From a virus, in IMG/VR virus record IMGVR_UViG_3300042376_000873, positions 1 through 29,442 of that record: a stretch of DNA of 29,442 nt. One strand, 5' to 3'. The position numbers were made by a program, and so were the translations under genes. Shown here one piece after another: positions 1-29,442 of this stretch (within the stretch, counting starts at the first letter, position 1; every line of letters begins with the position of its first letter). The notes under the pieces were generated by a model. It did no database searches. It was not told the origin of the DNA and was given only the letters and a program-made list of their open reading frames with translations.

Positions 1-355
1 GTTCGCCAGACCCGGCCCCCCCGTGATGGGGGCCACCCTCCCCCCTCCCTGCCGGGGGCCGCTCGCGGATCGTTTTCTTTGAGTGACAGGAACGACATCG
101 GCACGCGCCGTTGGTGATCTCGTACCGCAGGTCGGGCCGCTCGGCCACCGGCACGATGTGGTCGGCATGGTTGGCTTGGTCAATGCGTCCACAGTCCACG
201 CAGGCCCATGCGTCACGTGTGAGCACAGCCTGCCGCCACTTGCGGTGTTGCTTGTCGGTGTAGCCACGGGCCGATGCGTTGGGCCTCACGCTGTCATCAC
301 GCCTCTGCTGTGTACGCAGGCGAGGCGGGCGATAGCTTGGCATCCTGCTGGGCAT
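1..355 (-). CDS. HNH endonuclease, C-terminus cut by window edge
   Basis: An open frame enters the window edge with no stop and encodes at least 118 residues. It shows an HNH treble-clef pattern: a CVDC knuckle, then HADHIVPV carrying the two histidines, an asparagine in EITNGAC, and a second knuckle CRSCH followed by basic residues. This is the usual form of the small HNH protein next to phage terminase genes, where it assists packaging. The start at 355 follows GGGAAG by about 10 bases and lies 3 bases after the upstream stop; an in-frame ATG at 343 is the alternative. The last part seen is glycine-rich. The family call is solid, while the packaging role is inferred from family context because the terminase is outside the window. 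Confidence 0.85.
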   Translation of the reverse strand, partial: MPSRMPSYRPPRLRTQQRRDDSVRPNASARGYTDKQHRKWRQAVLTRDAWACVDCGRIDQANHADHIVPVAERPDLRYEITNGACRCRSCHSKKTIRERPPAGRGEGGPHHGGAGSGE

Positions 356-358
356 GGG

Positions 359-610
359 CTACTTCTTCCCTGCACAGGTAGGGCACACAGTCCTATGGCC
401 ATCACCGTGGACGATGTACCCACGGCCATTGCAATCCACGCACACAGCGGGCTTGGGCTTGGGCGGCTCTGGCGTGGGCTCTGGGGGCTTCTCCTGTGCG
501 GTTGCGGCATACGCTGCCGAGACCGCAGCCGAGGCTCTCGGGGCCTCGAGGTCGATCTGTGCAGGGTCAGCCGAGAGAGCCGCCAGCACTGAGAGGATGT
601 ACTGCCACAT
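359..610 (-). CDS. Small membrane-anchored protein with a CxxC zinc-ribbon tail
   Basis: The product has 83 residues from ATG 610, which has AAGGATGG just upstream; ATG 619 would add three residues. A hydrophobic N-terminus (WQYILSVLAAL) suggests a signal or anchor. It is followed by an alanine-rich stretch, a proline-rich linker (PPEPTPEPPKPKP) and a C-terminal CVDCNGRGYIVHGDGHR...CPTC module, which resembles half of a DnaJ-type zinc finger. It lies last in the run of small membrane genes and overlaps the upstream gene by a few bases. An anchor plus a Pro-rich spacer recalls spanin subunits, but there is no lipobox and the zinc ribbon would be unusual there. Function unknown; a real gene on the basis of coupling and motif. 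Confidence 0.7.
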   Translation of the reverse strand: MWQYILSVLAALSADPAQIDLEAPRASAAVSAAYAATAQEKPPEPTPEPPKPKPAVCVDCNGRGYIVHGDGHRTVCPTCAGKK

Positions 611-612
611 GA

Positions 613-873
613 TTACCATCCTTGCCCGTGGTTGATCACTCGGTGGCCATCAGCATCGACCCGAGCGTGGACCACATACGCCTGCTCGGCCGGTGGAGGC
701 TCGGCAAACATCATCACCCATAGGCCCGCCTTGGCCAGCCTAGCCAGCAGACGCAGGACTGGCCGCTCTGGCTCAGGCTTCACTGGGCTGTAGTCGCTCG
801 TGGCTGCCCACCACGTGAGCATCACGGCCACTAGGCCCACGACCACGGCTGTCTGGATTTCTTTCTGGGTCAT
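613..873 (-). CDS. Small single-pass membrane protein
   Basis: The 86-residue product has one clear membrane segment near the N-terminus (about residues 8-24, TAVVVGLVAVMLTWWAA), then a proline and charge-rich stretch and a second moderately hydrophobic patch (AGLWVMMF, about 49-56). The ATG at 873 overlaps the stop of the upstream gene as ATGA, a strong sign of translational coupling. It sits among holin-like and peptidase genes, so a part in lysis (second holin, antiholin or spanin component) is plausible from position only. No family recognised. Confidence 0.65.
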   Translation of the reverse strand: MTQKEIQTAVVVGLVAVMLTWWAATSDYSPVKPEPERPVLRLLARLAKAGLWVMMFAEPPPAEQAYVVHARVDADGHRVINHGQGW

Positions 874-1097
874 CGGTCAACGCTCCAGATGGAGTAGATG
901 AACATCACCACGCACGCACCGATCACGCTGCCGATGAGGCCCGCAGGACCATTGCCAAACGGCAGGCCACCTGCGAGCGAGCCAATGAGGCCGAGGCCGA
1001 TGGTGGGCACCCAGCCATCAGGGCACTTGCCCGGCATCGCCCACTTGGCGATACCTCCCACGACGGCACCGAATACGAGCCACAACAGTAAACCCAT
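870..1097 (-). CDS. GlsB/YeaQ/YmgE-family membrane protein
   Basis: The 75-residue protein has three hydrophobic segments and matches the transglycosylase-associated (GlsB/YeaQ/YmgE) family: GAVVGGIAKWAMPGKCPDGW, then a glycine-rich IGLGLIGSLAGG segment and a final membrane helix. Family members are small inner-membrane proteins of poorly defined stress function. The SD AGGAGAAG lies 7 bases before ATG 1097. In this phage it follows the papain-like peptidase directly (9-base gap), so it could act as a holin-like pore or accessory; that is inference from position. The family assignment is good. Confidence 0.8.
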   Translation of the reverse strand: MGLLLWLVFGAVVGGIAKWAMPGKCPDGWVPTIGLGLIGSLAGGLPFGNGPAGLIGSVIGACVVMFIYSIWSVDR

Positions 1098-1106
1098 GAG
1101 CTTCTC

Positions 1107-2240
1107 CTACTGTGCGAGGTGGAACGTGTCTGCGATGAGTCGGGTAGGCGACGGATTGCGAGCCTCTGGGGGTGCAGGTTGCAGCCAGTTGCCGTGATCC
1201 AGATTCCGATAGCGGAAGTTCACGCCTGAGATGCTGAAGGAGTCCTGCCCTGAGAGCATCGCGTCAACCGTTTCGCGGCTCACCCAGAACGAGCCGTCAG
1301 GCTGATCGGCGGGCCACTTGGGGCCGGCATTGAACACGCCCCAAGAGTTGATGCAGAGCAGCCCGTCACGCTTGCCCTCGTTCTTGGCATACCGAACGCC
1401 GATAAAGCACATGCAGTGTGCCCACGAGCCGCTGCGAGGTGCGAAGCCATCGGCGTCACGCTGCGACGAAAAGCCGACGCCGCTGCACACAGGCACACAA
1501 AATCCGCTTTCCAAACTCGCCGCAGCCTCGTCAAAGTTTCGCACCAGGGCGACATTCGTGGCCGTGTTCTTGTTGGCAAGCTTGGCGAGCACCATCCCAG
1601 CTTGGCCGCCACCGCACAACAGGTTGCCCCACTCCTTTGCCCTGCTCGGGTTGTACGTCGTCAGGTCAACGCCGGGATACTGCTGACGAAACAAGATCCC
1701 GCCCACGGTCTGATCCTTGCACTTGCCGGCGACCCACCGTGCAGCTGCACCGCCGTATGATCCGTCGGAAAACCCTGCCTGTGTGACCGGAGGGAGACGC
1801 CCGGCAGTCCTCGAACCGGAGTACAGCGGCTCAGTCGCCACGAGCTTGGGTGGATCGGGCAATTCGCCCTCGGCCCAGTCAACGCATTGGCCGACGTAGC
1901 TGCCCATCGCCCAACCGAACGAGACGCAGTCGCCGATCCCCTGCTTCCACGGGCCGAAAGGCTTGCCGTAGACCTGGCGGTGAGCACGATCCGCGAAACG
2001 ATAGAGGAACGTGTCCTGCCCCTTGGCATTCTTGATCACATCCTTGGCCGCGTCAGAGAAGAGCGGCTGGTCGAGCTCGGCGAGAAACGCCCGCGTGCCT
2101 GCTGGGTCTGGCGTGTAGCCGAACTGCCCGTCAATGCGTGCGGCGACTCGGTGCGTGGCACGCTCCACCAGCGCCCCGAGGATCGCCATCACGATCACGA
2201 ACGCGACGGCAGACAGAGACCAGCGGCTACTTCGTGACAT
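1107..2240 (-). CDS. Membrane-anchored papain-like cysteine peptidase, candidate lysis enzyme
   Basis: The product is 377 residues from ATG 2240, chosen because it places a clean hydrophobic segment (SLSAVAFVIVMAILGALV) directly at the N-terminus and overlaps the upstream stop by 14 bases. A signal anchor is followed by a domain with the papain (C1) triad in order: nucleophile Cys105 in GIGDCVSFGWA, His275 in GSWAHCMCF and Asn298 in CINSWG, the last being the classic papain NSWG motif. Several other cysteines are present. Lying between holin-like genes and small membrane proteins, it occupies the endolysin position, and no lysozyme, amidase or CHAP gene is seen. The anchor could be a signal-arrest-release type. 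The peptidase fold is well supported; the lysis role is inferred. Confidence 0.8.
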   Translation of the reverse strand: MSRSSRWSLSAVAFVIVMAILGALVERATHRVAARIDGQFGYTPDPAGTRAFLAELDQPLFSDAAKDVIKNAKGQDTFLYRFADRAHRQVYGKPFGPWKQGIGDCVSFGWAMGSYVGQCVDWAEGELPDPPKLVATEPLYSGSRTAGRLPPVTQAGFSDGSYGGAAARWVAGKCKDQTVGGILFRQQYPGVDLTTYNPSRAKEWGNLLCGGGQAGMVLAKLANKNTATNVALVRNFDEAAASLESGFCVPVCSGVGFSSQRDADGFAPRSGSWAHCMCFIGVRYAKNEGKRDGLLCINSWGVFNAGPKWPADQPDGSFWVSRETVDAMLSGQDSFSISGVNFRYRNLDHGNWLQPAPPEARNPSPTRLIADTFHLAQ

Positions 2241-2781
2241 CGGCTGCGGCCCTCGACAGGTCACGGAGTGCAGACACCCACGCGGCACGGCTCTCGGGCG
2301 TCACAGGACCGCCAGACGAGCCAACTGCGTCATCCAAAAACCGATGGACGGCATCCCTCACCTGCGGCTGGCGGGCGCCGATGCTCTCGCCTTTGCACCG
2401 CATCTCGCGGGCGGCAATCCGCAGTTCGTCAAACGCAATGCCGGTCTTGAGCCTCTGGTCGTGCTTTCCGTCATAGTCGATGCACTCGGCGAGCTCGCCG
2501 CAAAGTGCTGCCATGATCGAAGCATCTTCGGCGGCAGTCGGGCCGATGAACTTGCCCCTAAGCGTGAACGCATCCGGCGGCACTGGTGCCGGGCCTGGTG
2601 CTGGTGCCTGCCGGCTCGGTGCGAACGCAATCACCGCAGCCACAAGCAACGCCACAGCGGCGACGTACTTCCCGTCGATGGTCGGCATCTTGGCCGTGGC
2701 GATGAACGCCTTCGCCCGCTCGGTGATCTGCTGGCCGGCGAGCACGTAGACCGCGAAGGCGATGAGTAACGCTGTGATCAC
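2227..2781 (-). CDS. Two-segment membrane protein with a C-terminal soluble domain
   Basis: I place the start at GTG 2781, because GAGGAAG lies 5 bases upstream and the GTG overlaps the preceding stop as GTGA; a longer reading is open but would overlap the neighbour heavily. The 184 residues begin with a membrane segment (ITALLIAFAVYVLAG), then a short polar loop, a second segment (YVAAVALLVAAVIAFA), a proline-rich linker (APAPGPAPVPP) and a helical domain of about 110 residues containing two cysteines. The layout suggests a holin or inner-membrane lysis regulator with a periplasmic or cytoplasmic domain. No family recognised beyond that. Confidence 0.7.
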   Translation of the reverse strand: MITALLIAFAVYVLAGQQITERAKAFIATAKMPTIDGKYVAAVALLVAAVIAFAPSRQAPAPGPAPVPPDAFTLRGKFIGPTAAEDASIMAALCGELAECIDYDGKHDQRLKTGIAFDELRIAAREMRCKGESIGARQPQVRDAVHRFLDDAVGSSGGPVTPESRAAWVSALRDLSRAAADVTK

Positions 2782-3149
2782 GACTTCCTCACGAGTGGCA
2801 GGATTGTTTCGATGGTCCCGGCAGCGATGGCGACGACCATTGCTCGAGCTGCTGGGCGGACGATGAACCAAAACGGATACGTTGCGTACGGCACACACAT
2901 CACAGCCAGCGAGTCAAACAGCACGCCTACGGCCTCCAGCACGATGGCTCGCTTCTCTTCGCCCGTCAGAGTCTTGGTTGCGTCCAGCGTCTCGACTGAG
3001 AGCCTGACGAGTGCGGCCACTAGGGCACCAAACTCCATCCACGTCAGCCCGTCCTTGGCCGAGACTCGTGCGGTGACGAGGAATGCCGTGACCTTGTCGG
3101 CGATGTCCGAAAACGGACGAGCGGCGGCGATAGGAGCGTCGGCGACCAT
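2778..3149 (-). CDS. Putative holin or small membrane protein
   Basis: The 123-residue product starts at ATG 3149, two bases after the stop of the upstream gene. It has an amphipathic N-terminal half (FSDIADKVTAFLVTAR...LTWMEFGALVAALVRLSVETL), a charged TGEEKRAIVLEAVGVLFDSLA stretch and a strongly hydrophobic C-terminus (VPYATYPFWFIV, then AMVVAIAAGTIETILPL). The TGEEKR-AIVLEAV pattern recalls phage holins of the LLH type, but I cannot confirm the family. Its place at the head of the lysis cluster fits a holin. Membrane character is clear; function is inferred. Confidence 0.65.
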   Translation of the reverse strand: MVADAPIAAARPFSDIADKVTAFLVTARVSAKDGLTWMEFGALVAALVRLSVETLDATKTLTGEEKRAIVLEAVGVLFDSLAVMCVPYATYPFWFIVRPAARAMVVAIAAGTIETILPLVRKS

Positions 3150-3151
3150 AC

Positions 3152-3511
3152 CTACCAATCTGGCTGGATCTCCGGGCTGTCTTGCAGTTCTTCGGGCAGG
3201 GAATAGGAACGCATCTGGAAAAACTGTGTCTTCACCACGCGCCGATCCTGCTCTGTGGCGTCGTCCCAAGTGGCACGGATACGCTGCGTGGCCGCTCGGA
3301 TCTCCTCGGGCGTCGGATCACGGCACTCGGATCGCTTTGGCTTGAACCGAAAGCGTCGGTCGTGCCGAGGGGCCAGCGGCACCACACCCTTCAGCCGAAT
3401 CAGCTGGTCCTTCGTGATCGTCCAATGGGTACAGATCGCCACCATCGCGGAGTGAGAGTCCCACTGCATCTGCAGGAGGTGCAGGTCAATCGTTGCTGTG
3501 TTGCCCGCCAT
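3152..3511 (-). CDS. Small basic protein with possible helix-turn-helix
   Basis: The 119-residue product starts at ATG 3511 with AGGTGG 5 bases upstream and overlaps the glycosyltransferase end by 26 bases. Residues about 20-60 (AMVAICTHWTITKDQLIRLKGVV) look like a helix-turn-helix followed by a very basic arm (RHDRRFRFKPKRSECR). The second half is helical and charged. It may be a DNA-binding regulator placed between the modification genes and the lysis genes, where a late regulator would make sense, but this is inferred from shape and position only. Confidence 0.6.
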   Translation of the reverse strand: MAGNTATIDLHLLQMQWDSHSAMVAICTHWTITKDQLIRLKGVVPLAPRHDRRFRFKPKRSECRDPTPEEIRAATQRIRATWDDATEQDRRVVKTQFFQMRSYSLPEELQDSPEIQPDW

Positions 3512-4382
3512 CCAGCCACCTCATGACGCACCGCTGCGACGGGTTCAGGTACAGCCCCTGCCCAGTAGCCCGCTCAATGCTCTCGTGAAACTTCACGTGT
3601 TCGCAGTCGGTGCCGTCGTACGTTCCCGACAGGTAGGCGGCTGTCCGGTAGATCGCCAGCCCGCCCATCGCACTACACACCGGCACAGGCGGGCTGCCGA
3701 CCGGGGGCAACCATTGGTGCTTCCATCCACCCACACCGTTGGTGTAGTCGTCCCAGTAGGAGTTCAGCCGCAGCGCCCAGCAGTCGTAGTGCAGCCACGC
3801 GGCAATCAGCTGCGTCTCGCCTGCGGCGTTTGTCTGGTACGCCGGATGCTGCAAGAGCGACACGCTGGCCATGCCGTAGGCGTCGGGCATGTGACGCATC
3901 CAGCCGACTCCGTTGAGTATCCCTCGGTTTGACCAACCGCCCCATGCGTCGAGATCAATCACCACGACGAAGTCGGCGTCGGCTGCACACTCACGCACCC
4001 ACTGCTGGCAGGCTGTCCGGTACTCGGCCAGGGCCACAGTGCGTCGGCCCGCGAACTCCGAGGAGAACTGCTGGCGGCCAAGCCGCTGGCTCGTGAACGT
4101 CGCCTGGCGGTGCCGTCGGCAGAAGTCGGCGAGCACCTGGTCGGTGTTGTCCTCGTTGTCATTCGTCTCGACGTGGAGCTTCCACGAGCGGCAAAACGCA
4201 CCGAGACTGAGGACACGCTCGAGGTTGGATGCAAGCTGCGGCGCACAGCTGCGGGCCAGCCCGACAACGGCAATCTCGCAGTCAGCCAGCACGGCAACAC
4301 CTTGGGCCGCCAGCTCGTCGAACGACGACCGGAACGGCGGCGACGGCAGCACCAGGTGCTCGGGTATCTTCACCGCTTCCAT
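3486..4382 (-). CDS. GT-A-type glycosyltransferase-like protein
   Basis: The 298-residue protein has the layout of a GT-A fold transferase. An N-terminal Rossmann-like half (CEIAVVGLARSCAPQLASNLERVL) is followed by an R..ALAEYR patch at about 113-122 and then DFVVVIDLDAWGG, where Asp143-x-Asp145 fits the metal and nucleotide-sugar binding DxD motif. Further conserved-looking parts are the tryptophan-rich acceptor region and TDCEHVKFHESI near the C-terminus. The order recalls capsule mannosyltransferases (CAP59-like), though only weakly. It overlaps the methyltransferase gene by 13 bases, so the two are probably made together. The target (virion protein, host surface or DNA) cannot be told. 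No signal peptide, so cytoplasmic. Confidence 0.72.
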   Translation of the reverse strand: MEAVKIPEHLVLPSPPFRSSFDELAAQGVAVLADCEIAVVGLARSCAPQLASNLERVLSLGAFCRSWKLHVETNDNEDNTDQVLADFCRRHRQATFTSQRLGRQQFSSEFAGRRTVALAEYRTACQQWVRECAADADFVVVIDLDAWGGWSNRGILNGVGWMRHMPDAYGMASVSLLQHPAYQTNAAGETQLIAAWLHYDCWALRLNSYWDDYTNGVGGWKHQWLPPVGSPPVPVCSAMGGLAIYRTAAYLSGTYDGTDCEHVKFHESIERATGQGLYLNPSQRCVMRWLDGGQHSND

Positions 4383-4903
4383 GCCACCCCGACTCCATAG
4401 GGCTCTTCGATCATCTCGTGCGGCGCTCGGTGCTTGTGGACAAACGAGTCGAACACGTAGGACAGGTAAGGGTGGGCAGGGTGCGTTACGTCGTGGAACG
4501 CCACGCAGCCTCCCGGCCTGACCAGCGGCCAGACGTTGTCGAGATCCGCGAGGCCGCCCTCTGCGGAGTGGTCACCGTCCACAAGGACCAGGTCGAACGC
4601 CTCGGCCTGCTCGGGCATCAGTGCCGGGATAGTGTCTCGGCTGTCGCCGTCCAGGAACGCCCGCCGGCCCGAGAAGTTGAAGTCGTCCAGCAGCTGCTCA
4701 ATGTGCTGGTGGCTGCCACGGCCGCTGCCGCCGTAGTCGGTGCCCCACTTGTCGGCCACCCACACGGCCTCGAGGTGCTGGCCGGCGTTCTCCAGCACCA
4801 CTCGCAGGCTGCCGCCGTCCCGGGTGCCGATCTCAAGGTACTGCCGCACCTGGTGGGTGCTGCAATGCCCGGCCAAGAAGCGGTAGAGGCTGGCGTTGCT
4901 CAC
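4370..4903 (-). CDS. Class I SAM-dependent methyltransferase
   Basis: The 177-residue product shows the class I methyltransferase core: motif I YLEIGTRDGGSL (residues 22-33), an acidic residue after the second strand (WVADKWG), an FLDGDSRD step, and the DLVLVDGDHSAEGGLADL motif (104-121) followed by VRPGGCVAFHDVTH. This is the pattern of the Methyltransf_24 group, often found in sugar or natural-product clusters. GTG 4903 overlaps the RusA stop as GTGA. It lacks the DPPY or NPPY motifs of DNA adenine or cytosine-N4 methylases, so DNA methylation is unlikely. With the glycosyltransferase it probably makes or decorates a glycan; the target is unknown. Confidence 0.8.
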   Translation of the reverse strand: MSNASLYRFLAGHCSTHQVRQYLEIGTRDGGSLRVVLENAGQHLEAVWVADKWGTDYGGSGRGSHQHIEQLLDDFNFSGRRAFLDGDSRDTIPALMPEQAEAFDLVLVDGDHSAEGGLADLDNVWPLVRPGGCVAFHDVTHPAHPYLSYVFDSFVHKHRAPHEMIEEPYGVGVAWKR

Positions 4904-5298
4904 GTGACACGCACGGTGGTCCGTGCCTCCGTGCCGTAACGCTTTTCGATCACCAACCGCTTCACCTGCTTGTCGTTGCCGATGATCGGGCCGATGGCAT
5001 CCAGCACGGCCTTGGCCACGTTGTCCACGTCCGGCAGTGGGGCGGGCGGTGCGTTGGGCTTGAGCCCCTTTTTGTTGAGGTGCGACCTCGGCCGCACGAA
5101 CACGGCGTCGATCACCACCTCGACCGTTCCGGTGCAGGCACGCAGGCCAGCGTCAACGGCTGCCAGCTGTAGGGCCTTGCGGTAGGCGTGGATCGGATGC
5201 CGTGCCTCGACGTAGGCGTGCGCGAACTTGCCACGGGTCGTGATCTTTGCCCGAGGCTGCGGCACCGGCTCGCCGTCAACGCTGAAGGTGATGGACAT
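4900..5298 (-). CDS. rusA: RusA-family Holliday junction resolvase
   Basis: The 132-residue protein has the RusA signature. It starts with FSVDGEPVPQPRAKITTRGKF, has a basic stretch RPRSHLNKKG, then PDVDNVAKAVLDAI in which Asp90, Asp92 and Lys96 match the catalytic D-x-D and lysine of E. coli RusA, and Asp109 in IGNDKQV matches the third acidic residue. Length agrees with the family (about 120-140). RusA dimers cut four-way junctions, resolving recombination and branched replication intermediates before packaging. It links the recombination genes upstream (Sak4-like ATPase and SSB-like protein) with the late genes downstream. High confidence. Confidence 0.92.
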   Translation of the reverse strand: MSITFSVDGEPVPQPRAKITTRGKFAHAYVEARHPIHAYRKALQLAAVDAGLRACTGTVEVVIDAVFVRPRSHLNKKGLKPNAPPAPLPDVDNVAKAVLDAIGPIIGNDKQVKRLVIEKRYGTEARTTVRVT

Positions 5299-5319
5299 GG
5301 CGACATCGTCGCCACCTTG

Positions 5320-5613
5320 TCAAGCGAGACGGGCCAGCAGCGAGCGGAGCGTGGCGGCTGCGGCAAGTTCCTTCTTGCAATTTGTGCCGTAGTATTCGTC
5401 GTCAACTACTTCCGCAGCCAACTGAATCGCCTCACGCTCCTCGTCGGTGAGCCGCAGTCGCTGGCTACGCATGCGTTCTGCCTCCGCTATCAGCTTCCTG
5501 ACCAAGCATGTCGCGTGATGTCTGTCGGTATGGCACTCATCCCAGTGTGTTATTCCGAAGCGTTCTGGAATAGCGTCAAGCCACGCCTGGGCGTCGTCAA
5601 TTATGTCGTTCAT
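5320..5613 (-). CDS. Small acidic helical protein
   Basis: The 97-residue product starts at ATG 5613; a longer reading from 5688 would begin with a cysteine-rich stretch that looks non-coding and would cross the palindromic region. The protein is helical and charged, with a histidine and cysteine cluster in the middle (HWDECHTDRHHATC, about 23-36) that might bind metal, then TDEEREAIQLAAEVVDDEYYG, and an alanine and leucine-rich end. The stop lies 21 bases before the RusA start. No family recognised; no clear Shine-Dalgarno at the chosen start, so the exact start is uncertain. Confidence 0.6.
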   Translation of the reverse strand: MNDIIDDAQAWLDAIPERFGITHWDECHTDRHHATCLVRKLIAEAERMRSQRLRLTDEEREAIQLAAEVVDDEYYGTNCKKELAAAATLRSLLARLA

Positions 5614-5765
5614 CACACACCAGTTTTTTTGCAAGAAAACTTGACACTTTTCAATCACCCTAGCGCACGAAACGCCACACCATCCCACGAATATCTCGGG
5701 GCGCTGACTTGCTCAGTCTTTGGCACTGTCCGCTGTTCTTCACGCTGTGTCAAGCGTTTCGGCCC
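5614..5765. promoter_or_regulatory. Non-coding gap with two adjacent dyads and a TTGACA box
   Basis: No convincing gene lies here. Directly before the 97-residue gene is an 18-bp nearly perfect palindrome centred on TTGCAA (5623-5640), followed at once by TTGA-6-TCAA (5641-5654). Further upstream on the minus strand is a perfect TTGACA (5753-5748) with GACAGT 17 bases later, a weak -10 match. This could be an internal promoter and operator before the RusA, modification and lysis genes. The sequence elements are seen; the function is inferred and weak. Confidence 0.35.
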
Positions 5766-5939
5766 TCACTTCACGGCCAACGTCACGGCCGGCGGCACCC
5801 AGTGCTTTACCAGCGTGCCCTTGAATCCAAGCTCCTTGATCCTCCTGCGAACCCACGGCGACGGCCGCAGGGAGTTCCTGCTACAGCTTTCGTCCCACCG
5901 GCTGGGAGCCTGTGAGTCCTTGTCCCTCACCTTGACCAC
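5766..5939 (-). CDS. Small basic protein, 57 residues
   Basis: A GTG start at 5939 is preceded by GAAAGGATTCACAT, nearly the same leader as the ParB-DUF4326 gene carries (GAAAGGATTCACAG before ATG 8028), which argues for translation. The product is basic, with a tryptophan-rich RWDESCSRNSLRPSPWVRRR part and a compact end IKELGFKGTLVKHWVPPAVT. It overlaps the end of the 54-residue membrane ORF by 59 bases. No family recognised. Support is the repeated leader and good protein-like composition. Confidence 0.45.
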   Translation of the reverse strand: MVKVRDKDSQAPSRWDESCSRNSLRPSPWVRRRIKELGFKGTLVKHWVPPAVTLAVK

Positions 5940-6045
5940 GATGTGAATCCTTTCTCATCGAGATTCCGACCAGAATGCCCAAAACAAACGTCGCACCCTG
6001 CACCACGAATCCCACCGTGATGCACACCAGCTGCTCGACCGTCAT
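5881..6045 (-). CDS. Small single-pass membrane protein, 54 residues
   Basis: ATG 6045 overlaps the stop of the LexA-type HTH gene as ATGA. The first 30 residues form one membrane helix (LVCITVGFVVQGATFVLGIL), followed by a short polar, basic, glycine-rich tail. Such tiny membrane proteins are common in phage early operons and may affect host membrane functions or superinfection, but nothing here shows which. Support is the coupling and the clean hydrophobic segment. Confidence 0.5.
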   Translation of the reverse strand: MTVEQLVCITVGFVVQGATFVLGILVGISMRKDSHRGQGEGQGLTGSQPVGRKL

Positions 6046-6263
6046 GGGGTCACCTCAATTCCCCGGGTGGAATTGGGCCGGCGTCTGATCCAGCCCTTCT
6101 TCTCGAGGGCCTCGAGGTGGACGACCACCCCATTCGGGCTCTTGATCGACATCGCCCTGGCGATCTCTCGCACAGTCGGCGAGTAGAGCTCCATGTGCGA
6201 CGTGATGAAGTCGTACGCCTGCTTTTGCCTCGCCGTCAGCGGGACCTTCTCGGCCGTCGTCAT
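6042..6263 (-). CDS. LexA-type winged-helix DNA-binding protein without peptidase domain
   Basis: The 73 residues correspond almost exactly to the LexA N-terminal DNA-binding domain: LTARQKQAYDFITSHMELYSPTVREIARAM, then SPNGVVVHLEALEKKGWIRRRPNSTRGIEV, where the recognition helix and wing are both present. The S24 peptidase half of LexA, with its Ala-Gly cleavage site and Ser-Lys dyad, is absent, so RecA-stimulated self-cleavage is not possible. It has a perfect AAGGAGGT Shine-Dalgarno 7 bases before ATG 6263 and overlaps the replication gene as ATGA. It is likely a small transcription regulator; its sites are unknown. Family call strong, target inferred. Confidence 0.85.
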   Translation of the reverse strand: MTTAEKVPLTARQKQAYDFITSHMELYSPTVREIARAMSIKSPNGVVVHLEALEKKGWIRRRPNSTRGIEVTP

Positions 6264-7108
6264 GTCGTTACCTCCTTGCGTAGTTGGTCAACCATCTTGC
6301 GTCTCGTGTACTCAAAGTCGTCGGCGTCTTTGCCCTTGAATCCCTCGGCAGGCGGCTTGTCGTCCGGGCCTCGGTAGCCGCCGGCCGGCCGCTGGTCCCT
6401 CGGATTGTCGAACTGGCCGCCGAGCACCTTGTCTACGAAGCCATGGGCCAGCAGCTGCGGCAGCGTCACCGGATCGCGGAAGTATTTGCACCTCGGCAGG
6501 GCCTCAATGGCCGCCAGGGCCTTCTCAAACCAGCCCTCCTCGGCCAGGCGGTCTGCGACCTTGTCCGGGGCGTTAGGCAGCTTCCACGGGCGTCCTGTGC
6601 CAGCGGCCCATGCCTTCCGCAGCGTCTCCCAGCCTGCCGGCTGCCCCGGTCCTTGCGCAGCACTTTCCGGGGAAGAAGAAGAATTTCTATCTCCTCTATC
6701 TCTTCTCTCTGGTGCGCCACGCGCCGGTGGTGAGTGCGCCGAAGCGCACGGGGTAGTGCGCTGACGCGCACCATCTGCCCTGATTGCGTGCATAGCCCGT
6801 GATTTAGCCGACTTAGAAAACCGGCGATCCCACCCTGGGATAGCAACGGTCCCGTTGTCAGCATCGATCACGAGCCAGCCCACTTTTTCGACCTCCTGCC
6901 AGAAGGCCTCGTCGCCGCCGCAGATCCTGCACAGCAGCCGAACCGAGATCCGGGCCGTGCCGTCGGAGCTGTTCAAACAGGCCCACCGCCAGAGAAGCAC
7001 CAGACGGCCCACGACCTGGTCAACGCCAAGGCCCGTGCGGTCCACGAGCTCGAGCGTCTCGGGCTTCTCTGGTATGCAGCAGTCGATCGGGAACCATTCG
7101 CCGGCCAT
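6260..7108 (-). CDS. Phage replication initiator-like protein with N-terminal winged helix
   Basis: The 282-residue protein begins with a domain typical of phage replication O or DnaD-like proteins: EWFPIDCCIPEKPETLELVDRTG, GRLVLLWRWACLNSSDG and VEKVGWLVIDADNGTVAIPGWDRRFSKSAK (residues 4-103). A low-complexity Arg/Ser linker (104-150) is followed by a second helical domain with WETLRKAWAAGTGRPW and FEKALAAIEALPRCKYFRDPVTLPQLL, as in proteins that load the host helicase. SD AAGGAGG lies 6 bases before ATG 7108. No helicase, primase or polymerase gene is visible, so it probably recruits the host replisome. Role inferred from domain layout. Confidence 0.72.
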   Translation of the reverse strand: MAGEWFPIDCCIPEKPETLELVDRTGLGVDQVVGRLVLLWRWACLNSSDGTARISVRLLCRICGGDEAFWQEVEKVGWLVIDADNGTVAIPGWDRRFSKSAKSRAMHAIRADGARQRTTPCASAHSPPARGAPERRDRGDRNSSSSPESAAQGPGQPAGWETLRKAWAAGTGRPWKLPNAPDKVADRLAEEGWFEKALAAIEALPRCKYFRDPVTLPQLLAHGFVDKVLGGQFDNPRDQRPAGGYRGPDDKPPAEGFKGKDADDFEYTRRKMVDQLRKEVTT

Positions 7109-7119
7109 GTGTGGCCTCC

Positions 7120-8028
7120 TTACTTGACCGAGGTGGAGTTTGCTTCAGTGGCCAGGCAGTCGCCGTGGCATCGCTGCGGGTAGCAATGACAGACCAGCAC
7201 CTTGCCGGTCAGGTCACCTGCGTCAATGCGATCCGTGATCGACGGCTTGCGAGTTATGTAGTGCCGCTCGTATGCGTCGCAGACCTCATCGCGGTCACCG
7301 TCTTCATCGAGAATGAACGGGTTGCCGTAGCGAGTGCCCCTGTCGATCCTGACGGCAATCCCTTGGCGCTCTGCCCAACAGATCAGGTTCTTATCAGCCG
7401 CCGCGTTTGCCACAACGGTTAGGCCGCGATGTATGACCTCTGCCTGGCGTTCCCGCTCGTCTGTCCTCCAGTCGTCCGTCGGCTTCTTGGCTACTTCACG
7501 CTTTGCGTCCTGGAGCGTGATCTTTCCAGCCTTCAGCCGCTCAAAGACCTCCGGGGCTTCGGTCTTCACCTTCTTGGCGTCGGAAACGTAGCGGTCGTTA
7601 ACTCCAACGCTGACGGCCGCAGCCTTGCGAGCGTCGCCTTCGCCCTTCTTAGCTTCCGGAATTTTTTCCGGAAGCTTTTGCCCTCGCCCGTGTTCCTTGC
7701 CAGCCTTCTGCTGCCTTCGCTTGGCGTCTTCTGCAAAGTGAGGCTCGAGCTCAGCCGCAACAGCAGCCAGCGCACCCTTGTTCATGTGCCGCCGCCTGTC
7801 GTTCAGCGACACGGCGAACGCCGTCGGCTCGTCGCCGGCGTATTCCTTTGTCTTCGGCTCAACGCCAGCAATCTTGCAGGCGGCCCAGCGGTTGCGGCCG
7901 TCGAGGATCTTTCCCTCGTACAGCCACACTGGCACAAGCTGGCCGTTCTTGCGGATGTCGTCGGCCAGTTCAGCCAGCTTGGCCTCGTCCATCATCGGCC
8001 ACACGTCTGCAATGGGGTGGTTCTTCAT
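7120..8028 (-). CDS. ParB/sulfiredoxin-like domain fused to DUF4326
   Basis: The product has 302 residues from ATG 8028, which overlaps the HNH stop as ATGA and has GAAAGGA upstream. Residues 1-80 form a ParB/Srx-type domain (IADVWPMMDEAKLAELADDIRKNGQLVPVWL, then ILDGRNRWAACK with the GxxR motif). Residues 85-190 are helical with KKGEGDARKAAAVSVGVNDRYVSDA, a ParB-like helix-turn-helix. Residues 230-293 match DUF4326: RGTRYGNPFILDEDGDRDEV, then GKVLVCHCYPQRCHGDCLA, with a Cys/His cluster (C280, H281, C282, C287, H288, C291). ParB-like domains of phages include nucleases, CTP-binding switches and enzymes of DNA modification; DUF4326 has no proven function known to me. The fusion is real (one uninterrupted frame), its task is unknown. 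Confidence 0.82.
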   Translation of the reverse strand: MKNHPIADVWPMMDEAKLAELADDIRKNGQLVPVWLYEGKILDGRNRWAACKIAGVEPKTKEYAGDEPTAFAVSLNDRRRHMNKGALAAVAAELEPHFAEDAKRRQQKAGKEHGRGQKLPEKIPEAKKGEGDARKAAAVSVGVNDRYVSDAKKVKTEAPEVFERLKAGKITLQDAKREVAKKPTDDWRTDERERQAEVIHRGLTVVANAAADKNLICWAERQGIAVRIDRGTRYGNPFILDEDGDRDEVCDAYERHYITRKPSITDRIDAGDLTGKVLVCHCYPQRCHGDCLATEANSTSVK

Positions 8029-8324
8029 CGTCTGTGAATCCTTTCGTGACAGGCTCGGCATACAAGCAGGTAGTCTGAGTCCGCGTACTCCCACGGCTCC
8101 AGGTCGGCGTCGTATCTCAGGTGGTGAACAACAGTTGCTGCCCCGTCGAGGCAACACGCCTGGCAGCGATGTCCGCGAGCGACAAATAGGGCCATCCGCT
8201 TGGCCTTCCATCGCTCATCGAGCAGCTTTCGAGCGTATGTTGCAGAGTCGTTTTTTTTAGACGGTGAACGTGGACCACTACCCAAACGTTGCGGTGGTCT
8301 TTTGCGTTTCCAATCAAAAGCCAC
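8025..8324 (-). CDS. HNH endonuclease domain, probably reached by -1 frameshift
   Basis: This frame encodes a complete small HNH domain: YARKLLDERWKAKRMALF, then CQAC, VVHHLRYDADLEPWEYADSDYLLVCRACHERIH, with both zinc knuckles and the HH pair. Its stop overlaps the ParB-DUF4326 start as ATGA, so it is translated into the next gene. The only upstream start in this frame is GTG 8324, deep inside the neighbouring gene and without a Shine-Dalgarno. The domain begins exactly after an A8 run (8258-8251) where a -1 slip from the neighbouring frame would join the two into a 300-residue fusion. Alternatives are initiation at GTG 8324 or an indel in the run. Domain certain, mode of expression inferred. 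Confidence 0.75.
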   Translation of the reverse strand: MAFDWKRKRPPQRLGSGPRSPSKKNDSATYARKLLDERWKAKRMALFVARGHRCQACCLDGAATVVHHLRYDADLEPWEYADSDYLLVCRACHERIHRR

Positions 8325-8926
8325 TTCGTGTAGTCAATGTCTTCAACGCGAAGGTTCGACCACAATTGAGACGTGTTGGATGGGTTTCTTCGGAGCCACT
8401 CATACGCCTCGTGGGCGCACAATTGGTGGTCGTGTTTTTTCCCGGCCGCGCTCTTCCACCAGATGTATGGACGCTGCGGGGTCTCGCATTGGGTCATGAC
8501 CCAGTCTGGCGACTCGTCAAACTCACGCACCTCCATTCCGTAGCCAATGCCAGTCGTCGCTTGCGGAATCAGTGCGACACTTCTTCGCTCCCGGTTAAGA
8601 AAATCAATCGGATCTTCGTTCCCGTAGTCGAGGATGCAGGCATCGAGTATCCGGCGTTTCTCTGGCGACGACTCGACCTTGCCGTAGACATCAACGCCAA
8701 CCAGCTTCCAGCTCTCAGGCCTGCTGTCTCCTGCGTGGATATGGACGCTGCATGACACGCGATCCCACACGCTTACCTTCCGCATTATCTCGCCAAAATC
8801 GGCATATATGCGGCACAGTCCGTGCTCATCTCCAAGAACGATCGCGCACTGCACAGCGCGGCCGTCCTTTGTCCTGTTAGGAGCACCGATACCAAGCACA
8901 ATCCCGTTAATGGTGTCGCCGCTCAT
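8117..8926 (-). CDS. Unknown early protein, possible N-terminal half of a frameshift fusion with HNH
   Basis: The unshifted product has 269 residues from ATG 8926 (ATGA overlap, GGAGG 6 bases upstream). Residues 5-90 are rich in strands (NGIVLGIGAPNRTKDGRAV, then VQCAIVLGDEHGLCRIYADF and RVSCSVHIHAG) and could be an OB-like fold. The middle holds WKSAAGKKHDHQLCAHEAYEW and the part before the slip site is SQLWSNLRVEDIDYTKWLLIGNAKDHRNVWVVVHVHRLKK. After codon 225 the unshifted frame runs 44 residues of unremarkable sequence inside the HNH gene. The base composition is AT-richer than its neighbours, hinting at separate ancestry. No family recognised. Confidence 0.65.
   Translation of the reverse strand: MSGDTINGIVLGIGAPNRTKDGRAVQCAIVLGDEHGLCRIYADFGEIMRKVSVWDRVSCSVHIHAGDSRPESWKLVGVDVYGKVESSPEKRRILDACILDYGNEDPIDFLNRERRSVALIPQATTGIGYGMEVREFDESPDWVMTQCETPQRPYIWWKSAAGKKHDHQLCAHEAYEWLRRNPSNTSQLWSNLRVEDIDYTKWLLIGNAKDHRNVWVVVHVHRLKKTTLQHTLESCSMSDGRPSGWPYLSLADIAARRVASTGQQLLFTT
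8252..8258 (-). other. Candidate -1 slippery site A_AAA_AAA in an A8 run
   Basis: On the minus strand the zero-frame codons read CTA AAA AAA ACG, giving the heptamer A AAA AAA inside A8 (8258-8251). Slipping one base back continues as AAC GAC TCT and enters the HNH frame with no stop before the HNH end at 8025. The same shift could arise by RNA polymerase slippage adding one A. I did not identify a downstream stimulatory structure. Confidence 0.5.
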
Positions 8927-9243
8927 GTTGCCCTCCATTCCCTCTCGCCCCTACCGCTCGAGCTCGTCACCGTCCGCCCCGTCTCAACGATCCTGCCAGC
9001 CTTGGCCAGCTCGGCGATCCTCTTGCCGATCTGGTGCGGCAGCAGCCCGCACCGTGCCGCGATGCCGCTGGCTCCAGCCGGGCCGTCGAGCAGTGCCGCG
9101 AGGATCTGCCGCTGGTGCCGTGTCGCCAGCCCGCCGGCCTGTGCTGCCGCCGCGTGCGATGTCGCCGGGTCTGACGACCTGGCTGCGCCGAACAGCGGCA
9201 GCCCCTCCTCAATCGGCGGCGTGATGTAGTGCGGTCTGATCAT
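8923..9243 (-). CDS. Winged-helix-like DNA-binding protein
   Basis: The 106-residue product starts at ATG 9243 (ATGA overlap with the upstream stop). The N-terminus (PPIEEGLPLFGAARSSDPATSHAAAAQAG) resembles the lead segment of small phage and prophage proteins that precede a winged helix. Residues about 40-95 (ATRHQRQILAALLDGPAG, then ASGIAARCGLLPHQIGKRIAELAKAGRIVETG) form a clear helix-turn-helix with a wing. It is likely a small regulator in the early operon; no target is visible. Confidence 0.72.
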   Translation of the reverse strand: MIRPHYITPPIEEGLPLFGAARSSDPATSHAAAAQAGGLATRHQRQILAALLDGPAGASGIAARCGLLPHQIGKRIAELAKAGRIVETGRTVTSSSGRGEREWRAT

Positions 9244-9389
9244 TTGCGTGGCTCCAAGTACTTGCCGTGTGCGATGCAGCACACGACCGTCTTCGACACG
9301 CCAAGCCGCTCCGCGACTGCCGACTGCTTTACGCCCTCGGCGAGCAGCTGCTTCACGCGATCTACTGGCACTGGCGGTCGTCCTGGCAT
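9240..9389 (-). CDS. Very small helix-turn-helix protein, 49 residues
   Basis: The product is essentially one HTH: VDRVKQLLAEGVKQSAVAERLGVSKTVVCCIAHGKYL, like Hin or resolvase-type recognition motifs. ATG 9389 has AGGAAAGGGATCAC in front, a leader shared with other early genes. The frame stays open upstream to GTG 9557, which overlaps the 105-residue gene stop as GTGA and would add a signal-peptide-like start (ALVVVAFASATWVA) and a cysteine pair; thus 9390-9557 could be a secreted N-terminal extension or simply untranslated. A short basic C-terminus follows the HTH. Confidence 0.55.
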   Translation of the reverse strand: MPGRPPVPVDRVKQLLAEGVKQSAVAERLGVSKTVVCCIAHGKYLEPRK

Positions 9390-9553
9390 GTGATCCCTTT
9401 CCTGTGATTTGGCCCCGTGTCGTGGGGCATGCCGGTTGTGGCCTGTGAAGAAGGCGACACATCCACAACTGCCGGTGTTACTCGCCACACCCGGCTCGGC
9501 GACCCATGTGGCGGATGCAAACGCCACGACGACCAGGGCGGGCCGCTGTCGAA

Positions 9554-9871
9554 TCACTCGTAGCGAATCACCGCGAACCAGCCGCGCGGGCCACGGGCCA
9601 CGCCCTTCTCGACAATGCGGTAGCGGCCACGCATTGCGTCGGCGTAGAAGCAACACGCACGCTCTGCGGCCTCCGGGGTCTGGCCGTAACCCACGCCCTC
9701 CCGTCTGCCGTTCAGCACACGGCAATGGGCGAGCCGCCCGGTGCGGGCGTTCTCCTCGGCCTGCTGCTGGGCCGTGATCGTCGTCGTTACCGTCAACACC
9801 TGCTCGGCCTGGGCCTTCGCAGCACACATCAACAGGGCCAGAGTCATCATCACCATGAATCTCGCTGACAT
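9554..9871 (-). CDS. Small secreted protein with signal peptide
   Basis: The 105-residue product has a standard signal peptide (MSARFMVMMTLALLMCAAKAQA, cleavage likely after AQA) and a soluble part with three cysteines and a compact RYRIVEKGVARGPRGWFAVIRYE end. SD AAGGAGG lies 8 bases before ATG 9871. A secreted protein inside the early replication operon is unexpected; it might act in the periplasm against superinfection or the host envelope, but there is no direct evidence. No family recognised. Confidence 0.68.
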   Translation of the reverse strand: MSARFMVMMTLALLMCAAKAQAEQVLTVTTTITAQQQAEENARTGRLAHCRVLNGRREGVGYGQTPEAAERACCFYADAMRGRYRIVEKGVARGPRGWFAVIRYE

Positions 9872-9919
9872 ATCAGATCCCTCCTTGGAACCACCGAACT
9901 AGGGCAACGTGCCCTACCG

Positions 9920-10168
9920 TCAATCACCCGTGTACTTGATGTGCATGCCGTACTCTTCACGCTCAACCGGCGGCTGTGCTGGCTTGAGAGCCGCCAGTTC
10001 AGCCTCTAGCTCTTTGATGCGACGCCGAAGCTGTGGCACCTCGAGGTCGGAACGCTTGATGTCCTGAAACGCCATCTGCACGATGTCGGCTGCCTTGTGG
10101 TAGCGATGGCCACGCAGCACTTCGTCGATGGTGTAGGCGAACTTGTCGAGTTCCTCTGCGAGTCTCAT
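9920..10168 (-). CDS. Small coiled-coil protein
   Basis: The 82-residue protein starts at ATG 10168 with GAGGAG 5 bases upstream. It is helical throughout, with heptad-like spacing in LRRRIKELEAELAALKPA (about 47-64) after a basic and acidic mixed N-terminal half (LDKFAYTIDEVLRGHRYHKAADIVQMAF). It follows the SSB-like gene closely and may be a partner or accessory of the recombination proteins. Function unknown. Confidence 0.65.
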   Translation of the reverse strand: MRLAEELDKFAYTIDEVLRGHRYHKAADIVQMAFQDIKRSDLEVPQLRRRIKELEAELAALKPAQPPVEREEYGMHIKYTGD

Positions 10169-10177
10169 GGCGTCTCC

Positions 10178-10654
10178 TCAAAAGGGGATGTCGTCGGAGC
10201 CAATCGCTGGGGCCGTTTGCTTCACCTTGGCGGCAGGCGTCCTGGCCGGTCGCTTGGCCACCTCGGCGGCCTCCTCAGCCAGCTGCGGGATCGCCATGAA
10301 CTTCCACACGTTGACGAACGTCCGGCCGTTGGTGCCGACCCTGTGGCGGATCTCGGCCATGACCCGGCGGCCGGTGAGGTCGTCGGATTGCGTGTCGGCC
10401 CACTCCTGCTCGGAGAGAGCCAGGGCACCAGCCAGCTGGGCCACGAGCACCCGCGCCCAGGTCTGGCCCTTCTTCAGCGAGACCTTGACCCACCAGTAGC
10501 GTCGATCCTCGTGGGCGAGCTCGAGCACCAGCTGCGTGGTGTCCTCAGACACCGTTTTGATCTGGAGCTCGTGGACGCCCTCGGGCAGATCCATCCGCTC
10601 TGTGCTTGCCGGTGCTGCCTGCTCCGGCTCCTCTACCGAAATGTTCCACTGCAT
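10178..10654 (-). CDS. SSB-like / DUF669-type single-strand DNA-binding protein
   Basis: The 158-residue product starts at ATG 10654 with the shared leader AGGAAAGGGAACCA. The central strand-rich part (GVHELQIKTVSEDTTQLVLELAHEDRRYWWVKVSL, then LTGRRVMAEIRHRVGTNGRTFVNVWKFMAIP) fits an OB-like fold of the DUF669 type, and the last residues are DDIPF, the acidic tip through which SSB proteins recruit partners. It lies next to the Sak4-like ATPase, a pairing known from phage single-strand annealing modules. It likely coats ssDNA and loads the recombinase. Confidence 0.75.
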   Translation of the reverse strand: MQWNISVEEPEQAAPASTERMDLPEGVHELQIKTVSEDTTQLVLELAHEDRRYWWVKVSLKKGQTWARVLVAQLAGALALSEQEWADTQSDDLTGRRVMAEIRHRVGTNGRTFVNVWKFMAIPQLAEEAAEVAKRPARTPAAKVKQTAPAIGSDDIPF

Positions 10655-10706
10655 TGGTTCCCTTTCCTGTTTGGGTTTCTTTCCTGCTCTCATTGCGTTC
10701 CACGAG

Positions 10707-11663
10707 TCATGCCACGGCATCGGCCACCACATCCGGCTCAATCTGCTGGTGCCGCATAGTCACGAAAGCCGTGAGCTGCAGGGCCGCTTCCGGCGTCAAC
10801 TGGCCTTCCGAGACCAGCACATCTATCCGGTCGGCGATCTTTCCCAGCGTCCGCACGGACGTTGCCTGTGCGATGTGATTGGCAATCTTGATTCCGAGCG
10901 GCTCCTCGACAGGCATGCCGCCCCCTGTACCGCCGGTAGCGTCAGCGGTTCTTGCAGGCTCCGGCGCCGGAGCCACAGGGGACGGGAGCCCGTCGGAGAG
11001 CCAGGCGGCGAGCTGCTGGCCAAAGTCTTCGCCGGGCCGGTCGATCAGCTTGTCTTGGAACTTGCCCGTGCGGTCCTTGATCACGTTGGCAATGTGCTCC
11101 GTCGAGATCTCAACTAGGAGATCGAACTCGTACTCGACGCCCTTGCCCTGCTCGGGGGCCAGGCCCACACGCTGCGGCGTCTTCTTGCCGTTGTTGTCCA
11201 CGGTCGTCCACTCGGTCTTCGACCGCATGGTGGCGATGACGTGGCCGGGGTAGTTCAGGATGGCTTGGACGAGCCGCCGCTGGTGCGGCGTGCCCTCGCT
11301 CCACGCGCTCCACGTGTTTCCCCTGTACTTCGCTTTCGCCAGCTTCTCGACCTCCTCGAGCAGCGTTTGCCAGCCGTGCGAGAGACTGTCGATCACCAGC
11401 ACCTTGTAGCCGGCCTTGGCGGCCTCTTTGATCGCGGCCACGTAGCCGTCGATGGTCTGGTCCTCAAGCTCCAGCACGTCGAACGAGAAGCGGTCGGCGT
11501 ACTTGCTGGCCGAGCCACGCTCGGTGTCGATCACTGCAATCGGGCTGCCGCCGGCCAGGCCCGTGGCCACGCGGAGGCTCGTGAACGTCTTCCCGGCCCC
11601 GCTGGGGCCGAAGATTGCCGCGTGAAGGTTTGCTGCTGCCTTTGTCGCTTTCTTGAATCCCAT
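10707..11663 (-). CDS. Sak4-like RecA-fold ATPase (phage recombinase)
   Basis: The 318-residue protein opens with a RecA-type core: Walker A GPSGAGKT (residues 19-26), a PIAVIDTERGSA strand, Walker B YKVLVIDSLSH (86-96), and a later VIATMRSKTEW segment typical of the AAA_24/Sak4 family. The C-terminal quarter is a proline and glycine-rich linker and a helical tail. Sak4 proteins are single-domain RecA homologues that anneal or exchange ssDNA in phage recombination with a dedicated SSB, which is the next gene here. No flanking exonuclease is seen. Good family call. Confidence 0.85.
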   Translation of the reverse strand: MGFKKATKAAANLHAAIFGPSGAGKTFTSLRVATGLAGGSPIAVIDTERGSASKYADRFSFDVLELEDQTIDGYVAAIKEAAKAGYKVLVIDSLSHGWQTLLEEVEKLAKAKYRGNTWSAWSEGTPHQRRLVQAILNYPGHVIATMRSKTEWTTVDNNGKKTPQRVGLAPEQGKGVEYEFDLLVEISTEHIANVIKDRTGKFQDKLIDRPGEDFGQQLAAWLSDGLPSPVAPAPEPARTADATGGTGGGMPVEEPLGIKIANHIAQATSVRTLGKIADRIDVLVSEGQLTPEAALQLTAFVTMRHQQIEPDVVADAVA

Positions 11664-11813
11664 CTCTGCGTCCTTTGCTACTGGTGCTACTGATGTGAAA
11701 AGCCCGTTTCGCGTCGTGCTGGCGGGCGGTGAGTTGCGTCCCTGCTACTGCCGTCTCCGACGGCCATCCTTCCGGCCGTGGCGTCCTGCCGCCGGCCGGT
11801 CCTGTTTGGTCTG

Positions 11814-12062
11814 TCAAAACGGGAGCAAGTTCCCGATTGGCCACGGCCGTGGATCGACCTCGACGATGTCGGTGGCGGTCTCCACGAGCAGCTTCCCGTT
11901 GTGGTGGTCAGTGATCCGGCCGTCGTCGTACGAGCTGTCGCTCCAGCCCTTGAGGCGGAACGAAACGTGATCGCCGACGGCGAACGTGTTCTGCGTGTTC
12001 GTGCCGTAGGTCTCCTGCATTCCGGCGACTGCTGCGGCGTATTCGGCGTGATGAGCATCCAT
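11814..12062 (-). CDS. Small SH3-like barrel protein, first gene of early operon
   Basis: The 82-residue product starts at ATG 12062 with AAGGAG about 9 bases upstream; a longer reading from 12119 is less likely. Residues 25-82 (NTFAVGDHVSFRLKGWSDSSYDDGRITDHHNGKLLVETATDIVEVDP) are strand-rich and fit a small KOW/SH3-like barrel, as in small phage proteins that bind nucleic acid or protein. It is the first gene downstream of the operator-bearing early promoter (leader of about 150 bases). About 150 bases without a gene separate it from the ATPase. Confidence 0.65.
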   Translation of the reverse strand: MDAHHAEYAAAVAGMQETYGTNTQNTFAVGDHVSFRLKGWSDSSYDDGRITDHHNGKLLVETATDIVEVDPRPWPIGNLLPF

Positions 12063-12189
12063 GTGGGTCGTCTCCTTCGTGTGTGGGGCAAACATATACG
12101 GCTGTTCAGTTGCTGGCAATCTAGTGGTCAGGCATTCCAGTTGGTGTTTTGGGGATTAGAAATTGCGTTCATCAGTCATGGGTTTACGT

Positions 12190-12207
12190 GTGCCGCTAAC
12201 GTCACTT
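12190..12207. promoter_or_regulatory. Second operator copy downstream of the early start site
   Basis: The plus strand reads GTGCCGCTAACGTCACTT, matching the consensus GTAnCGnTAnCGTTACTT except at positions 3 and 14. It starts 30 bp from the operator inside the early promoter and covers about +3 to +20 of the predicted transcript, where a bound repressor would act as a roadblock or cooperate with the first site. No promoter elements flank this copy. Confidence 0.55.
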
Positions 12208-12216
12208 TTGGGCAAG

Positions 12217-12244
12217 AGCGTACCGATAGCGTTACTTGTGTCAA
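12217..12244 (-). promoter_or_regulatory. Early-operon promoter with operator in its spacer
   Basis: On the minus strand a perfect TTGACA (12244-12239) is followed after 16 bp by TACGCT (12222-12217). The spacer is filled by an 18-bp operator copy, whose plus-strand reading at 12220-12237 is GTACCGATAGCGTTACTT. A predicted start near 12210 would transcribe the recombination and replication genes. The TTGACA overlaps the stop codon of the 47-residue gene. The sequence is seen; promoter activity is inferred. The same layout recurs at 12785 and 13126. Confidence 0.6.
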
Positions 12245-12384
12245 GCAAGAAACCGGGAGAGCGTGGAAACAACGAGGTCGATGCCGTGAGCGACCGCCTG
12301 GGCGAGGTCACTGTCAGTGCCGAGCTGCTGCCCAAGGCGGACGAAGACGAGGGCTTGAATCAGCCGGTCAAATCTTTGTTTCAT
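12241..12384 (-). CDS. Small protein, 47 residues, with strong Shine-Dalgarno
   Basis: AAGGAGG lies 9 bases before ATG 12384, the best such site in this stretch. The product is a single amphipathic, mostly hydrophobic protein: KQRFDRLIQALVFVRLGQQL, DSDLAQAVAHGIDLVVSTLSRF. It lies between the control region and the early promoter, and its stop codon is inside the TTGACA box of that promoter. It could be a small regulator or an inhibitor peptide. No family recognised. Confidence 0.5.
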   Translation of the reverse strand: MKQRFDRLIQALVFVRLGQQLGTDSDLAQAVAHGIDLVVSTLSRFLA

Positions 12385-12454
12385 CGCTTGGCCCTCCTTG
12401 GCCGAGAGAATCCTTTAGCCCGCTGGCACTATGGCCGGCAGGCAAGTCGTGTTT

Positions 12455-12733
12455 TCAGGCAGCGGCAACCGTGACGGCAAAGCCATCCAGGATGCCACTG
12501 ACAGTGGTGGCTGCCTCGTCGGCCCTCACCCAGGTGCCGTGCTTAAGGCCAGCAGATGGGCAGACGACAGAGTACGTCGCTGGGCCTGGCTGCCAGCCCA
12601 TGCGTCCGCTGGGCATAAGGCATTCCACGAAAGGACGACGGCAGTAAACGTGAACGTCTTCACGCCCGATCCACCGGCACTCGCCGGAGGCTAGGCTGGC
12701 AATCTGCTGGCGGACGTGTTTGCTAGAGCTCAT
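12455..12733 (-). CDS. Unknown small protein under operator control
   Basis: The 92-residue product (ATG 12733; an in-frame TTG at 12766 would add eleven residues) has scattered cysteines (GECRW, VYCRRPFVECL, VVCPS) and tryptophans, a pattern of a compact strand-rich fold, and an alanine and valine-rich C-terminus. Its promoter candidate lies only about 45 bases upstream of ATG 12733 and carries the shared operator. Position in the control region suggests a regulator of the lysis or lysogeny choice, but no DNA-binding motif is visible. Confidence 0.55.
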   Translation of the reverse strand: MSSSKHVRQQIASLASGECRWIGREDVHVYCRRPFVECLMPSGRMGWQPGPATYSVVCPSAGLKHGTWVRADEAATTVSGILDGFAVTVAAA

Positions 12734-12784
12734 CGCTTTGACTTTCTGCTCGAGGTCCGCGAGCAACCGTGCTCGCTTGGCCCT

Positions 12785-12812
12785 AGTGTAGCGTTATCGT
12801 TACTTCATGCAA
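12785..12812 (-). promoter_or_regulatory. Promoter with operator in its spacer (for 12455-12733)
   Basis: The minus strand has TTGCAT (12812-12807), a 16-bp spacer, then TACACT (12790-12785). The operator, GTAGCGTTATCGTTACTT on the plus strand at 12788-12805, fills the spacer, in the same register as at the early promoter. The predicted start is near 12778. Seen directly: the motifs and the equal spacing. Inferred: promoter function. Confidence 0.55.
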
Positions 12813-12855
12813 GGGCTCTTGAGAAGATTTCTCTGGGGGCGGTTTTCCTCGAGGA

Positions 12856-13119
12856 TTACGAGGGCTTCCGCTTGCGGCTCGGCTTGGGTGCCGCCGGCTT
12901 CTCGGCTCGTCTGCCTACGGATCGGGTGGACAGGCTGGCCTTGAGGGCCAAGGCGTCAACCCGCTTAACCAGCCACGCCCGCTCGCCGGCCTTCCAGCCG
13001 GTCAGCCTGGGATCCTCGGCGATGAGGAGCCGCCGGATGTAGCCCTCAGTGCAGCCGCAGAGCTTTACCGCTTCGGCGACTGTGATCCACTCTTTGTCTG
13101 GTGAGGCCACGGCAATCAT
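12856..13119 (-). CDS. Excisionase/MerR-type HTH protein, candidate switch regulator
   Basis: The 87-residue protein has an excisionase-like winged HTH (ITVAEAVKLCGCTEGYIRRLL, then LTGWKAGERAWLVKRVDALALKA, residues 12-62) and a very basic tail (GRRAEKPAAPKPSRKRKPS). It sits beside the integrase but divergent from it, as Xis or repressor genes often do. Its promoter contains the shared operator, and the predicted transcription start coincides with ATG 13119, so the message would be leaderless like cI of phage lambda; GTG 13110 is an alternative start. It could be Xis, the repressor, or both. HTH clear, role inferred. Confidence 0.75.
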   Translation of the reverse strand: MIAVASPDKEWITVAEAVKLCGCTEGYIRRLLIAEDPRLTGWKAGERAWLVKRVDALALKASLSTRSVGRRAEKPAAPKPSRKRKPS

Positions 13120-13125
13120 TCCCGG

Positions 13126-13153
13126 AATGTAACGCTAGCGTTTTCAGTGTCAA
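13126..13153 (-). promoter_or_regulatory. HTH-gene promoter with palindromic operator; predicted leaderless transcript
   Basis: The minus strand has a perfect TTGACA (13153-13148), a 16-bp spacer and TACATT (13131-13126). The spacer holds the most symmetric operator copy, whose core AACGCTAGCGTT is a perfect 12-bp palindrome (18-bp site 13129-13146). A start 7 bases past the -10 falls on the A of ATG 13119, leaving no 5' leader. Autoregulation of the HTH gene is the simplest reading. Confidence 0.62.
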
Positions 13154-13434
13154 ACATACGCGGACAACCTTGGTCCGTATTTCACCAAGCGATCACCCGT
13201 TTCGGATTCCCGCTTTGTCGTGTTCACTAGAAACGCTGTACACTATCAACCGACCCGAAAAGGGGCGATTATTCTAGCGGATGGGGTGCAGATTGAAGCA
13301 CTGTACATGGTGTGCAGAGTTTCGAGCGGAGTGAGCGGACGGCCAACCTTGGTCCGTCCACTTGAGCCGCAAACTTGAACACCTGTACACTATCCGCTAG
13401 GATCGCCCCTCAAACCCAAAAGAGGAGAGCGAAG
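13154..13434. other. Repeat-rich integrase upstream region, putative attP and int promoters
   Basis: This gap has no gene but dense structure. CAACCTTGGTCCGT occurs twice directly (13165-13178 and 13344-13357), and the second lies in a hairpin with ten-base arms GGACGGCCAA and its complement, one bulge (13337-13359). CTGTACACTATC occurs twice (13236-13247, 13383-13394), each giving TACACT with an upstream TTG box 18 bp away (TTGTCG 13215-13220; TTGAGC 13362-13367). GGGGCGAT..TAGCGGAT (13262-13282) is repeated inverted at 13392-13409. GAGGAG precedes the integrase start. Arm and core sites of a tyrosine integrase and two tandem rightward promoters would explain this; the attP core itself is not identified. 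Confidence 0.5.
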
Positions 13435-14355
13435 ATGCAGCTGAAAGACCTGTTGATTGACCGATTTGCCCCACACAAGGACCTGTGCGACCGGACGGTG
13501 GCGATGTACGTGGCGACGCTGGCCCGCCTGCGAGACTTTCTGGGCCGGGAGCCGACCGTGGACGACCTGGACGACCTGACGGTGGCCAAGTTCCTGCGGT
13601 GGCGGCGTGTCACCCAGCACTCACGGTGGAAGCTGATCAGCCCGGCGTCTCTGGCGAAAGACTCGGCCCACATCCGCACCCTGTGGAACTGGCTAGCCAA
13701 AAAGCGGTGGAAGCGGTCAGACGGCCAGATGATTGAGTTCCCCGACTACGCCAGGCCGAAGGTGCCGAAGCCCGTGCCGAAGGCATACAAGGCCGAGGAG
13801 CTCGTGCGGCTCGTCGAGGTCGGCAGGCGGCGAAAGGGCATGGTGTCGGGCAAGCCGGCCGCCTGGTACTGGCCGACGAAAATCATGGCCATGTTCCAGA
13901 CCGGCGAGAGGATCGGTGCCATCTTGCAGATACGCTGGTCGGAGGTGGACCTCGAGCGGCACACGCTGACCTTCCTGGCTGCCACCCGCAAGGGCCACAG
14001 GGAGACGATTACACGGCCGATCACGCCAGACCTAGCAAAGATGCTGGCGGCCCAGAAAGGCCCGCCAGAGGCTCGCGTATGGCCTTGGCTGGACGACCGG
14101 GAGCCGCTGTCTGCGTACAACAGCCTGCGGGTGCTTTGCCGTGTGGCTGGCGTGCCGTACAAGCCGTTCCATGCCATCCGCAAATCCACGGCCAGCTACC
14201 TCAAGCGGGCCGGGATCTCGGCGAAGAAGCAACTGGGACATTCGTCCGAGGAAATGGCCGAGAACCACTACTACGACGAGGAGATCACCGGCAGGGAATC
14301 CAACCTGGACTACCTGCCCGACATCGACAAGCCGCACGAGCCGCCAGCGGCGTGA
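13435..14355 (+). CDS. int: Tyrosine recombinase / phage integrase
   Basis: The 306-residue protein has an N-terminal SAM-like core-binding domain (LCDRTVAMYVATLARLRDFLG, residues 17-37) and a catalytic domain with the tyrosine recombinase residues: Arg159 in TGERIGAIL, Lys186 in ATRKGH, His246-x-x-Arg249 in HAIRK, His269 in LGHSSEEMAENHYYD and the nucleophile Tyr279 or Tyr280. The AGAGGAG Shine-Dalgarno fits ATG 13435 (13375 would add 20 residues across the promoter). It is one of two rightward genes. It would integrate the phage at an attachment site probably just upstream; the catalytic set is complete. Confidence 0.93.
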   Translation: MQLKDLLIDRFAPHKDLCDRTVAMYVATLARLRDFLGREPTVDDLDDLTVAKFLRWRRVTQHSRWKLISPASLAKDSAHIRTLWNWLAKKRWKRSDGQMIEFPDYARPKVPKPVPKAYKAEELVRLVEVGRRRKGMVSGKPAAWYWPTKIMAMFQTGERIGAILQIRWSEVDLERHTLTFLAATRKGHRETITRPITPDLAKMLAAQKGPPEARVWPWLDDREPLSAYNSLRVLCRVAGVPYKPFHAIRKSTASYLKRAGISAKKQLGHSSEEMAENHYYDEEITGRESNLDYLPDIDKPHEPPAA

Positions 14356-14388
14356 GCCTTGACCAGTTCTGTCAAATGCCCACAACGT

Positions 14389-14442
14389 CGCCCGGCGGGC
14401 AGGCAGCGGACCGATAAACCGCGTGGCCGAACCCGCCGGGCG
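14389..14442. repeat. Inverted repeat behind integrase
   Basis: An 11-bp perfect inverted repeat CGCCCGGCGGG (14389-14399) and CCCGCCGGGCG (14432-14442) flank 32 bases. Just before it TTGAC and GTCAA form a smaller dyad (14359-14375), and behind it TCTGGAA is repeated directly. There is no T run, so a simple terminator is not supported; a regulatory or recombination site is possible. Confidence 0.4.
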
Positions 14443-14468
14443 GCGTTCCATATTCTGGAATCTGGAAC

Positions 14469-14678
14469 ATGCACGCAATCCTTCGCTTCCGCCTGCCGGA
14501 AGAACAGACCGAGTTTAACGCCGCGATGCAGGGGCGCGAGGCCAAGGGTGTGCTCTGGGCCGTGGACCAGCACTGCCGCTCGATCCTCAAGCACGGCGAG
14601 CCCAGCGAGGAGACGAGGCAGCAGCTCGAGCAGATCCGCGAGATGCTCCGCGAGCGGCCGGGCCTACTCGATGATTGA
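14469..14678 (+). CDS. Small conserved phage protein
   Basis: The 69-residue acidic helical protein (HAILRFRLPEEQTEFNAAMQG, VLWAVDQHCRSILKHGE, then ETRQQLEQIREMLRER) has the pattern of a small protein found widely in tailed phages, of unknown function, beginning with a strand and LPEEQ.EF. It is the only rightward gene besides the integrase and converges with the 219-residue gene, overlapping its last 15 bases. It may share the integrase transcript. Family resemblance from memory, moderate. Confidence 0.72.
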   Translation: MHAILRFRLPEEQTEFNAAMQGREAKGVLWAVDQHCRSILKHGEPSEETRQQLEQIREMLRERPGLLDD

Positions 14679-15323
14679 TGCCTGCTCCTCGCGGTAGAGC
14701 ACCAAGGCGATCGCTGCGTAACACGAGATGTCCTTGAGCGTGTCCTCGACGCCGTCGAACTCGCACGTGCCGCGCCTGAAAAACGCTTTGAGCCTGTGCA
14801 TCTTGTCGGAGATCCGCAGGATGCAGCCCGCCCAGGCTGGCATGTTCACCACGTCGGCACTGCTGCGGATGTTGCTGAGTGCGTCCTCGTCTACGCCGTA
14901 GTCCATCGTCTTGCGTAGGTGGAGCGTCTTGAGCTCGTCGAGCACCTCGAGGAACTCACGCGACCCGGGCCGGATGTCGCCCTGGTCAGCCAGCAGGCTG
15001 TCGCCCGTGAGCCGCTCGGCGTACTTGGCGGCGCTGGCCTGCGTGATCTCACGCCACCCGGCCTCGACCTCTTTCTCAAACGGCGTGGCGTGGCACTTGC
15101 CACCGTCGCAGCAGCCGCCAACTAGGCGGTCTTCCACTGCGGCCCGCAGCTGCGAGTTGGTTTCCTTCAGGTCCGTGATCGTCCCTTGCATGGTTTTCCT
15201 TTCAATGAGAAGTCTGGCTACGTCTGCGGCGAGTGCCCCTGCCGTCCCTGTCCACTGGCCCTGGTAGCGGTAGGCCCGCTGCCGTGCCTCGGCGAGATAC
15301 TCGTCAGTGAGGTCGTAGCCCAT
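14664..15323 (-). CDS. MazG/DUF1599-like all-alpha nucleotide-associated protein
   Basis: The 219-residue protein has a helical C-terminal half with the pattern of DUF1599 and MazG-like NTP pyrophosphatases: LDELKTLHLRKTMDYG, NIRSSADVVNMPAWAG, ILRISDKMHRLKAFF and FDGVEDTLKDISCYAAIALVL (residues 128-210), with acidic residues (E190s and D198) where metal is bound in that superfamily. The N-terminal 45 residues form a separate helical part; an in-frame ATG at 15191 has a good GAAAGGA leader and may be an alternative start. A CCDGGKCH cysteine patch lies at 71-78. The role may be cleaning or shaping the nucleotide pool, or DNA modification; that is inferred. Confidence 0.7.
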   Translation of the reverse strand: MGYDLTDEYLAEARQRAYRYQGQWTGTAGALAADVARLLIERKTMQGTITDLKETNSQLRAAVEDRLVGGCCDGGKCHATPFEKEVEAGWREITQASAAKYAERLTGDSLLADQGDIRPGSREFLEVLDELKTLHLRKTMDYGVDEDALSNIRSSADVVNMPAWAGCILRISDKMHRLKAFFRRGTCEFDGVEDTLKDISCYAAIALVLYREEQASIIE

Positions 15324-15326
15324 GTG

Positions 15327-16394
15327 TCAACGCTTCGCTCTCAGGTCTCGGTCGCAGAACAGGGGATACGCCCGAGTCACCTCGTTCCGGCCGTGGTCGA
15401 TGATCGCCATCCCCTGGCACGGCCGCTCCGGTGAGGCGACACGCTCGGCATATGGGCTGTGCCCGATCACGCTGCCATTTGCCACGTAGCGTGCCCCACG
15501 CAGCCAGCCCCACGAGTGGTAGTGGCCGAAGATCGTCAGGTCTGCACGCTTCCCGGCGTCCCACCGGGCGATTGATTTGCTGGCCGGCAGGGCCAGACCG
15601 TAGACGCCGCCGCCGTATCGAATGCTATGCCCGTGCGTGGTGCGGACGAGGAATCCGTCCAGGTCCACGTACCCGAGGTGCCCCTCGGCGATCTTCCAGG
15701 TCACGTTCTTGTTCTGCTCCTCGCGGGCCAGCGTGAAATACATCATCTGTTCCCACGAGTGCTCGAGCTCCGTGGCGATTCGGTTCTTCTCCGTGCTTCG
15801 CCCGTGGTTGCCGGCGTTGGTGCAGACGATCACCTCGTCGGCGTGCTGGGCAATGGAGTCGATGAGCCCTCGCAGCCGCTCGGCGATCCACCGCGTGGCA
15901 TTCATCGGCGAGAGCTGGGCCACCTCCATGCAGTCCGGGTGGATATGTCCTGTGATGAAGTCGCCGCCGAGCCAGACCAGAACCCGGCGGACGTTGGCTT
16001 GGTTGCGCTCGTGCTCAAGGCAGGCTAGGAACCGCTCCTCGAGCTCGTTCATCCGCAGTTGACATACGTCAAGTGAGTAATCGTTTTCGCCGTTGACGGT
16101 CTCGGGCAGCACCCGCTCTTCGCAGTGGACATCCGACAGCATCAGCACCGCCGTGGCGTCGTGCCGTTTTGCCTTGACAGCTTTGGTCAAGGGCCGCTTG
16201 GGTGCCTTGATTCCAGACAGCCCAGCCAGCGAGTCGCCACGCTCCCTCTCGCGGTCGATCTGAGCCAGGGCGGCGTTGTATCGGCCCTTCAGTGTTGCCA
16301 CCTCAGAACGCAGCCTGGCGATCTCTGCGTCGGCTTGCAGCCGTGACGCAGCTGCCACGTCGTCGGCAATCTGCTGGGCTATCTTCGCAGCCAT
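15327..16394 (-). CDS. Calcineurin-like metallophosphoesterase
   Basis: The 355-residue product (ATG 16394, AGAGGTG 7 bases upstream) has every metallophosphoesterase motif in order: LSDVHCEE (D88, H90), WLGGDFITG (D145), NAGNHGRS (N196, H197), THGHS (H254, H256) and FGHYHS (H291, H293). Residues 1-55 are a charged coiled coil (AEIARLRSEVATLKGRYNAA). The enzyme could act on DNA ends, nucleotides or phosphoproteins; related phage proteins next to structural or packaging genes are usually unassigned. It lies at the end of the late operon between small unknown genes. The fold is certain, the substrate unknown. Confidence 0.9.
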   Translation of the reverse strand: MAAKIAQQIADDVAAASRLQADAEIARLRSEVATLKGRYNAALAQIDRERERGDSLAGLSGIKAPKRPLTKAVKAKRHDATAVLMLSDVHCEERVLPETVNGENDYSLDVCQLRMNELEERFLACLEHERNQANVRRVLVWLGGDFITGHIHPDCMEVAQLSPMNATRWIAERLRGLIDSIAQHADEVIVCTNAGNHGRSTEKNRIATELEHSWEQMMYFTLAREEQNKNVTWKIAEGHLGYVDLDGFLVRTTHGHSIRYGGGVYGLALPASKSIARWDAGKRADLTIFGHYHSWGWLRGARYVANGSVIGHSPYAERVASPERPCQGMAIIDHGRNEVTRAYPLFCDRDLRAKR

Positions 16395-16645
16395 AGGCTC
16401 ACCTCTTTCCAGCCGGCAACGGACCACCCACGCTCTGCTGCGGCGTCGGAGACCAGTTGCCCGACCTCTCGGGCAGACGCCCCGCCGTACTCGCCAGACT
16501 GAAAGCGGCGTCGCACGTCTAGCAGCTGCTCCTGCACGTCAGGCGGCAGACGGTCCAGCCACGGCTTCGGGCCGGGCTTTATCCCACGCACACGCTCACG
16601 CACGGCGTCGGCCAGGGCGACGGGGCTTTTGCTTTTCGTCTTCAC
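16379..16645 (-). CDS. Small basic helical protein
   Basis: I prefer GTG 16645 because AAGGGAG lies 8 bases upstream; a start at 16699 would overlap the previous gene fully. The 88 residues include KPGPKPWLDRLPPDVQEQLLDVRRRFQSGEYGG and ASAREVGQLVSDAAAERGWSVAGWKEVSLWL, a helix-turn-helix-like shape seen in small phage proteins and small terminase-like DNA binders. Position far from a visible terminase makes that role uncertain. It overlaps the metallophosphoesterase start by 16 bases. Confidence 0.62.
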   Translation of the reverse strand: MKTKSKSPVALADAVRERVRGIKPGPKPWLDRLPPDVQEQLLDVRRRFQSGEYGGASAREVGQLVSDAAAERGWSVAGWKEVSLWLRR

Positions 16646-16784
16646 GCTTGGGCTCCTTCCCTTCCAGGTGAATCCACCCGTCCTCATCTGGGATGCCACC
16701 GCCAGCGTGCTCGTCGTCGTCGTCCAACTCAGGCGGCAGGATCACCGCCTCGGGCTGCTTCCGCTGTGGCTTGGTGCGTCCCAT
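16596..16784 (-). CDS. Small charged protein, 62 residues
   Basis: The product is low in hydrophobic residues: a basic start, an acidic block (PPELDDDDEHAGGG), then a very basic end (KREDEKQKPRRPGRRR). It is likely disordered. A 14-base dyad GCCAC-CCTA-GTGGC lies just before ATG 16784 (16783-16796), and there is no Shine-Dalgarno, so the start is uncertain. It overlaps the next gene by about 50 bases. Function unknown. Confidence 0.5.
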   Translation of the reverse strand: MGRTKPQRKQPEAVILPPELDDDDEHAGGGIPDEDGWIHLEGKEPKREDEKQKPRRPGRRRA

Positions 16785-16805
16785 GCCACTAGGGTGGCAG
16801 GAGTG

Positions 16806-17234
16806 TCAAGCGTTCCGCCTGGCGTTGCTGATAGCCCGTCGCACGAGCACCCGCCCAGCCACGTCGAGGAACGGCAGGCCGCGAGCCTCGGCCTGCTCAC
16901 GGAGCCAGCCCACGATGGTGTCGATGTTGGCCTCGCACCAGCCGGGCGTTTCCTGCTCGCGGCGGTCCATCTCGGCGGCGCGAGCGTTGCACGAGCAATC
17001 CGGCGCGGCCACGATGCCGACCCGAGCCAGGAGGGCCTTTAGTTCAGTGCCGGGGCCGTTGGTGGGAGCCGGTGCTGGCTGCGGTAGCCGCGACACTCGC
17101 GGATAGAACTCGCTCTCTGTGTCAATCGTCCACTCGTCGCCGTCCTGTGCGACCACGCACGGCATCACCTCGTCGAGCGTGTAGCCACGCTCGACGCAAC
17201 GGGCCTCAAGGTTGGAGCGGTGGCAGGTGATCAT
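16806..17234 (-). CDS. Conserved cysteine-containing protein of planctomycete-like type
   Basis: The 142-residue protein (ATGA overlap at ATG 17234) has two parts. Residues 1-45 carry LEARCVERGYTLDEVMPCVVAQDGDEWTI, and residues 60-140 carry GPGTELKALLARVGI, CSCNARAAEMDRR, GWCEANIDTIVGWLREQAEARGLPFLDVAGRVLVRRAI. I associate this second pattern with a family common in Planctomycetes and their phages; the function is not known to me. It follows a cysteine-rich gene directly. This is the best host clue in the window, though from memory only. Confidence 0.68.
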   Translation of the reverse strand: MITCHRSNLEARCVERGYTLDEVMPCVVAQDGDEWTIDTESEFYPRVSRLPQPAPAPTNGPGTELKALLARVGIVAAPDCSCNARAAEMDRREQETPGWCEANIDTIVGWLREQAEARGLPFLDVAGRVLVRRAISNARRNA

Positions 17235-17674
17235 GGGAGCGGGTTGCACTCTAAACAGGTGTAATTTCCTATCCCGGTTGTGCTGCTAGAAGTGCATCCA
17301 GATGCGCAGTTCTGCGCAAGATTCGCGCTAGGTGTAGCAGCCACCCAAGTACCACCTAAGGCGTCGCATTGTGATTTTGTTTTTCCGCCTTCCCCGGATT
17401 GCGTGAACCCAGAAAAACAACACCTTCCAAGCTCTAAGTTCGTTCCCGCATTAGGGCACACGCACGGATTCGGCGTGCACGTCGTCCCCACGCCCTTGAA
17501 CACCTTCCCCGTCCCTTGGCACTGGCACTGCGGCTTGACCGTGCACGACGTGCCCTCGCAGCACGCGCCTTCCTTGCACGCTTGCAGGCAGTCGGCTTCG
17601 GTGGTGTAGGTCTGTCCTATGACTGCTGAGGAAGGCCACTGGCTAACACCGTTGCTTTTTTTGCGACACGGCAT
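17231..17674 (-). CDS. Cysteine-rich protein, 147 residues
   Basis: About 18 cysteines occur in 147 residues, in spaced pairs: CLQACKEGACCEGTSC, CQCQ, CVCP, CCFSG, then NCASGC and CLEC at the end. The spacing is like small disulfide-knotted repeats rather than zinc knuckles. No signal peptide is seen, so disulfides would form only outside the cell, for example on a virion tail. It follows the AT-richer tail protein gene by 9 bases and overlaps the next gene as ATGA. The start ATG 17674 lacks a clear Shine-Dalgarno. A tail-tip or fibre accessory is plausible; no family recognised. Confidence 0.62.
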   Translation of the reverse strand: MPCRKKSNGVSQWPSSAVIGQTYTTEADCLQACKEGACCEGTSCTVKPQCQCQGTGKVFKGVGTTCTPNPCVCPNAGTNLELGRCCFSGFTQSGEGGKTKSQCDALGGTWVAATPSANLAQNCASGCTSSSTTGIGNYTCLECNPLP

Positions 17675-17683
17675 TTTTTGCTA

Positions 17684-18385
17684 TCAGTTGAAAGAAATGC
17701 GAATGGTAAAAGACCGCGAACCAGTCTCCATAACTGGAACCTTCGTCCCGTAAATGCCTTCCTGAAAAGCAAACGGGTACAGCGGAGACTCTCCCGAGAA
17801 CGAGCCATCACTAAGAATCGCTGTGGCTCCGTAAACTATAAAGTCAGGAGGCTTTGGCGCTTCGCAAAGACGATAGTCTGCACTAAACCTTACAGAGCCA
17901 GTAGAGGAAAGCCAAATGTTACTCGCGCTGTTGGGGACGGTCGGACATCTCAGCTCTGAAAGGCTCTTGTATGTTCCGACTCCGGCATCCACGATGTTGA
18001 TCATAATCGGCCAGAACATTTGAAAATCGGCCCCAAACGAATCAACGTACAAAGAAAACCCGCCACTGCATCCAGACGGTTGATTTGGAAAAGCAACAGA
18101 GCTGTAGTTGTTCAGCGTAATAGGAACGGTCCACGTTCCCGAATGAGACGATCCTTTCACACCACGGGACACTCGCAAAAAGTTAAAGCCCGACGGAGGC
18201 GTCATGCTGTTCGTGAAGTGCTCTAGATAGTCCGATGCTTGTATTGTCACTGTGGCAGTCGTAAGAGCGGACAACTGGCAGTCTTTGTCCGGGCAGCACT
18301 CCCACTCCTCCCCGCAGCACCCGCAGTTCTCTGCGAGCCGGCCGTTCTTGACGATCAGCGATCCGTTTTTGGTGGCGAGTGTCAT
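17684..18385 (-). CDS. Tail-associated protein with cysteine-rich N-terminus, AT-rich gene
   Basis: The 233-residue product starts at ATG 18385 (ATGA overlap). It opens with TLATKNGSLIVKNGRLAENCGCCGEEWECCP, where cysteines cluster, then a strand-rich domain with aromatic and serine-rich loops (SGFNFLRVSRGVKGSSHSGTW, GGFSLYVDSFGADFQMFWPI, GSRSFTIRISFN). The composition is clearly AT-richer than the flanking genes, which suggests horizontal exchange as is common for receptor-binding genes. Position behind the fibre genes and beta-rich character fit an adsorption protein; not proven. Confidence 0.65.
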   Translation of the reverse strand: MTLATKNGSLIVKNGRLAENCGCCGEEWECCPDKDCQLSALTTATVTIQASDYLEHFTNSMTPPSGFNFLRVSRGVKGSSHSGTWTVPITLNNYSSVAFPNQPSGCSGGFSLYVDSFGADFQMFWPIMINIVDAGVGTYKSLSELRCPTVPNSASNIWLSSTGSVRFSADYRLCEAPKPPDFIVYGATAILSDGSFSGESPLYPFAFQEGIYGTKVPVMETGSRSFTIRISFN

Positions 18386-18828
18386 GTGCAGGCCGTGGTG
18401 CCCAGCCAACGAAGGTTGCCGCCCTGAATCGTCAGCACGTGCGTGCCGCTGGCGGAATATCCGGGCTGCTGTGTCAGGTTTGGCTGGACGAGATACCACG
18501 CGGTGCCGTCCTTGGCGATCGACACATCACACGACCCAGCCGGACTCAGGCCGCACACGAGGTTCATCACGCTGGCCGTATTCGGCGTGCTCGTCACGTT
18601 GCGGAACGTCACCGTCTTCGCCGAGTTAATCGACCACGCCCCGGTGAACGTTGCGACGCGGAACACCTTGCCAGACCCACCAACGCCTCGAGGCCCCCAC
18701 TCAATCGGCCCGAGGTCTCGGTCCCCGGCCTCCACCTGGCGAACAGCCTTGCCGATGCGTTCAGCCGCCGGCCGAGTGAATGACACTCGGTCAACGCCAG
18801 CAGGCTTGCCGTCGGGCTTCTTGGCCAT
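18382..18828 (-). CDS. Tail fibre-associated protein
   Basis: The 148-residue protein has a charged N-terminal helix (RPAAERIGKAVRQVEAGDRDLGP) and a strand-rich C-terminal part (VFRVATFTGAWSINSAKTVTFRNVTST, then GTAWYLVQPNLTQQPGYSASGTHVLTIQ). The layout, an assembly helix then a beta domain, is common for short tail or fibre proteins, and it lies between the lectin-like protein and the AT-rich tail gene. No family recognised. Confidence 0.62.
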   Translation of the reverse strand: MAKKPDGKPAGVDRVSFTRPAAERIGKAVRQVEAGDRDLGPIEWGPRGVGGSGKVFRVATFTGAWSINSAKTVTFRNVTSTPNTASVMNLVCGLSPAGSCDVSIAKDGTAWYLVQPNLTQQPGYSASGTHVLTIQGGNLRWLGTTACT

Positions 18829-18871
18829 GCGTTACATACCTAGAGTCGGGAGAGCGGCGAGGGGGATAAAG

Positions 18872-19819
18872 TCACTCATTTGGGAATGCCGTAGTGCTCG
18901 GCGTGAACGCAGACGAGTACCTCGCCGCCTTCGTGATTCGCAACTCATCGATGCGGCCGTTCCAATACCCGGCATAGGTATCGTTGCCGCTGACCTTGTA
19001 CACCCACGTTCCGACGATGAGAGGCTGGTCGCTTGCGCCATTGCTGTTTAGTGAAGAGATCGAGCCAACAAGTGCGCCATTGGCAAACACTTTGCCGCTC
19101 GTTCCACTGCGAACCATTGCGAGATGCGTCCAAGCGTTCGCTGGGAAGTATGTCTGCGACACATCAACGCTTTGCTCAGCCGCATTTGTGGTCGCGTAAA
19201 AATAAAACCGCAACGAGGAGCCAAGCGCACGAATCGACGCAGTCAAGCTGCCCCATGTCTCTGACTGCGCTCCGTTGCCGGATGCGTAGTAAATGCCACG
19301 GTGGACAATTCCGCCACTAAGGGTTGAGCTATTCGGATAAATCCAGCACTCAATCGTATAGTTGTCTCCAAGGTCAAGGGCTGCTGCCGACGGTGTAGTG
19401 AGGTAATCGTCGCCGCCGTCAAGCGAAAGCGAGTTGCTGCCGAACTTTGGACTGCCGCTAGCGTTTGCATCGCCAATCGCCGTAATGGTGCGACCGTAGC
19501 TGGACGAGTCCGCGAGCGACCCATCTGCGTGCATCAGCAAGACAACGTTGGCCCACTGCGGGTCTGTCTCCCACGTCGCCAACGACGCCCGCTTCCAAGT
19601 GTTCGTGGCAGTGGCGACGTAGAAATTTCCGCTGGCGTCATACGCAATCTGCCCAGCCGTGCCGGTCGCCGTTGCGGACGCTGGCACGGCTGACCACGAG
19701 AGCCCGCCGCCGCCACTCGCGGCGACGAGCTCCCACGCATAGCCCGTCCACGAGTAGGTGCGGCCGTTCTGCGTGGATTGCTGCCCGACGGTCGGCGATG
19801 CTGGGAAAGAGAGTGGCAT
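18872..19819 (-). CDS. LamG/concanavalin-like lectin tail protein, candidate receptor-binding protein
   Basis: The 315-residue protein starts with a fibre-type lead (FPASPTVGQQSTQNGRTYSWTGYAWEL) and a glycine-rich hinge. Residues about 95-305 are a LamG-like jelly roll: VVLLMHADGSLADSSSYGRTIT, SNSLSLDGGDDYLTTP, YTIECWIYP, AWTHLAMVRSGTSGKVFANGALVGS, YWNGRIDELRITKAARYSSAFTP. All hallmarks of the family are present. Such domains bind glycans, so the protein probably recognises the host surface. TAGGAG lies 7 bases before ATG 19819. The fold is certain, receptor binding inferred. Confidence 0.85.
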   Translation of the reverse strand: MPLSFPASPTVGQQSTQNGRTYSWTGYAWELVAASGGGGLSWSAVPASATATGTAGQIAYDASGNFYVATATNTWKRASLATWETDPQWANVVLLMHADGSLADSSSYGRTITAIGDANASGSPKFGSNSLSLDGGDDYLTTPSAAALDLGDNYTIECWIYPNSSTLSGGIVHRGIYYASGNGAQSETWGSLTASIRALGSSLRFYFYATTNAAEQSVDVSQTYFPANAWTHLAMVRSGTSGKVFANGALVGSISSLNSNGASDQPLIVGTWVYKVSGNDTYAGYWNGRIDELRITKAARYSSAFTPSTTAFPNE

Positions 19820-19827
19820 GGTGACTC

Positions 19828-21954
19828 CTAAGAGATGCTGAGTACGGCCGTGATGCGGTCGTTGCCCTCTGACACTTCGCTGTCCTTGGTGTACCGAAGG
19901 ACAAGATATTGCCCCGCCGTGACGGCTACAGTGCCAGTGGACGATGAGGTGCCGGTAACTATTCCAGAGGTTACAGTCAGGCCGACCGGGTGATTGCTGT
20001 AACCACTATCGGCCAACGAGTGGCTGGCGGGAGACGACGAAGTGCGATACAGAGCACCACCGTCATACCCGTTCTCGCTGCTTGCCGTGACCGTGTAGGA
20101 GAGCGTGCCACTAGTCCCGATGAGCAGCCAGAGGCGAGTGTCGTTATTGTCAACGCTGGTCACGGTTGCCGTGATGGTGCCCGTGCCTGTCAGGGTGTAA
20201 GAGCCGTTCCCAAACTTGTTGGCGTATGCGATTGGGGCCGCAGCCGCAGGCGTTACCGCACTAGATGCCGTTGAGTAACTGCTAGTCCCCACACCATTCG
20301 TCGCGGAGACTCTGAACACCACGGCAGTGCCGTTGGTGAGCCCTGTCACGGTCGCACTCGTCGAAGACGAGGCCGCCCGCGTGAACGTCGTCCAGGTCGA
20401 GCCGCTGTTGGTGCTGAACTGAACGGTGTAGTCCGTGATCGGGGTCTGTGCGAGTACGCTGGGTGCCGTCCACGAGACGGTCGCCTGTGCGTTGCCACCT
20501 GTCGCCGTGACGCTGGTCGGTGCTGCCGGCGTGAACAACGCACGGAGGTCCGAGTCAGTTCCTGTGCCGCCAGCCGTCCCGATCTCAACGTAGACGCTGC
20601 CTGACCACCGAAAGACGCGGTTCGCATCGGTGCTGACATACAGCGTCTGGCTCGCCCCCGTCGCCGGGAAGCCCGCCGCCGTAGCAGCCTCGACGATGTT
20701 TGCGGAGCCGCCGCCACCGCCCGGCACAGCACCTTCTTGGTAGCCCCACTCGCCCGGAAGAGAGTCGGCGTTGAGACCACGGATGCGGAACTTGTCCGAT
20801 TCGTACATCGCCCCCAGCCCCGCTCCAAGCGACCCAACACTAACCGACAGCCCGCTTGATGCGTCCCGCGAGTGTATCGTCGTGTAAGTCCCAATTCCTT
20901 GGGAGGATCGCTGCACCTCGTACCGCACAGCCACGCCGCCCGGACTGGCGTTCCAACTTACAACCGTCGTTCCGCTATTCCACGAGATCCCGCTGGGCGC
21001 GCCCGGCGCATCCGCCGGATTGTAGTTGCTACTGCGTGACAGCACTCCGCTCGCAATCGTCAGTCCACTCCCGACTATCACCGCACCGGCAGCAGTCGTA
21101 GTCGCCAGCGGAAGCCTTGCCGCCGCAACAGTGCCGGACGTGAGCGACGAAGCGTCGGTCGAGCCTCCGCCACCGCCACCAGCCGCAATCGTAATCGAGT
21201 TGCTTGCGGTGCTAACCGTAACGCCCTCACCAGCCGCAATCGACACAGTGCCTGTCAGCCCGTTCAGGACTTGAACGTATTGGTGTGCGTGGGCCACCTG
21301 CGAGAACGAGGCCGTGAGGCCCACAACGTCTGCCGTGCTGTGAGTGTGGGCCTGTGGGGCGAAAGTGGCCGGGACGTTCTGCAGGCTCGTATAAGAGCCG
21401 CTGGTGGCCACGGCGGCCAGCCCGCCCACGTCAGCAGCACCCAGAGAGATGGCCCCCTGGCGGCCTGCCACGCTCTGGACCGGGGCTGCCGCAGCTGCGG
21501 CAGCCGTGAACGAGACCACGTCGCTGGTCGAGTGGGTGTGGGCCGAGGGGCTGAAGCTGGTCGGCACGTTGGCCAGGGCCGTGTACGAGATCGTCGGGAT
21601 GCGTGCGATGGCAAACGTCCCAGCAGTCACGTCGCTGGCCTGCAGCTGCACGGCACCCACTCGCCCGGCGACCGACTGCACCGGGGCCAGGCTGGACACC
21701 GCTGCTGTCCCGTAGGACGCAATCTGGAACTGGGCGGCGCTCGTCGAGATTGTGATCCCGTCGCCCGCCGTCAGCTGGAACGTGCCGAAAGCGTTGGTGG
21801 CAGTGCCTGGGTTAATGAGGAAGCCAGCCGGGCCGATGCCGCCGCCGACCGAGATGGCCGCAGTGTTGCCACCGCTCACCGTGATGGCAACAGACGTACC
21901 GCCAGACACGCTCACGCCGGCAGCTGTGCTTGATACGACGACGTTGATGCTCAC
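19828..21954 (-). CDS. Modular tail fibre protein with fibronectin III domains
   Basis: GTG 21954 overlaps the previous stop as GTGA and gives 708 residues. The N-terminal part is strand and glycine-rich (GVSVSGGTSVAITVSGGNTA). Then come repeated tail-fibre motifs: SVAGRxGAVxL-AxDV and HTHSTxDVV-type histidine units, each seen at least twice. Two fibronectin type III domains follow (PSGISWNSGTTVVSWNASPG; then TSVTATGGNAQATVSWTAPS to GTAVVFRVSATNGVGTSSYS), and a C-terminal beta domain ends in AGQYLVLRYTKDSE. FN3 domains are common in siphophage tail fibres and bind surfaces weakly. This is the main fibre gene of the window. Confidence 0.85.
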   Translation of the reverse strand: MSINVVVSSTAAGVSVSGGTSVAITVSGGNTAAISVGGGIGPAGFLINPGTATNAFGTFQLTAGDGITISTSAAQFQIASYGTAAVSSLAPVQSVAGRVGAVQLQASDVTAGTFAIARIPTISYTALANVPTSFSPSAHTHSTSDVVSFTAAAAAAAPVQSVAGRQGAISLGAADVGGLAAVATSGSYTSLQNVPATFAPQAHTHSTADVVGLTASFSQVAHAHQYVQVLNGLTGTVSIAAGEGVTVSTASNSITIAAGGGGGGSTDASSLTSGTVAAARLPLATTTAAGAVIVGSGLTIASGVLSRSSNYNPADAPGAPSGISWNSGTTVVSWNASPGGVAVRYEVQRSSQGIGTYTTIHSRDASSGLSVSVGSLGAGLGAMYESDKFRIRGLNADSLPGEWGYQEGAVPGGGGGSANIVEAATAAGFPATGASQTLYVSTDANRVFRWSGSVYVEIGTAGGTGTDSDLRALFTPAAPTSVTATGGNAQATVSWTAPSVLAQTPITDYTVQFSTNSGSTWTTFTRAASSSTSATVTGLTNGTAVVFRVSATNGVGTSSYSTASSAVTPAAAAPIAYANKFGNGSYTLTGTGTITATVTSVDNNDTRLWLLIGTSGTLSYTVTASSENGYDGGALYRTSSSPASHSLADSGYSNHPVGLTVTSGIVTGTSSSTGTVAVTAGQYLVLRYTKDSEVSEGNDRITAVLSIS

Positions 21955-22319
21955 GGGGCGTACGCTTTCAGTGTGCCGGACAGGTAGGTTCTCGTCACCA
22001 TTGCGGGCGAGACGCCACGCAGATACCACCGATAATTGGTGGCAGGATTCAGTGCAGCCGTCTGGATCTCAGTCAGCGAGAGATTCACCTGACCGGCTGC
22101 GGCGTTGACGACAGTCACGGTGAACGTGGCCGCCGTCGTGCCCTGCGTGCTGACGCCGCTCGGATTCACAAACGAGACTGTGGTGGCCGTTTCGTAGATG
22201 ATGGCCGTCCACGTGAAGCTCGTGGTGTCAATGTCCAGGTCGGCCAGCATCCCGAACTCATCGCCGGTCGTCAGCGAGATATTGAGCGTCCCCGGCAATG
22301 CGTTGAATGTTTCGGCCAT
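21951..22319 (-). CDS. Beta-rich tail accessory protein
   Basis: The 122-residue protein is strand-rich (FNALPGTLNISLTTGDEFGMLADLDID, TSFTWTAIIYE, VTVVNAAAGQVNLSLTEIQTAALNPATNYRWYLRGVS), resembling the N-terminal baseplate upper protein-like modules that attach fibres. It starts at ATG 22319 and couples to the large fibre gene by GTGA overlap. It may join the fibre to the tail tip. No family is certain. Confidence 0.65.
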   Translation of the reverse strand: MAETFNALPGTLNISLTTGDEFGMLADLDIDTTSFTWTAIIYETATTVSFVNPSGVSTQGTTAATFTVTVVNAAAGQVNLSLTEIQTAALNPATNYRWYLRGVSPAMVTRTYLSGTLKAYAP

Positions 22320-22351
22320 ATTGTCACCCTACTCGGTGTGTGTAATTGCTT

Positions 22352-23224
22352 TTAGAAGGGCGGCGTGCCGAAGAGCGGCTGGAAAGCAACCTCGCGGTGG
22401 ACGCGGCGGTAAAGGATGTCGGGGGCAGTGCCAGAGCTTTTCAGCGAGCCGTTGCTGTTGAGGGCAACAGGGTTGGACGACGCGACCTTGTCGCCGCTCT
22501 CCGAGTCAACGACATAGGCCCGCTTCTTCTCGCTCCCCTCGAGGTAGTTCCACCCGACGTTGGGCAGCATCAGCCGCCAGCCGCTTTGCCTGAACGCGAG
22601 TTCTACCGAGACAGACCAATACTTGAGCTCCACGCCGTTGACCACCTCGACCTGCTGCTGCCCGCTAATCCCTTGGCACTTCCACTGGTACTGCTGGGCA
22701 CCCAAGAAGGCATCTGCATTCACGCAGTTAGTGACACTCGCGGCCACGCCAACCGGAAATGCTGGCCGGTTGCCAGAGATCGTGCAGCGTAGCTCTGCCT
22801 CCTCGGTCATCGCCCCCTCAAAAAAGTCTGAGGCCGAGTTCACTAAGACTCGCAGGTCGTTGTTTCCGCTGCCGTGGAAGTAGGCCAGCGCCGGGATCGC
22901 AGCTCCACCTGTGGAGAAACTCCAGATGTCGGCTCGTGCGAGTGGGTTTGGGTCGCTGTCCTGCGTGCCGATTGCGGGCACGGAGTACGAGTAGGTGGCC
23001 TCAACGTGGTGCCGGTCGAGCTCGGTGACCGCACCCTCGCTGCACAGAAGATAGCCATATTCTGGGTGTGGCGTGCCGTGGAATATGCCGATGTAATCAA
23101 GCACAACCTGCGCACCCACGGTCGCACTGGTCGTGACGTGGTATTTAATCTCGGCAGTTGGCGACTCACCGAACTTGTGCGAGAACGTACGCGGGATGAC
23201 TTCGCGTGCTGCGATAATGCTCAT
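22352..23224 (-). CDS. Conserved tail protein following the tape measure
   Basis: The 290-residue product starts with ATG sharing a base with the tape measure stop (TAATG). It is strand-rich (GESPTAEIKYHVTTSATVGAQVVLDYIGIF, AELRCTISG, VNGVELKYWSVSVELAF, SGWRLMLPNVGWNYLEG) and ends in a polar tail. The position directly behind the tape measure is normally held by the distal tail protein or tail tip components, and a beta-rich protein of this size fits such a role. No catalytic motif seen. Function inferred from order. Confidence 0.68.
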   Translation of the reverse strand: MSIIAAREVIPRTFSHKFGESPTAEIKYHVTTSATVGAQVVLDYIGIFHGTPHPEYGYLLCSEGAVTELDRHHVEATYSYSVPAIGTQDSDPNPLARADIWSFSTGGAAIPALAYFHGSGNNDLRVLVNSASDFFEGAMTEEAELRCTISGNRPAFPVGVAASVTNCVNADAFLGAQQYQWKCQGISGQQQVEVVNGVELKYWSVSVELAFRQSGWRLMLPNVGWNYLEGSEKKRAYVVDSESGDKVASSNPVALNSNGSLKSSGTAPDILYRRVHREVAFQPLFGTPPF

Positions 23225-26200
23225 TAGGCGGCCCCCACAATATCGACCACGCCGCCGAGCTTGCCGATCTCTCGGGCAATCTTCTGAAGCTCGGACAGCT
23301 GCTTGCGGTATTCGCCAATCGCCGGATCTTCTCGGCCGGTCGCCAGCCGCAGGAACTCACTAGCCCCTTCGCTCGTCCGTACGTCCGTGGCCTGCACCGT
23401 CTGCTGGGACGCACGCGAAAGAGCTTCAATTCTGCTGGCGTCAATCTCTGCGGCCCGCTCTGCGTACTGCTCGTTCAGGTCTCGGATTCTCTCAGCCGTC
23501 TGGAGTGCATCCTCAAAGCCAGACCGGATGGCATCGGCAGCCTGCTCAAATGTCTCAGGGTCGATGACCTTGGCCTCGAGGTCGGCTTCCAGCTGGGCCA
23601 GCTGCTCTTGGGCTGCGGTGAACGCTTCGGGTGCAAGCTCGAAATTGACGAACGAGAACGTGTCGTCAATCTTCTCACGCACAGACGCAATGGCTCGCTC
23701 TGCGTCCTGCGTTGAAAAACCGAACTGTGACGCCTCCTCGGCTGCGGCCTGGGCCTGGTCAAGCACAGCCAGGCGGCGAGTCGCAGCCTGCTCGGCGGCA
23801 GCATCACCAGCGGCACGGGCCTCGACGATGGCTGCTTCTGTCTCTTCGATCTGCCGCGTGATGGCCAGCAGCGTGTCGGCCGCAGTGGCACCGTCGCCGC
23901 CGCCAAGACCTTGGGCCGTGATGAACGCATCGGCCAGCTTGCGGTCGGCATCGACGGCAGCAGTTGCGGCACGCTCGGCCGCTGCGATCTTCTCATCGGC
24001 TGCCTTCTGTGCCGCCTCGGCAGTACGGGCTTGGGCCTGCGCCTCTTTGTCCAGCGTTTCGATCTTCGCCTCAAACGCGGCCTTCTCCTGCTCGGCTGCC
24101 TTCTTGGCTTCGTCGGCAGTCAGCGTGCCGTCGGCCTGCAGCTGTGCGATCTGCTCGAGCGAGTTCTGGTAGGCCAGTGCTGCGTCGAATCCAGCTGCGC
24201 CGAACTCTGCCGCAGCAGTGGCCGCTGTGCCGATGTCCTTAGCGAACTGTGCAGCAGCAAGGCTCGGCTGCGACAGGTCGAGCTCAGGCGTGACAGTCGT
24301 ATCGACCTCGGCGGTGATGCCCAGAAACTCTTCGGCAATCGTCAGCAGCCGCCCGACCGTGCCGCCAATGGCATTGGCGATCGCCTCAAATGTCGACGAC
24401 ACACTCCCAAACACAGACGAGATCACGCTGCCAATTGACTCGATGGCAGACTGAATGCCGAAGAATTCAACCCACGAGCCGACTACCTCGCCGATTGCGC
24501 CGCCGAGCTGCGAGAGTGCCGTGGTGATGATGGTGGCAACACGGGAGAAGGTCTCGCCAATGGCGCCAACGCTGTCGGACACGTTGGCCAGCGGTGCGAA
24601 AGACACCGCGAACGCAGTAGCAGCCACAGCACCGTCGACTAGATAGCGAACCAAATCAACAAACGCAGTGTTGAGAGAATCGCCCACCACCCCGAATGCT
24701 TGGGCAAGGTCGCCGATTGGCGAGATAATTTCGCCGATGACCCTGCCAACGCCACCAAGCACGACGCCGACGAGCTCAAGGGCTGTGCCCACGCTGGAGA
24801 GCACTGGCTGCAGCACGTCGCCAATCGGCCCCACGATTGCGTTGATGCCGCCAAGGAACTCGGCCGAGCCTTGGGCAATGCCTTCGCCAAGGCCGACAAA
24901 CGGAAGCAGGAGTAGCTCACCGAGCCGCGAGCTGGCCACGCCCAAGGCGTCGATGCCTGCTCCAAAGTCGTCGATCCTGCTGCGGTCGATAGCCGTGAGC
25001 GATCCGCCGAGCCGCTCAATGTCGTCGGCGGCTGGCCCGAGTTGTGCAAAGAATGGCAGGAGATCCGCTCCGCTCTTGCCAAAGATCTGCATGGCGGCTG
25101 CCGTCCGCTTTGCCGGGTCTTCGATGCCCTGCAGCTGCTCGCCCACCAGGCGGATCTGTTCTTCTGGGCTAAGGTTCTCAAGGTCCGTGAATGAGATCCC
25201 AAGCCGGCCGAGGGCCTCCGTTGCGGCACGGCTCTCTTCGTCCGCACCAGCAAGCGTTTTCTGCAGCTTGCCGAATGCACTGCTGACAGATTCGATCGAC
25301 ACGCCAGATCGGTTGCCTGCTTCCTCAAGAAGCTGGATGAATTCAAACGACACGCCCAGCTTGTCGGCGGTGTTGCCGAGCTTCTCTACGCGGTCCTCGA
25401 GGTCGAGCAGACCGCTGGCCACCGCACTCGCACCAGCACCAAACGCAGCCACCGCAGCAAGGCCGACCGTGAACGGATTCACCAGCCCAGCCACCGAGGC
25501 TCCGATATTGGCGAGGCCGCCAGACAGCCCAGCCCCGCCACCGAACACCTTGCTGAGACCCTCGCCGGCTGAAGAGAGACCGGAAAGCCGTCCAGCCACG
25601 TTGCCGATTGGCCCCGGCAGGGCGGACAGCACGCCTGTCAGTTCGTTGAACTTCATCGTGCCGCCGTCGCCAGCACCATCGACAGACGTGCCGAACTTGT
25701 CGGCGGCAATCGTGGCCTTCGCCCACTCGGTGGCTGCCTTGTTCAACGCAGAGTTGTACACGTCCTGCGAGATGCGACCTGCGGCCAGGTGGTCGCCGAG
25801 CTCCTGCACCTGGGCGTCGTACTTCTGCTGCGGCGTGAGGTTGGCCTGTGTGATTTGGGCGGCACGAGCCAGGGCCTTTGCCCTGTCGGTCTCAGCTGCG
25901 GCCGCTTGTTCGTTCGCACCGCTGGCCTCGGCAGCAGCACGGGCATAGGTCTCCTCGCTGATCGCACCTTGAGCGAGCAGCTGGCCGAGCCGCTCGAGCT
26001 CGTTGGTACGCCGCTCCTCGGCCGTGGCCACCTGCTCGGTGATCCGTGCCCCCTCGGCAAAGGACTCAGCGGCGGCTTGCGAACTGCTAATAAGTGCCCG
26101 CAGTTCTGCGCCGTACTCCTCTGCAGAAATCTGCCCTGTCTTTAGTGCATTGCCTAAAAATGCAAAATCGGTCGCTACCTGCTGCTGGGCCGCACCGGCG

Positions 26201-26358
26201 GCACCGCTCGACGACGCAAAGGAGTCAAACAGCCGAGCCGCCGCCGAAGCCTGCTTGCCGAGGTTCTGCAACTGGCGATCAACCTGCGACAGTCCCTTGG
26301 TCATGCCGTTGGCATTGGCCGTGAACTGAACACCAAGGGCGATTGCCGTATTTGCCAT
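23224..26358 (-). CDS. Tail tape measure protein
   Basis: At 1044 residues this is the largest gene. The N-terminus NGMTKGLSQVDRQLQNLGKQASAAARLFDSF and long alanine and glutamate-rich helical stretches at both ends (EQVATAEERRTNELERLGQLLAQG; AAEFGAAGFDAALAYQNSLEQIAQLQADG) flank a hydrophobic, glycine-rich middle (GLAAVAAFGAGASAVASGLL; VGVVLGGVGRVIGEIISPIG) that would cross membrane during ejection. It is preceded by the chaperone pair with slippery site and followed by tail tip genes, the canonical order. If about 1.5 angstrom per residue holds, the tail would be near 150 nm. High confidence. Confidence 0.93.
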   Translation of the reverse strand: MANTAIALGVQFTANANGMTKGLSQVDRQLQNLGKQASAAARLFDSFASSSGAAGAAQQQVATDFAFLGNALKTGQISAEEYGAELRALISSSQAAAESFAEGARITEQVATAEERRTNELERLGQLLAQGAISEETYARAAAEASGANEQAAAAETDRAKALARAAQITQANLTPQQKYDAQVQELGDHLAAGRISQDVYNSALNKAATEWAKATIAADKFGTSVDGAGDGGTMKFNELTGVLSALPGPIGNVAGRLSGLSSAGEGLSKVFGGGAGLSGGLANIGASVAGLVNPFTVGLAAVAAFGAGASAVASGLLDLEDRVEKLGNTADKLGVSFEFIQLLEEAGNRSGVSIESVSSAFGKLQKTLAGADEESRAATEALGRLGISFTDLENLSPEEQIRLVGEQLQGIEDPAKRTAAAMQIFGKSGADLLPFFAQLGPAADDIERLGGSLTAIDRSRIDDFGAGIDALGVASSRLGELLLLPFVGLGEGIAQGSAEFLGGINAIVGPIGDVLQPVLSSVGTALELVGVVLGGVGRVIGEIISPIGDLAQAFGVVGDSLNTAFVDLVRYLVDGAVAATAFAVSFAPLANVSDSVGAIGETFSRVATIITTALSQLGGAIGEVVGSWVEFFGIQSAIESIGSVISSVFGSVSSTFEAIANAIGGTVGRLLTIAEEFLGITAEVDTTVTPELDLSQPSLAAAQFAKDIGTAATAAAEFGAAGFDAALAYQNSLEQIAQLQADGTLTADEAKKAAEQEKAAFEAKIETLDKEAQAQARTAEAAQKAADEKIAAAERAATAAVDADRKLADAFITAQGLGGGDGATAADTLLAITRQIEETEAAIVEARAAGDAAAEQAATRRLAVLDQAQAAAEEASQFGFSTQDAERAIASVREKIDDTFSFVNFELAPEAFTAAQEQLAQLEADLEAKVIDPETFEQAADAIRSGFEDALQTAERIRDLNEQYAERAAEIDASRIEALSRASQQTVQATDVRTSEGASEFLRLATGREDPAIGEYRKQLSELQKIAREIGKLGGVVDIVGAA

Positions 26359-26732
26359 TATTCACCAGCCAAGTCTCGTGCCAACTGTTCCAACGCTTCC
26401 TGCATCTGCAGATCGTGCTGCGGTGCTTTCACCACCGGAACAAAGTCTTCCGCTTTCGGTGTCCTGCCACGCGGGCAGTACGGCGCGAGTGCCGCACTGG
26501 CTACGAGGCCCGTTTGCCGCCACGTGTCAGGAAGCGGGTGAAAGTGCCGGTGGATCGCAATCCACTCGGCGAACTCCCGGCTATCCATTTCCCGACACAA
26601 CTGCTTGACCGTCATTCCGAGATGTGCCGCCAAACGAAACAGGAAAACTCTCGTCGGGCGGAGTGCTAGTTTTTTGCCAGTTCCTCTACGTCCTTGTCGG
26701 TGAGGGCGTTGTGCTCCATCGCCTTGGCCCAC
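26358..26732 (-). CDS. Tail assembly chaperone, frameshift part (gpT-like)
   Basis: This frame carries the C-terminal part of a G-T type chaperone: RVFLFRLAAHLGMTVKQLCREM, then DSREFAEWIAIHRHFHPLPDTW, which matches the MTV..L-..-S-EF.EW.A pattern of siphophage T proteins. It is not expected to start independently; the first residues before the slip site overlap the end of the G-like gene. The real product is a fusion made by -1 slipping at 26675-26669 and extending to 26358, adding 103 residues. It ends with TAATG into the tape measure gene. Confidence 0.82.
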   Translation of the reverse strand: MGQGDGAQRPHRQGRRGTGKKLALRPTRVFLFRLAAHLGMTVKQLCREMDSREFAEWIAIHRHFHPLPDTWRQTGLVASAALAPYCPRGRTPKAEDFVPVVKAPQHDLQMQEALEQLARDLAGE

Positions 26733-27010
26733 ACCCTCGACATCACCTTGGCCGACTTCTTCGCCAGCTGCTCCACCTCTGCGTCGGTGAACAGCCTCTG
26801 GCCCTTGTCGTCACACAGGCAACGTGCCAGGAACTTCGTGCGGAAGTTCTCCACGCCCTTGCCCTTGTTGGCGACCCAGTCGTTTTCGTAGCTGTCACGC
26901 TCGCCGCATGTCATCACGCGAACGAAGACGCTGCCGCCCCACTCCTTTACCTTGACCTCGAGGAGGCCCAGGTCGTCCGCTGCCAGAATCTGTTCTTTCG
27001 TCAGTGCCAA
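26666..27010 (-). CDS. Tail assembly chaperone (gpG-like)
   Basis: The 114-residue product (LTKEQILAADDLGLLEVKVKEWGGSVFVRVMTCGERDSYE, FRTKFLARCLCDDKGQRLFTDAEVEQLAKKSAKVMSRVWAKAMEHNALT) is typical of the small tail assembly chaperones encoded just ahead of the tape measure. It binds the tape measure protein with its frameshift partner during tail polymerisation. It ends at TAG right after the slippery heptamer, as in lambda G. High confidence from order and motif. Confidence 0.88.
   Translation of the reverse strand: MALTKEQILAADDLGLLEVKVKEWGGSVFVRVMTCGERDSYENDWVANKGKGVENFRTKFLARCLCDDKGQRLFTDAEVEQLAKKSAKVMSRVWAKAMEHNALTDKDVEELAKN
26669..26675 (-). other. Programmed -1 frameshift site A_AAA_AAC
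   Basis: In the zero frame of the gpG-like gene the codons are GCA AAA AAC TAG, so the heptamer A AAA AAC stands directly before the stop. A -1 slip continues as CTA GCA CTC and enters the gpT-like frame without a stop up to 26358. This is the classical arrangement for producing a minor G-T fusion in siphophages. Frequency cannot be read from sequence. Confidence 0.88.
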
Positions 27011-27014
27011 GGTT

Positions 27015-27323
27015 TCACCCGATGAGGTCGAACGTGAACGTGTAACGCGTCACATCGTTGGCAGCCGCAGTGGCTCCCTTGCCTGTACATACTGCGTTGT
27101 ATGTCAAGCTGATGCCGCCGCCGCTGATGCTCAACTGGCCATACTGGCCCCAGTTGAAGTTAGCGGGCGCGAGACCCTCGACGCTCACGCTGCCGCCGCT
27201 TGGTGCGTAGGCATCGCCGCGACCTACAGGCAAGCCGCCGCCAAGCTCAAGCTGCACGCTTGTCAGCTGTGACAGCGAAGAACCGGCAAACGATACCGAG
27301 CAGCCCTGCGAGTAAGTCGCCAC
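27015..27323 (-). CDS. Tail tube-like protein, second paralogue
   Basis: The 102-residue protein is beta-rich (YSQGCSVSFAGSSLSQLTSVQLELGG, GSVSVEGLAPANFNWGQYGQLSISGGGISLTYNAV, VTRYTFTFDL). Its opening and closing pattern (M..-Y-QG-..V-F-G, ending RYT-TF-) resembles the neighbouring 122-residue protein, so the two look like paralogues. It may be a minor tube or tube-cap subunit. No alignment was possible here. Confidence 0.65.
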   Translation of the reverse strand: MATYSQGCSVSFAGSSLSQLTSVQLELGGGLPVGRGDAYAPSGGSVSVEGLAPANFNWGQYGQLSISGGGISLTYNAVCTGKGATAAANDVTRYTFTFDLIG

Positions 27324-27341
27324 GGAAGCCTCCGTAGCGGA

Positions 27342-27710
27342 CTAGACCCGCGCGACTCGGAAGGTGGCCTGGCCCCGCGTGGCGTCATTGGTCGCCAGCG
27401 TTACGCTGGACGAGCTCACGGTGGCCGCCGCACTCAGTGTCAGGCCGCCAGAGATGACAAGCGTGCCCGTGGCACCGTCGGTGATAGGTGCAGTGCCGAG
27501 GTACTCAATGCTGACTTCGCGGCCCGTGTCGGTTGCCGATCCCTTGAGCGGCCGATCCATCGTCAACACGTTGCTGCCAGCAGACTGGCTGAGGTGCGAA
27601 ACGTCGATGGTGTCGCCAGCGGACACGTCGGTCATCGAGTAGGTGATGTTCGTGACCGTGTAGCCCGTGCCGCCGAAAGTGAGCGTCGTGCCCTGAGCGT
27701 GCGAAGCCAT
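27342..27710 (-). CDS. Major tail tube protein candidate
   Basis: The 122-residue beta-rich protein (SHAQGTTLTFGGTGYTVTNITYSM, DTIDVSHLSQSAGSNVLT, GREVSIEYLGTAPITDGATGTLVIS, ATRGQATFRVARV) has the shape of short siphophage tube subunits: an N-terminal strand pair, an extended loop, a closing sheet. It lies between the tail terminator and chaperone genes, the usual position of the major tail protein. Good by order; the exact choice between this and its paralogue is inferred. Confidence 0.75.
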   Translation of the reverse strand: MASHAQGTTLTFGGTGYTVTNITYSMTDVSAGDTIDVSHLSQSAGSNVLTMDRPLKGSATDTGREVSIEYLGTAPITDGATGTLVISGGLTLSAAATVSSSSVTLATNDATRGQATFRVARV

Positions 27711-27713
27711 GTA

Positions 27714-28133
27714 TTAGTTCTCCACCCAAAAAAGGTCGTAGGTTTGACGGACCAGATAGAGCGAGTTTTCCGCTCCGTCGATCTCCACCAGGTCGTCGGC
27801 TTCGTCCATCAAAGACGCCTGCCGCACCTCCGTATTGTCGATACTGCCACTGAACCCATCCAGAACCCGACGGCACTTATCTGCCAAGTCTCGCGCCGCT
27901 TCGTAGGTCGTGCCGTAGACGTACATCTCGACCGTGACTCGTGGCAGGCCCGCTGGGCCACCCATAGCCATCTCGCGGAGAACGCGGGCACGCCGCCAGA
28001 TGATGAGCGGAAACTGGATCGGCGACGGGCCGACATACCGCAGCGGGTAGATGCGGCCACTGATCAACGCCTGCACGTCGGCATTGGCCACCAGTGCGTT
28101 TCGCAAGATCGCTTCGGGGGATTTCAGCGGCAT
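27714..28133 (-). CDS. Tail terminator / tail completion protein (DUF3168-like)
   Basis: The 139-residue protein (EAILRNALVANADVQALISGRIYPLRY, PSPIQFPLIIWRRARVLREMA, RVTVEMYVYGTTYEAARDLADKCRRVLDGF, SLYLVRQTYDLFW) fits the DUF3168/tail terminator fold: N-terminal helix, IYP loop, strand pair, long helix and closing strand. TGATG couples it to the gp10-like gene. It would cap the tail tube before joining to the head. Strong order support. Confidence 0.82.
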   Translation of the reverse strand: MPLKSPEAILRNALVANADVQALISGRIYPLRYVGPSPIQFPLIIWRRARVLREMAMGGPAGLPRVTVEMYVYGTTYEAARDLADKCRRVLDGFSGSIDNTEVRQASLMDEADDLVEIDGAENSLYLVRQTYDLFWVEN

Positions 28134-28684
28134 CAGAACGGCCCCTGTAGTGACTTGACCTGGTCGGCAAGCTCGCGGGCAGCTGCATTGAATGCGGCCG
28201 TCATTTCCTCAACCATCATCGACTCGACCTTCTCGCGGGTCTGCTCCCACGCCGACCGCACTGGTGGCCGACCGTACGAGCCGCCGACGGGCATCTTCCC
28301 CGTAGACACCCGGCGGCCGTCCTTCGTGCGACGGGTACGCTCTTTGGTGCCGAACTCCACGAGCCCTTGGTGGTAGCCGAGCTTCTTGTTGTCGTATGGC
28401 TCGTTCATCTTGCGGCCAGAACGAAAGCCAAGCACGACCAGGCCGACGCCGGTGCGTGGGTAGCGTTTGCTCTTGATCGCAATGGACCGCCGCAGGTTGC
28501 CGGTCGGCCCGCGTGGCGTCGCCGACTTGAGGGCCTGAAGCGTGCCGCCCTTTTCGGCAGCACGCCGCAGCCCTGCTGCCATGTGCTTGGCGGCCAGATT
28601 CTTGGGCAGGGCCATGAAAGCATTTCGGATGCTCTCAAGCCCCGGGATGCCCGTTGTGATGCTGATGCCCGTCTGCTCAGCCAT
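28133..28684 (-). CDS. HK97 gp10-like head-tail joining protein
   Basis: The 183-residue product (ATG 28684, overlapping the adaptor stop by 8 bases) has the gp10 pattern: GLESIRNAFMALPKNLAAKHMAAGLRRAAEKGGTLQALKSATPRGPTGNLRRSI, a basic strand region, YHQGLVEFGTKERT, then a PVGGSYGRPPVRSAWEQTREKV end. HK97 gp10-like proteins join connector and tail. Order (adaptor, gp10, terminator, tube) is canonical. Confidence 0.85.
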   Translation of the reverse strand: MAEQTGISITTGIPGLESIRNAFMALPKNLAAKHMAAGLRRAAEKGGTLQALKSATPRGPTGNLRRSIAIKSKRYPRTGVGLVVLGFRSGRKMNEPYDNKKLGYHQGLVEFGTKERTRRTKDGRRVSTGKMPVGGSYGRPPVRSAWEQTREKVESMMVEEMTAAFNAAARELADQVKSLQGPF

Positions 28685-29000
28685 TGCGACGCTCCATGCA
28701 AATAGCCTCGTGCTCGGTGCGGTTGCCGTGCTCGAGCAGGCTGGAGATCTCAAGCGTGCGGCCACGCCATGCAAAACGCATCTGACTGCTCAGGCCCGGC
28801 AGGTAACGCAGCCGCAGCCTGTGGGTCACGGTCGTCTCTTGCTGGCCAGCTGTCAGAGCCTCGCGGGCCGAGACGCCCTCGACGCTGGCCCATACAGCCG
28901 AGGAGTCAGACCACGCCAGCACGGTCTCGCCGAGGGCATTGGTGGTGCCGCTGGCCACCTGGACGGTCACACGCTCGCGTAGGTCGCCGGGTCGGATCAT
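28677..29000 (-). CDS. Phage head-tail adaptor (gp16/H-T join type)
   Basis: The 107 residues match the Phage_H_T_join family: MIRPGDLRERVTVQVASGTTNALGETVLAW, then VWASVEGVSAREALTAGQQETTVTHRLRLRYLPGLSSQMRFAWRGRTLEI, ending in the typical HEAICMER. It forms a ring between connector and tail. The Met-Ile-Arg-x-Gly-x-Leu-x-x-x-Val start is characteristic. High confidence. Confidence 0.9.
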   Translation of the reverse strand: MIRPGDLRERVTVQVASGTTNALGETVLAWSDSSAVWASVEGVSAREALTAGQQETTVTHRLRLRYLPGLSSQMRFAWRGRTLEISSLLEHGNRTEHEAICMERRNG

Positions 29001-29044
29001 TCCACCACGGTACGCCGATACCAGGGGATACTGGCAGTTTCAGC

Positions 29045-29206
29045 CTATGCAGGCTCGACCCACTCGCCCGTCGCCTCGTCGAGCGTCCAGCCCTCGCCTG
29101 GGCATGGCTCGGCTTCCTTCTGGTTTTTCCCGACGACGTTGCCAGCCTCGTCGCGCACTTCCCAAGTGTGCATACCGTTGATCACGCCGAGATAGGTAGT
29201 CGTCAT
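29045..29206 (-). CDS. Small acidic phage protein, 53 residues
   Basis: ATG 29206 overlaps the stop of the cut structural gene as ATGA, which sets the start (a longer reading from 29347 would run through that gene). The product TTTYLGVINGMHTWEVRDEAG, then EAEPCPGEGWTLDEATGEWVEPA has a repeated W-TLDE-A-GEW flavour and is acidic. It lies between a virion protein and the adaptor, so may be a minor head component. Function unknown. Confidence 0.6.
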   Translation of the reverse strand: MTTTYLGVINGMHTWEVRDEAGNVVGKNQKEAEPCPGEGWTLDEATGEWVEPA

Positions 29207-29442
29207 GAGATCCGCCCGTAAAGGATGAAGTTGCCGAACGGAACGCTCGTGGCCGATGTCGGGATCTCCGACAGTCCCGTAACAGCACCAGCAGCCATCG
29301 GCGGCAGCCTCATAAAGCTGCCGGAAGTGACGGTAGCCGCCTGCCATGTTCCGGGCGTGCTGCCGACAATCAGTAGGCCGACCGCGTAGCGAGTCCCGGC
29401 GACAAGGTTGTAGGACGCAGGGTACCCGCCAGTGGTACTAAA
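29203..29442 (-). CDS. C-terminus of a virion protein cut by window edge
   Basis: The last 79 codons of a gene are present; its start lies beyond the window. The fragment is strand-rich with YNLVAGTRYAVGLLIVG, STPGTWQAATVTSGSFM, RLPPMAAGAVTGLSEIP and ends FGNFILYGRIS. The AGTRYAVGLLIVG strand is like the closing sheet of decoration or short fibre domains. Gene order would place it near the capsid or connector genes. Structural role inferred. Confidence 0.6.
   Translation of the reverse strand, partial: FSTTGGYPASYNLVAGTRYAVGLLIVGSTPGTWQAATVTSGSFMRLPPMAAGAVTGLSEIPTSATSVPFGNFILYGRIS

Follow-up and report, generated by a model that had tools for sequence, protein, structure and literature searches.

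A putative autoregulated winged-helix repressor and its inverted-repeat operators in the early-control region of a temperate phage group

Four copies of a 16-bp imperfect palindrome (O1 to O4; consensus GTAACGnTAnCGTTAC) lie in the control region of a 29,442-base viral record from IMG/VR, the whole of which was analysed and is referred to here as the window. The four sites are real and beyond chance. They are very probably read by the 87-residue helix-turn-helix (HTH) protein, whose own gene is one of those that they would control. As judged from sequence comparison and structure prediction, the arrangement is rather likely to represent a negatively autoregulated immunity-type repressor with a LexA-type bypass, in a temperate phage without a CI-type repressor.

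Operators, promoters and genes of the control region

The initial annotation had reported four copies of an 18-bp repeat within this region, and a direct check of the sequence found all four at the positions given (Table 1). The shared repeat stands, but the real unit is the 16-bp palindrome, in which six of the eight symmetric pairs are present in every one of the four window operators. The longer consensus fitted less well at 13129, where one arm is degenerate and more than three mismatches occur on the plus strand. A search with the consensus returned seven matches compared with 0.18 expected from dinucleotide shuffles. As such a search is circular, a matrix was built from the sites of other phages only (19 distinct sites from relatives, window sites left out). 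Scoring of the whole window with this relative-derived matrix ranked the four sites first to fourth (23.1, 22.2, 20.4 and 16.6), with the next window score at 12.4 and the reversed-sequence control at 14.2 or below.

Table 1. Features of the control region and related genes in the window.
Feature	Position	Strand	Description
Phage LexA DNA-binding-domain protein	6042..6263	-	73 aa, without protease domain; PF01726 6.8e-20; 49 loci
First gene of early operon	11814..12062	-	82 aa from ATG; 62 loci
P4, second early operon promoter	12091..12119	-	TTGCCA-17-TATGTT; downstream of O3/O4; TTGACn-16-TACACT in relatives
LexA-type box in P4, TGAACAGCCGTATA (- strand)	12095..12108	.	Second-best window match to cyanobacterial LexA core, near chance
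O4	12190..12205	.	Palindromic operator 30 bp downstream of O3
P3	12217..12244	-	Proposed HTH-controlled early operon promoter; TTGACA 12244-12239 / 16 bp / TACGCT 12222-12217
O3	12220..12235	.	Palindromic operator in P3; kept in relatives
47-aa gene of P2 unit	12241..12384	-	tblastn matches in 85 loci
Variable small gene of P2 unit	12455..12766	-	TTG start, ATG at 12733; only 4 loci
5'-terminal hairpin of P2 transcript, GCGAGCACGGTTGCTCGC	12759..12776	-	Begins at about +2
P2	12785..12812	-	Promoter of small-gene unit; TTGCAT 12812-12807 / 16 bp / TACACT 12790-12785
O2	12788..12803	.	Palindromic operator in P2
HTH gene	12856..13119	-	87 aa; winged helix of excisionase/MerR-like type; putative autoregulated repressor for O1-O4
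P1	13126..13153	-	HTH gene promoter; TTGACA 13153-13148 / 16 bp / TACATT 13131-13126
O1	13129..13144	.	Palindromic operator in P1, one degenerate arm
Pint, integrase promoter	13375..13403	+	TTGAAC-17-TAGGAT
LexA-type box, TGAACACCTGTACA	13376..13389	.	Overlaps Pint -35; best window match with two matrices
Tyrosine integrase	13435..14355	+	PF00589 2.6e-9; 76 viral loci; divergent from HTH gene

Relatives of the HTH protein were found at 66 loci in viral contigs (80 by profile search), and across the dozens of related IMG/VR phages compared the sites are kept, in place. In most relatives the O1 palindrome lies at -25 or -26 from the HTH ATG, and the O2 palindrome follows shortly after the end of the gene, at roughly +290 to +326. 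Many of them also carry the O3/O4 pair before the early operon, spaced by 29-31 bp. The length of the cargo from P2 to P3 varies between relatives. In nine relatives scanned over 36-48 kb, the strongest matrix matches mostly cluster in the control region, with a few outliers scoring above control-region sites. Four outliers (G002:31790, G012:30253, G007:34157 and G007:35962), each within or bordering an open frame and far from the control region, were judged to be chance matches.

The three promoter-like pairs are as originally claimed, all leftward with 16-bp spacing and with a perfect TTGACA in two of them. In each of P1, P2 and P3 the operator takes up the greater part of the 16-bp spacer and extends over the first three -10 bases. 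The centres of O3 and O4 are 30 bp apart. O4 would span roughly +6 to +21 relative to the P3 start as predicted, which makes the earlier description of a fourth site covering the start of the early transcript a fair one. Operators inside the -35/-10 spacers, together with a downstream partner 30 bp off on the same helix face, suggest repression by exclusion of RNA polymerase. A palindrome in the spacer and a fold related to MerR-like proteins might also be expected of a MerR-type activator acting within the promoter spacer, which is nevertheless quite improbable here. MerR activators need spacers of 19-20 bp, whereas those of P1 to P3 are 16 bp long and flanked by good -35 and -10 boxes; the protein, at 87 aa, has a short basic tail and no effector domain in its AF2 model; and O4, downstream of the start, could only hinder transcription.

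The P1 -10 box ends 6 nt upstream of the HTH ATG (6-7 nt in nearly all relatives), a closeness from which a leaderless HTH mRNA, starting at the ATG (13119), is predicted. The lambda cI mRNA from PRM is also leaderless, although this is an analogy only. The stems of the P2 hairpin are altered on both sides in relatives (GCGAG..CTCGC, GTCAGG..CCTGAC and GTCATC..GATGAC), and these two-sided changes also support the P2 start site, predicted near 12778. Within the P2 unit, the slot of the variable small gene is filled by different small genes in relatives. The 47-aa frame carries an LGQ(Q/E)LGT(D/E)S motif and is kept across all three of the HTH types described below; searches of Pfam and PHROG with its product gave zero matches. 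The untranslated early leader (12110-12155, minus strand; CTAATCCCCAAAACACCAACTGGAATGCCTGACCACTAGATTG) is near-identical between phages with swapped adjoining operators and is possibly a regulatory RNA or processing signal.

The start codons of the integrase and HTH genes are divergent and 315 bp apart. Several repeats were noted between the two genes: two CAACCTTGGTCCGT copies inside short inverted repeats CGGAC..GTCCG (13162-13178 and 13341-13360), CTGTACACTATC repeated in direct orientation (13236 and 13383), and AGGGGCGAT with its inverted partner ATCGCCCCT (13261 and 13402). These are possibly an attP core or integrase arm sites.

Covariation and exchange of regulator and operators

The outer base of O2 tracks residue 30, in the recognition helix of the HTH protein, in all 48 distinct HTH/O2 combinations. 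Proteins with Arg30 (R-type; helix GYIRRLL or GYLRRLL) go with an outer G..C in GTAACG..TAC-type operators (27 combinations) and those with Leu, Met or Gln30 go with CTAACG operators (21 combinations), the first base holding without exception. One member of the R clade, L192, has the change R30Q and is paired with C operators. The covariation needs two changes on the tree, of which L192 (Gln30), inside the Arg clade, is one; with only two independent changes it is, taken alone, suggestive and not statistically decisive, and a sign test applied to independent pairs lacks power. The gene replacements in phages of types B and C, described below, are further independent events. There is also a recombinant, L213, in which an L-type HTH gene and L-type O2 to O4 stand behind a left-over R-type O1; this O1 lies across the recombination junction and is mismatched to its HTH protein. 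The outer bases are mixed at many of the O1 sites of L-type phages.

The comparison of two phages, L015 and L042, bears on which protein reads the sites. Their early DNA is 96% identical over 563 bp, their 47-aa proteins are identical and their LexA-like proteins near-identical, yet their operators are of different types, each matching its different HTH protein. The phage LexA-type protein, which the initial annotation had put forward for binding tests beside the HTH protein, is thereby disfavoured as the reader of O1 to O4. A reading of the GTAACG operator as an SOS box of host LexA, or as a target of the phage LexA-like protein, is the most improbable of all those considered: the phage does encode a LexA DNA-binding domain and the palindromic shape of the operator resembles LexA boxes, but type B phages lose the GTAACG motif at all promoters together with the HTH gene, and a separate, different LexA-like box is found elsewhere. 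The 47-aa protein was also considered as a reader of the GTAACG operator and is disfavoured, being identical in the pair despite their different operators. Among the LexA-like proteins of 49 relatives the recognition helices vary strongly.

Some phages with related integrases have, in place of the HTH gene, a member of either of two other families. In type B phages, related in integrase and 47-aa gene, the regulator gene is of a different winged-helix family, and an (A/T)TGCAAAGATCnGTCGATATG-like motif stands at all three promoters, at the same promoter places as the type A operators. A matrix from type B O2 sites gave O1 and O3 as the next best matches on each contig. Type A matrices found zero matches at the promoters of type B contigs and the type B matrix zero matches at P1 to P3 of the window. 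Beyond the swapped operators, the P3 leader is near-identical between the window and the type B phage L083. The type B regulator (MIAMANPFAGYMTVRQVM..) was seen in L083, L091, L093, L125 and L237-L259; by AF2 it too is a winged helix, of a second family that occupies the corresponding genetic position. Type C phages have a third motif that is clear at P2 and weaker at P3; an O1 motif was looked for at P1 in these phages and was not found. As an inverted repeat is not obvious in the type B operator either, the layout is not fully uniform.

Swapped genes with swapped promoter motifs indicate that the regulator gene travels with its operators. Such heteroimmune exchange was found for types A-R, A-L and B and partly for type C (at P2, weakly at P3). 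On these comparisons the 87-aa HTH protein is, with little doubt, the reader of O1 to O4. The proposal that one DNA-binding protein serves the HTH gene, the small gene and the early operon holds insofar as one operator recurs in three promoters, with autoregulation by the 87-aa protein probable.

Fold of the HTH protein and its place among known regulators

The suggestion that the switch protein may be of a new kind was too strong, as the HTH protein has a known excisionase/MerR-like winged-helix fold and belongs to the excisionase/HTH_17 family. Its own match to Pfam HTH_17 is weak (E 0.049, below cut-off), while the L-type homologue L054 scores 30 bits, above the 27-bit cut-off, and PHROG matches are mostly to excisionases. 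The AF2 model has the order beta-H-H-beta-beta-H with a pLDDT of 73 (78-86 over most of the fold). Its best PDB folds are Pukovnik Xis (probability 1.00, E 0.037), BldC and, lower, RdfS, with modest E-values and high probabilities. The unusual point is that, together with inverted-repeat operators, a protein of this fold is the sole repressor candidate recognised.

The statement that no CI-type repressor is visible held up when family searches were extended to relatives. Peptidase_S24 was detected in 0 of 20 relatives of 30-48 kb, and HTH_3 gave no match above cut-off in the 20 (one sub-threshold match of 20.1 bits, in G007); the window HTH protein itself has an HTH_17 match only and none to HTH_3. 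The S24 autocleavage domain is missing from some phage repressors. With S24 and above-cut-off HTH_3 proteins undetected in these 20 relatives, a repressor candidate of the usual type is otherwise undetected, which favours an autoregulated immunity-type repressor.

The main rival reading casts the HTH protein as an excisionase and lytic-phase autoregulator of the Cro/Apl kind, with lysogeny kept by another, unrecognised repressor or by host LexA. The excisionase fold and a gene adjoining that of a tyrosine integrase, as expected of a recombination directionality factor (RDF), speak for this reading, as do the known RDFs Apl, Cox and XisF4, which have dual roles beside a separate repressor (PMC7498355, PMC7379572), and the LexA-type boxes at Pint and P4, which offer a second repressing input. 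It is nonetheless unlikely. Besides the 20 relatives without an S24 protein or above-cut-off HTH_3, the 281-bp intergenic region between the integrase and HTH genes (13154-13434) has no TAACG/CGTTA half-sites outside O1 and thus no sign of an att-site array. The sites in the window are inverted repeats and not the direct repeats one helix turn apart at att that mark an RDF, and they overlap early promoters and the regulator's own promoter, as expected of an immunity repressor. The specificity of P1 to P3 also switches along with the HTH gene, as in immunity cassettes.

Comparison with known systems places the favoured immunity-repressor reading among both likenesses and differences. The direct repeats bound by lambda Xis, Pukovnik Xis and Apl are spaced by one helix turn (PMC7498355), and RdfS and BldC form head-to-tail filaments (PMC11963761). 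That known proteins of the excisionase fold act mostly on direct repeats (PMC7498355, PMC11963761) counts against the inverted-repeat model. Apl of coliphage 186, Cox of P2 and XisF4 of Pf4 are, like the protein described here, small excisionase-class winged helices beside a tyrosine integrase, and they also regulate early or lysogenic promoters, in likeness to the role proposed here. Apl, however, recognises direct repeats with a spacing of one helix turn at att and pR-pL (PMC7498355), compared with inverted repeats in three promoter spacers in the window. The phages of Apl, Cox and XisF4 have a separate repressor, while in the window phage no att array was seen and another repressor was undetected. 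RdfS, BldC and Pukovnik Xis share the HTH_17 winged-helix fold with the window protein, and RdfS is thought to repress its own promoter, covering the -35 and -10 (PMC11963761). These proteins form head-to-tail oligomers on direct repeats or bind with relaxed specificity, whereas the inverted repeats here are kept base by base.

The heteroimmune CI/operator cassettes of lambdoid phages are alike in that regulator and operators are swapped as a unit between otherwise similar phages, and in that the operators overlap the -35 and -10 boxes. Unlike in lambdoid phages, the regulator here is not of the CI type and has no RecA-cleavable domain, and the promoters are tandem and not divergent.

LexA-type boxes, the proposed mechanism and its significance

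The picture of a one-operator switch was incomplete, since it missed a second, HTH-independent set of boxes at Pint and P4. This box (TGaaC-N4-GTaCA) is found in the P4 spacer of phages of all HTH types and in nearly all integrase relatives at Pint, and at both places it is unchanged by HTH type. With a matrix of P4 boxes from relatives, the Pint box is the best in the window (18.4), the third-best match scoring 11.6 and the reversed control 9.8. The boxes are similar to LexA boxes of cyanobacteria, for example CGTACGTCTGTACT (PMC3091678, Table 1). An external matrix of the published 12-bp cyanobacterial LexA core (PMC3091678), which may differ from the motif of the host, places the Pint box best in the window and in eight of nine relatives. 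The P4 box ranks second in the window by this matrix, at a score near chance.

A cyanobacterial host is suggested, though not decisively. A few proteins have distant matches in the cyanophages KBS-S-2A, S-CBS1 and S-LBS1. The isolated phages searched contained zero relatives of the HTH protein, as did genome contigs searched with the HTH alignment for a host, and the integrase alignment retrieved from genome contigs only Micromonosporaceae integrases of about 30% identity. The reader of the Pint and P4 boxes is hypothesized to be host LexA or the phage LexA DNA-binding domain, and it is possible that the phage LexA-like protein reads these boxes and not O1 to O4.

In the proposed mechanism, the region would be the immunity and early-control region of a temperate phage. 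The 87-aa winged-helix protein would bind as a dimer to the 16-bp inverted repeat, whose half-sites are 10 bp apart, and bound copies would sit between the -35 and -10 of the three tandem leftward promoters. Of these, P1 would be its own promoter, giving a leaderless mRNA; P2 would serve the 47-aa protein and cargo genes, and P3 the early operon, where another site follows after 30 bp. The bound protein would block RNA polymerase, resulting in negative autoregulation and repression of P2 and P3. Regulator and operators are exchanged as one cassette, like immunity regions. Among the sites of a phage, the weakest is O1 in 13 of 22 R-type but only 7 of 17 L-type phages, a weak and modest fit to a repressor that may keep making itself.

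A RecA-cleavable domain is lacking in the repressor, and for this reason another entry point for induction is proposed. Cleavage of LexA would open Pint and P4 independently of the HTH protein, with expression of integrase and early genes; since P4 is situated downstream of the promoter under HTH control, the early genes would be expressed on cleavage of host LexA while the HTH repressor stays active. We infer that the protein represses and does not activate, that it binds as a dimer, and that the immunity function and the SOS bypass exist. In GIL01, host LexA represses the lysogenic promoter with a small phage protein, gp7 (PMC4551915). That phage is likewise temperate, with LexA-type boxes in control promoters and SOS input without a cleavable phage repressor. 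The present LexA-type boxes differ in being additional to a phage-encoded repressor-operator set, and the LexA DNA-binding domain is here phage-encoded.

Several elements of this scheme are already known, namely early-promoter repressor logic, heteroimmune cassette exchange and LexA input (lambdoid phages; GIL01, PMC4551915), and the dual excisionase-regulators Apl, Cox and XisF4, each beside another repressor (PMC7498355, PMC7379572). The literature search did not find a case in which the one recognised repressor is an excisionase-fold protein and the operators are inverted repeats. We tentatively propose, at less than even confidence, that in an environmental temperate phage group excisionase-fold proteins binding inverted repeats act as the sole phage-encoded immunity repressors, perhaps also as excisionases, and that they diversify as heteroimmune cassettes, with induction via host LexA and a second promoter that bypasses the repressor.

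A regulator-operator pair is thus offered for phages without a detected CI-type repressor. The relation between residue 30 and the outermost base gives a short list of residue-to-base predictions that can be checked with one mutant, and immunity typing of uncultured phages may become possible from sequence alone. The LexA-type bypass, if true, explains how a phage with an uncleavable repressor responds to DNA damage. The system would show an excisionase fold turned into a sequence-specific repressor.
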